This document shows positions 1-64,000 of a stretch of 64,000 bases of DNA, piece after piece (the stretch's first letter is position 1; every line of letters begins with the position of its first letter). Made by a program: the position numbers and the translations under genes. The notes under the pieces were generated by a model. That model searched no databases. It saw nothing but the letters and a program-made list of their open reading frames with translations, and had not been told where the DNA came from. The stretch is from Actinomycetes bacterium (GTDB lineage: Bacteria > Actinomycetota > Acidimicrobiia > Acidimicrobiales > Ilumatobacteraceae): contig JAIOPC010000014.1 in NCBI GenBank assembly GCA_021414085.1, positions 930,001 through 994,000 on the forward strand. The letters run 5' to 3'.

Positions 1-1543
1 CGATCTCACGGTGCAAGGTGACGGCGGTCGCGGTTGACGAAGCGCCCGGCGCGGCTTGCTGCAACTTCGCTGCCAACTCGGGCGTGCCATCGGTGTGCTT
101 CCACACTCCTGCGATGGTGGGCAGGTCGTGCGTCGTCACCATCGCCAGCGTGCTGGCCGGCCAGTTGCGCGAGTCGCTGTCGAACCACCACACCTTGGTG
201 CCGAGCATTGCATTCGCGCGCAACGAGTCGCGCACGGCGGGTTCAACGTTGCCGAGGTCTTCGCCGATCACGAATGCTCCGGCGCGTGCAGCTTCTAGGC
301 GCAGGATCGCGAGCAGCTCCTCGGCGGGCATCTGCACGTACGTGCCTTCGCTCGGCGCGGCGCCGGCGGGAATCCAGAACTGTCGAAACAAACCCATCAC
401 GTGATCGATGCGCAAACCGCTCATGCCCTGCAACGCGGCGCGCGCCATGTCGATGAACGGTCGGTAGCGCGCGGCGCGTAAACGACCGGGGATGAAGGGT
501 GGGAGACCCCATTCCTGTCCTGCAGGTTGGAATGGATCCGGCGGCGCGCCGATCGAAACGTCGAGCGCCATCATGTCTTGGTAGTGCCAGCTGTCGGCTC
601 CATCAGGGGAGCTGCCGACTGCCAGGTCGGCGATGATCGCGACCGGGCTCGCCGCGGTGACGGCATCGAGAGTTCGCCGTGCCAGCCATTGCAACCACGC
701 ATGAAAGTCGCACGCTTCCGCGAACGCGGCGTCGGTGGCGTGTAGTGCGACAAGCGTCGGTGTGCCCGGTCGCTGAAAATCCTCCGGCCATGTTCGCCAA
801 CGCGGCCCGAGTCGTTCGGCGAGAGCCGTCCAGGTGCAGAACGAGTGGAGGCTGGTGCCTTGTTCGTCTGCCCACGCGCGCCATGGCGCGTAGGCATCGA
901 CGCGGCGGAATCGTTCCAGCAGCGCTCGGCGCAACGCGGGCCACACGCGTCCGCGCTCGATCAACGCGCCCGGCGTATTGGCGATCGGAGCAACGCCTTC
1001 CATCGGGATCAGCATCGGGTTCAACCAGCGGCGCGAGCTGGGGTAGTACGGACTTGCGTCGTGCGGCGCAGTGAGGGTTGGCGCGTGGAGGGGGCTGAGC
1101 AGCAACGAGTTGCCGCCACGCTCGCCGATCTCCGTCGTCAGCGCGCGCACGTCTTCGAGGTCGCCGATACCCCACGCGCCGGGTCGCCACAGCGAGTAGA
1201 TCTGTGCCGCTACGCCCCAGCCGCGCGGGGCGTCGCGGCAGCGGTCCGGCGCGACGATCAACGTCGTTGCTGGCCCACCGTCGAGCGGTGACAGTTGGTG
1301 GTAGCCGAGCGGTACATCCGGGGCGAGCATGTCGACATCGCCAGCATCGACTCCGCCCTCGAGCAACAGGTGGTGGCGGGCCGGCAGCGCGTGAAGGCTG
1401 CCGGCAGCGACGACCAGAACGGGCGCCGCGGTGACCGGCTCACCGATCGCGGCGCGCAGCGCATCGCGGGTCGCGACCGGGGTGTACCGCCAACGACCAT
1501 CGACGCCGTGGTATCCGTCGGCGATGCCCCACTCGTCGTACAC
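1..1543 (-). CDS. malQ: 4-alpha-glucanotransferase (amylomaltase), C-terminus cut by window edge
   Basis: The enzyme moves alpha-1,4-glucan segments between maltodextrins (GH77, cytoplasmic). Reading the minus strand from GTG 1543 gives about 514 codons, open to base 1. Visible GH77 features are the nucleophile region GLRIDHVMGLFR (near residue 380), the acid/base region VIGEDLGN, and the third acidic motif TTHDLPT. Family members are about 650-720 aa, so roughly 200 C-terminal residues lie outside the window. The start is chosen because CACAAT (1555-1550) sits 6 nt upstream as a leaderless-type -10, and no ATG or TTG is in frame further up before the repeat element. The upstream flank is repeat copy A. 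Confidence 0.85.
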   Translation of the reverse strand, partial: MYDEWGIADGYHGVDGRWRYTPVATRDALRAAIGEPVTAAPVLVVAAGSLHALPARHHLLLEGGVDAGDVDMLAPDVPLGYHQLSPLDGGPATTLIVAPDRCRDAPRGWGVAAQIYSLWRPGAWGIGDLEDVRALTTEIGERGGNSLLLSPLHAPTLTAPHDASPYYPSSRRWLNPMLIPMEGVAPIANTPGALIERGRVWPALRRALLERFRRVDAYAPWRAWADEQGTSLHSFCTWTALAERLGPRWRTWPEDFQRPGTPTLVALHATDAAFAEACDFHAWLQWLARRTLDAVTAASPVAIIADLAVGSSPDGADSWHYQDMMALDVSIGAPPDPFQPAGQEWGLPPFIPGRLRAARYRPFIDMARAALQGMSGLRIDHVMGLFRQFWIPAGAAPSEGTYVQMPAEELLAILRLEAARAGAFVIGEDLGNVEPAVRDSLRANAMLGTKVWWFDSDSRNWPASTLAMVTTHDLPTIAGVWKHTDGTPELAAKLQQAAPGASSTATAVTLHREI

Positions 1544-1551
1544 CGCGCCAT

Positions 1552-1644
1552 TGTGCCGGGGGTTTCCTGCCGCCGGGGGGTTTCGTGCCGGAGAACCTGC
1601 ACGAAACCCCCGACAAGGTCCGCGGCGGCACGAAACCCCCGGCA
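1552..1644 (+). repeat. dispersed inverted-repeat element, copy A (about 93 bp)
   Basis: The segment holds four copies of a GGGGGTTTC-type core: two forward (near 1558 and 1575) and two inverted (GAAACCCCC near 1602 and 1632). CCGGGGG(G)TTTCGTGCCG at about 1573-1590 is the reverse complement, apart from one extra G, of CGGCACGAAACCCCCGG at 1626-1642. It can therefore fold into nested hairpins. Hand alignment over its full length to the reverse complement of 60621-60712 gives roughly three quarters identity with three short gaps, which defines a repeat family. It sits between the divergent malQ and the gene at 1667. Confidence 0.8.
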
Positions 1645-1666
1645 ACGGATTCGTAGACTGCGCTTC

Positions 1667-1879
1667 ATGGCTTCGCTGCTTGTCACTCGTCAACTCAGCA
1701 GCACGTCGCGTCGGTTGCGCGATGCGCGTGCGGAGTTAGAGGTGGTCGGCGAGCAGTTGTTGTACGTCGAGGAAGGACCGCACGAGGAAGCGATGCAGAA
1801 GAACCGTGCCCACCTCGTTGCTGAAATCGCACGCCTGGAAGCCAAGCTCGACCGACTGCTCGATCGGGGGCCGCGATGA
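1667..1879 (+). CDS. small coiled-coil protein, unknown function (70 aa)
   Basis: This is a 70-residue, charged, probably all-helical protein. Leu/Val/Ile heptad-like spacing runs from about residue 17 to 66 (ARAELEVVGEQLLYVEEG, then HLVAEIARLEAKLDRLL), and there is no signal peptide or membrane segment. It ends in an ATGA overlap with the response regulator, so the two are translationally coupled and probably cotranscribed with polA. I do not recognise a family. A regulator-associated helical protein is possible, but nothing in the sequence proves it. Confidence 0.65.
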   Translation: MASLLVTRQLSSTSRRLRDARAELEVVGEQLLYVEEGPHEEAMQKNRAHLVAEIARLEAKLDRLLDRGPR

Positions 1880-2259
1880 CTGTTCGTGTTGTGATCGCGG
1901 AGGACGAAGCCATCATTCGGCTCGACCTGCGCGAGACGTTGGAGGAAGAGGGCTTCGAGGTCGTCGGCGAAACAGGTCGCGGCGACCACGCGGTCGACCT
2001 CTGTCGCGAACTGCTGCCCGACATTGCCATCCTCGATATCAAGATGCCGCACACTGACGGAATCGCCGCGGCGCGCATCATCAACAACGAAGACCTGTGC
2101 GCTGTTCTCATACTCACCGCGTTCAGCCAGCAAGAAGTCGTGGAAGAAGCACGCGACGCTGGCGCTTTGGCGTACCTCGTCAAGCCGTACGAGCGCAGCG
2201 AACTGCTGCCTGCCATCGCACTGGCAATTGAGCGCTTCCGCGAACTGCACGCGCCATGA
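1876..2259 (+). CDS. receiver-only response regulator related to PdtaR, lacking the ANTAR domain
   Basis: This is a complete CheY-like receiver of 127 aa. The acidic pocket is E9-D10, the phosphoacceptor D54 (AILDIKMP), the switch T81 (LTAF) and K103 (LVKPY). The sequence, including LTAFSQQEVVEEARDAGALAYLVKPY, closely resembles the receiver of actinobacterial PdtaR (Rv1626), and the position just before polA matches the mycobacterial order. PdtaR proteins continue for about 70 more residues with an RNA-binding ANTAR domain. Here the ORF stops after FRELHAP, and the polA ATG (2256) overlaps the TGA. Either the output domain was lost or the signal passes to a partner. Confidence 0.88.
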   Translation: MTVRVVIAEDEAIIRLDLRETLEEEGFEVVGETGRGDHAVDLCRELLPDIAILDIKMPHTDGIAAARIINNEDLCAVLILTAFSQQEVVEEARDAGALAYLVKPYERSELLPAIALAIERFRELHAP

Positions 2260-4925
2260 AGATCTTGATGCTTGATGGCAACTCGCTGACCTACCGAGCC
2301 TTCTTCGCGTTGCCGACCGACATGGCAACAGCGTCGGGTCAAGTCACGAACGCTGTGTTCGGCTTCACCTCGATGTTTACCTACATGGTCAAAGATCAGA
2401 AGCCCGACGGAATCCTGGTTGCATTCGATCGACCGGAGCCGACGTTTCGGCACGAGGCGAATCCGCTGTACAAAGCGCAACGCGAAGCCGCGCCCGACAT
2501 CTTGCGCCAGCAGATGGGCCTCGTGCGCGAAGTGCTCGATGCGCTCGGCGTCAAGGTGTTCGAACTGGCGGGCTGGGAAGCCGACGACATTCTCGCGACG
2601 CTCGCCGAGCAGGCAAAGAGCGAGGGTCACGATGTCGTGATCGTCACCGGCGACCGCGACAGCTATCAGCTTGTGCACGATCCGCACGTGAAGGTGCTGT
2701 ACAACAAGCGCGGCGTCAGCGACTACGCGCTGTACGACGAAGCGGGTATTCAAGAGAAGACCGGTGTCACGCCTGAGTTGTACCCGCAGTACGCCGCATT
2801 GCGCGGCGACCCGAGCGACAACCTCGAAGGCATCCCGGGGGTGGGGGAGAAGACCGCGGCCAAGCTGCTGAATCAGTACGGCAGCCTCGACGGCATCTTC
2901 GCTCACGCCAGCGAGCAGACACCGAAGCTGAGCGCGTCGCTGATCGAGCACGAGGCTCGCGCGCGGTCGAACTTCGATTTGATGGTGCTGCATCGCGACG
3001 CGCCGGTGCAGGTGGATATGACGTCGCTGGCGGTGCACCCAAACGACGCCGAGGTCAAGCGACTGTTCGACTTTCTCGAGTTCCGCGCGTTGTACGACCG
3101 GTTGTACGAAGCACTCGGCACAACCAGCAGTGGTAGTGGTGGCGGCGCAGCGCCGATGTCGTCGAGCCAGCAAGTGCTGGAAGCAGAAGTCACCGACGTC
3201 GCAACGGCGGCCGAAGCAGTCGCGCTGATCAGCGGCTTGGCGACGCTCGACGCAATTGCATCGTGGGCGGGCGAACCCGGTCGCAGCGACCTCACCGGTC
3301 TCGCCGTCGTCACCGACGCTGGCGCGGCCGATGTCGCATGGATCGCGAAAGAACTAGCGCACACCCCAGAAGTGCTCGGCGCGCTGGGGCAGCACGGCGC
3401 CTTGCGCAGCCACAACGCGAAGGCGCTCATGCGCTGGTTACTCGATCACGATTCGCACATCCCGGGTTTGCGGCTCGACACGCAGATCGCCGCCTACCTC
3501 ATCGATCCTGCCGACACGCGCTACGCGTTGCGCGACCTGCTTGCGCGCTACACGTCGTTCCAGTTGCCCGACGATGTCGCGTCGGCGAGTGGCCAGCTCG
3601 ATCTTGGTGGCGGCCCCGATGAACGCCAAGTCACATCACGCGAGGCATTGGCCGTCGCGCACTTGTCGGCGGCGCTGGAAGCGTCGCTGGATAAGCAGGG
3701 AATGGCCGACCTCTATACCTCGATCGAGAATCCGTTGGTCAGTGTGCTGGCCAAGATGGAACATGTCGGCATCGCGGTCGATGTCGCTGAGCTCAAGCAG
3801 CTGAACGAGAAGCTGACCGCCGACGTCGAGCGTCTCGGCGCCGAACTGCAGAAGATTGTCGGTCGGCCGTTCAACCTCAACTCGCCGATTCAGTTGCGCG
3901 AGATCCTCTACACCGAACGCGGTCTCGCATCCGGCAAGAAGACGAAGACGGGATTCTCCACCGACGCCGCAACGCTTGAGAAGTTGCGCGATCAGTGGCC
4001 CGAGTTCATCGATCCGTTGCTCGAGTATCGCGCCGCGGAAAAGCTGCGCGGCACGTATGGAACCGGGCTGCTCGCCGAAGTCGCCAGCGACGGTCGCATC
4101 CACGCGACGTTCAACCAAACGGTGGCACGCACCGGCCGACTCTCCAGCGATCAACCGAACCTGCACAACATTCCGGTGCGCAGCGAGGAAGGGCGGTTGT
4201 TCCGTCGCGCGTTCATTCCTGCACCGGGCCACAAGTTGCTCGTTGCCGACTACAACCAGATCGAACTGCGTTGCATCGCGCACCTGGCAAAGGATCCCGG
4301 CCTGATCGAGGCGTTCAACGCGGGCGTCGACATCCACAACGTCACCGCTGCACGCGTCTTCAGCGTCGATCCCACCAAGGTCACCGTCGAGCAACGCTCG
4401 AAAGCAAAGATGGTGAGCTACGGCCTGGCCTATGGAATGGAGGCGTACGGCCTCGGTCAGCGGCTCGCGATCCCCACCGACGAGGCGGCCGTCATCCTCA
4501 ACGCCTACTTCGCCGCGTTCCCGAACGTGAAGGCCTACATGGACAGCACGGTGATCGAGGCGCGCATGCGTGGGTACACGGAGACGCTGTTCGGTCGTCG
4601 GCGACCGATCCCGGAACTGTCGAACAGCAACTTCCGGATTCGTCAAGCCGGCGAGCGGCAAGCAATGAACGCGGGTATCCAGGGCCTCGCCGCCGACATT
4701 TTCAAGGTAGCGCTGGTCAACATCGACAAGGCGTTCGACGACGCGGCGGTCGCCAGCCACGTCGTGCTGCAAGTGCACGACGAGGTCCTGGTGGAAGTCC
4801 CCGAAGGCGAGGTCGATCGCGTCGGGCCGCTGGTCGTCGACCTGATGCGGGGTGCCGCCGAACTCGACGTTCCACTCGAGGTGAACGTCGCCTGGGGTCG
4901 TACCTGGGCCGATGCCAAAGGCTGA
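2256..4925 (+). CDS. polA: DNA polymerase I
   Basis: This 889 aa family A polymerase works in Okazaki fragment processing and repair synthesis. Residues 1-290 are the 5' nuclease (DGNSLTYRAFFALP; GVPGVGEKTAAKLL helix-hairpin-helix). Residues about 300-480 have the 3'-5' exonuclease fold but not its metal ligands: the DxE motif reads LDAIA, and the NxxxD motif reads NAKAL. Residues 500-889 are the polymerase: motif A DYNQIELR (about 665), O-helix KAKMVSYGLAYGM (about 716) with Tyr at the nucleotide-selection position, and motif C QVHDE (about 839). It overlaps the response regulator by 4 nt. Lost proofreading fits mycobacterial PolA and Taq. Confidence 0.97.
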   Translation: MKILMLDGNSLTYRAFFALPTDMATASGQVTNAVFGFTSMFTYMVKDQKPDGILVAFDRPEPTFRHEANPLYKAQREAAPDILRQQMGLVREVLDALGVKVFELAGWEADDILATLAEQAKSEGHDVVIVTGDRDSYQLVHDPHVKVLYNKRGVSDYALYDEAGIQEKTGVTPELYPQYAALRGDPSDNLEGIPGVGEKTAAKLLNQYGSLDGIFAHASEQTPKLSASLIEHEARARSNFDLMVLHRDAPVQVDMTSLAVHPNDAEVKRLFDFLEFRALYDRLYEALGTTSSGSGGGAAPMSSSQQVLEAEVTDVATAAEAVALISGLATLDAIASWAGEPGRSDLTGLAVVTDAGAADVAWIAKELAHTPEVLGALGQHGALRSHNAKALMRWLLDHDSHIPGLRLDTQIAAYLIDPADTRYALRDLLARYTSFQLPDDVASASGQLDLGGGPDERQVTSREALAVAHLSAALEASLDKQGMADLYTSIENPLVSVLAKMEHVGIAVDVAELKQLNEKLTADVERLGAELQKIVGRPFNLNSPIQLREILYTERGLASGKKTKTGFSTDAATLEKLRDQWPEFIDPLLEYRAAEKLRGTYGTGLLAEVASDGRIHATFNQTVARTGRLSSDQPNLHNIPVRSEEGRLFRRAFIPAPGHKLLVADYNQIELRCIAHLAKDPGLIEAFNAGVDIHNVTAARVFSVDPTKVTVEQRSKAKMVSYGLAYGMEAYGLGQRLAIPTDEAAVILNAYFAAFPNVKAYMDSTVIEARMRGYTETLFGRRRPIPELSNSNFRIRQAGERQAMNAGIQGLAADIFKVALVNIDKAFDDAAVASHVVLQVHDEVLVEVPEGEVDRVGPLVVDLMRGAAELDVPLEVNVAWGRTWADAKG

Positions 4926-4933
4926 GGGCGCCG

Positions 4934-4960
4934 CCCGCACTCGTTGGTGCGGGGGTCTTT
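4934..4960 (+). terminator. intrinsic terminator after polA
   Basis: CCCGCAC (4934-4940) pairs with GTGCGGG (4947-4953) across a 6 nt loop and is followed by GGTCTTT. The hairpin starts 9 nt after the polA stop. The rpsA promoter candidate (TTGGTG at 4944-4949, 16 nt spacer, TAGCCT at 4966-4971) overlaps it. Confidence 0.65.
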
Positions 4961-4971
4961 GCGGGTAGCCT
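4944..4971 (+). promoter_or_regulatory. candidate rpsA promoter
   Basis: TTGGTG (4944-4949) and TAGCCT (4966-4971) are separated by 16 nt. Transcription would start near 4978, leaving a leader of about 30 nt before GTG 5007. That leader contains a four-codon ORF (MVCV, ATG at 5000) that overlaps the rpsA start. Confidence 0.45.
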
Positions 4972-5006
4972 CATGCGGTCCGGAATCCGCCGGGCCCTGA
5001 TGGTTT

Positions 5007-6419
5007 GTGTTTGAAAGCGACTCTCCCTTGTCCGATACCTCTACTCTCACGCCAGCTTCCGGTGCCATGGGCACCTTCGATGATGAGGGCAACTACAGCC
5101 CTCGCCAAGTGGTCGCCGACGACCTTGGCATGTCCTTCGCCGATGCGATTGCTGGCACCATGGTCGAAGTCGAAGATGGCCAGCTGGTGCACGGCACCGT
5201 CGTCAAGATCGACAAAGACGAAGTTCTTCTCGACATCGGTTACAAGAGTGAAGGTGTCATCCCCGCTCGCGAACTGAGCATCCGCAACGACGTCGACCCC
5301 AACGAAATCGTCAAGTTGGGCGAGTCCATCGAAGCGCTGGTCCTCACCAAGGAAGACAAAGAGGGTCGCCTCGTCCTCAGCAAGAAGCGCGCACAGTACG
5401 AGCGTGCGTGGGGCACCATCGAGAAGGTCAAAGAGGCCGACGGCACGGTCGAAGGTCCGGTCATCGAAGTCGTTAAGGGTGGTCTCATCGTCGACATCGG
5501 ATTGCGCGGCTTCCTGCCCGCATCCCTGGTCGAACTGCGCCGTGTTCGTGATCTGCTGCCGTACGTCGGCAAGACCGTTCAGGCCAAGATCATCGAGCTC
5601 GACCAGAACCGCAACAACGTCGTGCTCAGCCGCCGCGCATTCCTCGAGGAGTCGCAGAAGGAAAGCCGCGACAGCTTCCTCACCAACTTGAAGCCGGGCG
5701 AGATTCGCGACGGCGTCGTCAGCAGCGTTGTGTCGTTCGGTGCGTTCGTCGACCTCGGCGGCATGGATGGCCTCATCCACGTCAGCGAGTTGTCGTGGAA
5801 GCACGTCGATCACCCGGGTGCCGTTGTTGCCATCGGCGACAAGGTCACCGTGCAGGTGCTCGATGTCGACTTCGAGCGCGAGCGCATCAGCCTGTCGCTG
5901 AAGGCCACGCAGCAGGATCCGTGGCAAGAGTTCGCTGGCACCCACGAAGTGGGCCAGTTGGTCTACGGCCGGGTCACCAAGCTGGTTCCGTTCGGTGGTT
6001 TCGTGCAGGTTGGCGAAGGCATCGAGGGTCTCGTGCACATCTCGGAAATGTCGACGCACCACGTCGATGCGCCCGAGCAGGTCGTCACGCCGGGCGAAGA
6101 GTTGTGGGTCAAGATCATCGATCTCGATCTCGCTCGCCGGCGCATCAGCCTTTCCATCAAGCAGGCTGCTGAGGGTGGCGAACTGGCCGAGGAATACCGC
6201 AGCCACTTCGAGATCGACGAGCACGGCAACTGGGCCGCTGGCGGCGACGACGCCGAGCGCGAAGCCGCATGGGCCGAGTACTACGACGAGAACGGCAACA
6301 AGACCGACACCGATCCGGCAGCACCCGCTGCTGAAGCTGCTGCCGAGCCTGCTGCCGATGAAGTCGCAGCTGAGGTTGCAGCCGACATCGACGCGGAAGT
6401 CACCGAACCCGAGGCCTGA
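5007..6419 (+). CDS. rpsA: 30S ribosomal protein S1
   Basis: S1 binds mRNA and helps it onto the 30S subunit. The 470 aa protein has four S1/OB domains (about residues 52-123, 140-205, 226-298 and 311-384), the actinobacterial count rather than the six of proteobacteria. The later domains show [27 protein letters not shown] and [24 protein letters not shown]. A Glu/Ala-rich tail fills residues 390-470. Start choice is uncertain: GTG 5007, TTG 5028 and ATG 5067 are in frame, and none has a strong Shine-Dalgarno sequence. The gene follows polA and precedes coaE as in mycobacteria and streptomycetes. S1 matters here because many neighbours seem leaderless. Confidence 0.96.
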   Translation: [470 protein letters not shown]

Positions 6420-6448
6420 CTCGCTCGCAAGGTGTATACCGTGAGCGC

Positions 6449-7129
6449 ATGATCTTGGTTGGGCTCACCGGCGGAATAGGTTCCGGCAAGTCAACCGTAA
6501 GTGCCGCGCTCGCATCGTTGGGCGCGGTGATCATCGACGCCGATGAACTCGTCCGCGAGGTTCAACGCGCCGGCTCGCCGGTGTTGCGCGAATTGTCCCG
6601 TCGGTTCGGCCAGCAGGTGATCGCGGCCGATGGTTCGCTCGATCGTGGCGCGCTCGCCGCGATCGTGTTCACCGAGGATGAGGATGGCACTGCGCTCGAG
6701 GATCTGAACGCCATCGTCCACCCGGCCGTTGGCGCGGAAATGAATCGGCGCGTGATGGCACAGGTCAACACCGATCACGTGGTCGTGCTCGACATCCCGT
6801 TGCTCACCGAGAACCCGCGGGGTGGTTTGCAAGCGATCATCGTCGTCGATGTGCCAATCGAAACGCAGCTCGCACGCCTGGTGAAGTTCCGGGGATTCGA
6901 CGAAGCCGACGCTCGCGCCCGCATCGCCCGTCAGGCCACCCGTACCGAACGGTTGGCCACGGCCGACTTTGTGGTGCACAACACCGACAGCGTCGAGTCG
7001 TTGCAGCCGCAGATCGATGCACTGTGGACGGAGCTGCACAAGTTGCCGCAGCTGCCACCCGACTTTCAGTTCGGCGGGCGCGACGACGGCGTCGACAAAC
7101 TCAATGACACGAACACCAGTTCGGGTTAG
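6449..7129 (+). CDS. coaE: dephospho-CoA kinase
   Basis: CoaE phosphorylates the 3'-hydroxyl of dephospho-CoA with ATP, the last step of CoA synthesis. At 226 aa it shows the P-loop GGIGSGKS (residues 8-15), the DADELVREV substrate region, DIPLLTE, and a lid-type helix with RIARQATRTERLATADF. It is the single-domain form, without the C-terminal GrpB-like extension seen in mycobacterial CoaE. A -10-like TACCGT (6437-6442) lies 6 nt before the ATG, so the mRNA is probably leaderless. The stop TAG (7127-7129) doubles as the start of the uvrB -10 element. Confidence 0.95.
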   Translation: MILVGLTGGIGSGKSTVSAALASLGAVIIDADELVREVQRAGSPVLRELSRRFGQQVIAADGSLDRGALAAIVFTEDEDGTALEDLNAIVHPAVGAEMNRRVMAQVNTDHVVVLDIPLLTENPRGGLQAIIVVDVPIETQLARLVKFRGFDEADARARIARQATRTERLATADFVVHNTDSVESLQPQIDALWTELHKLPQLPPDFQFGGRDDGVDKLNDTNTSSG

Positions 7130-7138
7130 GCTCGGGCC

Positions 7139-7141
<3 letters not shown>
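7127..7141 (+). promoter_or_regulatory. leaderless-type -10 for uvrB overlapping the coaE stop
   Basis: TAGGCT (7127-7132) stands 6 nt before GTG 7139. Its first three bases are the coaE stop codon. The spacing predicts a transcript starting at or next to the start codon. Confidence 0.55.
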
Positions 7142-9171
<2,030 letters not shown>

Positions 9172-9175
<4 letters not shown>

Positions 9176-10842
9176 AAGGTAGTTACAAGTGGTGCGGCGA
9201 TAGCGGCTGCGACGGCAGCGGCCGGTTGCGGCATCGCGAACAGGTAGCCCTGGCCGGTTGTGCAACCCATGCGTACCAAGCGGTCGCTCTGCAGCTGCGT
9301 CTCGATGCCTTCCGCAATCACCGCGAGGCCAGCTTCAGCAGCAAGCGCAATCATTGCCTTGACGACCACGCCTTCGCGTTCGCCGTGCAACACCTGGCTC
9401 GTGAACTTGCGATCCAACTTCACGCCGCTGATTGGCAACGACGTCAACGTCTCCAGCGAAGCGAATCCGGAGCCGAAGTCGTCGAGCATCAGTTGCACGC
9501 CGAGGTCGGCGACCGCGGTGAGGTCCCGGCGGATTGCCGGCGAAATCTCAAACGTCTGGCGCTCGCTGAGTTCGAGCGACAGGGCCTCGGGCGGCAGCTG
9601 ATACTTGGCGAGCGACTTGCGCACCTCTTCGAAGAGAGTGCTCTCCGCCTTGCTATCGAATTCGAGGTTGACAGCGAGCCGCAGACTGGGGGAGTTGCGC
9701 CGCAAGTCAACGAGCTTGGACAACCCGTCGTCGAGTATGTGATCGAACAATGCGCCCAGCAGTCCGGCCTGGTGCAGTAACGGCAGGAAGCGATCTGGCC
9801 CGTGCACACCCTCGGGTGTCTGCCAACGCGCCAACGCCTCAACAGCCACGACGTGGCCGGTGCGCAGGTCGACGATCGGCTGGAAGTAGGCGTTGATCTC
9901 GCCGTCCGCGAGCGCGCGAGCGACGGCGAGGGCTTCTGCGTTCTTCATCAGAACTTCGGCGCTCGGTGGGGGTTGCACGGCGGCGGCGGTGTGAATCGAC
10001 GGCGGTTGGAACGCAGTGTTGCGCTGGATCGTCGCCGCGATTTCGGCCAACGCCTGCGATTGCGCTTCTTCTAGCGTGCCGTCCTGCCGACGGGCGCCGA
10101 CGCCGATGGAAACTGTTGCTCCGCTACGGGTGAAGCCCTGGCGAAGTGCGTTGACGATCTCGTCGGTGCTCGCACCGAGCACGAGAATCGCGAAGCAATC
10201 GCCGCTGAGGCGTGCGCTGAAATGTTGGCCGGCCACCACTTCGCGCACAATCGAGCCTGCTTCACGCAGTTCGGCGTCGCCGGCAGCGTGGCCGCGGACT
10301 TCGTTGTTGGCGCGTAGGCCCGTCAGCTCAATGACGATCACGGTTGCCGATTCACCGAAGTCGCGGCAATACGCCTCCTCGGTGTGCAACCGCTGTTCCC
10401 AGTCCTGGCGAGTGGCCAGGCCGGTGAGCGGATCGTTGGTCGGTTCGCTGGTTGCGGGTCGCAGTCGGTCGTGGGCAAGCGCACGCTCGCTGGCAGCAAG
10501 GCCACCGAGCAGGCTGGCGTATAGGCGCACCGCGGCGGCGAGTTGATCGCGAGTCGCTTCCGCTAGGTAGTCGCCGTATCCGAGCAGTTCTCCGAACGGA
10601 GTGCCGTCGGGCAACACAATCGGGGCACCGACTCGCTGCACTGCGTCGGCGCCAAGGGTGTCCGGAATCGGTTGATGGGCTCGCAGTTGGCCGGAAGGGT
10701 CGACTGCGGCCAGTGTGCGGCTGCCCTGAGCGTCGTGACGACACACGGCCCAACTGCTGAGGCCCGAGCGCGCAGAGAGGTGTTCCAGGACCTGCGCAGC
10801 TGCCCGCGAGAAGTTCGATTCGTAGGCACTGGCCGCCGTCAT
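9172..10842 (-). CDS. GAF-GGDEF-EAL protein, probable c-di-GMP phosphodiesterase
   Basis: This 556 aa soluble protein has an N-terminal GAF-like sensor (about 10-120), a GGDEF domain (about 135-285) and an EAL domain (about 305-550). The cyclase signature is degenerate, reading RLSGDCF instead of GGDEF, so diguanylate cyclase activity is unlikely. The EAL side looks intact: VEALARW, the metal-binding Asn (VNLEF), [17 protein letters not shown], the lysine in VKLDRKF, AEGIE and GQGYLFAMP. The likely role is hydrolysis of c-di-GMP under GAF control. ATG 10842 is preferred over GTG 10860 because GATACA lies 6 nt before it. No membrane helix is visible. Confidence 0.88.
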
Positions 10843-10932
10843 GACCTTTGTATCGGCCACTCAGGAACAGAGCTTCAGCAATTCTTGACGATTCCCGGCG
10901 GTGCGGGTCTTGCTCGCTAGCCTTCCCAATCC

Positions 10933-13809
10933 ATGCCGAAGGCCCCCGACCCGAACAAAAATCTGCCGAAGATCACCGTGCGGGGCGCGCGCGAGCACAA
11001 CCTCAAGAACGTCAGCATCGAGATTCCCCGCGATCGGTTAGTGGTGTTCACCGGCCTCTCCGGGTCGGGCAAGAGCAGCCTCGCGTTCGACACCATCTAC
11101 GCCGAGGGCCAGCGACGCTACGTCGAATCACTCAGTTCCTACGCACGTCAGTTCCTTGGGCAGATGGACAAACCCGATGTCGACGTCATCGAGGGGCTGT
11201 CGCCGGCAATCGCTATCGATCAAAAGAGCGCTGGCCGTAACCCGCGCTCGACAGTCGGCACCATCACCGAGGTCTACGATTACCTGCGGTTGTTGTTCGC
11301 CCGCATCGGTGTGCAGCACTGCCCCGACGATGGCACGCGCCTGCAACGGCAGACACCGTCGCAGATCGTCGACCGGATCTTGCTACTCCCCGACGGCACT
11401 CGCTTCCAGGTGTTGGCACCGGTGGTTCGCGGCCGCAAGGGCGAGTACGACACCCTGTTACAAGACCTAACGGCGCAGGGCTTTGTGCGCGCCCGCATCG
11501 ATGGCGACATCGTCGACATCGCCGAATTCCTGAAGCGCGACGAGCGGCTAGCCCGTTACGAGCAGCATCGCATCGAGATCATCGTCGATCGTCTCGTGCG
11601 TCGCGACGGCATCGAGCGCCGCCTTACCGATTCGCTGGAGACTGCGTTGAAGCTGGCCGAGGGCGTGGCCGAGGTCGAACTGTTCGCCAAGGAGGGCGAA
11701 GCCGTCGAGGGCGAGACGCTGACGTTCAGCCAGCACTTGGCGTGCCCCAAGTGTGGCAAGAGCTACGACGAGCCGGCGCCGCGCAACTTCTCGTTCAACT
11801 CGCCGTATGGCGCGTGTGCGGAGTGCGATGGTCTCGGCACAACCTTCAAGGTCGACCCCGACTTGTTGATCCCCGATACCGATCTGTCGATCAATGAGGG
11901 TGCGATTGCTCCGTGGCGCAGCAGTAGCACGCAGTACTTCACGCGCATGCTGGAGGCGGTCGCCGAGAACTACGGCATCGATCTGGATGCGCCGTACAAG
12001 AAGCTGACGGCCAAGCAGCAAAAGGTCATCATGCACGGCGTCGATGGCAACCTGAAGGTGAAGTACAAGAACCGCTACGGGCGCATGCGCGAATACAGCA
12101 CGGCCTACGAGGGCGTGGTGCCGTGGCTGAACCGCCGACGCGAGGGTGCTGAAAGCGATTGGGCGCGCGAGCAGTACGAGGGCTACATGCGCGAGGTGCC
12201 GTGCGCCGCGTGCAAGGGCGCTCGCCTCAAGCCGGCGACGTTGGCCGTGACGGTTAACGACAAGAACATCTCCGAGATCTGCGAGATGCCGATCGCCGAC
12301 TCATCGAGATTTCTGGCCGGTCTGGAACTCGGTGAACGCGATCGCATGATTGCCGAGCGAGTGACGAAGGAGATCAACGCCCGTCTGGGTTTCCTGCTCG
12401 ACGTTGGCCTCGATTATCTGTCGCTGGCGCGCAACGCCGGCACGCTGGCGGGAGGCGAGGCGCAGCGCATTCGGCTGGCTAGCCAAATCGGTAGTGGGTT
12501 GGTCGGAACCTTGTATGTGCTCGACGAACCGTCGATTGGTCTGCACCAGCGCGACAATCAGCGACTCATCGACACGCTGATGCGGCTGCGCGACTTGGGT
12601 AACACGGTGTTGGTCGTCGAGCACGACGAGGAAACGATCAAGGCCAGCGACTGGATTGTCGACATCGGCCCCGGTGCGGGCGAGCATGGCGGCGCAGTCG
12701 TCTATAGCGGGCCGGTGCCCGGAATCCTGAAGTCGAAGGAGTCGATCACCGGCCAGTACCTCAGCGGTCGCCAGTCGGTGCCGGTGCCCAAGCAACGACG
12801 CACTCCCGGCCTTGAGTGGCTGGAGATCATTGGTGCGCGCGAGCACAACCTGCAGAACATCGACGTGCGAATTCCGCTCGGCTGTTTCGTGGCGGTGACG
12901 GGTGTCAGCGGCAGCGGCAAGAGCTCGCTTGTGCGCGACATTCTGCTGCCGGTGCTGATGCAGAAGATCTACAAGTCCAAAGACGCTGCTGGTCGGCACA
13001 AGACGGTTCGCAACGTTCAGTTGCTCGACAAAGTGATCGACATGGATCAATCGCCAATTGGTCGCACGCCGCGCAGTAACGCGGCGACCTACACGGGCGT
13101 GTTCGACAACGTGCGCAAGTTGTTCGCCACCACCGCCGAAGCAAAGGTGCGCGGCTATCTACCGGGTCGGTTTAGCTTCAACGTGCAGGGCGGCCGCTGC
13201 GAGGCGTGTTCTGGCGACGGCACCATCAAGATCGAGATGCACTTCCTGCCCGACGTGTACGTGCCGTGCGAAGTGTGCAAAGGCGCGCGCTACAACCGCG
13301 ACACGCTCGACATCCAGTTCAAGGGAAAGAACATCGCTGAGGTGCTCGACATGCCGGTGGCGGAGGCCGTCGACTTCTTCGCTAATCAGCCTGCGATCGC
13401 CCGCTATATGGCGACGCTGATGGACGTTGGTCTTGGCTATGTGCGCCTCGGCCAGCCAGCGCCGACGTTGTCGGGCGGCGAGGCGCAACGGGTGAAGCTG
13501 TCCACCGAGTTAGCCAAGCGCAGTACGGGGCACACCATCTACCTGCTCGACGAACCGACGACTGGCTTGCACTTCGACGACGTGCGCCGACTGCTCACTG
13601 TGCTGTCGCGCCTCGTCGACGCCGGCAACACCGTGCTGGTCATTGAGCACAACCTCGACGTGATCAAGACCGCCGATTGGATCATCGACCTCGGCCCCGA
13701 GGGTGGCAGCGGTGGCGGACAAATCGTCGCGGAAGGTAGCCCCGAGGACGTTGCAAAGGTAGACGGAAGTTATACAGGAAGATTCCTCAAACCAATGCTC
13801 GAAGGTTGA
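10933..13809 (+). CDS. uvrA: excinuclease ABC subunit A
   Basis: UvrA is the DNA-damage sensor ATPase that loads UvrB. At 958 aa it has two ABC modules, with Walker [10 protein letters not shown] near residue 40 and GVSGSGKSS near residue 660. The signatures are [18 protein letters not shown] and [15 protein letters not shown], and the Walker B motifs are VLDEPSIGL and LLDEPTTGL. Two zinc modules are visible (CPKCGKSY...CAECDG and CEACSGDGT...CEVCKG). TAGCCT (10918-10923) is 9 nt before the ATG, consistent with a short or absent leader. The gene is divergent from the EAL gene across about 90 bp and lies 1.8 kb from uvrB. Confidence 0.97.
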
Positions 13810-13841
13810 CCGTTCTCGGCTCCGCGGCTAACCTGCGGTTC

Positions 13842-14042
13842 GTGGCCGTCAAGACTGCGCTCAACATCGACCGCGAGAAGGTTCGTCGCGCCGCGGAAGT
13901 GCTGGGCACCAAAGGAACCACCGAGACGATCGACGCGGCTCTCAGCGAAATCATCGCCCGTGATCTTCGTGCTCGGCTCGTCGAGCGCATGCGCTCATTG
14001 ACCGACGAGCAGCGCGATGCGATTCTGCACAGCTGGGACTGA
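13842..14042 (+). CDS. vapB: VapB-type antitoxin
   Basis: This is a 66 aa antitoxin. The segment TALNIDREKVRRAAEVLGTKG with TTETIDAALSEI matches the short ribbon-helix-helix VapB type (type II antitoxin, actinobacterial form). The C-terminal half, rich in Arg and Glu, would wrap the toxin. The GTG start is chosen because TAACCT (13829-13834) lies 7 nt upstream and because homologues begin at this point; the longer frame would begin at a TTG inside uvrA. It overlaps the toxin gene as TGATG, the usual coupling for antitoxin-first operons. Confidence 0.85.
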   Translation: MAVKTALNIDREKVRRAAEVLGTKGTTETIDAALSEIIARDLRARLVERMRSLTDEQRDAILHSWD

Positions 14043-14455
14043 TGGCGACTCACCTCATCGACAAGTCCGCGTGGGCTCGCCTGAATCACGCATCAGTGGC
14101 CGACAAGTGGCAAGGCGAGTTGACCAGTGGCCGGGTGGCAGTCACCGGCATCGGAATGTTGGAGGTCCTAGTGTCGGCGACCTCAGCCGATGACTTCCGT
14201 GAAAATCGCTTCGAGTTGTTGGCAATGCCACGCATCGCTATCACCGAGACAATTGTCGACAGGGCGATTGACGTTCAAGGAGAGATGGTCGCCCGTGGTA
14301 CGCACCGCGCGCCAAGCACAGCCGACTTGCTCATTGCCGCTTGCGCTGAGGCCAATGGGCTGACGGTGCTGCATTACGACCGCGACTTCGAACTGATTGC
14401 CGATGTGACGGGGCAGCCAACGGAGTGGGTAGTGCCCGCCGGGTCCGTGCCGTGA
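14042..14455 (+). CDS. vapC: VapC-type PIN-domain toxin ribonuclease
   Basis: This 137 aa single-domain PIN protein would cleave tRNA or rRNA when freed from VapB. The acidic metal-binding set is visible: D7 (HLIDKSAW), E41 (GMLEVL), D95 (STADLLIAACAE) and D113/D115 (LHYDRDFE). The length and motif order match VapC of mycobacteria. It is coupled to vapB by TGATG and to the downstream transporter by GTGA, so all three may share one transcript. The toxin looks intact. Confidence 0.88.
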   Translation: MATHLIDKSAWARLNHASVADKWQGELTSGRVAVTGIGMLEVLVSATSADDFRENRFELLAMPRIAITETIVDRAIDVQGEMVARGTHRAPSTADLLIAACAEANGLTVLHYDRDFELIADVTGQPTEWVVPAGSVP

Positions 14456-15723
14456 CGGCGGCGATTCAACCGAAGCCCGCGGAACCCGACTACTCGTTTC
14501 AGCAGCGTCGCACGCTAAACACGCTGCGGTTGGCGCAGGTTCCTGGCCAGGCCGCAGTCGCGGGAGTCGTGGTCGTGTCCGCGTTGCTCGCCAAAGAACT
14601 GCGCAACGGTAACGATCAGTTGGCAGGCAGTGGTGGGGCCGCGTTCACTATGGGTGCCGCCTTGCTCGCTGTTCCGTTGTCGGCGTTCATGCGGCGGCGC
14701 GGTCGCCGCTACGGCCTGATGTTGGCATTCGGTCTCGGCGCGGTCGGGGCTGCGATCACTGCTGTCGGCGGGCAGCAGGGTGTGTTTGCGCTCTACATGA
14801 TTGGCATGCTCGCGTTCGGCGGCGCACAGGCCGCGACGCTGCAAGGCCGCTATGTCGCCGCCGACCTTGCGCGGGAACACGATCGCGCGAAGGCAATCGC
14901 TAGCGTCGTCTGGCTCGGCACCCTCGGCGCTGTTTTTGGCCCGCTGCTGACGCCTTGGGAACGAGACCTCGCCGAAGCCGCTGGCTTCAATCCGCTGGTT
15001 GGCCCGTTCGTCGTCGCGTCGGTGTTGGCACTGGTAGCGATGGCGGTGGTGTCGGTGCGCATGCGGCCCGATCCGTTGGCTGTCAACGGCCAACTCGACC
15101 CGAACGCCGAACGCATTCGACCCCTGCGGCAAGTGCGCATCTCGGCTGGCGTGATTCGTCGCAGCCATTTGGCGCCGCTCGGCCTGGCCGCAATGGTTGT
15201 CTCGCAAACGGCGATGGTGGCCGTGATGACGATGACGCCGCCACATATGAAGGATCATCATCAAGCCAGCCTGAGCGCGTTCGTGATCGCGCTGCACATC
15301 GTCGGCATGTACGGCATGGCGCCACTGGTCGGCCGCGGTGTCGCGCATTTCGGCGAGATCCGATCGGTGATGGTCGGAGCACTGGTGATCGGTGCTGGCA
15401 CCGTTGTGTCGGTGATCTCTGGCTACGCGCCAGTGCTGATCTTCATCGGCTTGTTCTTGCTCGGCCTCGGTTGGAACATTGGTCTGATTGCCGGCAGCAC
15501 GTTGCTGATTGGGACTGTGCCGGTGGAGAGTCGCGTCGAGGTACAAGGCACCGCCGATCTGACGATGAGTTTCTGCGGTGGGATCGCTGCGCTTGCTTCA
15601 GGCTTCGTGAAGCAGGCTTGGCAATTCCACACACTTGCCAACTCAGCGACCGTGATGGCCGGTCTGCTGCTCGTGGCGGGGTACACGCAATCGCTGCGGC
15701 AACGCCGCTCAGCGACCGCGTAG
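14452..15723 (+). CDS. major facilitator superfamily transporter
   Basis: This is a 423 aa polytopic membrane protein with about twelve hydrophobic segments, starting near residue 30 (GQAAVAGVVVVSALLAKEL). It has an MFS loop 2-3 pattern (FMRRRGRRYGLMLAFGLG) and a central cytoplasmic loop (residues about 205-235). The fold suits a drug or metabolite exporter, but the substrate cannot be read from the sequence. GTG 14452 is favoured because it overlaps the vapC stop as GTGA. The last 15 bp overlap the 3' end of the convergent rhomboid-like gene. Confidence 0.8.
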   Translation: MTAAIQPKPAEPDYSFQQRRTLNTLRLAQVPGQAAVAGVVVVSALLAKELRNGNDQLAGSGGAAFTMGAALLAVPLSAFMRRRGRRYGLMLAFGLGAVGAAITAVGGQQGVFALYMIGMLAFGGAQAATLQGRYVAADLAREHDRAKAIASVVWLGTLGAVFGPLLTPWERDLAEAAGFNPLVGPFVVASVLALVAMAVVSVRMRPDPLAVNGQLDPNAERIRPLRQVRISAGVIRRSHLAPLGLAAMVVSQTAMVAVMTMTPPHMKDHHQASLSAFVIALHIVGMYGMAPLVGRGVAHFGEIRSVMVGALVIGAGTVVSVISGYAPVLIFIGLFLLGLGWNIGLIAGSTLLIGTVPVESRVEVQGTADLTMSFCGGIAALASGFVKQAWQFHTLANSATVMAGLLLVAGYTQSLRQRRSATA

Positions 15724-16560
15724 CTTCTTGCTGAGCTCGTTGAGGCGAGCCTTCTCGCCGCGACCCAGCGAGTCGATTCCGTTGGCGCTGATCTTGTCGA
15801 GCAGCGCGTCGAGTTCGTATTGATCGCGCGGGTCGGCAGCGCTTGAACCCGACCACGGGCCGGCGACGACGGTCTGCCCGCTTCGGCGCGCTTGTCGCTT
15901 GCTCTTGCCCGACCGCCGCCCGGGCTGTCGTCCGAGGTTCGGTATCCAGTCGTACTGCGTGAGCACGCCGAAGGCGCGACCGCAAAGCAGCGCGGTCGCA
16001 AGTGAGGTGGCCAGCAGAACGATGCGCTCCGACTCGCGTAAGCCGAGCAGTTGCAGCACCTCAATGCCGACGATCACGACGGCAAAAACCCATGCGGGGA
16101 TGCCACCGAAGAAGCGCACATCGGGCAGGGCCATACAAAACACGCAGAAGACGGCGATTTCGACGGAGCGAATGCCCGCCTGGTTGATGTCGAGCCCGGT
16201 TCCAACCAGCCCCGGAATGACTGCCAGAAGAAGCAACATCCACGCGAACCGCACGCGGCCAACCATGCGCTCGAGCTCGCGGCCGAAGTACCACAGCATC
16301 GCTATGGTTAACACGGTCCAAAGATTGGGGTCGTTGGCGAGTGGCCACGAGATCAGCCGCCACACCTGGCCGCGGCGCACATCGGCGACCCACAGGATCA
16401 ATGGGTCGAGGAACTCGGGGTTTGCCGCCCACACGAACATCGACACCACACACAACGCGGGCACGAGCACCGACGTGGTGACATCGAGTGTGCCGACGCG
16501 GAACCATGGATCGTCGTGCTCGCGGCGACCTGGGAACGAGATCTGAAAGCGGCCGGACAT
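15709..16560 (-). CDS. rhomboid-family-like membrane protein, probably without protease activity
   Basis: This 283 aa protein has about six hydrophobic segments between residues 30 and 190 and a basic, polar C-terminal tail that ends in a helix (LLDKISANGIDSLGRGEKARLNELSKKL). The layout resembles actinobacterial rhomboid-family proteins with a DUF6576-like tail. The GxSG nucleophile motif and the partner His of active rhomboids are not evident; the corresponding segment reads GIRSVEIAVF. A pseudoprotease or chaperone-like role is therefore more likely than proteolysis. Start ATG 16560 is supported by TAGGGT (16574-16569), 8 nt upstream. It is divergent from uvrC across 47 bp. Confidence 0.7.
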   Translation of the reverse strand: MSGRFQISFPGRREHDDPWFRVGTLDVTTSVLVPALCVVSMFVWAANPEFLDPLILWVADVRRGQVWRLISWPLANDPNLWTVLTIAMLWYFGRELERMVGRVRFAWMLLLLAVIPGLVGTGLDINQAGIRSVEIAVFCVFCMALPDVRFFGGIPAWVFAVVIVGIEVLQLLGLRESERIVLLATSLATALLCGRAFGVLTQYDWIPNLGRQPGRRSGKSKRQARRSGQTVVAGPWSGSSAADPRDQYELDALLDKISANGIDSLGRGEKARLNELSKKLRGR

Positions 16561-16568
16561 CAACTGCA

Positions 16569-16599
16569 ACCCTATCCGCGGGAACGTTGACCGTAGAGT
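16569..16599. promoter_or_regulatory. divergent leaderless-type promoters for the rhomboid-like gene and uvrC
   Basis: On the minus strand TAGGGT (16574-16569) is 8 nt before ATG 16560. On the plus strand TAGAGT (16594-16599) is 8 nt before ATG 16608. Both fit the window-wide TANNNT pattern, so the 47 bp gap is almost fully used by two core promoters. Confidence 0.55.
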
Positions 16600-16607
16600 C
16601 GACAGTG

Positions 16608-18500
16608 ATGGTGACAAGGCCGCCCACGGGCACGATTCCCGAGAACCCTGGGTCGTACCAGTTCAAAGACAAAGAGGGCCGCGTCATCTATGTGGGCAAG
16701 GCGTCGAACTTACGCCAGCGCCTGTCGAACTATTTCCAAGATCCGCGCAACATGCACGTGCGTACCGCACAGATGGTTTCGACAGCGGCGACGGTGGAAT
16801 GGATTGAGGTACGCAACGAAGTCGAAGCGCTGATGCTGGAGTACAGCCTGATCAAGCAGCATCGACCTCGATTCAACGTGCGCTTGCGCGACGACAAGAG
16901 CTACCCGTTTCTCGCCGTCACCGTCGACGAGCAGTTTCCGCGGGCGCTGGTGATGCGTGGCCGCAAGCGCAAAGGCACGCGCTACTTCGGGCCGTACGCG
17001 CACGCATACGCGATTCGCGACACGCTGGATCTTCTGCTGCGCAGCTTCCCGATTCGTACGTGCAGCCCGGGCAAGTTCAACGAGCACCATCGCCTCGGCC
17101 GACCGTGCCTGTTGTTCCACATCGAGAAGTGCAGCGGTCCGTGCGTTGGTGAGATCGAGGAGATGCCGTACCAGCAGCTGGTGCAGGAGTTGATCGAGTT
17201 TCTCGATGGCGACACCGACGAGATCGTGAAACGTCTCGAGGCCGACATGGCTGCCGCGTCGCAATCGTTGGAGTACGAGCGTGCGGCGCGGGTGCGCGAC
17301 CGGCTGCTGGCGGTGCGGCGCGCGATCGAGAAGCAGCAGATGGTTGCCGACCGCAATGAAGACATCGACGTGGTTGGGATTGCGGATGACGATTTCGAGG
17401 CTTCGGTGCAGGTGTTCTTTGTGCGCAAGGGTCGAGTCGTCGGCCGCAAGGGCTTCATTGTCGACAAGGTGGAAGAGCTGTCGCCTGGCCGGCTCGTAGA
17501 TCGCATCTTGGAGGAGTTGTACGGCGACGATCCACCGGCGGGAGTTCCGAAGCAGGTGCTAGTGCCCGTCGATGCCGACGACATCGCAACCTATGAGGAG
17601 TGGTTGACGCACTTGCGTGGCAGCCGTGTGCAGATTCGAGTTCCGCAGCGTGGTGATAAGCGCGATCTGCATGAAACGGTGACGCGCAACGCGAAGGAAG
17701 AATTCGTTCGCCATCGGTTACGTCGCGCTAGCGATCACAACGCGCGCAGTCGAGCGCTGACCGAGTTGCAAGATCTGCTCGGGCTGCCCGAAGCGCCCTT
17801 GCGCATCGAGTGCTACGACATGGCTCACTTACAGGGCACGGACTACGTCGGCTCGATGGTTGTGGTCGAGGACGGGCTACCGAACAAGCGCGAGTACCGG
17901 CGCTTCAAGGTCAAGGATGTGCCGGGCAACGACGACTACGCAGCCATGGAGGAAGTGTTGACTCGTCGGCTGCAGGCATACCTGCGCGAACGCGATCAAC
18001 CGCTCGACGAAGACCTCATCGATGGCGAGCGTCGCCGCCCACGCAAGTTCGCCTATCCACCACAGCTGTTGCTGGTCGACGGTGGCAAGGGGCAGCTGGC
18101 GGTGGCTGATCGGGTCGTGCGCGCGCTCGGCCTACAAGACGAGATCCCGATCGCATCGCTGGCAAAGCGCTTTGAGGAGGTCTTCGTCCCAGGTCGCAGC
18201 ACGCCGGTGGAAGTTCCGCGGGGGAGCGATGCGCTGTTCATGCTGCAACGCATTCGCGACGAAGCCCACCGTTTCGCGAACACGTTCCACCGCGAGCTGC
18301 GCGGTAAGCGAATGACGACGAGCGCGCTCGACGGCATCGCTGGCCTCGGTGAAGCACGCCAAAAGAAGCTGGTGCAGGTGATGGGTGGCGTCAACGCAGT
18401 AAAGAAGGCCAGCCTTGAAGACCTGCACGCGCTCTCGTTCTTGCCAGCCGCAGTCGCGGAAGCCATTCACACCAAGTTCCACCCGCCGCCCGAGCCCTGA
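16608..18500 (+). CDS. uvrC: excinuclease ABC subunit C
   Basis: UvrC makes both incisions around the lesion. The 630 aa protein has an N-terminal GIY-YIG nuclease (PGSYQFKDKEGRVIYVGKA, residues about 12-30), a central UVR motif (EADMAAASQSLEYERAARVRDRL), a C-terminal RNase H-like nuclease with ECYDMAHLQG and LLLVDGGKGQL plus the catalytic His in RDEAHRFA, and a terminal helix-hairpin-helix (ALDGIAGLGEARQKKLVQ). The start is ATG 16608 with the -10 at 16594; a longer frame upstream has no support. It ends in an inverted repeat facing the LLM gene. Confidence 0.97.
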   Translation: MVTRPPTGTIPENPGSYQFKDKEGRVIYVGKASNLRQRLSNYFQDPRNMHVRTAQMVSTAATVEWIEVRNEVEALMLEYSLIKQHRPRFNVRLRDDKSYPFLAVTVDEQFPRALVMRGRKRKGTRYFGPYAHAYAIRDTLDLLLRSFPIRTCSPGKFNEHHRLGRPCLLFHIEKCSGPCVGEIEEMPYQQLVQELIEFLDGDTDEIVKRLEADMAAASQSLEYERAARVRDRLLAVRRAIEKQQMVADRNEDIDVVGIADDDFEASVQVFFVRKGRVVGRKGFIVDKVEELSPGRLVDRILEELYGDDPPAGVPKQVLVPVDADDIATYEEWLTHLRGSRVQIRVPQRGDKRDLHETVTRNAKEEFVRHRLRRASDHNARSRALTELQDLLGLPEAPLRIECYDMAHLQGTDYVGSMVVVEDGLPNKREYRRFKVKDVPGNDDYAAMEEVLTRRLQAYLRERDQPLDEDLIDGERRRPRKFAYPPQLLLVDGGKGQLAVADRVVRALGLQDEIPIASLAKRFEEVFVPGRSTPVEVPRGSDALFMLQRIRDEAHRFANTFHRELRGKRMTTSALDGIAGLGEARQKKLVQVMGGVNAVKKASLEDLHALSFLPAAVAEAIHTKFHPPPEP

Positions 18501-18507
18501 CCAATTC

Positions 18508-18554
18508 GCGTTTGAACGCTGCCGCACGGTATGCGTGCGCAAGCGTACAAACGC
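18508..18554. terminator. long inverted repeat between convergent uvrC and LLM gene
   Basis: Arms 18508-18520 (GCGTTTGAACGCT) and 18542-18554 (AGCGTACAAACGC) are complementary except for one mismatch. A smaller CGCAC/GTGCG stem lies inside. There is no T-run on either side, so it may act as a bidirectional, T-poor terminator or a transcript-end stabiliser. Confidence 0.5.
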
Positions 18555-18560
18555 CGTGGT

Positions 18561-19472
18561 TTACAGGAGCTGGGTGAGGATGTCGGCGTGGAAGCGCTCG
18601 AAACCGTCGCGGGTTTCTGCACGCGATTCGCCGAAGTTGTGGCCACCGATCGCGAACTCGTCGACACCCAGCTCGGCGTAGCGGCCGAGTTCGTCCACGA
18701 TCTCGGCGGCGCTGCCGATGATCGTTCGGCCGCTGACGATGTCCTTCTCGGCCTTGGAGCGTTCTTCGGCATTACGAACGTAGAACACGAAAGCCTGCGC
18801 CGAGCGGCGCAGCGTCTTCGGGTCGCGACCTTCCTTCTCGCACGCTGCGAGGAAGCGCTTGGTGCGTACGCCCACCTCGTCCAGGTCGCCCCACGTGTTC
18901 CACTCCTGTGCGAACCGCGCGGTCAGGCGCAACATCAACGGACTACCAGTACCGACGAGAATGGGCAGCGTTCCGTTCACCGGGCCTGGACCGAGCGGCG
19001 CGTCCTTCATTTGGAAGTACGTGCCATCGAACGTCACCCGCTCGCCCTTCAGCAGGCGATTGATGATCTCGATTGCTTCTGCGAAGCGCTTCACGCGCGG
19101 GCCGGGCTCGAGCAGATCGAACCCGTAGCCGCTGTGTTCGTTGACCTGCCAGCCGGCGCCGATGCCGAGCACGGCGCGCCCGCCCGAGATGTGGTCGGTG
19201 GTGACCGCTCGCTTCGCGAGCAGCACCGGATGGTGAATCGAGACGGGCGACACCATCGACACCAAACGCAAACGGGGGACCGATGCGCCGATCGCCGAGA
19301 GCACCGACCAACACTCGTGTGCGTCGCCCGGGTCGGTCGCCCCGTTCTCGGTGTATGGCATCAGGTGATCGGCGTACCAGAACGCGTTGTAACCGTGCGC
19401 TTCCGCCCACCTTGCGTCTTCGAGCGCCTCGTTCCACGGTCGGTCGTACATAGTCCACATCGCGAAGTCCAT
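18561..19472 (-). CDS. LLM-class (F420/FMN-dependent) oxidoreductase, paralogue 1
   Basis: This 303 aa TIM-barrel protein belongs to the luciferase-like monooxygenase superfamily. Typical elements are DARWAEAHGYNAFWYADHL near the N-terminus, ISGGRAVLGIGAGWQVNEH in the middle and PILVGTGSP towards the end. Cofactor and substrate cannot be fixed from sequence; many actinobacterial members use F420. It is about three quarters identical by eye to the next gene (19505-20422), so the two arose by tandem duplication. TAGAGT (19484-19479), 6 nt before the ATG, is conserved in front of both copies. Confidence 0.85.
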   Translation of the reverse strand: MDFAMWTMYDRPWNEALEDARWAEAHGYNAFWYADHLMPYTENGATDPGDAHECWSVLSAIGASVPRLRLVSMVSPVSIHHPVLLAKRAVTTDHISGGRAVLGIGAGWQVNEHSGYGFDLLEPGPRVKRFAEAIEIINRLLKGERVTFDGTYFQMKDAPLGPGPVNGTLPILVGTGSPLMLRLTARFAQEWNTWGDLDEVGVRTKRFLAACEKEGRDPKTLRRSAQAFVFYVRNAEERSKAEKDIVSGRTIIGSAAEIVDELGRYAELGVDEFAIGGHNFGESRAETRDGFERFHADILTQLL

Positions 19473-19504
19473 GCCCGCACTCTATGTGCGACCGTGCGCA
19501 CGAA

Positions 19505-20422
19505 TTAGAGGAGTTGGGTGAGGATGTCGGCGTGGAACGCGGCGTACTTGTCGGTGCGCTCCTGGGTGGTTTCGCCGAAGGTGTAGTCGCCGATCGCGAA
19601 CTCGTCGATGCCGAGGTCGCGGTAACGGCCGATTTGCTCGACCAATTCGGCCGCGCCGCCGATGAGAGTTCTGTTTGGAATCGGTGACGCTTGCTTCTCT
19701 GCCTTGGCCCGCTCTTGCGCGGTGCGCACATAGAAGATGTTCGCCTGTGCGGACCGGCGCAGCGAAGCTGGATCGCGGCCCTCGAGGTCGCACGCCTTGA
19801 GGAACCGTTGCGTGCGAACAGCGACTTCGTCGGGGTCGCCCCAGGTGTTCCATTCGTCGGCGAAGCGTGCCGTCAAACGCAACATCTGTGGACTGCCGGT
19901 GCCAACGAGGATCGGCAAAGAACCGTTGACCGGTCGCGGGCTAAGCGGAGCCTCTTTCATTGAGTAGTACTTGCCGTCGAACGTCAATCGCTCTCCGCGT
20001 AGTAGGCGGTGGATGATCTCGATCGCCTCCGCGAACCGCTTCACGCGCGGCCCGGGCTCGAGCAACTCAAAGCCATAGCCAGCGTGTTCGTTGACCTGCC
20101 ATCCGGCACCGATGCCGAGCACAGCGCGTCCGCCCGAGATCTGGTCCGTTGTCACCGCCCGCTTGGCGAGCAGCACCGGGTGGTGGATGGATACCGGCGA
20201 CACCATCGACACCAAACGTAAGCGGGGGACAGAAGCGCCGATTGCTGCCAGCACCGTCCAACACTCGAGCATGTCGCCGGGGTCGGTGGAGCCGTCCTTG
20301 GTGCTCGGCATCAGATGATCCGCGTACCAATATGAGCGAAATCCCGCGGCCTCTGCCCATCGAGCACGCTCCAACGCCCCGTCCCACGTGCGGTCGAGCA
20401 TTGTCCACAGGGCGAAGTCCAT
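19505..20422 (-). CDS. LLM-class (F420/FMN-dependent) oxidoreductase, paralogue 2
   Basis: This 305 aa LLM-fold oxidoreductase is the upstream member of the tandem pair. ISGGRAVLGIGAGWQVNEHAGYGF and GTGSPQMLRLTARFADEWNTWG are almost shared with paralogue 1, while the segment near residue 240 (KQASPIPNRTLIG) differs. The start is ATG 20422 because TAGAGT (20433-20428) stands 5 nt upstream and because homologues begin MDFA; the much longer frame runs through the methyltransferase gene and is spurious. It is divergent from that methyltransferase across 33 bp. Confidence 0.85.
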   Translation of the reverse strand: MDFALWTMLDRTWDGALERARWAEAAGFRSYWYADHLMPSTKDGSTDPGDMLECWTVLAAIGASVPRLRLVSMVSPVSIHHPVLLAKRAVTTDQISGGRAVLGIGAGWQVNEHAGYGFELLEPGPRVKRFAEAIEIIHRLLRGERLTFDGKYYSMKEAPLSPRPVNGSLPILVGTGSPQMLRLTARFADEWNTWGDPDEVAVRTQRFLKACDLEGRDPASLRRSAQANIFYVRTAQERAKAEKQASPIPNRTLIGGAAELVEQIGRYRDLGIDEFAIGDYTFGETTQERTDKYAAFHADILTQLL

Positions 20423-20455
20423 GCCGCACTCTATGTTCGACCGTACGCTGACAAG

Positions 20456-21169
20456 GTGAGCTGGGAAACGCACGCAGGCTGGTGGATCGACGGGTTCACC
20501 GACGGCGTCGACCCGGAGTACGAGGAGCAGATCCTTCCCCTCGCCGCCGAGGAGTTGGCCGGTGCAAAGCGCGTGCTCGACGTTGGTTGCGGCGACGGCC
20601 AGGTCAGTCGACTTGCAACGCGGCTCGGCGCGGAAGTGATCGGAATCGACCCGACATGGAACTGCGTCAGCGTCGCGCAGCAGCGCGGTGGCGCGACGTT
20701 CGCGCGCGCCGGAGCCGCGCAGCTTCCATTCGCTGCCGCCAGCTTCGACGCCGTCGTTGCCTGCCTGGTCTTCGAACACATCCGCGATGTCGACGCTGCA
20801 ATCGCCGAAGTGGCGCGCGTGTTGCAGCCCGGCGGGCGCTTCTGCTTCTTCCTCAACCATCCACTGCTACAAACCCCAAACAGCGGTTGGATCGACGACC
20901 AATTCCTCGATCCACCCGAGCAGTACTGGCGCATCGGTTCCTACCTCGTGGAGGACGAAACGTTGGAAGAGGTCGAGAAGAACGTGTTCATTCCGTTCAT
21001 CCATCGCCCACTGAGCCGTTATGTGAACGCGTTGGCTGCCAACGGTTTGTTCGTACAACGAATGGAAGAGCCATCGCCACCGTCGGGGTTCTTAGCGAAG
21101 GCAGAGGAATACGCCGCGGCCGCCACGATTCCCAGGTTGCTGTATCTACGCACTCATAAGATCGCGTAA
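20456..21169 (+). CDS. class I SAM-dependent methyltransferase
   Basis: This 237 aa protein has the SAM-binding motif I VLDVGCGDGQ (residues about 40-49), motif II acidic end GIDPT, motif III AAASFDAVVACLVFEHI and a PGG turn (LQPGGRFCFFLNHP). The C-terminal half is less conserved and may hold the substrate site. The substrate is unknown. The leaderless-type TACGCT (20444-20449) is 6 nt before GTG 20456. The stop overlaps the rapZ start as TAATG, so it is coupled to rapZ, a placement that is not part of the standard rapZ cluster. Confidence 0.8.
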   Translation: MSWETHAGWWIDGFTDGVDPEYEEQILPLAAEELAGAKRVLDVGCGDGQVSRLATRLGAEVIGIDPTWNCVSVAQQRGGATFARAGAAQLPFAAASFDAVVACLVFEHIRDVDAAIAEVARVLQPGGRFCFFLNHPLLQTPNSGWIDDQFLDPPEQYWRIGSYLVEDETLEEVEKNVFIPFIHRPLSRYVNALAANGLFVQRMEEPSPPSGFLAKAEEYAAAATIPRLLYLRTHKIA

Positions 21170-22017
21170 TGGCCGACATCCTGCTGATCACCGGGTTGTC
21201 GGGTGCTGGCAGGTCCGGTGCCGCGGCAGTGCTGGAAGATCTCGGTTGGTATGTGATCGACAATCTTCCGACTTCGCTGGTCGACACCATCGTCGAACTG
21301 GTGAGCAAACCGGGCAGCGACATCGAGCGTCTGGCGCTGGTGGCCGGCCGTCAGCACGTCGACTTACTTCCGAAGGTCGCCGCCTTGCGTGCCTCTGGCC
21401 ATCGAGTGCGGCTGCTGTTCCTCGATTCTTCGACCAACACGTTGGTCAAGCGCTACGACACGACCCGGCGCAAACACCCGCTCGACGGGCAGGCGCCAGG
21501 TTTAGTGGAGGCGATCGATCTCGAGCGCGAGCTGTTGCAACCGGTGCGCTCGGCAGCCGACTTGGTGATCGACACCACCGACCTCAACGTGCACCAGCTG
21601 AAGTCGAAGTTGCTGGCGGCATTCGACGAGGCGGGCGAAGGGCAACGGTTGCAGATAGCGGTCGAAAGCTTCGGCTACAAACACGGCCTGCCGATGGACG
21701 CCGACATCGTGATGGACGTGCGCTTTCTGCCCAACCCGCATTGGGACGATGCGCTTCGGCCGCTCACCGGCCACGACCCAGCCGTGCGCGACTTCGTGCT
21801 CGAACGTGCGCAGGCAAGCGACTTCCTCGATCGCTTCGACGAGCTGATGCGGTCCTTGTTGCCTTCCTACGTGGCCGAAGGCAAGAGCTACCTCACGGTG
21901 GCGTTCGGATGCACTGGCGGGCGCCACCGCAGTGTCGCGGTAGCCGAGGAGCTGGCGCGGCGGCTGCGAGAGCATGGCTACGCCGTGCACACTGGTCATC
22001 GCGATATCAGCCGTTAA
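21169..22017 (+). CDS. rapZ: RapZ-family nucleotide-binding protein
   Basis: This is a 282 aa P-loop protein of the RapZ/YvcJ family. The Walker A is GLSGAGRS (residues 8-15), followed by YVIDNLP and, near the C-terminus, the conserved VAFGCTGGRHRSVAVAEELA. In proteobacteria RapZ binds RNA; in actinobacteria its role is less clear and it usually stands before yvcK and whiA. Here gap follows after only 64 bp, with neither gene present. It starts within the TAATG overlap with the methyltransferase. Confidence 0.94.
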   Translation: MADILLITGLSGAGRSGAAAVLEDLGWYVIDNLPTSLVDTIVELVSKPGSDIERLALVAGRQHVDLLPKVAALRASGHRVRLLFLDSSTNTLVKRYDTTRRKHPLDGQAPGLVEAIDLERELLQPVRSAADLVIDTTDLNVHQLKSKLLAAFDEAGEGQRLQIAVESFGYKHGLPMDADIVMDVRFLPNPHWDDALRPLTGHDPAVRDFVLERAQASDFLDRFDELMRSLLPSYVAEGKSYLTVAFGCTGGRHRSVAVAEELARRLREHGYAVHTGHRDISR

Positions 22018-22039
22018 GGGGTCGTTCGCACCTGGTCGT

Positions 22040-22081
22040 TAAGCTGCGGTCGCACATTCATCTCGCGAAAGGAACGCAGCC
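22040..22081 (+). promoter_or_regulatory. promoter and ribosome binding site for gap
   Basis: TAAGCT (22040-22045) is a -10 candidate, and AAAGGAA (22068-22074) lies 7 nt before ATG 22082. Unlike most first genes here, gap has a leader with a Shine-Dalgarno sequence. Confidence 0.5.
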
Positions 22082-23110
22082 ATGACGGTTCGCGTTGGTA
22101 TCAATGGGTTCGGGCGCATCGGTCGCAACTTCTTTCGGGCGGCGAAAGAGCGCGGCGTCGACATCGATTTCGTAGCGGTCAACGACCTTGGTTCGCTGAC
22201 GACGATGGCGCACCTGCTGAAGTACGACTCGGTGCTCGGCACGCTTCCCAACAAGATTTCGGCGACCGCAAACGGCATCTCGGTTGACGGCGACGAGTTG
22301 CGCGTGCTGTCAGAGCGCGACCCCAAGAAGCTGCCATGGGGCGAGCTCGGCGTCGATGTGGTGATCGAGAGCACTGGCTTCTTCACCAAGCGCCAAACGG
22401 CCGCCTATCACCTGGACGGTGGTGCCCCGCTCGTCATCGTGTCGGCGCCGTGCGACGCTGCCGACGCAACCTTCGTGTACGGCGTGAACCACACCGACTT
22501 CGACTTCGCCACCCAGAAGGTGATCTCGAATGCGAGCTGCACCACCAACTGCTTCGTCCCGCTCGTGAAGGTGCTCGACGACGCGTTCGGCGTCGAGCAG
22601 GGCCTGATGCAAACCGTGCACGCCTACACCGGCGATCAGCAACTCGTCGATGGGCCGCACAACGATCTACGTCGTGCGCGCGGTGCCGCAATCAACATCA
22701 TCCCCACCAGCACCGGCGCAGCCCGCGCAACCAGCCTGGTGCTCAGCTCGATGAAGGGCAAGCTCGACGGCACGTCGTTGCGTGTGCCCGTTCCCACCGG
22801 CAGCATTGTCGACTTCACTGCCAACCTGACGAAGGCGGCGACGGTTGAAGACCTCAACGCCGCGTTCAAGAAGGCGGCCGAGAGCGGCCCGCTGAAGGGC
22901 ATCTTGCGGTACACCGAAGATCCCATCGTGTCGAGCGACATTCAGGGCGACCCGCACAGCTGCATCTTCGACGCCGGCCTCACTGCCAGCATGGGCAAGA
23001 TGGTGAAGGTGCTCGGGTGGTACGACAACGAGTGGGGTTACAGCAACCGTCTCATCGACACCACGCTGTACGCAGGCGGGATCGCGGCCAAAGCGTCGTC
23101 GAAGAAGTAA
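22082..23110 (+). CDS. gap: type I glyceraldehyde-3-phosphate dehydrogenase
   Basis: Gap oxidises glyceraldehyde 3-phosphate to 1,3-bisphosphoglycerate with NAD+. At 342 aa it shows the Rossmann start INGFGRIGRNFFRA, the catalytic Cys in SNASCTTNCFVPL, HAYTGDQQLVDGPHNDLRRARGAA, and WYDNEWGYSNRL at the end. It has a clear ribosome binding site. TAATG overlap couples it to pgk, and pgk overlaps tpiA, giving the classical lower-glycolysis operon. Confidence 0.97.
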   Translation: MTVRVGINGFGRIGRNFFRAAKERGVDIDFVAVNDLGSLTTMAHLLKYDSVLGTLPNKISATANGISVDGDELRVLSERDPKKLPWGELGVDVVIESTGFFTKRQTAAYHLDGGAPLVIVSAPCDAADATFVYGVNHTDFDFATQKVISNASCTTNCFVPLVKVLDDAFGVEQGLMQTVHAYTGDQQLVDGPHNDLRRARGAAINIIPTSTGAARATSLVLSSMKGKLDGTSLRVPVPTGSIVDFTANLTKAATVEDLNAAFKKAAESGPLKGILRYTEDPIVSSDIQGDPHSCIFDAGLTASMGKMVKVLGWYDNEWGYSNRLIDTTLYAGGIAAKASSKK

Positions 23111-24225
23111 TGACCAGGCCCATACCCACGCTCACCGATCTCGGTGACGTGCGCGGCAAGCGGGTGTTGGTGCGCACGGATTTCAACGTGCCGATGGAGA
23201 ACGGCGCCATCACCGACGACTTCCGTATTCGCGCTGCGTTGCCCACCATCAACTGGTTGACCGAGCGCGGTGCAACCGTCGTCACCGCCTCGCACCTCGG
23301 TCGGCCGAAGGGCGCGCCGACTCCGAAGTATTCGATGGATGCGGTGCGTGTCAGATTGGCGGAACTCGCACCCGGTGTCGAGTTGTTGGAGAACCTGCGT
23401 TTCGATCCGGGCGAAGAAGCCAACGACGCCGCGTTCGTCGAGCGACTGGTGCAGGGGATCGATATGTATGTCGACGATGCGTTCGGTGCCTGCCATCGCG
23501 CGCATGCCAGCATTGTCGGGCCTCCGCGCACGCTGCCGAGCGCGATGGGTTTGTTATTGCAGAAGGAAGTCGAAGTGCTGCTTGGCTTGCGCAACAACCC
23601 GAAGCGCCCCTTCGTGGCGATTCTCGGCGGCAGCAAGATCAGCGACAAGTTGGGGGTTGTCGAAGCGTTGCTCGCTGTCGTCGACTCGCTGGTCGTCGGC
23701 GGCGCGATGTGTTTCACGTTCCTTGCCGCACAGGGCTATCCGGTCGGCGATTCGCTCTGGGAGCCCGACCAGGTCGACACGTGTAAGCGCCTGCTCGCCG
23801 AATCGGCAGCGAATGGCAAGACCATTCACCTACCAGAAGACTTGGTCGGCGTCGACGCCACCGGGCGCTTCGCAACGTTCGGCGTGCGTTTGCCCGAAGG
23901 CGCGAAAGGTTTCGATATCGGGCCCGGGACGGCAGCCGCGTTCAGCGACGTGATCATGGAGGCGCGCACGGTCTTCTGGAATGGGCCGATGGGCATGTTC
24001 GAAGACCCGCGCTTCGAGGCTGGGACGCGCACAGTTGCGCAGGCGATGGCCGACACGAGCGCGTTCACCGTCGTCGGTGGTGGCGATAGCGCAGCGGCAC
24101 TCGCACAGTTCGGATTCGCCGACGACGTCGATCACGTCAGCACTGGAGGCGGTGCGGCATTGGAACTACTCGAACTGGGCGACTTGCCCGGTCTCGAGGC
24201 CTTGAGGGGAGCACCGAATGCGTAA
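23110..24225 (+). CDS. pgk: phosphoglycerate kinase, compact variant
   Basis: Pgk transfers the acyl phosphate of 1,3-bisphosphoglycerate to ADP. Substrate-binding motifs are present: RTDFNVPMENG, SHLGRPKG, the GACHRAHAS loop, ILGGSKISDK, and the nucleotide loops WNGPMGMFE and VVGGGDSAAA. The protein is 371 aa against about 390-400 for the family. The shortening is local: after the YSMDAVRVRLAEL helix the chain goes straight to APGVELLENLRFDPGEE, omitting about 25 residues (one strand and one helix of the N-domain). Active residues are retained, so the enzyme should work. Confidence 0.96.
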   Translation: MTRPIPTLTDLGDVRGKRVLVRTDFNVPMENGAITDDFRIRAALPTINWLTERGATVVTASHLGRPKGAPTPKYSMDAVRVRLAELAPGVELLENLRFDPGEEANDAAFVERLVQGIDMYVDDAFGACHRAHASIVGPPRTLPSAMGLLLQKEVEVLLGLRNNPKRPFVAILGGSKISDKLGVVEALLAVVDSLVVGGAMCFTFLAAQGYPVGDSLWEPDQVDTCKRLLAESAANGKTIHLPEDLVGVDATGRFATFGVRLPEGAKGFDIGPGTAAAFSDVIMEARTVFWNGPMGMFEDPRFEAGTRTVAQAMADTSAFTVVGGGDSAAALAQFGFADDVDHVSTGGGAALELLELGDLPGLEALRGAPNA

Positions 24226-24985
24226 GCCGCTCATTTCCGGCAACTGGAAAATGAATCTCAATCACTTCGAAGCGATTCAGACTGTGCAGAAGTTGGCCTA
24301 CCTGGTGGGCAAGGAAGAGCTGAACGTCGCTGATGTCAGCATCCACCCACCGTTCACCGACATTCGCAGCGTGCAGACGGTGATCGACAGCGACAAACTT
24401 GGCTACGCGCTCGGCGCGCAGCATTGTCACTGGGAAGACAAGGGTGCCTTCACTGGCGAAGTGTCGCCCATCTTCCTAGCGAAGTTGGGTGTGCAGTATG
24501 TGATCGCCGGCCACAGCGAGCGCCGCGAGTTGTTCGGCGAGACCGACGAGACGGTCAACAAGAAAGTCGCCGCGATCTTGCAGCAGGGGATGACGCCGAT
24601 CATGTGCGTCGGCGAGACACTGCAGGAACGCGAAGCAGGGGAGACCGAAGCGAAGGTGCTTGGCCAGGTTCGTGCAGGGTTGGCGAATCGCAAGCCCGCG
24701 CAGGTTGCCTCGCTGGTGATTGCCTACGAGCCGATCTGGGCCATCGGCACCGGGCGCAATGCAACAGCCGACGATGCCCAGCAAGTGTGCGCCGCCATCC
24801 GGCGCTGCGTGGCCGAACTGTCGGGCGCCGAAGCCGCGGCCAGCGTGCGGGTGCAGTACGGCGGCAGCGTGAAGGCAGGCACCATCGCCGAACTGATCGC
24901 GCAGCCCGATATCGATGGCGCCCTCGTGGGCGGCGCCAGCCTGGACCCGGACGAGTTCGCCCGCATCTGCAAGCTCGGCGCGTAG
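24218..24985 (+). CDS. tpiA: triose-phosphate isomerase
   Basis: TpiA interconverts dihydroxyacetone phosphate and glyceraldehyde 3-phosphate. The 255 aa barrel has the catalytic lysine in GNWKMN (residues 7-12), the electrophilic His in IAGHSERR, the catalytic Glu in AYEPIWAIGTG with its flexible lid, and the phosphate loop YGGSVKAG. It overlaps the end of pgk by 8 bp. In related genomes secG follows directly; here secG is 8.4 kb away. Confidence 0.97.
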   Translation: MRKPLISGNWKMNLNHFEAIQTVQKLAYLVGKEELNVADVSIHPPFTDIRSVQTVIDSDKLGYALGAQHCHWEDKGAFTGEVSPIFLAKLGVQYVIAGHSERRELFGETDETVNKKVAAILQQGMTPIMCVGETLQEREAGETEAKVLGQVRAGLANRKPAQVASLVIAYEPIWAIGTGRNATADDAQQVCAAIRRCVAELSGAEAAASVRVQYGGSVKAGTIAELIAQPDIDGALVGGASLDPDEFARICKLGA

Positions 24986-25077
24986 ACGGTCTCGACCGTC
25001 TAGAGGCGAACGTCCTGAAGTTCAGGGTCAGCCGACCCTCTGCGACGATGAGACGTTAAGTGTCTGATTGTCTCATC
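24985..25077. promoter_or_regulatory. stacked inverted repeats after tpiA and before the diiron operon
   Basis: Three perfect stems follow each other: GACGGT/ACCGTC (24985-25000, 4 nt loop), GGGTC/GACCC (25025-25038) and GATGAGAC/GTCTCATC (25047-25054 with 25070-25077, 15 nt spacer). A short CTGAA/TTCAG also lies at 25015-25025. The first stems, immediately after the tpiA stop, may terminate transcription. The last, 41 bp before ATG 25118, is well placed as an operator for the downstream operon. Confidence 0.5.
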
Positions 25078-25117
25078 GCCGCGGCCGCGGGTCGGCGGCT
25101 CGATGGAGGCTCATCAA

Positions 25118-26242
25118 ATGACGCTTACACAGGATCCGACACAGACCGATCGCGGGAACGGCGACGGCCGCTACGACAACCTGCCAACGGTTTCGCCGCT
25201 GGGCAATCCGCTCGACTGGAAGTGGCTGCGGGGCGCTAAATCCGAGTGGGGTGTGCGACCCAAAATCGGTCCGCGCGGTTTGACCATGCTCGATATTGCT
25301 ACCGGCACTTACGGCGATGTGCCCGACAATCCGACGCACCGATCGATGGCCCCTCGTGGTGCCGACATTGATCCCGACACTCCCGACATGGGCTACATCC
25401 TCAACAAGAAGAGCGACGTGTGGGCCGAGAACGTGGTCGAGCTGTACGAGGAGGCGGTGGCCCGTCAGTGGAGCGCGACTCGCGACATTCCGTGGGGTGA
25501 GTTGCGCGAGCTGCCCAGCGATATCGAACACGCAATGTGCCAAGTGTGCACCACGCTCACAGAAGTGGAGATGATCGCTGCTGACCTTCCCGCCAAGTGG
25601 ATGTGGCGCATGAACCACGACTTCTTGGAAGCCAAAATGTTTCTCTGCACACAAATCATGGACGAGGCTCGCCACGCAGAAGTTTTCCGTAAGCGCGCAC
25701 TCGCGAATGGTGGCGGCCTGCTGATGTCGCGTGGCCAAAGCGAGGGTCTGCTGCGCACCATCATCGAGGCCAAGAGCTACACGCAAGCAACCGCGCTGAT
25801 GCATCTGCTTGGCGAAGGGTTCATCCTCGACATCTTTCGGATGGGCGAGTTGATCTCACCATCGCCGGTTGAGAAGCGCATGTTTCGGATGGCCATGCAG
25901 GACGAAGCGCGACACGTTGCCTACGGCACGATGCACATCCGCTACGCCGTCGAACAAGATCCAGACGTTGCTGAAGAAATTCATGAGGCACTGGATCACG
26001 GCGAGGCGGTGCTGACTGCGTTCGGCACCAACCAGGACTTTGGCACCGCGCTGGCGGTGTTGCTGGGTGGCGGCGTCGAGCATGTGGAAACCAAGGGCTT
26101 TGAGCTACAGGCCGACATGCAGCGCAAGCAGTTCGCCTCTTACCTCGCCCGCTGCGAGCGTGCTGGTATCAGTCGCTTGCACCGCACCAAGCTGCCGCTC
26201 GAACTGCTGGGCCTCGACCCGAACACGATTCTTGCGAACTGA
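25118..26242 (+). CDS. ferritin-like diiron protein (putative oxygenase)
   Basis: This 374 aa helical protein carries a ferritin/ribonucleotide-reductase-type diiron site. Candidate ligands are the Glu in TTLTEVEMIAAD, DEARHAEVF (ExxH), the Glu in HLLGEGFILDIF and QDEARHVAYG (second ExxH). The first 90 residues are less structured and may form a lid or partner site. The family is known for substrate oxidation or O2/peroxide chemistry, but I cannot assign the substrate. ATG 25118 is chosen because GGAGG (25105-25109) lies 8 nt upstream. It leads an operon with an SCP2-like carrier, a zinc ribbon protein and a ferredoxin, a natural electron donor. Confidence 0.78.
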   Translation: MTLTQDPTQTDRGNGDGRYDNLPTVSPLGNPLDWKWLRGAKSEWGVRPKIGPRGLTMLDIATGTYGDVPDNPTHRSMAPRGADIDPDTPDMGYILNKKSDVWAENVVELYEEAVARQWSATRDIPWGELRELPSDIEHAMCQVCTTLTEVEMIAADLPAKWMWRMNHDFLEAKMFLCTQIMDEARHAEVFRKRALANGGGLLMSRGQSEGLLRTIIEAKSYTQATALMHLLGEGFILDIFRMGELISPSPVEKRMFRMAMQDEARHVAYGTMHIRYAVEQDPDVAEEIHEALDHGEAVLTAFGTNQDFGTALAVLLGGGVEHVETKGFELQADMQRKQFASYLARCERAGISRLHRTKLPLELLGLDPNTILAN

Positions 26243-26254
26243 ACGGAGCATCAA

Positions 26255-26689
26255 ATGCGCATTGATACGGAAGCCTTTTTCGTCGCTCTGGCCGACGAAC
26301 TCAACGCTCACCCAGAACAATTCAAGGTTCATGGAGAGGCCGACATGGTGGCGGCGCTCGTGATGCGCAAGGCCGATGGCGACTTCGCCGTGCGGGTTGC
26401 ATTCGAGGGCATTCGCGTTGAGGCGGTCAGCGAGATCGTGCCAGCCGATGTCGTTGGCGCCGACTACTACCTAGACGGCCCACTGCCGGCATGGCAGGCG
26501 ATGTTCGACGACATCCTCGCCAACGGCGCGGCGAGCGGCCGCCTCACGATCAACAGCCTCGCGCTGCTTGGCACCGAGATTCGCCTACGCGGCGACGATC
26601 CAATGGGTGTCGACAAGTTCTCGCGGTTCAACCAAACCTTGCAGGAATACCTCGACGGTGCAGCTCGCGTAGCTGTCGCCGCGGGCTGA
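26255..26689 (+). CDS. SCP2-like lipid/hydrophobic-ligand carrier protein
   Basis: This 144 aa alpha/beta protein has the layout of the sterol carrier protein 2 fold: a strand-rich N-half (ALVMRKADGDFAVRVAFEGIRVEAV) and the later PLPAWQAMFDDILANGAASG...LTINSLALLGTEIRL. A GGAG ribosome binding site (26245-26248) is 6 nt before the ATG. It lies 12 nt after the diiron gene and shares its GGAG-CATCAA-ATG context. Its likely job is to bind or present a hydrophobic substrate to the diiron protein. Family assignment is by pattern, not by a search. Confidence 0.6.
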   Translation: MRIDTEAFFVALADELNAHPEQFKVHGEADMVAALVMRKADGDFAVRVAFEGIRVEAVSEIVPADVVGADYYLDGPLPAWQAMFDDILANGAASGRLTINSLALLGTEIRLRGDDPMGVDKFSRFNQTLQEYLDGAARVAVAAG

Positions 26690-26703
26690 GAAAGGACGAC
26701 ATC

Positions 26704-26916
26704 ATGAACGCTCCCAACTGCCCGAACTGTGGTCAACCAATCACCCGAGTCGTCGATGTGCCGTATGGCTGGTGGGAGTGGACCGGCGACAAGTACGAAA
26801 ATCGCAACGCTGCCACCCGCGTCGACGTTGCTCCGTGGGTGCACCTCGACTGCATGGGCGAATTGCGCAAGTTCCACCCGCAAAACCCAGTGACCGCCGA
26901 AACTGCTGGCGCGTGA
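26704..26916 (+). CDS. small zinc-ribbon protein (70 aa)
   Basis: A 70 aa protein with one clear CPNCGQP knuckle near the N-terminus and a later H-x-D-C (VHLDCMG) that could complete a zinc site, with several Trp/Tyr residues in between (PYGWWEWTGDKYENR). A GAAAGGA ribosome binding site lies upstream. It sits 14 nt behind the SCP2-like gene, so it belongs to the same operon. Function is unknown; a protein-binding or electron-transfer accessory is plausible. Confidence 0.65.
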   Translation: MNAPNCPNCGQPITRVVDVPYGWWEWTGDKYENRNAATRVDVAPWVHLDCMGELRKFHPQNPVTAETAGA

Positions 26917-26955
26917 GGCTGGTTTGGGCGTGACGCGGGGCTATCGGGCACGCCA

Positions 26956-27366
26956 GTGAGCTTCGCTGTCCTACAGGATCGCTGCATCGGTTGCGGCGCA
27001 TGCGACTTTGCGTGCCATACCGACGCGCTCGTGAAGACCGACTCGTTTCTCGGGCTTTTCGAGATCAATCCATACACCTGTGACGACTGTGGCGTCTGCG
27101 TCAGCAAGTGCCCGGAGACGGCGATCGTGCCCGACGAGCGGTTTCCTGTGTGCGACGGCCGGGGCTGCCCGCTGCATTCGCAACGGCTTGCCGACACCGA
27201 GTGCGCAATCTGGCAGCAGCGGTGCCCCAGCTGCGGCACGACCCTGTGGCGGGAAACGGAGGCCACAGAGTTCGTTTGCCCCAAATGCGACTCCGGACGC
27301 AAGGTTTCATGCCCGCGGACCCGGCTGCTGGAAACCATTCCGTTTGGTCGCCCTGTCGCCGACTGA
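26956..27366 (+). CDS. ferredoxin with two [4Fe-4S] motifs and a C-terminal zinc ribbon
   Basis: The 136 aa protein begins with a bacterial-type ferredoxin: CIGCGACDFAC and CDDCGVCVSKCP (residues about 10-50) provide eight cysteines for two clusters. The C-terminal half has further cysteines (CDGRGC, CPSCG, CPKC, SC) that look like a rubredoxin- or zinc-ribbon-type site. It starts at GTG 26956, 39 nt after the zinc-ribbon gene. It is the likely electron donor to the diiron protein that opens the operon. Confidence 0.8.
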   Translation: MSFAVLQDRCIGCGACDFACHTDALVKTDSFLGLFEINPYTCDDCGVCVSKCPETAIVPDERFPVCDGRGCPLHSQRLADTECAIWQQRCPSCGTTLWRETEATEFVCPKCDSGRKVSCPRTRLLETIPFGRPVAD

Positions 27367-27451
27367 GGCGAACGCCAGGTGTCTACATTTCGTACAAATG
27401 GCAACGGCGGGGCTACCTGTGCATCAAAGCCCGTGCTATCCTCCATCCGCC

Positions 27452-27476
27452 CGTATTGATCGGGGAGGACAATACG
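27452..27476 (+). promoter_or_regulatory. inverted repeat in the leader of the ABC importer operon
   Basis: CGTATTG (27452-27458) and CAATACG (27470-27476) are perfect inverted arms around 11 nt, placed 10 nt after a -10-like TATCCT (27437-27442). The position suits an operator or a leader hairpin. The rest of 27367-27557 has no ORF that I would support. Confidence 0.4.
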
Positions 27477-27557
27477 AGCTGCGGTTTGGCGAGGCTTCAT
27501 GCCCCGCCGAGAGTGCCGCATCGACCTCCCTCCGTTTCCACCAGGAGGACCATCCAC

Positions 27558-29273
27558 GTGAGGATCACGAAGACCAGCAAAGTTGCTGCCGTCATCGTCG
27601 GTCTTGCTCTTGTAGCCGCAGCTTGCGGCGACGACAAGGACAAGACTGCCGACACGACAGCCGACACAACCGCAGACACAACTGCGGATACGACCGCCGA
27701 CACCACTGCCGACACAACGCCAGTCGTAGAGCCGGCAATGACCGTTACCTACAGCCTGTCCGATGTGGCAGTGTGGGACGACGGCACGCCGTTCGGCCTC
27801 GCCGACTTCCAGTGCACGCTCGACGCAACAATGAACACGCCGGCTTCGCTGAGCACCACCGGTTACGACCAGATCCTTTCGATCGAGAATGGCGCGAGCG
27901 AGAGCGAAATCGTCGTCACCTTCTCGTCGCTGTACGCACCGTGGCGTCTGCTGTTCGGTGGCCTGTTGAAGGCTGCTGAGACTCCTGACTGCAACGACGT
28001 GACCGCAGCCTTCGACGGTGGCATCCCCTACTCGGGCACCGAGTGGCAGATCGACTCGTGGAGCGCCGAGCAGCTCGTGCTCGTCCCCAACGAGGGCTAC
28101 GTGGGTAACCGCAAGCAGACCAACGGCGTCAGCCGTGTCGTGTTTGTGCCCGCCGAAGACGGCCCGACCCTGCTGAAGTCCGGCGCGGTCGACTTCATCT
28201 TCCCGCAGGCCTACACCGGCATCGATGCCGAGTTGGCCGACCCGAACACCGACTTCGACACCGCCCTCTCGGGTGCGTTCGAAGGCTTCTACTTCCAGAG
28301 CTACGACGGTCCGTTCGCCGACCCGATCTTCCGTGCTGCTTACAGCATGTCGATCGACCGCGACGCCATCTACGCCCAGATCTACGCTCCGTTCGCGCAG
28401 GGAACTCCTCTGCTCGACTGCGGCCCGATCGCCCCTGGCCCGTACTGCGATGGCGTGTTCGCTGGTGGCTACGACCCCGAGGGTGCGGTCACGCTCCTCG
28501 AGGACAATGGCTGGACGAAGAACGCCGATGGTTTCTGGGTCAACCCCGAGACCGGCGAAGTTCCGGACATCCGCTGGATGGTCAACACCGGTAACACCCG
28601 TCGTGAGAGCACCCAAGAGTTCCTCATCCCGCTGCTGACCGAGGCTGGCTTCAGCGTTCGGGCCGACAACTGCGAGGCTCTGCCTTGCGTGTTCGAGACC
28701 CGTCTGCCGTCGTTGGACTACGACATGGCGATGTTCATCAACACTGTTGCTCCGGACCCGGCGTACCTCCGCACATGGGGCTGCGACCAGATCCCGACCG
28801 AGGAGAACGATTTCCAGGGTCAGAACAGCAACGGCTGGTGCAACGAGGATGCGACCGCACAGTTGATCGCAGCTGACGCCGAACTCGATCCGGATGCCCG
28901 TATCGCCGAGGTCAAGGATGTGCTCCAGGCCATGGCCGACGACCACATCATGTTGCCGCTGCTGCAGTTCCCGAACGTCGGCGCACGTCGCACCGACCGC
29001 GTGGACAACGCTTACGGCGAACTGGCCAACTACCGGTCGATCAACGACTGGTACCAGTGGACTGACGTCGACGGCGATGGCCAGATCATCGTCGGTGCCG
29101 AGCAGTTCCCGACTGTTGACTGCCCGAACCCGATCACGGAGTGCGCAAACTCTTCGTGGTACGTGTGGTTGGTTGCATTCCCGACTCTGCCGGGCATGTA
29201 CGACACCACCAACGGACAGGAAATTGTGCCGAGTGAGTTCCTCACCGGCGATGCGGTTGTCGTAGCACTCTGA
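27558..29273 (+). CDS. peptide-type ABC transporter substrate-binding lipoprotein
   Basis: This 571 aa secreted lipoprotein belongs to the family 5 solute-binding proteins (peptides, nickel, sugars). The signal peptide ends in VAAAC with the lipidated Cys at 23. A Thr/Asp linker of about six TADT repeats follows (residues 29-53), and the binding domain contains the typical NRKQTNGVSRVVFVP and SIDRDAIYAQIYAPFAQGTPL. The repeats vary in codon use, so they are kept at protein level. GTG 27558 follows AGGAGG (27543-27548). Codon use is strongly C-ending, consistent with high expression. A strong terminator separates it from the permease genes. Confidence 0.93.
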   Translation: MRITKTSKVAAVIVGLALVAAACGDDKDKTADTTADTTADTTADTTADTTADTTPVVEPAMTVTYSLSDVAVWDDGTPFGLADFQCTLDATMNTPASLSTTGYDQILSIENGASESEIVVTFSSLYAPWRLLFGGLLKAAETPDCNDVTAAFDGGIPYSGTEWQIDSWSAEQLVLVPNEGYVGNRKQTNGVSRVVFVPAEDGPTLLKSGAVDFIFPQAYTGIDAELADPNTDFDTALSGAFEGFYFQSYDGPFADPIFRAAYSMSIDRDAIYAQIYAPFAQGTPLLDCGPIAPGPYCDGVFAGGYDPEGAVTLLEDNGWTKNADGFWVNPETGEVPDIRWMVNTGNTRRESTQEFLIPLLTEAGFSVRADNCEALPCVFETRLPSLDYDMAMFINTVAPDPAYLRTWGCDQIPTEENDFQGQNSNGWCNEDATAQLIAADAELDPDARIAEVKDVLQAMADDHIMLPLLQFPNVGARRTDRVDNAYGELANYRSINDWYQWTDVDGDGQIIVGAEQFPTVDCPNPITECANSSWYVWLVAFPTLPGMYDTTNGQEIVPSEFLTGDAVVVAL

Positions 29274-29324
29274 GCCAACGCTCTGGGTTACTTCGGTAAC
29301 TGACAAGCAATTGTGAAAGGATGA

Positions 29325-29361
29325 GGGGTCGGCCCGAAAGGGTCGGCCCCGATTCCTTTTT
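29325..29361 (+). terminator. intrinsic terminator between binding protein and permease genes
   Basis: An 11 bp stem with two G-U pairs and a GAAA tetraloop (29325-29350) is followed by GATTCCTTTTT. It ends 27 nt before the permease start. Partial read-through would give more binding protein than membrane components. Confidence 0.85.
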
Positions 29362-29387
29362 GTAGACCGACAGAACTGGGGGGTTCA

Positions 29388-30359
29388 GTGCTTCGATTTA
29401 TCGTGCGGCGACTGTTGTGGCTGCCGTTGACGATCCTGCTGGTGACCTTCATCGTCTACTGCGCGGTGCGCACCGGGTGGCACCCAGAGCAGACCTACAA
29501 GCGCGCGAACCCCCGTGCATCTCAGGCCAAGGTTGCCGAGTACCTGAAGGTCAACGGTTTGTACAAGGGCTTCACCGGTTTCGTGAGGGGCTACTTCGAA
29601 TGGTTCTGGCGCTTCATCCAGGGTCCTGATCACTGGCCGCGAAGCATCAAGGGCCGTTCGCTGGTGTACCCGCCACTGCGCTACGCGATCTTCAACACTT
29701 TGCGGCTGGCGGGAATCTCGTCGTTGCTCGGTTGGGGGCTTGGGCTCTCGATCGGCACCATCGCCGCTCGTAAGCCGGGCAGCTGGTTCGACAGCATCGC
29801 CAACACCGGCGCCTTCTTCCTGGGTGCGATTCCGCCGTTCGTCTCCGGCGTTGCGCTGCAGCTGATCTTCGCTGTCGAGCTCGGATGGTTCCCGGTTGCG
29901 GGTATCTACCCGCCGGGGCATCAGGGTTTCGACCTGGGGCTGATGGCCAAGCACCTCGTGCTGCCGGTCACCGTGGTCACCATTCAAGTCGTGTCTGCTT
30001 ACAGCCGTTACATGCGAGCGTCGTTGCTTGAGGTGCGGTCATCCGACTTCGTGCGCACGGCGCGTGCGAAGGGGCTCTCCGAGCGGGCGGTGTTGTTCCG
30101 CCATGGCGTGCGCAACGCACTGATCCCCATCGTCACCGTGCTGGCGATCGACATCGGCGGCCTACTCGGCGGTCTGATCATCACCGAAGCGATCTTCAAC
30201 TACCCCGGAATGGGCGTCTACTTCATTAAGGCCATCACCAACGGCGACATTCCGCAGTTGATGCCGTACCTCGTCATCACCATTATCTCGGTGCTCATCT
30301 TCAACCTGATCGCCGACGTGTCCTACGCCTATCTTGATCCGAGGATTCGCCTTGACTGA
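29388..30359 (+). CDS. ABC transporter permease, OppB/DppB type
   Basis: This 323 aa inner-membrane permease has about six helices. The N-terminal FIVRRLLWLPLTILLVTFIVY is typical of OppB/DppB. The EAA loop that contacts the ATPases is present (EVRSSDFVRTARAKGLSERAVLFRHGVRNAL), and the chain ends YLDPRIRLD as in the family. A Trp/Phe-rich periplasmic segment (YFEWFWRFIQGPDHWP) marks the first external loop. It overlaps the next permease gene by 8 bp. Confidence 0.93.
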   Translation: MLRFIVRRLLWLPLTILLVTFIVYCAVRTGWHPEQTYKRANPRASQAKVAEYLKVNGLYKGFTGFVRGYFEWFWRFIQGPDHWPRSIKGRSLVYPPLRYAIFNTLRLAGISSLLGWGLGLSIGTIAARKPGSWFDSIANTGAFFLGAIPPFVSGVALQLIFAVELGWFPVAGIYPPGHQGFDLGLMAKHLVLPVTVVTIQVVSAYSRYMRASLLEVRSSDFVRTARAKGLSERAVLFRHGVRNALIPIVTVLAIDIGGLLGGLIITEAIFNYPGMGVYFIKAITNGDIPQLMPYLVITIISVLIFNLIADVSYAYLDPRIRLD

Positions 30360-31356
30360 CGCAAACTCCACACCGAACGCACGCGACGCGTCGCTGGTTG
30401 TCGATACCGAACTAGGCGTCGACGACGTTGAGGCGCTCAATGTGGCCACGCTCACGCCGTTGCAAATGGCGTGGCGGCGCTATTGGCGGCACAAGGCGGC
30501 CGCGGTTTCCACCGTCATCATGGCCTTCCTGTTGATCGTGGTGCTCTTTGCGCCGCTGACGGCCCGCTATGGCATCAACGAGCAGGTGCTCAAGATCGAG
30601 GAAGGCAACAACATCTTCCTGTCGCCGCGCAAGCTTGCGTGGTTCGGCACCGACGACATCGGCCACGACATGTACAGCCGTCTGATTTGGGGAATTCGCA
30701 CCTCGCTGTTCATCGGCGTCGTGTCGGCGATCTTGTCGGTTGTCATCGGCACCGCAGCCGGCGCGCTTGCTGGCTTGTACGGCGGTTGGTTCGACGACTT
30801 GATGATGCGGGTTACCGACATCTTCCTCGCGTTTCCATTCTTTGTCGCCGTCGTCGTGGCACGCGCTGCGCTGGGCAACATCAAGTGGATCACCGACATC
30901 GTCGGCGAGATCAGCTCAATCAAGTTCATCATCTTCTTGTTCGCGCTCTTTGGTTGGATGGGTGTCGCACGACTTGTTCGAGGCCAGGTGTTGGCGCTGA
31001 AAGAACGAGAATTCATCGAAGCCGCGCGCGCCGTTGGCGCAGGGAACCCACGCATCATCGTGACGCACCTGTTGCCCAACTCGATCGGCCCGATCCTTGT
31101 GGCGCTTACGCTTTCGGTAATCGGCGCAATCGTCGCCGAATCGACTCTCGCGTTCTTCGGCCTCGGCCCACAGCCGGGTGCCGACTCCACGTCGCTCGGC
31201 AAACTTGTTGAGCTCTCGCGAGAAGGTGCCAAACAGGGCAACTGGTGGTTGGTCGTCTTCCCCTGTGGGGCGCTAGTGCTCTTGGCAATTTGCATCAACT
31301 TCATTGGTGACGGACTGCGCGACGCGGTCGACGCCAAGCTGGATTCGGTGAAGTGA
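30352..31356 (+). CDS. ABC transporter permease, OppC/DppC type
   Basis: The 334 aa partner permease has a long cytoplasmic N-terminus, then FGTDDIGHDMYSRLIWGIRTSL (the OppC hallmark, shown here as its conserved core) and the EAA loop EFIEAARAVGAGNPRIIVTHLLPN. TTG 30352 is selected because GAGGA (30341-30345) lies 6 nt upstream and the start overlaps the OppB stop. The next ATPase gene follows after 1 nt. Together with the OppB-type subunit it forms the channel. Confidence 0.92.
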   Translation: MTDANSTPNARDASLVVDTELGVDDVEALNVATLTPLQMAWRRYWRHKAAAVSTVIMAFLLIVVLFAPLTARYGINEQVLKIEEGNNIFLSPRKLAWFGTDDIGHDMYSRLIWGIRTSLFIGVVSAILSVVIGTAAGALAGLYGGWFDDLMMRVTDIFLAFPFFVAVVVARAALGNIKWITDIVGEISSIKFIIFLFALFGWMGVARLVRGQVLALKEREFIEAARAVGAGNPRIIVTHLLPNSIGPILVALTLSVIGAIVAESTLAFFGLGPQPGADSTSLGKLVELSREGAKQGNWWLVVFPCGALVLLAICINFIGDGLRDAVDAKLDSVK

Positions 31357-31357
31357 C

Positions 31358-32347
31358 ATGACGGCTTCTCTACTTAGCCTGCGCAATCTCGTTGTCTCGT
31401 TCAAGACACCCAACGGGACCGTGCAAGCGGTGCGCGGCGTCGACATCGATGTCGCGCCGGGCGAGATGGTGGGCGTGGTCGGCGAAAGCGGTTCCGGCAA
31501 GTCGGTCACATTCCTGGGCATCCTTGGCTTGTTGCCCCACACGGCGCGCATCAGTGGCTCGGCCACGGTTGAAGGCGTCGAACTGGTCGGCGCTTCCAAC
31601 AAGGTGATGCGTGGTGTCCGCGGCAAGAAGATCGCGATGATCTTCCAAGATCCGCTGTCGTCTTTGAACCCGGTGTATCGCGTTGGCGATCAGGTGGCCG
31701 AGATGATCCGGGCGCACCAGGAAGTGTCGCGATCGGAGGCCTCGGCGCGGGCGGTCGAGCTGCTCGACATTGTCGGCATTCCGCAGCCAAAGGTGCGCGC
31801 TCGCCAGTATCCGCACGAATTCTCGGGCGGAATGCGCCAGCGAGTGATGATCGCCATGGCAATCGCGAATGATCCTGAAGTGCTGATCGCCGACGAACCA
31901 ACAACGGCGCTCGACGTGACCGTGCAGGCGCAGATTCTCGAAGTGATTCAACGCATTCAGCGCGACATGAAGAAGGCGATTGTGATGATCACTCACGACC
32001 TGGGCGTAATCGCACGTGTCGCCGACCGCGTGCAGGTGATGTACGCCGGCCGCGTGGTTGAGCGCGCCAACGTCAACGATCTCTTCGCGACGCCGACGCA
32101 CCCTTACACCGTGGGTTTGTTGCACTCGTTGCCGCGCGCTGGGCAAGACCGCTTGGAGCCGATTCCGGGCCGACCGCCCAACATGTTGCAACCGCCAGCC
32201 GGCTGCGCCTTTCGCGCGCGTTGTCCGCACGCCGCCGCGGTGTGTGCGACCTCGTTGCCCGAGCTGCAGCCTTACGCTCACTCGATGACGGCGTGCGTGC
32301 GCATTAAGGAAATCGATGTTGCTGCAATGAGTGGAGTCACAGCATGA
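31358..32347 (+). CDS. peptide-type ABC transporter ATP-binding protein, OppD type
   Basis: This 329 aa ATPase has Walker A GESGSGKS, the Q-loop [11 protein letters not shown], the signature FSGGMRQRV, Walker [13 protein letters not shown] and the switch His (ITHDLG). The C-terminal oligopeptide-transporter extension is present and includes the cysteine cluster [14 protein letters not shown], which in related OppD/DppD proteins binds an iron-sulfur cluster. The last 4 nt overlap the OppF-type gene (ATGA). Confidence 0.94.
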
Positions 32348-33375
32348 GCGCAAAACCCGCACCAATTGAGGGCGCCCCCGTGCTCGAGGTGACCAATCTG
32401 GTCAAGCACTTCAGCGTCAGCGGCTCGAAGGGTCTGCGCAAGACGCGCGCCACCGTGCACGCCGTCTCCGACGTCTCGTTCACCGTCGCTGCCGGGCAGA
32501 CCGTCGGCCTCGTCGGCGAGAGCGGCAGCGGCAAGACAACGGTTGGTCGAACGGTTCTTCGCCTCACCGAGCCGACGTCGGGTTCGATCAAGTTCAAGGG
32601 GCAAGAGATCGTTGGCATGGGTCGCACCGAGCTGCGCAAGATGCGCCGCGAGATGCAGATCGTGTTCCAAGATCCGCAGGCCTCTCTCGACCCGCGTCTC
32701 ACGGTCGGTTCTGCGATCTCCGAGCCGTTGCGTATTCAGAAGGTGCCGGGCAAGCACAGCGACAGGGTGGCTGAGCTGCTCGAGTTGGTGGGCCTCGCTC
32801 CCGACCATGCGCGCCGTTTCCCGCACGAGTTCTCCGGCGGTCAACGCCAGCGCATCGGCATTGCTCGCGCACTCGCGCTCAACCCGTCATTGGTTGTGCT
32901 CGACGAGCCGGTGTCTGCGCTCGACGTCAGCATCCAGGGCGCGGTCGTCAACCTGCTCGACGATCTGCAAGACCGCCTCGGGCTCAGCTATCTCTTCATC
33001 GCGCACGACTTGTCGGTCGTGCGCCACATCAGCGATGTCATGGCCGTGATGTATCTCGGCAAGTTGATGGAGATCGGTCCTTCCGAGGCGATTTACACGT
33101 CGCCGGCCCACCCGTACACGCAGGCGTTGTTGTCGGCGGTGCCGGAACCCGACCCGATGACCGAGCGCAACCGCCAGCGGATTCTGTTGCAAGGCGATGT
33201 GCCCAGCCCGATCAACCCGCCCAGCGGTTGCCGCTTCCGCACCCGTTGCCCGATCGCCAAGGACCTTTGTGCGATGGAGGAGCCGGCGCTGATCGACCGT
33301 GGCCAGGGCCACCCGGTGGCGTGCCACTTCCCAACGGTCAACCTTGCTGAGATGGTCGGTACCGCCGCTGTCTAG
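32344..33375 (+). CDS. peptide-type ABC transporter ATP-binding protein, OppF type
   Basis: The 343 aa second ATPase has [51 protein letters not shown] and [12 protein letters not shown]. The tail again carries cysteines ([14 protein letters not shown]) in the oligopeptide-transporter C-terminal extension. It is the last gene of the importer; secG follows with its own promoter. The substrate (oligopeptide, dipeptide or other) cannot be told from the ATPases. Confidence 0.94.
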
Positions 33376-33413
33376 CGGCGCACTTTGAACCTGGCCCGAT
33401 AGGATTCCAAGCC

Positions 33414-33653
33414 GTGCGCGACACCATCATGTACATCTCGCTGGTCGTTAACATCCTGTGCCTTTTTGGCATGGTGGCTGGTGTGCTGATGCACAGCGGT
33501 CGCGGCGGCGGCCTCAGCGACATGTTTGGTGGTGCTGGTTCAACCGCGTTGGGCAGCACGGCTGCAGAGCGCAACCTCACGCGCATTACGACGGTGTTCG
33601 GGATCCTGTGGATCGGTACGGTCGTTGCGTTGAGTTTCCTGCTGCAGCGGTAA
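33414..33653 (+). CDS. secG: preprotein translocase subunit SecG
   Basis: SecG assists SecYEA in protein export. The 79 aa protein has two hydrophobic helices (residues about 6-26 and 57-76) joined by the family's Gly-rich loop HSGRGGGLSDMFGG. TAGGAT (33400-33405) lies 8 nt before GTG 33414, so the mRNA is probably leaderless. In related genomes secG directly follows tpiA; here the diiron operon and the ABC importer lie in between. Confidence 0.93.
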   Translation: MRDTIMYISLVVNILCLFGMVAGVLMHSGRGGGLSDMFGGAGSTALGSTAAERNLTRITTVFGILWIGTVVALSFLLQR

Positions 33654-33667
33654 CCTCGTTATCCCAC

Positions 33668-33750
33668 GTCGGAGTGGCGAAATGGCAGACGCGCCAGCTT
33701 GAGGGGCTGGTACAGGCAACTGTGTGGGGGTTCAAGTCCCCCCTCCGACA
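33668..33750 (+). tRNA. tRNA-Leu (anticodon GAG)
   Basis: The acceptor arms GTCGGAG (33668-33674) and CTCCGAC (33743-33749) pair, with discriminator A at 33750. The anticodon arm is CCAGC-TTGAGGG-GCTGG with anticodon GAG at 33701-33703. A long variable arm, typical of class II tRNAs, and the T loop GTTCAAGTC are present. The 3' CCA is not encoded. Confidence 0.96.
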
Positions 33751-33761
33751 CAAGCGGCGTT

Positions 33762-33787
33762 TTGTGTCAGCGCATAAAGCGACACAA
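33762..33787 (+). terminator. hairpin after tRNA-Leu
   Basis: TTGTGTC (33762-33768) pairs with GACACAA (33781-33787). It begins 11 nt after the tRNA end and lacks a strong T-run. It is a plausible terminator or processing hairpin. Confidence 0.4.
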
Positions 33788-33847
33788 CGTTTGTGAGCTG
33801 ACATAGAAACCGAGAACCGCCACGCGTGGAGCTCAGGTCGCGCGAAC

Positions 33848-35023
33848 TCATGCCTCGCTGACGATCACCAATTCGTTGCCTTCTGGGTCGGCGACTCGCC
33901 AGCGATCCGACGACTCTTCGAGGAGTCGACCACCGGCAGCAATCATCGTGGCGAGGCGCGCCTGCGCGAAGTCCGACGGCAGTGCGAGCTCGAAGTGGAT
34001 CCGGTTGCGCTGCTGTCGGCGTTCAGTCTCCGAAGCATCGATCTCTTGGAACACCAGCGCCGGGTTCAGCCAGCGTGGATCGTAAATGTCGCTGTTGTCG
34101 GCTCGCCGGTCGGGGACGTATCCGAGCGCGGCCACCCAGAACGCGCGGACTGCGGCCACGTCGGCGGCATCGAGGAAGAGCTGAGCGAAGCGCGGCAGCG
34201 TCGGATCTGCGGTGGCACCGAGTTCGCGGGCAGCTGTCTGGAGGTTTTCGGCGAGGTCGCTGAAGTCGAGTGCCAAGCCGTGCGCGTCGGCGTCCCACTG
34301 ATCCTTGCCGCTGTCGATGATTACCAGCCCCGGCCGCAGGTCGATCAGCAACGGAAAGCCCGCGTCGTCCGCCAGTGCCGCCGCCGCCACGGCTAGTTCG
34401 CTCTGCTGGAGCGACGAGATGGTGCGGTAGCACGCCATCGCGCTGAACACCGCTTGCCAATCGGCTAGCCCGACCTTCTCGCCGAGCGGATCGCCGGGAA
34501 CCACATCGACCTCGTTGCCATCGGAGTCGCTGTGGCGAACTCCGTATGGTCCGGATGCCTCACCGAGATTCAGGTTTTCTACCGTCGCGGCTGGCCGCAC
34601 CACGTCGAGATGAATGCGGTTTCGAAGCGGCCGGGGCTCGCTCGACTGCCTCACCCGTATCGCGGGGTCGCGCCGCAACGGATCCAGCAAACCGCCGTCC
34701 TGTGCGGGCGCGTAATCGAGGACGCGCTGCCAGAACTGCCGCACCGCAGTTGGGTTCGCGGATTCAAACACAACGCTCAGCTGCTGCAGCGCCGCAGGGT
34801 TCGCTGCCAGCCCGAGATCCCGTGCGGCCGCCGACACTGCTTCGGCGTGATTGGCTGAGTCGAGACGCACCCGGACGCCAGTGGCGCGCACGTCGACCAC
34901 GATGTCGGGCGATAGATCCGCGACGCGCCCAGCCAGCGCAGCCCCGTCGATCAGCGACGGCGCGTCGAACCATGCCGTCGCAACGCCATCGACCACTCGC
35001 CAATCCATTCCGATCACGGTCAT
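33848..35023 (-). CDS. tandem pterin-dehydratase-like / VOC-like protein
   Basis: This 391 aa cytoplasmic protein appears to consist of two repeats. Each has a segment resembling a pterin-4a-carbinolamine dehydratase (first: RVADLSPDIVVDVRATGVRVRL; second: ALADDAGFPLLIDLRPGLVIID) followed by a glyoxalase/VOC-like module (LSVVFESANPTAVRQFW...RNRIHLDVV; AQLFLDAADVAAVRAFW...RNRIHFELALP). The catalytic His-His-Pro of real dehydratases is not kept. VOC proteins bind metals and small substrates, so a binding or resistance role is possible. ATG 35023 is chosen because TACGGT (35036-35031) lies 7 nt upstream. Confidence 0.65.
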   Translation of the reverse strand: MTVIGMDWRVVDGVATAWFDAPSLIDGAALAGRVADLSPDIVVDVRATGVRVRLDSANHAEAVSAAARDLGLAANPAALQQLSVVFESANPTAVRQFWQRVLDYAPAQDGGLLDPLRRDPAIRVRQSSEPRPLRNRIHLDVVRPAATVENLNLGEASGPYGVRHSDSDGNEVDVVPGDPLGEKVGLADWQAVFSAMACYRTISSLQQSELAVAAAALADDAGFPLLIDLRPGLVIIDSGKDQWDADAHGLALDFSDLAENLQTAARELGATADPTLPRFAQLFLDAADVAAVRAFWVAALGYVPDRRADNSDIYDPRWLNPALVFQEIDASETERRQQRNRIHFELALPSDFAQARLATMIAAGGRLLEESSDRWRVADPEGNELVIVSEA

Positions 35024-35030
35024 AGCCGGC

Positions 35031-35040
35031 ACCGTAGTGT
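35031..35040. promoter_or_regulatory. overlapping divergent -10 elements
   Basis: ACCGTAGTGT reads TACGGT on the minus strand (35036-35031, 7 nt before ATG 35023) and TAGTGT on the plus strand (35035-35040, 8 nt before GTG 35049). The two -10 hexamers share the central TA. Confidence 0.6.
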
Positions 35041-35048
35041 CCTGATCA

Positions 35049-36299
35049 GTGGCGCTCCATCGATTGACTCAGACTGCTTCCGTGGTAGGTGGCGGTCCCG
35101 CGGGGCTGATGGCGGCGGAGGTACTCGCCAAGGCTGGCCTGGCGGTGACGGTGTACGAGCACAAGCGCTCGGTGGGTCGCAAGTTGCTGCTGGCTGGGCG
35201 CGGCGGGCTGAACATCACCCACAGCGAGCCGATCGACGCCATGCTCGGCCGCTACAGCGAGGCCACGCCGTCGCTGGCCGCCGCACTGCGGGGATTCACC
35301 CCGCACGACTTGCGCGCGTGGTGCGCTGAATTGGGCGAGCCCACGTTCGTCGGCTCCACCGGTCGGGTGTTTCCCGCTTCGTTTCGAGCGACGCCGCTGT
35401 TGCGGGCGTGGCTGGCCCGCCTTGAAGATCTCAACGTCGCGATCCGCGTCGGTCATCGCTGGCATGGTTGGGCAAAGCGACCCGACGGGGGAGTCGACAC
35501 CCAGCGACTCACTTTCGAGCGCAGCGGTGGAACGATGATCGAAGCGGTGAGCGATGTGACGATCCTCGCCCTCGGCGGTGCAAGTTGGCCGCGCGTCGGT
35601 TCCGATGGCCGATGGGTCGACACGCTCGCGCAACTCGGGGTGCAAGTTGCCACGCTACGCGCCGCTAACTGCGGTGTGTTGCTGGCTTGGTCTGCGAACT
35701 TCGTCGGTCAGTTCGGCGGCGTCCCGTTGAAGAACATCGCGGTCACCGTCGGCGATGTCCGCGTGCGCGGCGACGCCGTCGTCACCACAGCGGGCTTGGA
35801 AGGCGGACCGATCTACGCCCAATCCCAGCCAATCAGAGACAGCATCGATCGGCTCGGCAGCTGCACGTTGCGTTTCGATCTCCAGCCCGATCTCACGGTT
35901 GGCCAGCTTGAGGAACGCCTCGCTCGCGGGCGACCGAACGACTCACTGAGCGCGATGCTGCAACGGATAGGGCTGAGCAAGGCGTCGATCGCCTTGCTGC
36001 GCGAGCTCACCAGCAACCAAGTGCCCCGAGACTCGAAGACGTTGGCACCATTGATCAAGTCGTTGTCGATCGAGGTGCGCTCGCTCATGCCGATCGATCG
36101 AGCAATCTCCACGGCCGGAGGCGTCGCCTTCAGCGAACTCGATGACGTGCTGATGATCAAGCGGCTTCCCGGTGTGTTCGTGGCCGGCGAAATGGTCGAC
36201 TGGGAAGCCCCGACCGGTGGCTACTTGCTGCAGGCATCCTTCAGCACCGCGGTGCTGGCGGCACGCGGGGCCATCGACTTTGTGGCGCGGCCCGAGTGA
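35049..36299 (+). CDS. HI0933/YhiN-family flavoprotein (NAD(P)/FAD-dependent oxidoreductase)
   Basis: This 416 aa flavoprotein has the FAD dinucleotide motif VVGGGPAGLMAAEVLAKAG near the N-terminus, followed by GRKLLLAGRGGLNITH, which is typical of the HI0933/BaiN group. The C-terminus has the second FAD contact FVAGEMVDWEAPTGGYLLQ. The physiological reaction of this group is mostly unknown, and BaiN acts on bile acids. Its start GTG 35049 is supported by TAGTGT 8 nt upstream. It lies 25 bp from the divergent VOC-like gene. Confidence 0.88.
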   Translation: MALHRLTQTASVVGGGPAGLMAAEVLAKAGLAVTVYEHKRSVGRKLLLAGRGGLNITHSEPIDAMLGRYSEATPSLAAALRGFTPHDLRAWCAELGEPTFVGSTGRVFPASFRATPLLRAWLARLEDLNVAIRVGHRWHGWAKRPDGGVDTQRLTFERSGGTMIEAVSDVTILALGGASWPRVGSDGRWVDTLAQLGVQVATLRAANCGVLLAWSANFVGQFGGVPLKNIAVTVGDVRVRGDAVVTTAGLEGGPIYAQSQPIRDSIDRLGSCTLRFDLQPDLTVGQLEERLARGRPNDSLSAMLQRIGLSKASIALLRELTSNQVPRDSKTLAPLIKSLSIEVRSLMPIDRAISTAGGVAFSELDDVLMIKRLPGVFVAGEMVDWEAPTGGYLLQASFSTAVLAARGAIDFVARPE

Positions 36300-36318
36300 G
36301 GCAATTACCGTAAGCGTC

Positions 36319-36684
36319 GTGGCTCGCTTTCCGATCCGATTCACGGGCGCCAACAAAGCGATGGTTGTGCTCGGGCTGGCGCAGCGCAATTCGTATGTTG
36401 ATGTCACCGAGAACGACGCAGTGGTGCGAATGGGGTGGGCCTTTCGGGCAACGATCCCGCGATCCGCCATTCGGTCGGTAACGCCGGATATTGGGCGAGT
36501 GTTGGGGTGGGGCGTTCACGGCTGGCGAGGCGAGTGGCTCGTGAACGGCTCGTCGTCGGGGATCGTGCGCGTCGAAATCGAGCCAGCAGCGCGGGCGCGC
36601 GTGACGGGTATTGCGGTGAAGTTGCGCGTGCTGCGCGTTTCGGTCGACGACCCGGAAGGACTGCAAGTGGCGCTGAGCGCGTAG
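36319..36684 (+). CDS. conserved hypothetical protein (121 aa)
   Basis: A 121 aa protein with alternating short strands (VVLGLAQRNSYVDVTENDAVVRMG, IVRVEIEPAARARVTGIAVKLRVLRVSVDD), no signal peptide and no clear membrane helix. It looks like a small beta-rich domain. The GTG start is supported by TACCGT (36306-36311), 7 nt upstream. I do not recognise the family. The 82 bp after it hold nothing I can support except the next -10. Confidence 0.6.
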   Translation: MARFPIRFTGANKAMVVLGLAQRNSYVDVTENDAVVRMGWAFRATIPRSAIRSVTPDIGRVLGWGVHGWRGEWLVNGSSSGIVRVEIEPAARARVTGIAVKLRVLRVSVDDPEGLQVALSA

Positions 36685-36766
36685 AGCGTCTGGTTGGTGG
36701 TAGCCACACCCGCATCGTGTGGTCGGCCACCTTGTTGCCGGCTCGCCGGCCGAATACGGTCAGCGC

Positions 36767-39166
36767 GTGTCCTCGGCCGACCGCTTTCTGGCGAGCGCTC
36801 AGCGCCGCCAGCATCGCGGTGTACACATTGCGCTAGCGCTCAGCGTTGGCCTAACGGCCGCGTGTGCCATCTCGTTGATTGCCGGCGCAACGCGATCGGC
36901 GTCGGTGGTCGAGCGAGTCTTCGAGGCGGTACCTACCTACGACGTTGTGATCTTCGACGAGAGCAGTGGCCTAACCGCGCAAGACGTGGCGTCGCTCCCT
37001 GGCGTCGACCGCGCTGACTCCACCGACTACATCGCGTTCAACCTGCGCGGAGTCGACCCTGTGTCGGGAAGTATCAACGCCAATCCCACCGACTTCAGCC
37101 TTCCCAACCCCTCGGTGCGCATTCTGCGCGGCCACGCACCCGACGGAACTGACCCATTCGAGGTCGTCGTCAACCAATCATTTGCCGACAACCTCTCGCT
37201 TGACGTCGGTGATCCCGTAGCCGTAGTCGCGTTTGCGCCCGACCAGCGCGACGAGATGGCAAGCGGCGTTTACGAGCCACGAGGCCCGGAGTACGACTTC
37301 ACGATCGCAGCGATTGTGCGCTTTCCGAGCGAGATCGCGTTGGACGAACAGCGCTCGCCGCGAACTGGCTTCACTACGAGCGAAAACCTGATGATCGTCA
37401 GCGACGACTTCTTCTACGCACACCACGCCGAGTGGATCGGCTTCGGATCGGCAATCAATGTTCGACTCAACGACGGCCAAGCCGGTCTCACTTCGTTCGT
37501 CTCAGCGGCCCGCGCCTTAATGAGCGACCCCAACGATCTCATCGCGTTTCCGTGGACGGCGGCTGAGAACACGTCGGCGTTTGACGTGCCGGTGGATCTC
37601 GAGACTTCCGCGCTACTGGCAGTCGGTGTCGGTGCTGCGCTGGTCGCCGCGCTGCTCGCGCTGTTGCTCGTCAGACTCGATCGTCGACTGCTCGATGCCG
37701 ACTACTCGGCGTTGCGCACAATTGGCGTCACGACCAAACAACTCACCCTCACTGCAGCTTTGCGCCTTGCTCCGGCGGCACTAGCCGCTGGAGCAATCGC
37801 GATGGTCGGGGCAGTCGTTCTCTCAGACCGGTTCCCAATCGGAATCGGTCGCCAACTCGAGATTGAGCGCGGCCGCCAGGTGAACGTTGCAGTCGTCGTT
37901 GGCGGCGGTGTTGGCGTTGTCGTCGCACTCGTTGTCGGCGGGTCGTTGTTGGCGCGTCTCGCGGGTCTGCGCACGCGGCCGAGCGTTGCGCTTCGTTCCC
38001 GTCGTGTTCTGGGTACTGGTCGCTTGCCGCTGCATGCCTCAATCGGTGCCCGACTCGCAGCCGGCGGCAGAGACGATGGGCGCTCCCGGTCGTCGTCGGT
38101 GATTGCATCATTGGCAACAGGGGTCGCTGCGACCGCCATCGTGATCGCGGTGAGCGCTTGGTTGGCAGGGACAAATCACCTTTACAACTCGCCGAGCGCG
38201 CGTGGTTGGCAGTGGGACGTCGCCGTTGGGAATGTGAACTTTCCGCTTGACGACGCCACGCTCGACGCCGTCACGAACAGCCCATTGGTGGCGGCTGCGA
38301 CGTCCATCGGCTATGGCCAGGCGACGTTGAATGGACTCTCGACGGAGGTGTTGGCGTTCGATCCCGCCGGTGACGCTCCGCCGGAGACACTCCGCGGGCG
38401 GCTGCCGATCACGCCGAGTGAAATCGCGCTTGGTGCTGCACTGTTGCGCAAGCTCGACGTTGCGATCGGCGACTCGGTGACACTCTCGCTTGCTGACTCG
38501 GAGTTCGTCGTGCCGCCGTCGGTTGGCGGCGAGCTCACCCTCACGGTCGTAGGCGAAAGCGTGTCTCCGGTCTTCGGCGAGAGCGACATCGCTGACATTG
38601 GTGTTGTCACATTCCAGGCGATCGCCGACGCCAACGGAAACGCCGCTCCCTGCCTCGTCATGGTCGACGTCGCTGGGCCAGACGTGACCGCGAACCTCGA
38701 TGCGCTGCTCGCGCCGCTGAGCGAGGAGGTCCACAGCGACGTAGTTCCGGCGCGAGTCGTCAATCTGCATGGGGTGCGCTCGCTGCCGGACCTCGGCCGT
38801 TCGTTGGCGGGAGTACTTGGGCTGATCGCCATCGCGGCAACGCTCGTCACACCGGCACGCACGAATCGAAAGAAGCTGGCGGTGCTGAGCGCGTTGGGTC
38901 TAGACCGTAAGGGGCGTCGCCTGGTCGCGAGCTGGCAGGGACTCTTCACCGCCACGGCGGTACTGCTGATGGGAATTCCACTCGGTTTGGGTCTCGGGGC
39001 CGCGTGGTGGCGCGACGTCACCGCCGATTTGGGTGTGCGCAACACGTTCCCGTGGGCAACTGGTGCAATGACGGTGACCGTTGTGGCAGCACTACTTGGT
39101 GCGATCGCTGCCGCTCTGTTCGCAGTCCGACGCGTCTCGGTGGCCAGCACGTTGCGTGGCGAGTAG
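36767..39166 (+). CDS. FtsX-like ABC transporter permease, without adjacent ATPase
   Basis: This 799 aa membrane protein has an N-terminal helix (about 20-40), a large extracytoplasmic domain (about 45-270), a block of helices (about 280-410), a second helix plus external domain (about 440-650), and three C-terminal helices ending SVASTLRGE. The two FtsX-like cores suit the MacB/LolC-type permeases of lipoprotein or lipid exporters. No ATP-binding subunit is encoded next to it, which is unusual. GTG 36767 is supported by TACGGT (36755-36760), 6 nt upstream. Confidence 0.8.
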   Translation: MSSADRFLASAQRRQHRGVHIALALSVGLTAACAISLIAGATRSASVVERVFEAVPTYDVVIFDESSGLTAQDVASLPGVDRADSTDYIAFNLRGVDPVSGSINANPTDFSLPNPSVRILRGHAPDGTDPFEVVVNQSFADNLSLDVGDPVAVVAFAPDQRDEMASGVYEPRGPEYDFTIAAIVRFPSEIALDEQRSPRTGFTTSENLMIVSDDFFYAHHAEWIGFGSAINVRLNDGQAGLTSFVSAARALMSDPNDLIAFPWTAAENTSAFDVPVDLETSALLAVGVGAALVAALLALLLVRLDRRLLDADYSALRTIGVTTKQLTLTAALRLAPAALAAGAIAMVGAVVLSDRFPIGIGRQLEIERGRQVNVAVVVGGGVGVVVALVVGGSLLARLAGLRTRPSVALRSRRVLGTGRLPLHASIGARLAAGGRDDGRSRSSSVIASLATGVAATAIVIAVSAWLAGTNHLYNSPSARGWQWDVAVGNVNFPLDDATLDAVTNSPLVAAATSIGYGQATLNGLSTEVLAFDPAGDAPPETLRGRLPITPSEIALGAALLRKLDVAIGDSVTLSLADSEFVVPPSVGGELTLTVVGESVSPVFGESDIADIGVVTFQAIADANGNAAPCLVMVDVAGPDVTANLDALLAPLSEEVHSDVVPARVVNLHGVRSLPDLGRSLAGVLGLIAIAATLVTPARTNRKKLAVLSALGLDRKGRRLVASWQGLFTATAVLLMGIPLGLGLGAAWWRDVTADLGVRNTFPWATGAMTVTVVAALLGAIAAALFAVRRVSVASTLRGE

Positions 39167-39174
39167 CGGCGCCG

Positions 39175-39882
39175 TTACTCCAACAGCGCGAGGTCGCGCA
39201 ATGCGTAGCGGTTGTGCCAGAACTCTTCTTCGAGCACGGTGTGCAGACATTGCAGCAACTCGTGCGGGCCGTTCTCGAGCACGTCGACCGTTCGTGTGAG
39301 GTCGGCGGCCGTAACCGACGCGACGAAGTCGCGAAAGCGCGTCGCGCGCTCGGCGCGCACGGCCAGCGCTTCGGCCAGTGTGGGCTTCACGCTGTAGTCG
39401 AGGCCCGGAAACGGAAACTCAAGTGAGCCTTTGTTCGGCAAACCGATCGGGTGAAACTCCGCTGCGAGAACTGGCAGCGTGAACCACTTGTCCATCGCGA
39501 GCACCAGGTGGCGCACCGTCTCGACGAAGGAGAACTCGTTGTTGACCGATTCGTTCAACTTGGCTTCGGGAAGTGCCTGTGCCCGCACGATGGTCTTGGC
39601 CCACTCGGCCTCCATCGCCGCCCACGCCTCACGAGTGTCGTCTGGCGTCGAAGGAGTGAGCATTGCGCGCAGCGGATACCACGGGTCGCGCTCGTTGACG
39701 TAAGCAGTCACATCGACGCCGTTGATCACGAAGTTGTCGACCAACGCGTCGATGTCGATGTTGACGAGCCACGCGTGACTGAACTTTGCGCCCGTCAGGT
39801 TGACGTCGCGGAAGCGCGCATCGGTGAGATCCGCTCCCCAGAACACGGCACCGGCGAGATCTCCTTCAAACTCCTCAGGCAT
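39175..39882 (-). CDS. pentapeptide-repeat / DinB-family protein
   Basis: The 235 aa protein starts with a short pentapeptide-type stretch (GDLAGAVFWGADLTDARFRD, then VNLTGAKFSHAWL), followed by a DinB-like four-helix domain. Putative metal-binding histidines are in SFVETVRHLVLAMDKWF and in the C-terminal HTVLEEEFWHNRYALRDL. DinB-family proteins include mycothiol-dependent isomerases and transferases. The combination is known in actinobacteria, but the substrate is unknown. TAGGTT (39894-39889) lies 6 nt before ATG 39882 and decides this start over TTG 39888. It converges on the FtsX-like gene. Confidence 0.75.
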   Translation of the reverse strand: MPEEFEGDLAGAVFWGADLTDARFRDVNLTGAKFSHAWLVNIDIDALVDNFVINGVDVTAYVNERDPWYPLRAMLTPSTPDDTREAWAAMEAEWAKTIVRAQALPEAKLNESVNNEFSFVETVRHLVLAMDKWFTLPVLAAEFHPIGLPNKGSLEFPFPGLDYSVKPTLAEALAVRAERATRFRDFVASVTAADLTRTVDVLENGPHELLQCLHTVLEEEFWHNRYALRDLALLE

Positions 39883-39954
39883 GGGCAAAACCTAACAGTC
39901 AGCGCGAATCGAGTGCCCGTTGCCCGTCAAGCGACCGCGGTACCATCGCGCCGT

Positions 39955-42255
39955 ATGGCGGCTCCTTGGCGGTCCCTCTTGGTGATGGGTTTGGCCGCCG
40001 CCTGTGTGTTGCCCGGCAGCCCCACCCCAGCCTCGGCCGAACCGAGTGAACCTGCACAGTGGGTCAAGACTGGCGACGACTCGGTAGTGAAGGCCGACAC
40101 GCTCGCGGCCCTACGCGTCGCCGCCAATCAGTTTCGACCGCTTGTTGCCGGCGCCGGCTTTAACGCGAACGACCTACGCAACCTCGGGGCGTACACGCTG
40201 AGGTTGGTCACCAGTGGCTACGGCGACATCGAGGCCTACCGCGACGAACTGCAGCAGATGGTCAATGAAATCAACACGCAGACTTCGCTGGTGCTGCAGG
40301 TTGCACCCGGCACGGTCGCTGGGCCGGGCGATCCATTGGATCTCAGCCCTGCGCTTGGCGAAATCTGGGTGATGATCTCGTCGGTGTCGCCGTGCGGAAC
40401 GCTGGCTGGCGGAACGCTCGGATGCGGCGGAACCTACGACGCCGTACCGGTCAACGGCGAGTACCGCTGGGCAAGCGGCACTGTGTGGTTGAGCCCGACC
40501 CTGCAAGCGAAGTGTCAGCAGCCGGTTACGAGTCATGAGGTCAGCCATGCCCTCGGGCTCGCTCACTTCGACCAGCAATACCTGGGCGAGTTTCAGATCA
40601 TGAAGTCGAGCACGAACTGCTCGTTCAGCGCGCTGCGCGCGGGTGACCTGAACGGCCATCGCTGGTTGGTGGATGGTGCGCAGCACCCCAGTAACGACAA
40701 CGTCGCAGCTGCCGACGAAGTGTGCGCATTGCGCGACACGACCATGTCGGCTGTCACGCGGTTTGCCAGCACGGAAGCTGGCGAGCCTGCGCATGCTGGT
40801 CTCACGCCGCTCAACTCGGTGTGGTATCGGTACACGCCGCGCCCAGACCAAGTCGGCGGGACAGCGACCATCAAGACAACCAACGATGGCGACGACGACT
40901 TCGACACCGTTCTGGCGGTGTACACCGGCTCGATGTTCTCCAGCGTCGTACCAGTCGCGAGCAATGACGACTTCACCGGCTTACTCAGCCAGGTGTCGTT
41001 CGTTGTCGGTGCCGGGGTGACGTATTGGATTGCTGTCGACTCTGGTGGGGTCGACAGTGGCGAGACCGATGTCGTATTCGACTTGCCATCGACAACGGTG
41101 CCACCAGCACCCGCTGGCGTGCCGGCTCGCCTTGTGGACACGCGCCGACCTGGCGGCCAAACCGTCGATTGCTTCAATCAGGCAGGCGGGCGAATCACGG
41201 CGAACTCGACCTACGAAGTGCAGGTGACCGGCCGCGCGTTCGTTCCCGCGAATGCGACATCGGTGGTCTTGAACGTCACCGCGCTGACGCCTTCGGCGGC
41301 GGGCTTCATGACGGTGTTTCCGTGCGGCCAAGCAGTGCCCAATGCGTCGAACCTGAACTTCGCTGCCGGCGAGGTGATTCCAAACTTGGTGATTGCAAAA
41401 GTCGGCATCGGTGGGAAGGTCTGCATCTTCACGTCAGCGGCGAGCGATCTTTTGGTCGATGTCAGCAGTTACTTTCTCGCTGCCGACGGCTTGACATCGC
41501 TGGTGGCGCCAGAACGATTGTTGGACACCCGAATTGGTAGCCAAACCATCGACGGTGCCGATCAGGGTGTCGGTCGCATTCCGGCCGGGGTCCCTTACGA
41601 GTTACTGGTCGCGGGTCGCCCCGGCGTGCCGGTGAATGCCGCGACGGTGGTGCTGAATGTGACGGCCGTTGCGCCGGGCGGCGGCGGGTATGTCACCGTC
41701 TATCCGTGCGGGCAGTCGGTGCCAAATGCATCGAACTTGAACTACGTGGCCGACGATGTGATTCCGAACCTAGTGCTCGCCAAACCCGGCGCCCTTGGGA
41801 AGGTGTGTTTCTTTTCGTTCGCCGACACGGACCTGTTGGTTGATGTCAGCGGCTACTTCGCTAACAACCTCAAGCTGCAGCCATTGGTGGCACCGGGTCG
41901 GGTCCTCGACACGCGTAGCCCCGGCGGCACAACTATCGATGGTCAGCATCAGGCCGTGGGCCGGGTGGGGGCCGGCGCGACGTACGAGTTGCCGGTCTTG
42001 AATCGTGCCGGTGTCACCGGCTCTGCGCCGTCGGTGGTGCTGAACGTCACCGCCGTAACCCCGAGCGCCGGTGGATTCCTGACGGTGTTTCCGTGCGGCC
42101 AAGCCGTGCCGAACGCATCGAACCTGAACTTTGTGGCTGGCGATGTGATCCCCAATTCGGTGATTTCAAAGGTCGGCGCCGGTGGCAAGGTGTGCATCTT
42201 CACTTCGGTCGAGGTGGACTTGCTCGTCGATGTCAGCGCTTTCTTCCTGCCGTAG
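39955..42255 (+). CDS. secreted zinc metalloprotease with PPC domain and three C-terminal repeats (1)
   Basis: The 766 aa protein has a Sec signal peptide (cut near residue 31, PTPASA-EPS). A metalloprotease domain with HEVSHALGLAHFD (about residues 194-206) and a Met-turn-like FQIMKSS follows. A PPC-like beta domain lies at about 255-375. Three repeats of about 125 residues (starting near 389, 517 and 644) share PxRLxDTRxxGxT, a Cys in VFPCGQ, NASNLN and DLLVDVSxYF. The repeats are common in secreted actinobacterial proteins. The gene has a leaderless-type TACCAT (39941-39946) 8 nt before the ATG. The next gene encodes a paralogue. Confidence 0.86.
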   Translation: MAAPWRSLLVMGLAAACVLPGSPTPASAEPSEPAQWVKTGDDSVVKADTLAALRVAANQFRPLVAGAGFNANDLRNLGAYTLRLVTSGYGDIEAYRDELQQMVNEINTQTSLVLQVAPGTVAGPGDPLDLSPALGEIWVMISSVSPCGTLAGGTLGCGGTYDAVPVNGEYRWASGTVWLSPTLQAKCQQPVTSHEVSHALGLAHFDQQYLGEFQIMKSSTNCSFSALRAGDLNGHRWLVDGAQHPSNDNVAAADEVCALRDTTMSAVTRFASTEAGEPAHAGLTPLNSVWYRYTPRPDQVGGTATIKTTNDGDDDFDTVLAVYTGSMFSSVVPVASNDDFTGLLSQVSFVVGAGVTYWIAVDSGGVDSGETDVVFDLPSTTVPPAPAGVPARLVDTRRPGGQTVDCFNQAGGRITANSTYEVQVTGRAFVPANATSVVLNVTALTPSAAGFMTVFPCGQAVPNASNLNFAAGEVIPNLVIAKVGIGGKVCIFTSAASDLLVDVSSYFLAADGLTSLVAPERLLDTRIGSQTIDGADQGVGRIPAGVPYELLVAGRPGVPVNAATVVLNVTAVAPGGGGYVTVYPCGQSVPNASNLNYVADDVIPNLVLAKPGALGKVCFFSFADTDLLVDVSGYFANNLKLQPLVAPGRVLDTRSPGGTTIDGQHQAVGRVGAGATYELPVLNRAGVTGSAPSVVLNVTAVTPSAGGFLTVFPCGQAVPNASNLNFVAGDVIPNSVISKVGAGGKVCIFTSVEVDLLVDVSAFFLP

Positions 42256-42281
42256 GAGAATTCGGGCTGTACGATCGCGGC

Positions 42282-44603
42282 ATGACAGTGTTGAGGTGGC
42301 CACTCTGTGTGTTGATCCTGTCGGGGACGCTCGCGACCGGCGTGCCCGGCGGTGCAACGCCGGCGGCCGCCGACGGCCCAACCATTGAGTGGGTACAAAC
42401 CGGCGACGACTCCGTGATGGAAGCCACGACGCTAGAAGCTGCACAGGCCGCGCAAGCCGCCGAGTCTGCATCATTGGATTCGCCGTCTGGGTTGTTCCAA
42501 CCGGTCACGCTCGGCGACGGGTTCAAGGTCTTCAGCCTGCGCAGCTACGGCGACTACACCATCAAGTTGGTGGACACCGGCCACGGGGTCATTGAGAACT
42601 ACCGCACCGAAGTTCAGAACATGGCTAACGAGGTCAACGCCTACAACGGCCTCAGCATTCGAGTCGAGCTCGGCACCTTTCCCGCGCCACCGGATCCGAT
42701 CCACCCGAACGTGCCCACGGGCGAGATCTGGGTGATGATCAACGACTTCTCGCCGTGCGGCCCGTTTCCTACCGGCGCGCTTGGTTGCGGGGGAGTGCGC
42801 TCGTCAACCGTCGTTGAAGGCGAAACGCGGTTCAGTTCCGGCGCCGTGTGGCTCAGCCCTACCTTGGCGCCAGTATGCGATCAGGTGGTGGTGAATCACG
42901 AAATCGGCCACGCATTGGGTCTCGATCACTTCGATCAGACCTACCTCGGCCAATTCCAGGTGATGAAGTCCAGCACCGACTGTTCATTCAGCTCGCTACG
43001 TGCCGGCGACCTAAACGGTGTGCGCTGGCTCGCGGAACCAACTCCGAGCAACGATTCGGTCGCGACGGCCGCCGTGGTTTGCCCGGGCGACTCGAGCGTT
43101 TCGGCGAGCACATGGTTCGCGACCAAGGAAGTGGGCGAGGCCACCCACGCGGGCTCCGCCGCTCGGCGTTCGGTGTGGTATCGGTTCAACCCGCGGCCGG
43201 AGCAAAACGGCGGCACCGCGACCATCGGAACTTCCAACGACGCCGTCGACGATTTCGACACGGTATTAGAGGTGTACCGCGGTGCGACGCCAACGACCTC
43301 CGTCACCAGTAACGACGACTTCGTGGGCCAACTCAGCCAGGTGACATTTGCTGTCGACTCGGCGCAGACGTATTGGATAGTTGTCGACGGCAAGGGTGGC
43401 GTTGGTTTTGGCCGCGGCGAGACCGATGTGACGTTCGATTTACCCGCTCTCACGGGTTCGCAGGTGCCGTTGTGCGCCCCGGCGCGCGTGCTTGATACGC
43501 GGGTGGGTGGTTCGACGATCGATGGCGCCCATCAGGGCGTCGGCGCCATTGCGGCCAACGCGACGTATCAACTGCCCATTGCTGGTCGCGCGGGCGTACC
43601 GGTAGACGCCGACTCAGTGGTGCTGAACGTGACAGCGGTGTCGCCGACCGCGCCCGGGTTCGTGACGGTGTTCCCGTGCGGCCAAGGCGTGCCGAATGCG
43701 TCAAACCTGAACTTCCCAACGGGTGGTGCGATTCCGAACGCGGTCTTTGCTCGTGTCGGCACGGCAGGGGCAGTGTGCTTCTTTGCTTCCACACAAACCG
43801 ACCTACTGGTCGACGTCAGCGGCTACTTCCCGGGATCCGATGCTCTGGTGCCCTTGGGTGTGCCGGGTCGACTGCTCGACACGCGGGCCGGCGGCTCAAC
43901 GGTCGACGGCGCCCATCAGGGTGTCGGCCAAGTTGCGGCCAACACCACGTACGCGTTGCCGGTGACCAATCGTGCGGGAGTGCCCGCGGGGGCAGCGTCG
44001 GTTGTGTTGAACGTGACAGCGGTAAGCCCGAGCGCCGGCGGCTTCATCACGGCGTTCCCGTGTGGTCAACCGGTGCCAAACGCATCGAACCTGAACTTCG
44101 CGGCTGGCACAACCATTCCAAACCTGGTCGTCGCCCGCGTCGGCGCCGGAGATCAGGTGTGCTTCTTTAGTTCCGCGACGACCGACTTACTCGTAGATGT
44201 CAGCGGCTACTTCCCGACGACGTTGTCGTTGGTGCCGCTCACAGTGCCTGAGCGGTTGATGGATACGCGGGCGGGCAGTCAGACCGTGGATGGTCTCTAT
44301 CAAGGCGTCGGCGTGATTGCGGCGAACACAACCTTCGAGTTGCCGATCGCAGGTCGCGCCAGTGTGCCGCCGGGTGCCGTGTCAGTGATGCTGAACGTGA
44401 CGGCGCTCGCGCCCAGCACGGCCGGATTTGTGACGGTGTTCCCGTGTGGGCAACCGGTGCCCAACGCATCGAACCTCAACTTTGCTGCGGGTGCGGTGAT
44501 CCCGAACTCGGTTTTGGCTCGGGTCGGTAGCGCCGGGCGAGTGTGCTTCTTTACGTCATCCGACACCGGCCTCTTGGTCGATGTCAGCGGCTACTTCCCC
44601 TGA
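42282..44603 (+). CDS. secreted zinc metalloprotease with PPC domain and three C-terminal repeats (2)
   Basis: This 773 aa paralogue has the same plan: signal peptide (GATPAAA-DGP), protease with HEIGHALGLDHFD (about residues 206-218) and FQVMKSS, a PPC-like domain (VWYRFNPRPEQNGGTATI), and three repeats from about residues 397, 525 and 652. Each repeat keeps the two cysteines (VFPCGQ and VCFF), which could form a disulfide. TACGAT (42270-42275) is 6 nt before the ATG. Only 26 bp separate it from the first copy, evidence for tandem duplication. The targets are unknown. Confidence 0.86.
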   Translation: MTVLRWPLCVLILSGTLATGVPGGATPAAADGPTIEWVQTGDDSVMEATTLEAAQAAQAAESASLDSPSGLFQPVTLGDGFKVFSLRSYGDYTIKLVDTGHGVIENYRTEVQNMANEVNAYNGLSIRVELGTFPAPPDPIHPNVPTGEIWVMINDFSPCGPFPTGALGCGGVRSSTVVEGETRFSSGAVWLSPTLAPVCDQVVVNHEIGHALGLDHFDQTYLGQFQVMKSSTDCSFSSLRAGDLNGVRWLAEPTPSNDSVATAAVVCPGDSSVSASTWFATKEVGEATHAGSAARRSVWYRFNPRPEQNGGTATIGTSNDAVDDFDTVLEVYRGATPTTSVTSNDDFVGQLSQVTFAVDSAQTYWIVVDGKGGVGFGRGETDVTFDLPALTGSQVPLCAPARVLDTRVGGSTIDGAHQGVGAIAANATYQLPIAGRAGVPVDADSVVLNVTAVSPTAPGFVTVFPCGQGVPNASNLNFPTGGAIPNAVFARVGTAGAVCFFASTQTDLLVDVSGYFPGSDALVPLGVPGRLLDTRAGGSTVDGAHQGVGQVAANTTYALPVTNRAGVPAGAASVVLNVTAVSPSAGGFITAFPCGQPVPNASNLNFAAGTTIPNLVVARVGAGDQVCFFSSATTDLLVDVSGYFPTTLSLVPLTVPERLMDTRAGSQTVDGLYQGVGVIAANTTFELPIAGRASVPPGAVSVMLNVTALAPSTAGFVTVFPCGQPVPNASNLNFAAGAVIPNSVLARVGSAGRVCFFTSSDTGLLVDVSGYFP

Positions 44604-44621
44604 TAAGTAGGCTTGGTTCCC

Positions 44622-45896
44622 ATGAACCGCCTCTTGCACGTTTCAGCCATCGCCGGACTTCTACTCGCCAGTGGGTGCGGGGGCGACTCGAAAGACTCCA
44701 CCGACACGGCCGACACGGTCGCGACCACGGTTGCTGCCACCACGCCAGATACGACTCCAGACACGGAGGCGCCGAGCACGACTGAGGCTGCGCCCTCCGA
44801 ACTGGATGCACGGGCGATCGTCGAAGTTTTGGCCGGCGACGAATTGGGCGGGCGCGACAACCTGACCGACTTCTCCACGGCCGCGCAGGACTTTCTCATC
44901 GGCGAGGTTTCGCAGTTCGCGCAGCCAGTGTTTACGGGCGAAGGCAACGAGGCCTACCTGCAGCACTTCGACGAGGGCACCAACATCCTCGCGATGGTTC
45001 CTGGTGGCGACCTGGCCAGCGAGTACATCGTCGTTGGCGCCCACTACGACCATCTCGGTGGTGTCGGTTCTACGTGCTACACCACCGACGACACCGATGA
45101 GATCTGCAACGGTGCAGCCGATAACGCGGCTGGCGTTGCGGCGGCGATCAGCGCAGTGCGCGCCATCGCTGCTGAGGGAACACCGCGTCGCACAATCGTG
45201 CTCGCCCTGTGGGATGCGGAGGAAGATGGCCTGCTCGGTTCCGAGGCTTATCTCGCCGATCCGGCCTTCCCGGTCGAGTTCACAGTCGCTTACGTCAACT
45301 TCGATATTCAGGGCGCGAACTTGTCGCCCGCGTTGGCCAACACCACCATCGTGGTCGGCGCCGAGACGGGTGGCCAGGAGCTGATCGACATGGCGAATGC
45401 GGCGGTCACCGAATCCACACTCGATTCGGTGTTGCTGAGCGTGCTCTATGGCCAGGGCCGCAGCGACCACGCCAACTTCGTTGCCGCCGGTGTGCCGTCG
45501 GTGTTCTTCACCGATGCCAACAACGGGTGCTATCACTCGGCGCAAGACGACGTGCTGGCGCTGAACTTTCCCAAGCTCGATCAGCAGGTGATCACGGCGA
45601 CGGCGCTCACTCGTGCGCTGGTTGCCACCGACACACCCCCAACGTTTAACTCGACGGCACCTGCGACCAGCTACGACGACGCAGTGTCGCTGCTGGCCGT
45701 CGTTGAGCGCGGGCTTCCCGATGTTGGTCTGTTGGCGACGGAAGCACAGGCGACGTACGAGCAGTATCGACTCGACCTGCAGGCCATCGTCGATGCTGGG
45801 CCGGAAGGCTTCAATGACGAGGCAGTGGGGATCTTGCTGGTCGGCGCTGTCGGTCTTGTGGATGCGCTCACACAAGCTCCTTGCCAGACCGTGTGA
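44622..45896 (+). CDS. M28-family zinc aminopeptidase lipoprotein
   Basis: The 424 aa lipoprotein has a signal ending LLASGC (Cys19) and a Thr-rich linker, then an M28 peptidase domain. The two-zinc ligand set is present: GAHYDHLGG, GAADNAAGV, DAEEDGLLGSEAY (with the catalytic Glu), FDIQGAN and CYHSAQDD. It would trim peptides outside the membrane, perhaps products of the two proteases upstream. TAGGCT (44608-44613) lies 8 nt before ATG 44622. It overlaps the acyltransferase by 4 nt. Confidence 0.9.
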   Translation: MNRLLHVSAIAGLLLASGCGGDSKDSTDTADTVATTVAATTPDTTPDTEAPSTTEAAPSELDARAIVEVLAGDELGGRDNLTDFSTAAQDFLIGEVSQFAQPVFTGEGNEAYLQHFDEGTNILAMVPGGDLASEYIVVGAHYDHLGGVGSTCYTTDDTDEICNGAADNAAGVAAAISAVRAIAAEGTPRRTIVLALWDAEEDGLLGSEAYLADPAFPVEFTVAYVNFDIQGANLSPALANTTIVVGAETGGQELIDMANAAVTESTLDSVLLSVLYGQGRSDHANFVAAGVPSVFFTDANNGCYHSAQDDVLALNFPKLDQQVITATALTRALVATDTPPTFNSTAPATSYDDAVSLLAVVERGLPDVGLLATEAQATYEQYRLDLQAIVDAGPEGFNDEAVGILLVGAVGLVDALTQAPCQTV

Positions 45897-48085
45897 CGAA
45901 AGAGCGGCTCTACGAGCACTCACATATGTTGCCGGCGACGATCGGGCACGACAAGACGGCACGCTTTCGCCCCGAGGTAGAGGGTTTACGCGCGGTCGCC
46001 GTTGTATTGGTGCTGCTCTACCACGCCAAGCTGGCCGCGCTGACGGGTGGGTACATCGGCGTCGACGTCTTCTTCGTGCTGTCTGGGTTTCTCATCACCT
46101 CGTTGTTGATGCGCGAGTTAGCGACAACCGGCACTGTGTCGTTGGCCGCGTTCTGGGCACGGCGAGCAAGGCGACTGTTGCCTGCGTCGGGGCTGGTCGT
46201 CGTTGCAACGCTGATCGCCGGCCGGCTGATGCTCGACGGGCTTTCGCAGGGCGATCTGGCGCGCGATGCAATCGCCGCTTGCGCGTTCGTAGCCAACTTT
46301 CGTCTCTTCAATGTTGGTACCGACTACCTCGCCGAGGGGCAAGCCACGTCGCCGCTGTTGCACTTCTGGTCGCTCGCGGTAGAAGAGCAGTACTACCTGG
46401 TGTGGCCGGGGTTGATGTTGCTGCTGGTGCGCTACGCGCGGCTCGCTCGTCGTTCGTTGATTGCCGTGCTGGGCGTGATGTGGGTCGTGTCGCTGGTGCT
46501 GTGCGTTCGATCCACGCACGACGACCCGATGTGGGCCTTCTTCATGCTGCCGGCGCGCGCCTGGGAGTTGCTCAGCGGTGCCTTGCTTGCGGTAGTGGGC
46601 GGCTCATTGTGGAAACGCGCACACCGCGTGCGCGTGATCGTTGGGTGTGTGGGGTTGGGTTCGATCATCGGCGCCGCGCTGGCATACGACGACTCAACGC
46701 CGTTCCCGGGGCTCGCGGCCATCGTGCCAGTGCTCGGCACCGTGGCAGTCATCAATGCCGGCGTCACGTTTGGCGGCCCGATCACAATCTTGCGTGCTCG
46801 TCCGCTGCAGTGGATTGGCGCACGGTCGTACGCCATCTACCTGTGGCACTTTCCGCTGCTCTTGTTGGCTGAGGCGCGATACGGCCCGCTCAACGCGACA
46901 ACGCGCGGAGGCTTGCTGCTCGGTTCGCTCGCGCTCGCCGCGCTGAGCTACCACCTGATCGAGATACCGGTGCGCTTCGCGCCACGACTGGTCGCCAGTC
47001 CAGGGCGCAGTTTGGCGATGGGTGCGTCGGTGGCGGTGGTGGGCGTCGTCGTCGCCAGCCTGGTGCTACACAATCCACCCCGGTTGTCGACCGATGAGAT
47101 CGCGGCGCCGGCGACGCTGGCGACGGTGGCGCCTTCGATTCCAGCGACCACCGCACCGTCGGCAACATCGACCATTCCGCCGCCACCCACCACCATGTTG
47201 CGTCCAGAGGTCGCCGACGCATCGCACGACAATCCACCAGAACTGGCGCCGCTGATCGCGGCCAACTTGCCGTTGTTGGAGGAATCGACCACGACCAGAA
47301 AGGTGCCGGCAAACCTCGACCCAAGCCTCGGCGCGGCGAAGAACGACCTGCCGCAGGTTTACGCCGACGAATGCATTCTCGATGTTGGCGTGAGCGGACT
47401 GAAGGACTGCGTGTACGGCGACCCGGCCGGGGCCGTAACGATTGTGCTGTTCGGCGATTCTCACGCCGCGCAATGGATGCCCGCGATCAACTTGGTGGCG
47501 ATCGAGAACGGCTGGCGACTCATCGTGCACACCAAGAAGGCATGCCCGAGCGCAGAGATACCGACCATCAAGGATCCCAATCAGACCGACTGCGCGGTGT
47601 GGCGGGCGAGTGTCATCGCCTCCCTAGAGGCGCTTCATCCCGACCTAGTCGTGATGTCTGGCTATCGCTACCAGGCCGCCCCGGGAACCGAAGGGCGCAC
47701 CCCCGATCAGGTGTGGCGCGACGGCACGGATCTCACGGTCTCGAAAGTGAAGCCGTTCGCGCAGCACGTGCTGCTGCTCGGCGACTCCGCAACTCCGGCC
47801 CTCACGGTTCCGTACTGTCTGGCGAACGATCTCACGAACGTGCCGATCTGCATGGCATCGCGCGAGGAAGCGACACGGCCCAAGCGACTTCAGGTCGAGC
47901 GCGAGGTGGCCGCCAAGTACGACATCGACTTCATCCCGACCAGCGACTGGATGTGCACCGACACGCTGTGTCCGGTGATTGTGGGCAATGTGTTGATGTA
48001 TCGCGACGACAGCCACATCACCGCTACGGCCTCGGAGTTTCTCGCGCCTTACGTTGAACTGGCTTTGCGTCACGCGATGACCTGA
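45893..48085 (+). CDS. OafA/YrhL-type acyltransferase with C-terminal SGNH domain
   Basis: This 730 aa membrane protein acetylates or acylates a cell-surface glycan. Residues about 12-365 form the acyltransferase-3 domain with about ten helices (RPEVEGLRAVAVVLVLLYH with the catalytic His, FFVLSGFLI, SLAVEEQYYLVWP). A Pro/Thr-rich linker (about 410-480) leads to the extracytoplasmic SGNH domain with FGDSHAAQW and DDSHITA. It begins at GTG 45893 in a GTGA overlap with the M28 gene. Confidence 0.9.
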   Translation: MTKERLYEHSHMLPATIGHDKTARFRPEVEGLRAVAVVLVLLYHAKLAALTGGYIGVDVFFVLSGFLITSLLMRELATTGTVSLAAFWARRARRLLPASGLVVVATLIAGRLMLDGLSQGDLARDAIAACAFVANFRLFNVGTDYLAEGQATSPLLHFWSLAVEEQYYLVWPGLMLLLVRYARLARRSLIAVLGVMWVVSLVLCVRSTHDDPMWAFFMLPARAWELLSGALLAVVGGSLWKRAHRVRVIVGCVGLGSIIGAALAYDDSTPFPGLAAIVPVLGTVAVINAGVTFGGPITILRARPLQWIGARSYAIYLWHFPLLLLAEARYGPLNATTRGGLLLGSLALAALSYHLIEIPVRFAPRLVASPGRSLAMGASVAVVGVVVASLVLHNPPRLSTDEIAAPATLATVAPSIPATTAPSATSTIPPPPTTMLRPEVADASHDNPPELAPLIAANLPLLEESTTTRKVPANLDPSLGAAKNDLPQVYADECILDVGVSGLKDCVYGDPAGAVTIVLFGDSHAAQWMPAINLVAIENGWRLIVHTKKACPSAEIPTIKDPNQTDCAVWRASVIASLEALHPDLVVMSGYRYQAAPGTEGRTPDQVWRDGTDLTVSKVKPFAQHVLLLGDSATPALTVPYCLANDLTNVPICMASREEATRPKRLQVEREVAAKYDIDFIPTSDWMCTDTLCPVIVGNVLMYRDDSHITATASEFLAPYVELALRHAMT

Positions 48086-48200
48086 CGACCTGATCAACGC
48101 GAAGTTCTCACCAAACTCTTGTACTTCTGCGGAGCGGGCCGATGAGGCGAAGAGTACCGTGACGATTGCGGCTAGAGCCGCAACGAGATCGGAGCAATCG

Positions 48201-48557
48201 ATGACACGTAACAAGATTGTGAGTAAGGCAAGTGTTCTTGCAGCAGCGGTGGTGACCGGTGTGGTTCTGTTCGCAGGCGCCGCAATGGCCGCTGGCGGCG
48301 ACGGCGGGCCTATCGGGCCGGGGCCGCGCGGCTTCGGTGATCGCGATGGTCACCACCGTGGTGGTGGGATCGTGATCCTCGTGGCAGCAATTCTTCTCGC
48401 GGTGCTCATCACTTGGTTGATCGCTCGCCGTCGTCCGGCGGTGGCTCAATCCGCTAGTGCCGAGACAATCCTCTCCGAGCGGTTGGCCCGCAGCGAGATT
48501 TCGGTCGATGACTACCGCACCACGCTTGCCGCGTTGCGCGAGGCCTCATCGCGCTGA
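48201..48557 (+). CDS. small membrane protein with C-terminal SHOCT domain
   Basis: The 118 aa protein has an N-terminal hydrophobic segment (VLAAAVVTGVVLFAGAAMAA, a signal peptide or anchor), a His/Gly-rich loop (GFGDRDGHHRGGG), a second helix (VILVAAILLAVLITWLI) and a SHOCT-like end (ILSERLARSEISVDDYRTTLAAL). ATG 48201 with GGAG (48191-48194) 6 nt upstream is preferred over GTG 48159. SHOCT domains mediate oligomerisation. The 115 bp before it contain no other gene I can support. Confidence 0.7.
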   Translation: MTRNKIVSKASVLAAAVVTGVVLFAGAAMAAGGDGGPIGPGPRGFGDRDGHHRGGGIVILVAAILLAVLITWLIARRRPAVAQSASAETILSERLARSEISVDDYRTTLAALREASSR

Positions 48558-48576
48558 CGGGGCTACATTCGACGGC

Positions 48577-49479
48577 ATGAGTCGTGCGTTCAAGGTCGGT
48601 GTGCAGTTGCCCGAGGTTGAACGGTTCGTGCCGTGGCCAGAACTGATCGCCATGGCAAAGGCGGCCGAAGCGGTTGGCTTTGATTCGATTTGGCTGGGCG
48701 ATCACCTGCTGTACGACCTGCCCAACGGGTCGGTGCGCGGCCCGTGGGAGGTGTGGACATCGCTGGCGGCGATTGCCGCGGTGACGACGCGAGTTGAGAT
48801 CGGCCCGCTGGTGGCGTCGATCGGCTTCCATGAACCAGCGATGCTTGCCAAGCAGGCAGCCACCGTCGACGCCATCTCCGGTGGCCGCCTGATCGTTGGC
48901 CTCGGTGCCGGCTGGAACGAACGCGAATACCGCGCCTTTGGTTTCCCGTACGACCAACGCGTTAGTCGCTTCGAGGAAGCCTTCGGGATCATTCGACGAC
49001 TACTCGCTGGCGAGGTAGTCGATCACGAGGGTCGCTTCTACAACGTGGCACGCAGCCAGGTTGATCCGATCTCGCGCCCGGGAGGGCCGCCGTTGTTGTT
49101 GGGCTCAACGGCGCCACGCATGATGTCGATTGCCGCGCCTCACATTCAGTCGTGGAACGTCTGGTGGAGTCGGTTCGGTAACTCGGTCGAGGGCTTTGCG
49201 CGTGAAGCGGCAGTCGCCGACGAGCGGTGCCAGCTGGCAGGTCGTGCGCCGGGCGAAGTGCAGGCAACTGCCGCGGTGTATGTACAGGTGCCCGGTGGCA
49301 CCGGTCGCACCATGGGCTCCGACAAAGTCGTCGCCGAGCCGTTGCGCGGCACGCAACTGGAACTTGCCCAACAGCTGGCCGCGTTCGGTGCCGCGGGTGC
49401 CGATCACCTGCAATTGGTGGTCGACCCGATCACCCAAGCCAGCATCGAGTGGCTGGGCGGCGTGCTCGAACTGCTGTAG
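48577..49479 (+). CDS. LLM-class (F420/FMN-dependent) oxidoreductase
   Basis: This 300 aa luciferase-like TIM barrel has AKAAEAVGFDSIWLGDHLLYD, ISGGRLIVGLGAGWNEREY and PPLLLGSTAPRMM. It is more distant from the 18561/19505 pair than those are from each other. TACATT (48564-48569) lies 7 nt before the ATG. It converges on the bicupin gene with 15 bp between the stops. It may belong functionally to the neighbouring catabolic cluster, but this is only positional. Confidence 0.82.
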   Translation: MSRAFKVGVQLPEVERFVPWPELIAMAKAAEAVGFDSIWLGDHLLYDLPNGSVRGPWEVWTSLAAIAAVTTRVEIGPLVASIGFHEPAMLAKQAATVDAISGGRLIVGLGAGWNEREYRAFGFPYDQRVSRFEEAFGIIRRLLAGEVVDHEGRFYNVARSQVDPISRPGGPPLLLGSTAPRMMSIAAPHIQSWNVWWSRFGNSVEGFAREAAVADERCQLAGRAPGEVQATAAVYVQVPGGTGRTMGSDKVVAEPLRGTQLELAQQLAAFGAAGADHLQLVVDPITQASIEWLGGVLELL

Positions 49480-49494
49480 CTGCTCGCCCGCCGA

Positions 49495-50571
49495 CTACGC
49501 GGGCAAGGTGACGTCGAGCAATTGAGCGTCGGCGGTCGGGTCGCTCAGCGTGTAGGCAACGTTTGCTGGCACGACGAAACTGTCGCCATCGTGGAGTCGC
49601 ATCGGTTCGTCTCCGTCGCGCTGCACCGTGAGGGCCCCGTCGAGCACAAAGTGGAACTGAAACTCGCTCTGGTGCGAGGTGGTAACTGGCCCGGGATTGC
49701 CGATCGGTCGCAGCACACGCACACCGGCGACGCCATCGGTGGCCGCGCCGATGCCTGTATCCCGCGTCTCATAGCCAGCGAAGCGCGACGGCACCCAGGT
49801 CGCGCTGGCAGCTTGGTGAAACACGAACCGATGGCCGTCGGCGCCAAAACCGCGATCGGGTTCCAGTGAACCCGTGGGAAGCGTCGTGTCGGGATCGGCC
49901 CACGTCTCGTGCTCGGCCGGACACCCGATCTCGATCACCTGCATGCGATCGGAGGCCTCGAGCACGCGATGGCGAATCGTCGAGGGTTGCAGGAAGCAGT
50001 CGCCCTCGTGCATCAGCATCGGTTCGCCCTGATCTTCGTACGCCACTCGCACCCAGCCGCGATGGCAATAGATCATCTGGAAGCGCACGTTGTGAAAGTG
50101 CACGTAGTCGTTCACAGGTCCACCCTGGGCGATCAGGATGTGCGAGGCGATGAAGCGCCCACCAAGCCGGCTAGGGATCAGGTCGCGGTAGCGCAAACCA
50201 GCGCGGCCTTCACCGAAATCGTCGTCGCTGTCAACGGGCGCGCGTGTCACCACGAACTCCTCGACCAACTTCGGTACCACGAGCGGTTCTTGCGCCGGTA
50301 CGAACTGGAAAACGGTGCCGTTCGGGGCGGTCGTCTCGTACGGCGTGGTCACGTCGTTGCTCAGCAAACGCAACCGGCCGGGGGTGCCATTGGCGCCGAC
50401 CTCGAGCCGCACCGTCAGGCCATGACCGTTCAACACCACCATGCGTGGGTGATCGGCGGGCATGATTGTGCGTACGGCGAAACCGTGACTGGTGAAGAAG
50501 TCGATTGTTGCCGAGATCGGCTCGTTGCAGGGCAGTACGACCTGCGCAGATTCGACGGTGTGTGCGCCCAT
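49495..50571 (-). CDS. bicupin protein, putative ring-cleavage or hydroxylating dioxygenase
   Basis: The 358 aa protein has a short N-terminal alpha/beta part (DFFTSHGFAVRTIMPADHPRM, VOC-like in pattern) and two cupin barrels. The first has VHFHNVRFQMIYCHRGWVRVAYED with a later H (TIRHRVLEA); the second has HQSEFQFHFVLDGALTVQRDGDE. The His-rich cupin motif can bind Fe or Mn. It ends the minus-strand operon hydrolase-nicX-bicupin. The 12 bp before it form the palindrome GCTCAGCTGAGC (50572-50583). Confidence 0.7.
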   Translation of the reverse strand: MGAHTVESAQVVLPCNEPISATIDFFTSHGFAVRTIMPADHPRMVVLNGHGLTVRLEVGANGTPGRLRLLSNDVTTPYETTAPNGTVFQFVPAQEPLVVPKLVEEFVVTRAPVDSDDDFGEGRAGLRYRDLIPSRLGGRFIASHILIAQGGPVNDYVHFHNVRFQMIYCHRGWVRVAYEDQGEPMLMHEGDCFLQPSTIRHRVLEASDRMQVIEIGCPAEHETWADPDTTLPTGSLEPDRGFGADGHRFVFHQAASATWVPSRFAGYETRDTGIGAATDGVAGVRVLRPIGNPGPVTTSHQSEFQFHFVLDGALTVQRDGDEPMRLHDGDSFVVPANVAYTLSDPTADAQLLDVTLPA

Positions 50572-50583
50572 GCTCAGCTGAGC

Positions 50584-51624
50584 TTACGCGGTGAGCTCGG
50601 CGACGAGCTCACCGCTGGCGACGACGGTGCGTCCGTCGAGACGAACGGTGCAATTGCGCATCGGCAGATCGAAGTGGCCGGCAGTGAAGCGGCCTGCGGT
50701 CTCGTTGGCGCCAGTGGAGTAGAGGAAGTTGCCCGCGTAGGCGCGTGCTTCCGTACCCCACGTTTCGCGCCGGTCGTACAACTGCCCCGCGTCCCAGCGC
50801 GCGTACTGGTTCATGCCCCAGCCGACGTGGCTCGTCGCATAGCTCTCGCGGTCACCGAAGGCGCTGAGGTAACCGCGGAAGAGGATCGCGTCGGCGCCCT
50901 CGCCCTCAACCCGCTCGATGTGATCGTCGACGATGTGCAGCACGACCGGCGTTTCCAGCAGCCGATTGAACGTCAGGTTCATGTCGCCCACGTCGAGCAC
51001 CACCGTGCCGTTGACCGTGTGCGCGGCCGGGAAGGCGAGCACCAATCCGCCGGGCCAATGCGCGATCGAGCCCGAACCGGCGGTGAGACCAGTCGACCCC
51101 GCGGTCGCGGCGCCCGTGAGTTGAATGGTGAGATCGGTACCCGCGGCACTGGTGACGCGCATCGTTGCCGCGCTACTGAGCCAGTCGTGGCCGAGCTCGA
51201 CGCGGCGAGGAAGGTCGTCATCCCATTGCAGGCGATCGAAGATTTCGGGATGCTCGTTGGAGATCATCAGTACGCGGGCGCCGCCGCCGAGGATCTGCCC
51301 GAGTTCTGGCGAGTGCAGCAAGCCCTCGACGGTGCAGTCGATGACAAGGTCACTGGCCGCCAACGCCCAGATGACCGGCGGGGACCCGGCGATTGCCTGC
51401 GAGGCGCCGGTCGATCGGATCGGCACCGCGTGGGTCGACGAAGGAGTCGGTACGACGACGTCGAATACACGGCCACCGAGCGACTGCGCGGCCAGCCGCG
51501 CGGTCTCGACCAGGGCCGGGCGACTTTGCGACTCGCTGAGCACGGCGACGTTCTCGCCCGCGTGAAGTTGGCAACGCGCGAGGTGCGCGGCGAACGCTTC
51601 GATGAAACGCCACTCGGTTGTCAT
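50584..51624 (-). CDS. NicX-like 2,5-dihydroxypyridine dioxygenase / M29 aminopeptidase-fold protein
   Basis: The 346 aa protein fits the M29-like group that includes NicX. NicX is an Fe(II) enzyme that opens 2,5-dihydroxypyridine to N-formylmaleamate. Candidate metal ligands lie in the C-terminal half: the His in SHVGWGMNQYARWD and the H-x-D in TAGHFDLPMRN. The start ATG 51624 has GGAGG 4 nt upstream. It overlaps the alpha/beta hydrolase by 4 nt; NicD, the enzyme that follows NicX in nicotinate breakdown, is also an alpha/beta hydrolase. An M29 peptidase is the alternative. Confidence 0.68.
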   Translation of the reverse strand: MTTEWRFIEAFAAHLARCQLHAGENVAVLSESQSRPALVETARLAAQSLGGRVFDVVVPTPSSTHAVPIRSTGASQAIAGSPPVIWALAASDLVIDCTVEGLLHSPELGQILGGGARVLMISNEHPEIFDRLQWDDDLPRRVELGHDWLSSAATMRVTSAAGTDLTIQLTGAATAGSTGLTAGSGSIAHWPGGLVLAFPAAHTVNGTVVLDVGDMNLTFNRLLETPVVLHIVDDHIERVEGEGADAILFRGYLSAFGDRESYATSHVGWGMNQYARWDAGQLYDRRETWGTEARAYAGNFLYSTGANETAGRFTAGHFDLPMRNCTVRLDGRTVVASGELVAELTA

Positions 51625-52418
51625 TGATCCTCCACGTGCCGTAGGTGTCGGGTGATTGCGGCGTTCACGACGTCGGGTGCTTCGACGTTCAGCAGATGCC
51701 CGGCGTTGGGCACGATCTGCAACCACGCGTTGGGTATCTGGTCGGCGAGCGCCTGCGCGTACGAGGGCGGAGTTTCTTGATCGAGCTCGCCGACCATCAC
51801 CAGCGTTGGAGCGGTGATGGCGGCGAGGAGCGGGCGCGCGTCGTGAGTGACCAAGCATTCGATGCTGCGTTGCAACGCCTGGCCACTGATGCGGGTCATT
51901 GCGCGCCGTTGACTCTCGAACGCCGTTTCATCGATGTTGGGGCCGGCAATTGAGCGCAAGACGCGGTCCGCGAAGTCGGCTGGTTGTTGACCCGCGTTCA
52001 GCGGGGCCATGCGAGCGGCGCGCCAGTCGTCGGGGGACGTGCCGTCGAGCCCGAACGCGGGGCTAGTCGACAGCAGCGTGAGCGAGCGCACGGACTGCGG
52101 ATGCGAGGCCGCCAGATACTGCGCGATCATCGCGCCCATCGAGATACCGATGATGTGGGCCGAGCCGCCGCCAAGCTCCGCAATCCAGCGGGCCGCGGCC
52201 TGTGCGAGCGCCGCGAACGTGACGGTCTCGTCGGCGAGGGGAGCGGACGCTCCGTAGCCGGGCAAGTCCCAGGCAGCGACGCGGTGATCGGTGCTGAGCG
52301 CGGCGAGCTGTGGCTCCCATGAGATGCGACTGCCACCGAGGCCGTGCAGCAGCACGATGAGGTCGCCGTGCCCGGCCTCGCGCCACGCGATCGGATGGCC
52401 GTCGACGTCGGTTGCCAT
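51621..52418 (-). CDS. alpha/beta hydrolase (NicD/MhpC-like)
   Basis: This 265 aa alpha/beta hydrolase has the oxyanion segment LLHGLGGSRISWEP, the nucleophile elbow GISMGAM, the acid in GELDQETPP and the catalytic His in NAGHLLNVEAP. In the NicX context it may hydrolyse N-formylmaleamate or a similar ring-cleavage product; an esterase role is possible. It is the first gene of the minus operon. Its promoter has a TTGACA box inside the 27 bp palindrome and CATACT 6 nt before the start. Confidence 0.85.
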   Translation of the reverse strand: MATDVDGHPIAWREAGHGDLIVLLHGLGGSRISWEPQLAALSTDHRVAAWDLPGYGASAPLADETVTFAALAQAAARWIAELGGGSAHIIGISMGAMIAQYLAASHPQSVRSLTLLSTSPAFGLDGTSPDDWRAARMAPLNAGQQPADFADRVLRSIAGPNIDETAFESQRRAMTRISGQALQRSIECLVTHDARPLLAAITAPTLVMVGELDQETPPSYAQALADQIPNAWLQIVPNAGHLLNVEAPDVVNAAITRHLRHVEDQ

Positions 52419-52424
52419 CGTGCG

Positions 52425-52486
52425 AGTATGCCAGAGCCTGCCTGTTTGTCAACACTGTTGACAAACAGATGAGTGTTTGATCGAAT
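52425..52486. promoter_or_regulatory. divergent promoter pair with 27 bp palindromic operator
   Basis: A perfect palindrome spans 52442-52468: arms TGTTTGTCAACA and TGTTGACAAACA around a central C, plus an outer C-G pair. Each arm contains a consensus TTGACA. Plus: TTGACA 52458-52463, 17 nt, TCGAAT 52481-52486, 6 nt before ATG 52493. Minus: TTGACA 52452-52447, 16 nt, CATACT 52430-52425, 6 nt before ATG 52418. A protein bound here would block both promoters. The TetR gene at 53678 is the obvious candidate. Confidence 0.85.
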
Positions 52487-52492
52487 GGCTTC

Positions 52493-53665
52493 ATGCAGCA
52501 AGGTCAGATGACGCGCGATGAGATGGTCGGACTTGCTCGTGCAATGGCGCCCGCGATGCGCGAACGAGCGGTTACCTATGACTTGCAGGCCAGCTTCCCC
52601 CACGAGAACTTCGCCGACTTTCGCAGCAATGGGCTAATGGGCGTTTCCGTGCCCACGCGCTTCGGCGGGCTGGGTGCCACGTACGCGGACTATGTGCGGG
52701 TGAGTGAGGAGCTTGGCCGTTCGTGCGGTGCCACCGGGCTGACGTTCAATATGCACAACGCGACGATGCTGTGGTGTGGCGCGGTTGCCGACTTGCTCGA
52801 CATGACGCCTGCGCAACGTGCGAGCCACGAAGCGATTCGAACGGAGATGTATCGGGGTGTCATCGAGCGTGGCGACATCCACAGTCAGCCGTTCTCCGAG
52901 GGGCTGTCGCCGGGCGCCACGAGCGGTGTCGCCACGAAGGCTGTTCCGGTCGATGGTGGCTGGTTGGTTACCGGTCGCAAGATCTTCGCCTCGCTCTCCG
53001 GCGCGGCGACCTTCTACAACGTCACCTGCCAGGTGCCCGGCGAGGACGAGATTCGACTGCTCGGCGTTCCCGCCGCCGCTGATGGTGTGCAGATTCTCGA
53101 CGACTGGGATCCGCTGGGTATGCGCGGCACCGTCTCGCGCACGTTGCTGATGACCAATGTGTTCGTGCCGCAGTCGAACGAGTGGATGCCAGCCGGGCTG
53201 TACAACCAAGCCGCGTTGCGCTACCCGTGGCTATTCCTGTCCTTGTGTCCGAGCTATCTGGGGCTGACTGGTGGCGTGCTTGAAACAACGCGGTTGTACC
53301 TGCGCGGCGAGTTGCCGGGACAGGCTGCGGGGGCGCGCCGCGACCATCCGATCAAGCAGGTCGGTTGGGCACAGATGCAGTTGAAGCATCAGCAGTCGCG
53401 GGCGCTCATGTACCGCGCGATCGACGAGGCGACCATCGATCCGACCGAAGCTCAACTGGTGCTCGGTTGGGCGGCCGCCATCACCGTGATGGAACACGCA
53501 GCCGAGGTAGCGAGCTTGGCCATTCGGGTGTGCGGCGGCCAGTCGATGCTGAAGACCATGCCCCTCGAGCGTATGTATCGCGATTCGCGGCTGGGCAGCA
53601 CGATGCTGCCTTGGAGTGCCGAGGTATGCCTCGAACGGCTTGGTGCCGCTGGCTTGTATGACTGA
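52493..53665 (+). CDS. acyl-CoA dehydrogenase-fold flavoprotein
   Basis: The 390 aa protein has the acyl-CoA dehydrogenase plan: N-terminal helices with SVPTRFGGLGATYADYVRVSEELGRSC, a central beta domain with the flavin-binding SGVATKAVPVDGGWLVTGRKIFAS and GMRGTVSRTLLMTNVFVP, and a C-terminal helical bundle with RVCGGQSML and MPLERMYRDSRLG. The catalytic Glu position was not resolved by eye. Members include true dehydrogenases and flavin monooxygenases such as DszC. The pairing with ring-cleavage genes favours the second, as inference. Confidence 0.8.
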   Translation: MQQGQMTRDEMVGLARAMAPAMRERAVTYDLQASFPHENFADFRSNGLMGVSVPTRFGGLGATYADYVRVSEELGRSCGATGLTFNMHNATMLWCGAVADLLDMTPAQRASHEAIRTEMYRGVIERGDIHSQPFSEGLSPGATSGVATKAVPVDGGWLVTGRKIFASLSGAATFYNVTCQVPGEDEIRLLGVPAAADGVQILDDWDPLGMRGTVSRTLLMTNVFVPQSNEWMPAGLYNQAALRYPWLFLSLCPSYLGLTGGVLETTRLYLRGELPGQAAGARRDHPIKQVGWAQMQLKHQQSRALMYRAIDEATIDPTEAQLVLGWAAAITVMEHAAEVASLAIRVCGGQSMLKTMPLERMYRDSRLGSTMLPWSAEVCLERLGAAGLYD

Positions 53666-53677
53666 ACGACACCACTG

Positions 53678-54331
53678 ATGGGTCGGCCTGCGTCGCTCAG
53701 TCGTGGCGGCATCATTGCTGCCGCGGCACGACTGGTGCGCGAACACGGTGTCGAGGCACTGACGGCTCGTCGCTTGGGTGACGCATTGGGGTGCGACCCA
53801 ACTGCGCTGTACCGACACTTCGTGACGATGGGCGACCTTGAGCGCGAGGTTGGCGACCGATTCTTGGGCGCTGTCGATGTGCGCGCGCACGCCGACGACG
53901 ACTGGCGGAAAACCGTGCGAAGGATTTGCGTGAAGCTTCGGCGCGTTCAGTTACGTCAGCCGCGACTCGCAGCATTGGTGAGCGCTGCGCCGACCCGTCT
54001 CGCTAATGAGAAGCGCATCACCGAAGCGCTGTTGCGCGAACTCGATCGCGCGGGCCTCTCCAGCGAACAGGTAGCAACCGGATATCACGCCCTCATCGAA
54101 CTGACCGTTGGCTCGGCGGCGATCGACGCCCCGCTTGCTTCGCTACCCGCTGCCGAGCGGCGGCGTACTTACAACGAATGGCGTCGCGAGTACGCCGGGC
54201 TGTCGCCGGCTGAGGCGCCCGCGTCGGTGGCTATCGCGGACCATCTCTACCTCGGTTCTGCCGACTCGCGCTTTGAGGCAGCGCTCGATCTATTGCTCGA
54301 CGGCATCTCTCTGCAGCGTCGGGTTCACTAG
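53678..54331 (+). CDS. TetR-family transcriptional regulator
   Basis: This 217 aa repressor has the N-terminal helix-turn-helix IIAAAARLVREHGVEALTARRLGDALGCDPTALYRHF (its key end is ALGCDPTALYRHF) and a helical ligand domain with the family's C-terminal pattern. It follows the flavoprotein by 12 nt and is probably in the same transcript, so it would repress its own operon. The palindrome at 52442-52468 is the likely target. The ligand is probably a pathway intermediate. Confidence 0.88.
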   Translation: MGRPASLSRGGIIAAAARLVREHGVEALTARRLGDALGCDPTALYRHFVTMGDLEREVGDRFLGAVDVRAHADDDWRKTVRRICVKLRRVQLRQPRLAALVSAAPTRLANEKRITEALLRELDRAGLSSEQVATGYHALIELTVGSAAIDAPLASLPAAERRRTYNEWRREYAGLSPAEAPASVAIADHLYLGSADSRFEAALDLLLDGISLQRRVH

Positions 54332-54358
54332 TCTCGGCCTGACTAGTACAAGGAGAAT
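54327..54358 (+). promoter_or_regulatory. repeated ACTAGT palindromes and ribosome binding site before mscR
   Basis: ACTAGT occurs at 54327-54332 (covering the TetR stop) and at 54342-54347. AAGGAGAA follows, ending about 4 nt before ATG 54362. The paired 6 bp palindromes may be an operator. The Shine-Dalgarno sequence sets the mscR start. Confidence 0.4.
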
Positions 54359-54361
54359 CTG

Positions 54362-55447
54362 ATGCCGCAGAACGTTCGTGGAGTCGTAGCGCGTAGCAAA
54401 GGTGCGCCGGTGACGATCGAGACCATCGTGATACCCGACCCCGGGCCCGGCGAAGCAGTCGTCAAAGTGCAGGCGTGCGGCGTGTGCCACACCGACCTGC
54501 ATTATCGCGAGGGCGGCATCAACGACGAGTTCCCGTTCCTGCTCGGCCACGAAGCGGCCGGTGTGGTTGAGGCCATCGGGGAAGGCGTTACCAATGTGTC
54601 GCCCGGCGACTTCGTCATCCTCAACTGGCGCGCGGTCTGCGGCAACTGTCGCAGTTGTCTGCGCGGTCGGCCGTGGTACTGCTTCAGCACGTTCAACGCG
54701 ACGCAGAAGATGACGCTGACCGACGGCACTGTGCTGTCGCCGGCCCTTGGAATCGGAGCGTTCGCGGAGAAGACGCTGGTCGCGGCGGGGCAGTGCACAA
54801 AGGTGGATCCGGCTGTTCCAGCTACCACGGCAGGTCTGCTGGGTTGTGGCGTGATGGCCGGCATTGGAGCCGCCATCAACACGGGCAACGTTGGTCGCGG
54901 CGACTCGGTGGCCGTGTTCGGGTGCGGTGGCGTCGGCGACGCGGCGATTGCCGGTGCACGACTCGCCGGCGCGCACACGATCGTCGCGGTCGACATCGAC
55001 GATCGCAAACTGGCATGGGCGAAGGAATTCGGGGCAACGCACACGTGCAACTCGAGCAAGACAGACCCGGTCGAGTACATCAAGTCAGTGACTGGTGGCA
55101 ATGGTGCGGATGTGTGTATCGAGGCGATCGGCAACCCGGCCGTGTATCGACAAGCGTTCGACGCCCGCGATCTTGCGGGAACTGTCGTGCTTGTTGGCGT
55201 GCCTCGCCCCGACATGATGCTCGAGTTGCCATTCATCGAGGTGTTCGGTCGCGGCGGTCAACTAAAGAGCAGTTGGTACGGCGACTGCCTTCCTTCGCGC
55301 GACTTTCCAATGTTGGTCGCGCTGCATCAGCAGGGTCGGCTGCCGTTGGAGAAGTTCGTCAGCGAAACGATCGCGCTCGACGCTGTCGAGGAGGCCTTCC
55401 ACAAGATGGAGCGTGGCGAGGTCTTGCGCAGTGTGGTCGTCTTGTGA
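54362..55447 (+). CDS. mscR: S-(hydroxymethyl)mycothiol dehydrogenase
   Basis: MscR oxidises the formaldehyde-mycothiol adduct (and reduces S-nitrosomycothiol) with NAD. The 361 aa MDR-type zinc enzyme opens with [20 protein letters not shown], has the catalytic zinc motif ACGVCHTD (residues 38-45) and GHEAAG, the structural zinc cysteines [15 protein letters not shown], and the Rossmann motif [13 protein letters not shown]. The sequence matches actinobacterial MscR closely ([29 protein letters not shown]). It implies that the organism makes mycothiol. It is coupled to the next gene by GTGA. Confidence 0.94.
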
Positions 55448-56049
55448 TCGAGCTCGTCACGACTGATGGAGTGTTCGCGCTGGACGGCGGCGAGTGGGCC
55501 GTCACCAACAACATCTGGTTGGTCGGCAACGAGCGCGAGGTAATCGTGATTGATGCCGCGCACGACGCTGAAACGATCATGGGCGCGATCAACGGCCGAC
55601 GAGTGAAGGCGATTGTGCTGACCCATGGCCACAACGACCACATCAACGCCGCCGTGCCGCTACGCGAGTTTGTCGACGCACCGATCTGGTTACATGAAGC
55701 CGACCGCATGTTGTGGGACGTGGTGTGGCCTGACGATTCACCCGACCGCGCGCTTGTGCCCGGCGGCGTGTTGCAGGTTGCTGGCCACGAGCTCGGCGTG
55801 CTGCATACGCCGGGGCACTCTCCGGGCTGCTGTTGCTTTCACGACGTTGCGTCGGGGGTCGTGTTCAGCGGCGACACCCTGTTTTGTGGTGGCCCCGGGG
55901 CAACCGGCCGCAGCTACAGCGACGAAGCGACCATCGTGCGCAGCATTCGCGAAAAGCTGCTGACGCTGCCCGACGAAACGATCGTGCACACCGGCCACGG
56001 CGAAAGCACCACCATCGGCGCCGAACGCACCAACGCCATCTTTGCGTAG
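55444..56049 (+). CDS. metallo-beta-lactamase-fold hydrolase linked to mscR
   Basis: The 201 aa hydrolase has the zinc motif THGHNDHIN, then [17 protein letters not shown] and the final HTGHGEST. An MBL gene directly after mscR is common in actinobacteria (Rv2259-Rv2260 in mycobacteria). A role in hydrolysing S-formylmycothiol, the product of MscR, is the natural hypothesis but is not shown by sequence. GTG 55444 overlaps the mscR stop. Confidence 0.88.
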
Positions 56050-56054
56050 ACGCC

Positions 56055-57083
56055 TTACGTAGCTTGCCCTTCAACGGGCTTGGGCTTCTTGGCGCGGCTG
56101 GGGGCGACCCTGGGCGGTTCGCCGGCCATCTTGGGATACACAGGCGGCCACGGCGCATCGACGAGCCCGGATGCTTGATCGCTGCGCACCATCGCTAGGA
56201 ACGGTTCAATCGATTGCGGATTGTCGTTCATCGTCGCCCATGCGTCGCCATGCTCGTTGACCCACGCAGGAACGGTTGCAATCGTCATGTCGTGCGGGGC
56301 CAGCGTGGGCAGTAGCTCCCAGGGAAATGGAAACGACACCGGCGCGTGATCGAGTGCGCGGACTGACCAGGGTGCGAACACAGTTTTGTGCGGTGCGTTC
56401 TGGTTGAAGTCGATGAAGATGCGCGCGCCACGTTCCTCCTTCCACCAGGAGGCGGTGATGAGATCTGGGCGGCGCCGTTCCAGTTCACGTGCAACCGCGA
56501 CGGCCGCACTGCGCACGGCAACGCTGTCGTGTGTGGGCTGCAGGCGCACATAGACGTGCAGTCCGCGGTTACCGGACGACTTGATGAATCCAGTGATCCC
56601 GATGTCGTCGAGGAGTTGTTTGGTGACGGCAGCTGTCTCTTGTGCCATCGCGTAGTTCGTGCCAGGGCCGGGGTCGAGGTCGATGCGCAGGTCATCGCAG
56701 TGGTCGAGATCGCTGGCTCGGACCGGCCACGAGTGGAAGCCCAGGCAACCTTGGTTGACCGCCCACACCAGGTGGGCGAGGTCGGCGATGACCAGTGCCC
56801 GTGACGGCGTGCCGTTGGGGGTCTGCACGATCGTCGTGTGCAACCAGTCAGGAGCTCCATCGGGGATTCGCTTCTGGAAGAAGTTGGATCCGTGCGCGCC
56901 GTTCGGGAATCGTTGCAGCAGCACCGGTCGGTCGTACATCTGGCGCATCACTGCGGTCTCGATCGACATGTAGTAGCGGATCAGATCGAGTTTGGTGTCG
57001 CCTCTGGCCTGGAAGAAGACCTTGTCGGGGCTGGTGACCGTCACGATGCGCCCGGCCACCTCGAGCTCGACAGGTTCGCTCAT
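56055..57083 (-). CDS. stand-alone LigD-type polymerase domain (archaeo-eukaryotic primase family)
   Basis: This 342 aa protein is homologous to the polymerase domain of the NHEJ ligase LigD. Catalytic residues are visible: RIDLDPGPG (two Asp), SSGNRGLHVYV (His), and the third Asp in IFIDFNQNAPHKT. No ligase or phosphoesterase domain is fused, as in mycobacterial PolD/PrimPol-C proteins. Ku and ligase genes are not in the window. ATG 57083 is supported by TAGCGT (57097-57092), 8 nt upstream, instead of the longer frame overlapping the next gene. A Lys/Pro-rich tail ends the protein. Confidence 0.9.
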   Translation of the reverse strand: MSEPVELEVAGRIVTVTSPDKVFFQARGDTKLDLIRYYMSIETAVMRQMYDRPVLLQRFPNGAHGSNFFQKRIPDGAPDWLHTTIVQTPNGTPSRALVIADLAHLVWAVNQGCLGFHSWPVRASDLDHCDDLRIDLDPGPGTNYAMAQETAAVTKQLLDDIGITGFIKSSGNRGLHVYVRLQPTHDSVAVRSAAVAVARELERRRPDLITASWWKEERGARIFIDFNQNAPHKTVFAPWSVRALDHAPVSFPFPWELLPTLAPHDMTIATVPAWVNEHGDAWATMNDNPQSIEPFLAMVRSDQASGLVDAPWPPVYPKMAGEPPRVAPSRAKKPKPVEGQAT

Positions 57084-57117
57084 CGGCAGCGACGCTAGCT
57101 CTACTACCGTCGGGTTG

Positions 57118-58221
57118 ATGAAGATCGATGAAGTCGAGCTGCGCCTCGTCCGCCTGCCGTACCGCGCGCCTTTCCGCACCTCGTTCGGCGAGGAAAGCGA
57201 GAAGCACGCACTGATCGTGACCGTGCGGTCCGACGGTGTGGAGGGCTACGGCGAAGGCGTGATGGATCCGCTGCCGCACTATCGCGAGGAGTGCATTCCC
57301 GGCGCGCTCCACCTGCTGCGCAACGCGTTCGCCCCCGAGTTGATGTCGCGAGTCGTCGATCATCCGTCCGAAGTCGTGGCGCGGTGGGTCGAGTGGCGTG
57401 GTAACCCGATGGCGAAGACGGCGCTGGAACTGGCGGTGTGGGACTGCTACGCGCGTCAGCAGAACGTGCCGCTGCGCAAGCTTCTGGGCGGCGAGCGCAC
57501 GGACGTGCCAGTGGGCGCGAGCCTGGGCATGAACCCGATTGCGCAAACGGTTGACAGCGTGGCGTGGCATGTTGAGCAGGGCTACAAGCGGGTCAAGCTG
57601 AAGATCGAGCCTGGTTGGGATGTCGAGCTGCTCGCCGCCGTGCGTGCGAAGTTTCCAGACATCGAGCTGACCGTCGATGCCAACTCGGCATACACGCTGG
57701 AGATGATGGATCTGTTGCACCAGATCGACGAGTTTGGGCTGCACTACATCGAGCAGCCGTTGCATTGGGACGACATGCTCGACCATGCGACGTTGGCGAC
57801 CAAGCTGCGCACCGAGTTGTGTCTCGACGAGTCGCTCACCTCGCCAGCGCGGGTGCGCATGGCGCTCGACCTAAAGGCATGCAGCGTCGTCAACGTCAAG
57901 GTTGGTCGCGTGGGCGGCTTACAGGCCGTGCGCGAGATCCACGATCTGTGCGTATCACGCAAGGTTCCGATGTGGTGTGGCGGCATGTTGGAATCGGGTA
58001 TCGGTCGCGCCCACAACATTCACATCGCGACGATGCCGGGTTTTGTGTTTCCCGGCGACACCGCGTCGGCTAGCCGCACCTACGCGCGCGATATCACCGA
58101 ACAAAAGCTGGAGGCGACGAACGGCGTGATGCCCGTACCTTCTGGGCCGGGCATCGGAGTCACGCTTGACCGCGACTTCGTGAAGGAGGTCACCGAGAGC
58201 GTCGAGGTGATTCGGAGGTGA
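57118..58221 (+). CDS. enolase-superfamily N-succinylamino acid racemase / o-succinylbenzoate synthase
   Basis: The 367 aa enzyme has the muconate-lactonizing-subgroup residues: the KxK pair in KRVKLKI, DANSAY, EQPLHWDD, DESLTSP and the second lysine in VVNVKVGRVGG. This set serves both MenC (o-succinylbenzoate synthase) and N-succinylamino acid racemase. No menaquinone gene is near. A COG3375-like GNAT gene is coupled directly downstream, which favours the racemase pathway for D-amino acids. TACCGT (57105-57110) is 7 nt before ATG 57118. Confidence 0.85.
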   Translation: MKIDEVELRLVRLPYRAPFRTSFGEESEKHALIVTVRSDGVEGYGEGVMDPLPHYREECIPGALHLLRNAFAPELMSRVVDHPSEVVARWVEWRGNPMAKTALELAVWDCYARQQNVPLRKLLGGERTDVPVGASLGMNPIAQTVDSVAWHVEQGYKRVKLKIEPGWDVELLAAVRAKFPDIELTVDANSAYTLEMMDLLHQIDEFGLHYIEQPLHWDDMLDHATLATKLRTELCLDESLTSPARVRMALDLKACSVVNVKVGRVGGLQAVREIHDLCVSRKVPMWCGGMLESGIGRAHNIHIATMPGFVFPGDTASASRTYARDITEQKLEATNGVMPVPSGPGIGVTLDRDFVKEVTESVEVIRR

Positions 58222-58892
58222 GCGTCGAGTTCCGCGTGCTCCGCAAAGCCGACGAGCTGGCTGTGATGCCGGAGTTCGAAGCCCGCATCTGGGGCGGAGA
58301 CGACGATCGGGTTTCGGTGAACATGTTGGTCGCCTGCGTTGAGGAAGGTGGCGTCGCAATCGGCGCATTCGATGACGGCCGCATGATCGGCTCTGTGTTC
58401 GGCTTTCGCACGCATGAGGCCGATGTGTTGCACTCGCACTACATGGCGGTCGACCCGCAGTATCGCCGAGGCGGCTTCGGCGAGCAGTTGAAGCGACGCC
58501 AAGCCGAGTGGTGTCTCGCCAACGGAGTCACCTCAATGCGCTGGACATTCGATCCGCTCCAGCTCACCAACGCGCACCTGAACCTCAACAAGTTGGGCGC
58601 GCTCGGCATCACGTATCACGTCAACCACTACGGCGCGCTGGGTGGCATCAACGGGTCATTGCCCAGCGACCGGCTTACGGTGCAGTGGAAGCTGGTCGGC
58701 GAGCGACCGACGTTTGTCGAGTACTTCGATCTCGATGTGCCCGCCGTCTCGCCAGAACAGATCGCGTCGTCGGCTCCCGAGGCGATTCACGCACGCATAG
58801 CCGTGCGCGAGGCAATGGCGCCGCATCTGGCCGACGGTTGGCGCGTCGCCGCGGTCGACCGCGACAAGCGCACCTACACGCTCGCTCGTTAG
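58218..58892 (+). CDS. GNAT-family acetyl/succinyltransferase (COG3375-like)
   Basis: The 224 aa protein has a GNAT core with the acyl-CoA loop YMAVDPQYRRGGFGEQLKRRQ, followed by RWTFDPLQLTNAHLNLNKLGA, a hallmark of the COG3375-like group. In Geobacillus such a GNAT succinylates D-amino acids before a racemase acts. It overlaps the racemase gene as GTGA, so the two are coupled. The third enzyme of that route, a desuccinylase, is not adjacent. It is convergent with the 2OG oxygenase, with stops overlapping in TTAG. Confidence 0.82.
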   Translation: MSVEFRVLRKADELAVMPEFEARIWGGDDDRVSVNMLVACVEEGGVAIGAFDDGRMIGSVFGFRTHEADVLHSHYMAVDPQYRRGGFGEQLKRRQAEWCLANGVTSMRWTFDPLQLTNAHLNLNKLGALGITYHVNHYGALGGINGSLPSDRLTVQWKLVGERPTFVEYFDLDVPAVSPEQIASSAPEAIHARIAVREAMAPHLADGWRVAAVDRDKRTYTLAR

Positions 58893-59854
58893 CTGGGCGC
58901 GTTGTCGGCCAGCAGGTCTTTCGCCAGTTCGGGGAACACCTTTCCGACCTTGGCGCTCAGCCACGTGCCGTAGGTGCCGCTGATCTCGCTGAGGTTGGCC
59001 TTGTCCCAGCGGGCCTGGTGGGCGGCCGAAACGTCGAACTCGTCGTCGAACTCCAACGGCTCGACGACTGCATCCCAGCCTGGATCGAGAAAGTAGGGCA
59101 GCGAGTAGCGGTCGTGGCCGGCGTGGTTGCGCACGCGATGGGGCGTGCTGCGGTAGCGGCCACCGGTGAGGCGATCGAGCATGTCGCCGAGGTTGCAGAT
59201 CACCAGGTCGGCATCAGGCGGAGCCTGAATCCACTCGCCGTGCGAGTTGACCTCCAACCCAGGCGTGCCGTCGGTGGCGAGCAATGTGAGCAGGCCGTAG
59301 TCGGTGTGCTCGGCGACACCCCAGGTGTTGGCGTCGCCCGTCGGGTGTGGTGGGTAACGGAAGATACGAAACAACTCGGTCGGGTGAGCAGTGAGACCGC
59401 GCTCGAACAGATCGGCTGGGTGATTCAAACCGACGGCCATCAGCCGCAGCAGCCGTTGCCCCAACGACTCCATCGCCGCCATCCAGTCCGTGACCGCCCG
59501 TTGCATGCCCGCTGGCCGGGTCGGCCAAATGTTGCGGCCGTGCATCGGTCGCGGATCGGGAGGCAGCTCCGCGCCGTAGTAGTAACCCTCCTTGCGATCC
59601 GGCACGCCGGAGGTGAGTTCGCCGCCGAGTGGAAACCACCCGCGCCACGCGGTTCCGCCGACCGCCATCGACACTTTGGCCTTCTCGGCCTCGGGCAGCG
59701 CGAAGAACTCCGTTGCAAGACCGATGACCTCGTCGCGTAGCGCACGCAACGAAGTGTCAAGCGGAACCGCGAAGAATCCGACTTCACGACATGCCGCGTC
59801 GATACGCGCCGATGCGTCGCTGTCGGTCGGATCGACGATCGGCAACGTGCTCAT
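58889..59854 (-). CDS. 2-oxoglutarate/Fe(II)-dependent oxygenase, isopenicillin N synthase-like
   Basis: The 321 aa protein has the DIOX N-domain and a jelly-roll core. The iron facial triad is AEHTDYG (H-x-D) and STPHRV (distal His), and the R-x-S for 2-oxoglutarate is RYSLPYF. The family includes plant-type hydroxylases and isopenicillin N synthase. The substrate is unknown. TACGCT (59867-59862) is 7 nt before the ATG and fixes the start. It is divergent from the TauE/SafE gene across 30 bp. Confidence 0.88.
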   Translation of the reverse strand: MSTLPIVDPTDSDASARIDAACREVGFFAVPLDTSLRALRDEVIGLATEFFALPEAEKAKVSMAVGGTAWRGWFPLGGELTSGVPDRKEGYYYGAELPPDPRPMHGRNIWPTRPAGMQRAVTDWMAAMESLGQRLLRLMAVGLNHPADLFERGLTAHPTELFRIFRYPPHPTGDANTWGVAEHTDYGLLTLLATDGTPGLEVNSHGEWIQAPPDADLVICNLGDMLDRLTGGRYRSTPHRVRNHAGHDRYSLPYFLDPGWDAVVEPLEFDDEFDVSAAHQARWDKANLSEISGTYGTWLSAKVGKVFPELAKDLLADNAPS

Positions 59855-59884
59855 CGCGAGAAGCGTAGGTGGCAGACTCGACCA

Positions 59885-60613
59885 ATGACCACCGGGCAGT
59901 TGATTCTGATTGCGGTCGCGATCTTCTCCGCCGCGTTCGTGCAGGTCATCGCCGGCTTCGGGTTTGCGCTGTTGTGCATGCCGATCATGGTGATCGCGGT
60001 ACCGGTGGAACAAGCGGTGGTAGTGAGCACATTGATCAGCGTGCTGACGACCACCTGGCAAGCACTGCACTTACGCGAGCACGCACAGGTTCCGCTGCTG
60101 AAGCGGCTCGTGCCTGCGTCGTTTGTTGGGATGCCGCTTGGCTTGGTGATTCTGAACGTGGTCAGCGACTTCGCGTTGACTCTCGCGCTCGGCATCTCGG
60201 TGTTGATCGCCGTCGTCTTGCTGGCGCGCAACATCAACTTGACGCATGCTGGCCCGCGCATGGATTACGGACTGGGCTTCGTGTCCGGCGTGTTGAACAC
60301 GTCGCTGAGCACTAACGGGCCGCCGCTCGTGTTCGACCTGCAGGCGCGGCGATTGTCGGCCGAGGAGTTTCGCGCCACGATGTCGGCCACGTTCGCACTG
60401 GGCAACATCGGGGGGCTGGCGCTCTTTATCGCCGACGGCAAGATCACCCGCACTGGTGTGAACGCGGCGCTGATTGCCTTGCCCGCCTGGGCGCTCGGTC
60501 AAGGCCTTGGCTGGCCGATCCGCAAGCACTTCCACGGCGAACGCTTCCGCCGCATGGTGCTCGTCCTCCTCGCCGCCGCCGGGGTCAGCACCATCGCCTT
60601 CGCCGTCTTGTAG
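59885..60613 (+). CDS. TauE/SafE-family (TSUP) anion permease
   Basis: This 242 aa membrane protein has about eight helices in two related halves. The first opens with AAFVQVIAGFGFALLCMPIM and the second has GFVSGVLNTSLSTNGPPLV; both carry the family's G-x-G-F/P-P-type signature. Such permeases export sulfite, sulfoacetate or similar anions. The next gene (minus) encodes an MBL hydrolase with ETHE1-like motifs, so a sulfur link is possible. Repeat copy B lies directly after the stop. Confidence 0.86.
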   Translation: MTTGQLILIAVAIFSAAFVQVIAGFGFALLCMPIMVIAVPVEQAVVVSTLISVLTTTWQALHLREHAQVPLLKRLVPASFVGMPLGLVILNVVSDFALTLALGISVLIAVVLLARNINLTHAGPRMDYGLGFVSGVLNTSLSTNGPPLVFDLQARRLSAEEFRATMSATFALGNIGGLALFIADGKITRTGVNAALIALPAWALGQGLGWPIRKHFHGERFRRMVLVLLAAAGVSTIAFAVL

Positions 60614-60620
60614 CTCGCGT

Positions 60621-60712
60621 TGCGGGGGGTTTCATGCCGCAGCCGTTGAGTCGGGGTTTACGTGCACGTTTGCCGGTATGAAACCCCCGGGTTGCAGGAA
60701 ACCCCCGGCTCA
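60621..60712 (-). repeat. dispersed inverted-repeat element, copy B (92 bp)
   Basis: It is the reverse-complement relative of copy A (1552-1644), with two GGGGTTT-type cores (near 60624 and 60653) and two GAAACCCCC cores (near 60680 and 60698). It lies between convergent genes, starts 7 bp after the TauE/SafE stop, and its far end includes the stop codon of the MBL gene (TCA at 60710-60712 on the plus strand). It could also fold as a transcript-end hairpin for both genes. Confidence 0.8.
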
Positions 60713-61423
60713 GGAACCGAACATGGTCAGCCACTGGTCCTTGTTCTTTGGGCGGTAGACGTAGTTGCTGGCACGGATTTCGTCGATGGTGGCGCTGTTT
60801 GGCGGCGAGTAGTGGTGGCCGGGATAGACGACGGTGCCGGTGGGCATCGCCGCCAGCGTCTGCAGGCTGTCGTACATCGCGGCTGGGTCGCTGCCGGGGA
60901 AGTCGGTGCGCCCGCACCCATCGAGGAACAAGGTGTCGCCGCTGATCAGGCGACCGTCGACGTGAAAGCACTGGCTGCCTGGCGTATGGCCGGGCGTGTG
61001 CACGAGCGTGATCGTGATGTCGCCGACCTGCACCGTGTCGCCACCGTCGTGTTGCACCAGCTGATCGGCGGTCAGCCCGCTGGTGCGCGTGATCCAGGGC
61101 GTCTCGTCGCGCTGCACGTGCACCGGGCAATCGCAACGCTCGAGCAGCGTGGCGACGCCTTCCAGCTGATGGCCCATCAGGTTGCCGCCAATGTGGTCGG
61201 CATGGAAGTGCGTCGCTAACACAGCGGTCACGCGCATGCCATCGGCTTCCACAATGTCGAGCAGCTCGTTGACCGCGTAGGCCGGATCGATCAGCACGCA
61301 TTCCGACGTCTCACGGTCGCCAACGGCGTACACGAAGTTCACCATCTGCTGGGCGATGGGATCGTTGGCCGCGAAGTCGGTGCCGGACAGTAGCTGGCGT
61401 AAGTAGAGGCGATCGGAGGTCAT
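60710..61423 (-). CDS. metallo-beta-lactamase-fold hydrolase (glyoxalase II / ETHE1-like)
   Basis: The 237 aa protein has the di-metal motif THFHADHIGG, then HTPGHTPGS, SGDTLFLDGCGRTDFPG and PGHHYS. The GCGRTDF segment is characteristic of the ETHE1 persulfide dioxygenase branch, while overall length suits either a glyoxalase II-like hydrolase or a persulfide dioxygenase. The neighbouring TauE/SafE permease makes a sulfur function attractive. TAGCGT (61438-61433) is 9 nt before ATG 61423. Confidence 0.82.
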   Translation of the reverse strand: MTSDRLYLRQLLSGTDFAANDPIAQQMVNFVYAVGDRETSECVLIDPAYAVNELLDIVEADGMRVTAVLATHFHADHIGGNLMGHQLEGVATLLERCDCPVHVQRDETPWITRTSGLTADQLVQHDGGDTVQVGDITITLVHTPGHTPGSQCFHVDGRLISGDTLFLDGCGRTDFPGSDPAAMYDSLQTLAAMPTGTVVYPGHHYSPPNSATIDEIRASNYVYRPKNKDQWLTMFGS

Positions 61424-61431
61424 GCGCGCCG

Positions 61432-61438
61432 TACGCTA
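61432..61438. promoter_or_regulatory. shared bidirectional -10 element (TACGCTA)
   Basis: Read plus, TACGCT (61432-61437) is 7 nt before ATG 61445. Read minus, TAGCGT (61438-61433) is 9 nt before ATG 61423. The two -10 boxes share five base pairs, so the two divergent starts, 21 bp apart, probably use one symmetric core. Confidence 0.6.
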
Positions 61439-61444
61439 TCTGTG

Positions 61445-62857
61445 ATGACGAGCGGACGATTGGAATCGCTGGCGGCGGGCCAGGCCATGGTGTTCGGAGG
61501 CGACCGCGTCACCACGGTGCCAGCGTCGCTCGCCGCTGCATTCCGGGCTGGCGACCGCGTGGTCGTCGTGCAGGAAACCGGCGACCTGCTGCACATTCCT
61601 CAGTCCGAGCATGCCCTGGTGACGACCGCGATTGACGCCGCAGTTGCTGCGTTTGCTGCGCTCGTCACAGTTACTGACGATCAGATCACCGCGTTCTACG
61701 ACGAGTTTGCGCGGCGTTTAGAGGACGACGCCAGCTTCGCCCCGATCGCCGCAGCCAACGCCGCCGATGTTGTTTCAGCGTCCGAGCGCGGACGCGCGAC
61801 CGGTCGGTTGCAACTCTCAACGTCGATGCGCGGCGACATGATCGCTGGCTTGCGCACGTGGCGCGATATCGAGACGCGTCGATCGCAACCAATGGGCGAA
61901 GTGCGTCACGATCAGTGGACGGTGCAGCAATGGCGCGATCCGCTCGGCGTCGTTGGGTTCGTGTTCGAAGGTCGACCGAACGTATTCGCCGACGCAACCG
62001 GAGTACTTCGTACGGGCAACACAGTTGTGTTCCGCATCGGCAGCGACGCACTCGGCACTGCGCGAGCAATCATGGCGACCGCTGTTCAGCCAGCGCTCGA
62101 GCATGCTGGCCTTCCCGCGGGTGCGGTGCAGCTAGTCGACAGTGCCGCCCACGCCGCGGGTTGGGCTTTGTTCAGCGATCAACGGCTGTCGCTGGCGATC
62201 GCCCGCGGCTCGGGTTCGGCGGTGGCCCAACTCGGCGCCGTCGCACGCCAGCACGGCGTGCCCGCGAGCTTGCATGGCACGGGCGGTGCGTGGTTGGTGG
62301 CGGGCGAGTCGGCCGACGCCGATCGCTTCGCGCTCGCGGTGCGCCACTCGCTCGATCGCAAGGTGTGCAACACGTTGAACGTGTGCTGCATCGTTCGCTC
62401 GCGCGCCGACGAGCTGGTGCCGCGTTTTCACGCTGCGGCGCGCGAGGCAGCGGCCGCGCGCGGGGTGGAACCGATTGTGCACGACCTGACGCTGGACCAT
62501 TCGTGCTTGGCGCACGAGTGGGAGTGGGACACGGTCCCCGAGGTGTCGCTGCTGATCGTCGACGACGTGGCCCAGGCGATCGAACAATGCAATCGATTCA
62601 GCCCACACTTAGTCGCGTCGCTGATCAGCGACGATCAGGCCGAGCACGAAGCGTTCTATCGCGGTGTCGACTCTCCATTTGTTGGCGACGGATTCACGCG
62701 CTGGGTGGATGGGCAGTTCGCGCTCGCGCAGCCGGAACTTGGGCTATCGAACTGGCAGGGCGGTCGACTGCTGGGTCGCGGCGGAGTTCTGTCGGGCGAC
62801 TCGGTGTTTACGATCCGCCTGCGCGCACAGATCGCAGACCCCGAGCTGCATCGCTAA
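61445..62857 (+). CDS. glutamate-5-semialdehyde dehydrogenase-like (ProA family) protein
   Basis: The 470 aa protein belongs to the ProA branch of aldehyde dehydrogenases: RDPLGVVGFVFEGRPNVFADATGV (key part GVVGFVFEGRPN), the NAD-site LRTGNTVVFRIGS, and the catalytic Cys in DRKVCNTLNVCCI. Real ProA proteins are about 415-430 aa. This one has an extra N-terminal part (residues 1-60), and many substitutions separate it from typical ProA, so it may be a paralogue with another semialdehyde substrate. ATG 61445 is preferred over GTG 61442 because of -10 spacing. Confidence 0.8.
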   Translation: MTSGRLESLAAGQAMVFGGDRVTTVPASLAAAFRAGDRVVVVQETGDLLHIPQSEHALVTTAIDAAVAAFAALVTVTDDQITAFYDEFARRLEDDASFAPIAAANAADVVSASERGRATGRLQLSTSMRGDMIAGLRTWRDIETRRSQPMGEVRHDQWTVQQWRDPLGVVGFVFEGRPNVFADATGVLRTGNTVVFRIGSDALGTARAIMATAVQPALEHAGLPAGAVQLVDSAAHAAGWALFSDQRLSLAIARGSGSAVAQLGAVARQHGVPASLHGTGGAWLVAGESADADRFALAVRHSLDRKVCNTLNVCCIVRSRADELVPRFHAAAREAAAARGVEPIVHDLTLDHSCLAHEWEWDTVPEVSLLIVDDVAQAIEQCNRFSPHLVASLISDDQAEHEAFYRGVDSPFVGDGFTRWVDGQFALAQPELGLSNWQGGRLLGRGGVLSGDSVFTIRLRAQIADPELHR

Positions 62858-62881
62858 CGAGGCGAAGTCGACGACGCGAAG

Positions 62882-64000
62882 TCATTGGCCGGTGAGCTTG
62901 GCCAGAATTGCCTCGCGCCAGCGGGAACGCTTGCCCTTGCGCTCTTCGTGGCGATCGGCACCGATCGGTAGCCGCACGATCGAGTTGATGCCGATGAAGC
63001 GCAGTGGCTCGGGCTCCCACTTGCGCGACTGATGGCCGACCCACGGCAGGGTCACAAGATCGCTATCGGTCTTGGTGATCAGGTCGGCAAGCGTGCGGCC
63101 CGCGATGTTGGTCGTACTGACTCCGTCGCCTAGGTAGCCGCCGGCCGATGCAATGCCCGTTGCGCGATCGAGTGCGGCATGGCACCACCAGTCGCGTGTC
63201 GCCGCAACGGCGCCACCCCAACGGTGCGTGATCTTCGCGTCGCCAATTCCCGGGAACAGTTCGCGCAACGTGTCGTGGATCACGTTGTGGACACCGTCGT
63301 TGCGGTCGTATTCCGGGCGCACCTTGCTGCCCCAGTGATAGCGCGCGCCGCGGCCGCCAAACGCGAAGCGATCGTCGGCAGTGCGTTGCCCGTAGATGAT
63401 CATGTGACGCCCGTCGTTGAAGCTGCTGCGCTCGTGCAGTCGAGCTTCATCCCAGAAGGTCTTCGGCAGCGGCTCGGTAGCGATCATTAGTGAGTAGATC
63501 GGTGCCACCGCACGGCGCATGCCGCGCTGCGCGGGCGTGAATGCCTCGGTTGCGCGGACGACGAAGTCGGCAGTCACGGTGCCCGCGGCGGTGCGCACCG
63601 AGTGCGGCTTGATGGATGTGACGGGGGAGTGCTCGTAGATCGTCGCGCCCGCGCGCTCGACGACCCGGGCAAGGCCGCGCGCGAGTCGCGCGGGGTGAAT
63701 CACTGCGCAGTGCGGGGTGAAGGATGCGCCAACGACATCGGTGGCCCCGCACTTTTCTAGCGCTTCGTCGCGCGACAGCATGCGATAGTCGGCGTCGGTG
63801 AATCCATACGACTGCTGGTGTTTGGTGTGGTCGCTCTCCCGTTGCAGCTGCATCTCGCTGCGGCACAGGCTGAGGTAGCCGCCTTGCTGGAAGTGACAGT
63901 CGATCTGCTCCGCTTGCACGACGCGCCCCACCTCGCGGACCGTTTCGTGCATTGCTGTCTGCAATCGGATAGCGCCGTCACGCGAACTCTTGGCAGCCAT
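62882..64000 (-). CDS. FAD-dependent amino acid oxidase-like protein (DadA type), N-terminus outside window
   Basis: The visible 372 residues match the DAO/DadA superfamily: CHFQQGGYLSLC, FTPHCAVIHPARLARGLA (substrate/FAD domain), TADFVVRATEAFTP, and the C-terminal FAD contact ASAGGYLGDGVSTTNIAGRTLADLI. The N-terminal GxGxxG dinucleotide motif is missing, so the gene must begin beyond base 64000, although an ATG happens to be at the edge. It converges on the ProA-like gene, with 24 bp between. The likely reaction is oxidation of an amine or amino acid. Confidence 0.82.
   Translation of the reverse strand: MAAKSSRDGAIRLQTAMHETVREVGRVVQAEQIDCHFQQGGYLSLCRSEMQLQRESDHTKHQQSYGFTDADYRMLSRDEALEKCGATDVVGASFTPHCAVIHPARLARGLARVVERAGATIYEHSPVTSIKPHSVRTAAGTVTADFVVRATEAFTPAQRGMRRAVAPIYSLMIATEPLPKTFWDEARLHERSSFNDGRHMIIYGQRTADDRFAFGGRGARYHWGSKVRPEYDRNDGVHNVIHDTLRELFPGIGDAKITHRWGGAVAATRDWWCHAALDRATGIASAGGYLGDGVSTTNIAGRTLADLITKTDSDLVTLPWVGHQSRKWEPEPLRFIGINSIVRLPIGADRHEERKGKRSRWREAILAKLTGQ

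Follow-up and report, generated by a model that had tools for sequence, protein, structure and literature searches.

Does a run of four adjacent genes, encoding a diiron protein, an SCP2-fold protein, a small zinc ribbon and a ferredoxin, constitute a single oxidation system, and if so, of what kind? The initial annotation of the window, by which we mean the whole 64,000-nucleotide stretch of DNA that was analyzed, had described these genes as a tightly spaced operon with matching ribosome-binding sites and had proposed as plausible that they form a self-contained oxygenase acting on a lipid, sterol, or polyketide. The features are as follows, with the ribosome-binding sites read from the sequence:

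25049..25075, no strand: palindrome TGAGAC-N15-GTCTCA, probable TetR-type operator or leader hairpin (two-copy pattern)
25105-25109, plus strand: Shine-Dalgarno sequence GGAGG of the diiron protein gene
25118-26242, plus strand: diiron protein gene (374 aa); R2-like diiron (or Mn/Fe) carboxylate protein, putative terminal oxygenase (predicted fold, ligand columns)
26245-26248: ribosome-binding site GGAG of the SCP2 gene
26255-26689, plus strand: SCP2-fold protein gene (144 aa); putative ligand carrier, for a hydrophobic compound or an acyl-CoA (predicted fold)
26691-26696: ribosome-binding site AAAGGA of the zinc ribbon gene
26704-26916, plus strand: zinc ribbon gene (70 aa); CxxC ... [H/C]xxC, clade-A-specific (alignment of 23)
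26956-27366, plus strand: ferredoxin gene (136 aa, GTG start); 2[4Fe-4S] ferredoxin that has a zinc ribbon at its C-terminus (Pfam, alignment of 31)

Four plus-strand open reading frames separated by gaps of 12, 14, and 39 bases bear out the tightly spaced operon, and its content is limited to the four described proteins. The start codon at 25118 is backed by an ATG that is kept 23-50 bases past the palindrome in ten near loci. Matching ribosome-binding sites were confirmed for the first three genes, but we found no clear site in the sequence upstream of the ferredoxin gene. The operon is flanked by genes that we named by eye, triosephosphate isomerase upstream and a peptide-transport-like gene downstream.

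The annotation had staked its proposal on the four genes being conserved together. Of 34 distinct clade-A loci having more than 2.3 kb of downstream sequence, 33 carry the genes on a single strand in the order diiron-SCP2-zinc ribbon-ferredoxin; clades A-D are bands of identity relative to the window protein and not tree-based. This indicates that the arrangement is not due to chance, and the order holds even where SCP2 and the zinc ribbon are only ~40% identical. The sole locus of the 34 without an adjacent ferredoxin gene, G004, has its ferredoxin on another contig. At the level of whole genomes, the diiron family was present in 24 of 296 genomes of the class (E<1e-60, a cut chosen afterwards, inside a gap from 1e-70 to 1e-44) and the SCP2 family in 24 of 292, and these were the identical 24 genomes.

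Searches for the ferredoxin and the zinc ribbon covered 31 genomes, including five controls that we picked ourselves. The ferredoxin was present in 22 of the 24 SCP2-positive genomes and in none of the five controls. No ferredoxin match was obtained in G197 (88% complete) or G212 (77% complete), although both encode SCP2 and a diiron protein whose ligands are intact (L022 and L023), while G052 and G209 retain the ferredoxin and carry damaged clade-A diiron genes. The zinc ribbon was found in 11 of the 31 genomes, always of the clade-A type (the G209 copy is a fragment), with none in the other 20. The core unit is a triad of diiron protein, SCP2, and ferredoxin, and the zinc ribbon is specific to clade A; the system is not a four-gene one in the strict sense.

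The putative catalyst has the ligand set E151, E183, H186, E233, E263, and H266, which includes the two ExxH motifs seen earlier (E183xxH186 and E263xxH266). All six ligands are present in 42 of 45 aligned homologues; the proposal also depended on their conservation, and neither this result nor that for gene order refutes it. The three exceptions are Chloroflexi proteins that have lost carboxylate ligands; their loci are without ferredoxin, which was absent from the two of their genomes that were searched. An AlphaFold2 model of the window protein (pLDDT 90.5) aligned best, by VIA-align, with VlmB 8wvr (Z 24.0, rmsd 2.7, 256 residues aligned, 17% identity), effectively tied with R2lox (Z ~23) and ADO (22.6, with ADO structures at ~22); 6d9f, whose title refers to ADO activity, gave Z 23.8. 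A family's absence from this list was not taken to exclude it. The Foldseek list was headed by R2 proteins of ribonucleotide reductase, and a profile search of the PDB returned 6d9f as the best match (4e-10), with R2lox 7qbk at E 9.9e-8. Single-sequence PDB searches with the diiron and SCP2 proteins gave sub-threshold matches only, as did Pfam and NCBIfam for the diiron, SCP2, and zinc-ribbon proteins. Based on the model, the diiron protein is placed with the R2lox/VlmB/AurF-type proteins.

Within this group, the window protein shares with R2lox the dimetal ferritin-like fold, six ligands in the same order (E, ExxH, E, ExxH), and an aligned W...DI(D) stretch preceding the first ligand helix. 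However, it scores 35.8 bits against NF006200, for which the NCBIfam cut-off is 194, and is far below the cut-offs of four other R2lox models as well. It also has an extra N-terminal region of ~70 residues that is conserved and scarcely covered by the structural matches, and its operon includes SCP2 and ferredoxin genes. Alignment column 228, which would by residue numbering be the position of the tyrosine in the R2lox Tyr-Val ether cross-link, is M, L, I, or Q in 45 of 45 rows. The resemblance to AurF and VlmB lies in the fold: with an E-value limit of 0.1, Pfam AurF matched 17 of the 45 homologues, the strongest at 2.7e-8, but the window protein gave no match to PF11583 at E up to 1, and the SCP2 partner sets the system apart from the azoxy synthase VlmB and the AurF-type diiron N-oxygenases, with a nitrogen-containing substrate not implied. 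Like sMMO and T4MO, the system would combine a carboxylate diiron site with a separate electron donor, and methane monooxygenase hydroxylase aligned with the model at Z ~21; however, the four genes include no second hydroxylase subunit, regulator, Rieske protein, or reductase.

An alternative is chemistry like that of ADO, which usually works with an acyl-ACP reductase, or of GkR2loxI. In this case, SCP2 would bring an alkane or a fatty aldehyde to the diiron protein, with the ferredoxin as reductant. The Z values of the ADO structures and 6d9f are in keeping with this, and passages of PMC10867098 describe GkR2loxI as an alkane monooxygenase. Yet a similar fold does not fix the reaction, and of two R2lox proteins whose assay for ADO activity is mentioned in that same source (PMC10867098), none was active. 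We consider this reading unlikely.

The predicted SCP2 model (pLDDT 94.8) matched 1wfr and 2cx7 in Foldseek (E 9.9e-7 and 3.0e-6), and VIA-align superimposed 125 residues on Thermus SCP2 2cx7 (Z 14.2, rmsd 2.4). In terms of sequence, the Pfam SCP2 family matched none of 44 family members at E up to 1, NCBIfam gave no SCP2 match for the window protein, and a profile search of the PDB placed two SCP2 proteins at the top of the list, but at E 0.42-0.44. It is thus by its predicted fold that the protein would belong to the SCP2 superfamily, and this whole-domain match upholds the label 'SCP2-like' although Pfam and NCBIfam are silent. UbiJ-SCP2 was also among the structural matches (Z ~8). The SCP2 domain of UbiJ is described, in passages of PMC6747719, as binding quinone intermediates within a multiprotein complex of an O2-dependent pathway. 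UbiJ and UbiT therefore offer a precedent for an SCP2-fold protein that serves hydroxylases acting on hydrophobic intermediates (PMC6747719, in part). The window system differs in that the partner is a ferritin-like diiron protein instead of a flavin monooxygenase or U32 protein, and the SCP2 model is nearer to Thermus SCP2 than to UbiJ.

The ferredoxin was matched by Pfam above the cut-off (Fer4 3.9e-8, Fer4_10 2e-7), and 31 aligned sequences share 16 invariant cysteines, including all eight of two CxxCxxCxxxC(P) motifs. In the zinc ribbon (23 sequences), C6, C9, and C50 are invariant and H47 alternates with C. No reductase is encoded among the four genes, so the system may not be self-contained as first described. 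The many cysteines contributed by the ferredoxin and the zinc ribbon would also suit a module for redox, metal, or oxidative-stress functions that is not an oxygenase. Here the R2-like protein would remove O2, peroxide, or NO, or would serve as a metal store, with SCP2 as its membrane tether. The persistence of a Chloroflexi homologue without the ligand set points the same way, as do Rrf2-type regulators near the operon in L073, L074, and L077 (of which L073 alone was scanned against families). However, substrate oxidases are among the closest structural relatives, even though the ribonucleotide reductase R2 proteins head the Foldseek list, and it is difficult to see why such a module would be coupled to a lipid carrier; we regard it as unlikely.

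The genes next to the clade-A operons differ group by group, and since neighbors outside the operon vary in this way, they identify no pathway. Family scans covered the L074 desaturase and one representative per cluster. Genes for a desaturase, a flavin reductase, and an acyl-CoA dehydrogenase are seen repeatedly, chiefly within a single syntenic group (part of L053-L072), where, as in L074, a fatty-acid desaturase adjoins the operon; cytochrome oxidase genes lie nearby in part of this group. FMO-like, diguanylate cyclase, MurT-like, and dihydropyrimidinase neighbors were considered as pathway clues and set aside; each occurs at single loci and looks incidental. Our scripted ORF calls in these surveys were crude and missed small genes, such as the G055 ferredoxin, which was recovered by the ferredoxin search.

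In the sister clusters of G055, G277, G010, and G127, the diiron and SCP2 genes are found alongside PF04909-type genes. The closest solved relatives of the two such proteins tested, both from G055, are DitZ (3.6e-55 and 2.2e-50) and PtmU3 (3.3e-44 and 1.4e-42), and sister clusters that hold HyuA/B beside PF04909 proteins look catabolic. These PtmU3/DitZ-like proteins, which are the point of likeness to PtmU3, together with the desaturase and acyl-CoA dehydrogenase neighbors in some loci, favor an oxidative metabolism whose substrate is hydrophobic or linked to CoA. The dedicated ferredoxin recalls AibH1H2GF, in which AibH1H2 has its own ferredoxin, AibG, of the Rieske type (PMC7782822, in part). 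The difference from AibH1H2GF and PtmU3 is that the catalyst there is an amidohydrolase-fold TIM barrel (according to the same passages of PMC7782822) and that no PF04909 protein is among the four encoded in the window operon.

The desaturase and cytochrome oxidase neighbors and the match to UbiJ, a binder of quinone intermediates, would also be consistent with a biosynthetic role similar to that of UbiJ/UbiT, with SCP2 holding a prenyl-quinone or long-chain lipid that the diiron protein hydroxylates or desaturates. The patchy spread of the family (24 of 292 genomes) is unlike that of a core quinone pathway, and the catabolic look of the sister clusters also argues against such tailoring, which we judge improbable.

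The palindrome sits 42 bp upstream of the diiron gene. Its exact pattern occurs at two places only in the 3.2 Mb genome, with the other copy at the start of a TetR gene that is followed by an R2-like diiron gene. This TetR gene occupies 695463-696047 of G000 C17, and 1532-2116 of L131. All 12 of its 12 bases were conserved in 10 of 10 distinct loci tested (at least 84% identity), as well as in L047 and L013, and the TetR-R2 cassette was found at 23 of 31 palindrome loci examined. Among more distant clade-A loci, 32 of 33 lack the palindrome upstream, and so do 9 of 10 clade-B loci; we therefore do not claim shared regulation in the more distant operons. The palindrome also folds well as RNA in four loci (z -2.4 to -4.6), so it may instead be a leader hairpin. 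We prefer a DNA operator because equal spacing recurs beside TetR genes, and we predict that the site is probably of the TetR type. The surroundings of the cassette in 16 stretches, as named by eye, include DapA-, RNase J-, FtsK-, DapB-, and BioB-like genes, with acyl-CoA-synthetase-like and SURF1-like genes in 7 and 5 of the 16, respectively; they resemble ordinary core genome and give no pointer to a substrate. The second R2-like diiron enzyme, that of the TetR cassette, is common in the class.

Taken together, we favor the reading that the product of the operon is a multi-component dimetal oxygenase or oxidase of the R2lox/AurF/VlmB kind, which activates O2 and is fed by SCP2, reduced by the ferredoxin, and coregulated through TetR with a second diiron system, and we put the probability of this at roughly two in three. 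In such a system, SCP2 would bind a hydrophobic substrate, which might be a lipid or a terpenoid or its CoA ester, and present it to the diiron catalyst, a task similar to that of UbiJ in retaining quinone intermediates for the Ubi enzymes. The 2[4Fe-4S] ferredoxin, whose partnership is suggested by co-occurrence, would reduce the dimetal site for O2 activation and would in turn receive electrons from an enzyme whose gene lies outside the operon. In clade A, the zinc ribbon probably acts as a small subunit for assembly or coupling. The TetR protein encoded beside the second R2-like gene probably binds the upstream palindrome, and both diiron systems would then be induced together, perhaps by a shared substrate or its CoA ester. 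In Chloroflexi, where diiron protein and SCP2 are retained despite the degraded metal site, the two proteins may serve a function that involves no O2 chemistry. Tentatively, and at somewhat less than even odds, these would represent a new class of oxygenase, to which a dedicated SCP2 hands over a substrate not taken from solution and which has a private 2[4Fe-4S]/zinc-ribbon ferredoxin, with co-induction by one TetR and with the Chloroflexi pair as a metal-free lipid-binding complex.

We found no description of such a gene set in the open-access PMC literature, and this conserved set of uncultured actinobacteria probably joins an oxygen-using iron enzyme to its own lipid carrier and electron supplier. 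The substrates oxidized by R2lox-like diiron proteins are poorly known; alkanes have been proposed for GkR2loxI, and R2lox substrates are said to have been undetermined before, in passages of PMC10867098. The coupling of a lipid carrier and an electron donor in one operon directs the search to a protein-borne hydrophobic substrate and provides a reconstitutable system for R2lox-like chemistry. Furthermore, the shared palindrome links the operon to the TetR-R2 cassette, making inducer and substrate testable for both, and co-induction with the second R2-like enzyme, if true, would give a handle on R2lox-like substrates. All 49 of the 49 loci found in one collection, by six peptide patterns that recover close relatives only, belong to metagenome-assembled genomes, and the operon may thus point to unexplored chemistry in uncultured Acidimicrobiia.

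The four genes of the operon lie close together on one strand, with the palindrome placed 42 bases before the ATG of the diiron gene:

25049-25075, palindrome TGAGAC-N15-GTCTCA
25118-26242, + strand, diiron gene, 374 aa
26255-26689, + strand, SCP2 gene, 144 aa
26704-26916, + strand, zinc-ribbon gene, 70 aa
26956-27366, + strand, ferredoxin gene, 136 aa, GTG start

The intergenic gaps are 12, 14 and 39 bases. The initial annotation had described matching ribosome binding sites; clear sites precede the first three genes, but the ferredoxin gene has no clear one. Judged by eye, the 5' neighbour is a triosephosphate isomerase gene and the 3' neighbour a peptide-transport-like gene. Among the loci compared, many of which had short flanks, the isomerase flank was common only to L075, whose diiron protein is 96% identical. 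A perfect 9-bp inverted repeat without a T run (24983-25002), which starts with the isomerase stop codon, is possibly the terminator of that gene.

Homologues were binned by the identity of their diiron protein to that of the window, and gene order was checked by script. Clade A (at least 67% identity) comprised 45 distinct sequences, for 34 of which over 2.3 kb of sequence beyond the diiron gene was available. At 33 of these 34 loci the SCP2, zinc-ribbon and ferredoxin genes follow in order on the same strand; only L049, identical in position to L008 of genome G004, departs from this, its ferredoxin lying on a different contig. All three partners were also present at six of the remaining 11 clade-A loci (L021, L033, L038, L046, L047 and L048), the ferredoxin of L038 being cut, while at L042, L052, L061 and L075 the sequence ends before the partners could be judged. 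Two copies of the diiron gene are damaged. At L024 (genome G209) the diiron match ends at about residue 150, SCP2 was not found, the zinc ribbon is only partial and the ferredoxin is recognisable; at L021 (genome G052) the diiron protein is missing ~40 residues (about 207-246), and the ferredoxin is still recognisable.

In clade B (55-60% identity, 10 distinct), SCP2 is next to the diiron gene at 10/10 loci, ferredoxin is present at 9/10 and the zinc ribbon at 0/10; the locus without ferredoxin, L015 in genome G277, belongs to a genome that has one in a second cluster. Band C (39-43% identity) held six distinct sequences. Three are from Chloroflexi, with SCP2 next and ferredoxin absent, and the others (L022, L023 and L025) showed no partner within the 0.6-1.5 kb of sequence available. 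No partner was found within the stretch examined for the seven band D loci (28-36% identity).

Co-occurrence was also counted across whole genomes. Diiron matches at E up to 0.001 occurred in 125 of 296 class genomes and were mostly other R2-like proteins; at E<1e-60, a cut chosen post hoc inside a gap from 1e-70 to 1e-44, 24 of 296 remained. The SCP2 profile was positive in 24 of 292 class genomes, the same 24, and in 3 of 296 genomes of a phylum sample, all three already among the class positives. Ferredoxin was detected in 22 of the 24 (the misses being G197 and G212), in none of five class control genomes of our choosing and in neither of two Chloroflexi genomes. Of the 31 genomes searched, the zinc-ribbon profile matched all 11 of clade A and no others, G209 with a fragment only. 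From these co-occurrence counts we conclude that the conserved unit consists of diiron protein, SCP2 and ferredoxin, and that clade A has gained the zinc ribbon as an addition. The order of all four genes is conserved within clade A, but the zinc ribbon is specific to that clade and the deeper unit has three genes.

An AlphaFold2 model of the diiron protein, built from a 45-sequence alignment, had a mean pLDDT of 90.5. Foldseek placed R2 and R2lox structures at the top (E about 2e-5), and VIA-align gave Z 24.0 with the VlmB azoxy synthase 8wvr (rmsd 2.7 over 256), 23.8 with 6d9f, about 23 with R2lox and 22.6 with aldehyde-deformylating oxygenases, scores that lie near one another and from which no family is chosen. 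A profile search with the diiron family agreed with the structural matches (6d9f, 4e-10; 7qbk, 9.9e-8). Since the NCBIfam R2lox models score the window protein far below cut-off and it has no AurF match, we assigned it to neither family. Alignment to solved structures identified the metal ligands as E151, E183, H186, E233, E263 and H266. A lack of conservation in homologues would have refuted the initial annotation; all six are found in 42 of 45 aligned rows, and the other three rows are Chloroflexi. The first ~70 residues, barely spanned by the structural matches, contain near-invariant W36, G54 and G63 and are a candidate partner interface.

Although no SCP2 sequence model matched the SCP2-fold protein, its predicted model (pLDDT 94.8) aligned with Thermus SCP2 (2cx7) at Z 14.2 over 125 residues and with other SCP2 domains, including C-terminal alkylsulfatase domains and UbiJ, at Z about 8-10. 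Across 31 aligned ferredoxins the eight cluster cysteines are invariant, as are C66, C71, C83 and C119 and a zinc-ribbon quartet (C90, C93, C108, C111). The 70-aa protein has invariant C6, C9 and C50 and either H or C at the fourth ligand position, an alternation expected for a zinc site.

The Chloroflexi diiron homologues keep their SCP2 partner:

L078:7890-9029, diiron homologue
L079:1267-2406, diiron homologue
L080:7884-9029, diiron homologue

At the six ligand positions of the alignment they carry A, G, H, D, K and H, so that four Glu are replaced, and the two genomes searched, those of L078 and L080, had no ferredoxin at E up to 1e-20. Judging from sequence, these homologues are possibly metal-free R2-like proteins; the E-to-K change is reminiscent of metal-free class Ie R2 proteins. 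Joint loss of ligands and ferredoxin would fit a role for the ferredoxin as reductant of the metal site. Counter to this, the ligands are intact in G197 and G212 although neither genome gave a ferredoxin match, and G052 and G209 retain ferredoxin despite a damaged diiron gene.

The exact palindrome was present at 10 of 10 distinct loci tested at identities of at least 84%, as well as at L047 (78%) and L013 (clade B, 58%), and absent from the other 32 clade-A and nine clade-B loci tested. It has one other exact copy in the whole 3.2 Mb genome, where a TetR-family gene (TetR_N 2.2e-11) begins; directly behind that gene comes an R2-like diiron gene, whose product is 28% identical to the window diiron protein over residues 108-284:

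G000 C17:695432-697181, palindrome-TetR-R2-like cassette (L131, L002, L166)

Class-wide, the exact pattern occurred in 83 of 286 genomes; a reversed control pattern occurred in 13, among the matches listed. In a capped subset of 31 loci with the exact pattern, TetR and R2 genes lay within the available sequence at 23, the window operon at two (its own and that of G019) and neither at six, one of which ends at a contig end. The simplest reading is a common TetR regulator that would bind at both operon and cassette; the palindrome is also able to fold as an RNA hairpin. The cassette R2 gene occurs elsewhere in the phylum as well (28 of 198 genomes, E up to 1e-30). By eye, the more distant clade-A operons L054 and L053 have a different palindrome about 30-70 bases before the start of the diiron gene, CGATAACG-NN-CGTTATCG in L054 and imperfect in L053, which another regulator may recognise.

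The predicted folds, ligands, co-occurrence and shared palindrome are what was observed; beyond them we infer a mechanism in which SCP2 would take up a hydrophobic substrate and dock on the diiron protein, the ferredoxin would supply electrons, O2 would be activated at the dimetal site, and the product would be a lipid or terpenoid that has been oxygenated or desaturated. None of the four operon genes encodes a reductase. Each component is a member of a known superfamily. We know of no described oxygenase of this composition, and no paper in the open-access library searched covered the combinations of operon parts.

Second clusters (L111-L114) in G055, G277, G010 and G127 combine a diiron protein (~40% identity) and SCP2 with PF04909-type proteins (one in G127, two in each of the others) and HyuB, two of the four also having HyuA. 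A Pfam scan covered a single representative each of the PF04909, HyuB and HyuA proteins; the remaining proteins were assigned by similarity to these. In G010 the SCP2 gene was found with the profile, in a match that contains a stop. Ferredoxin lies directly after SCP2 in G055 and just upstream of the diiron gene in G277. HyuA is similar to the caprolactamase CapA at 611 bits, below the cut-off of 1000. In G052, a fragment of HyuB and a further SCP2 gene come after the clade-A operon. The best solved relatives of both G055 PF04909-type proteins are DitZ (8uyr) and PtmU3 (6omp), the latter described as a non-heme diiron beta-hydroxylase of diterpenoid biosynthesis that takes CoA-linked substrates (PMC7782822). 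This context, mainly that of band C, suggests that a bulky, hydrophobic and perhaps CoA-linked compound is metabolised oxidatively, and the L111-L114 clusters look like an undescribed catabolic pathway for such a bulky hydrophobic compound.
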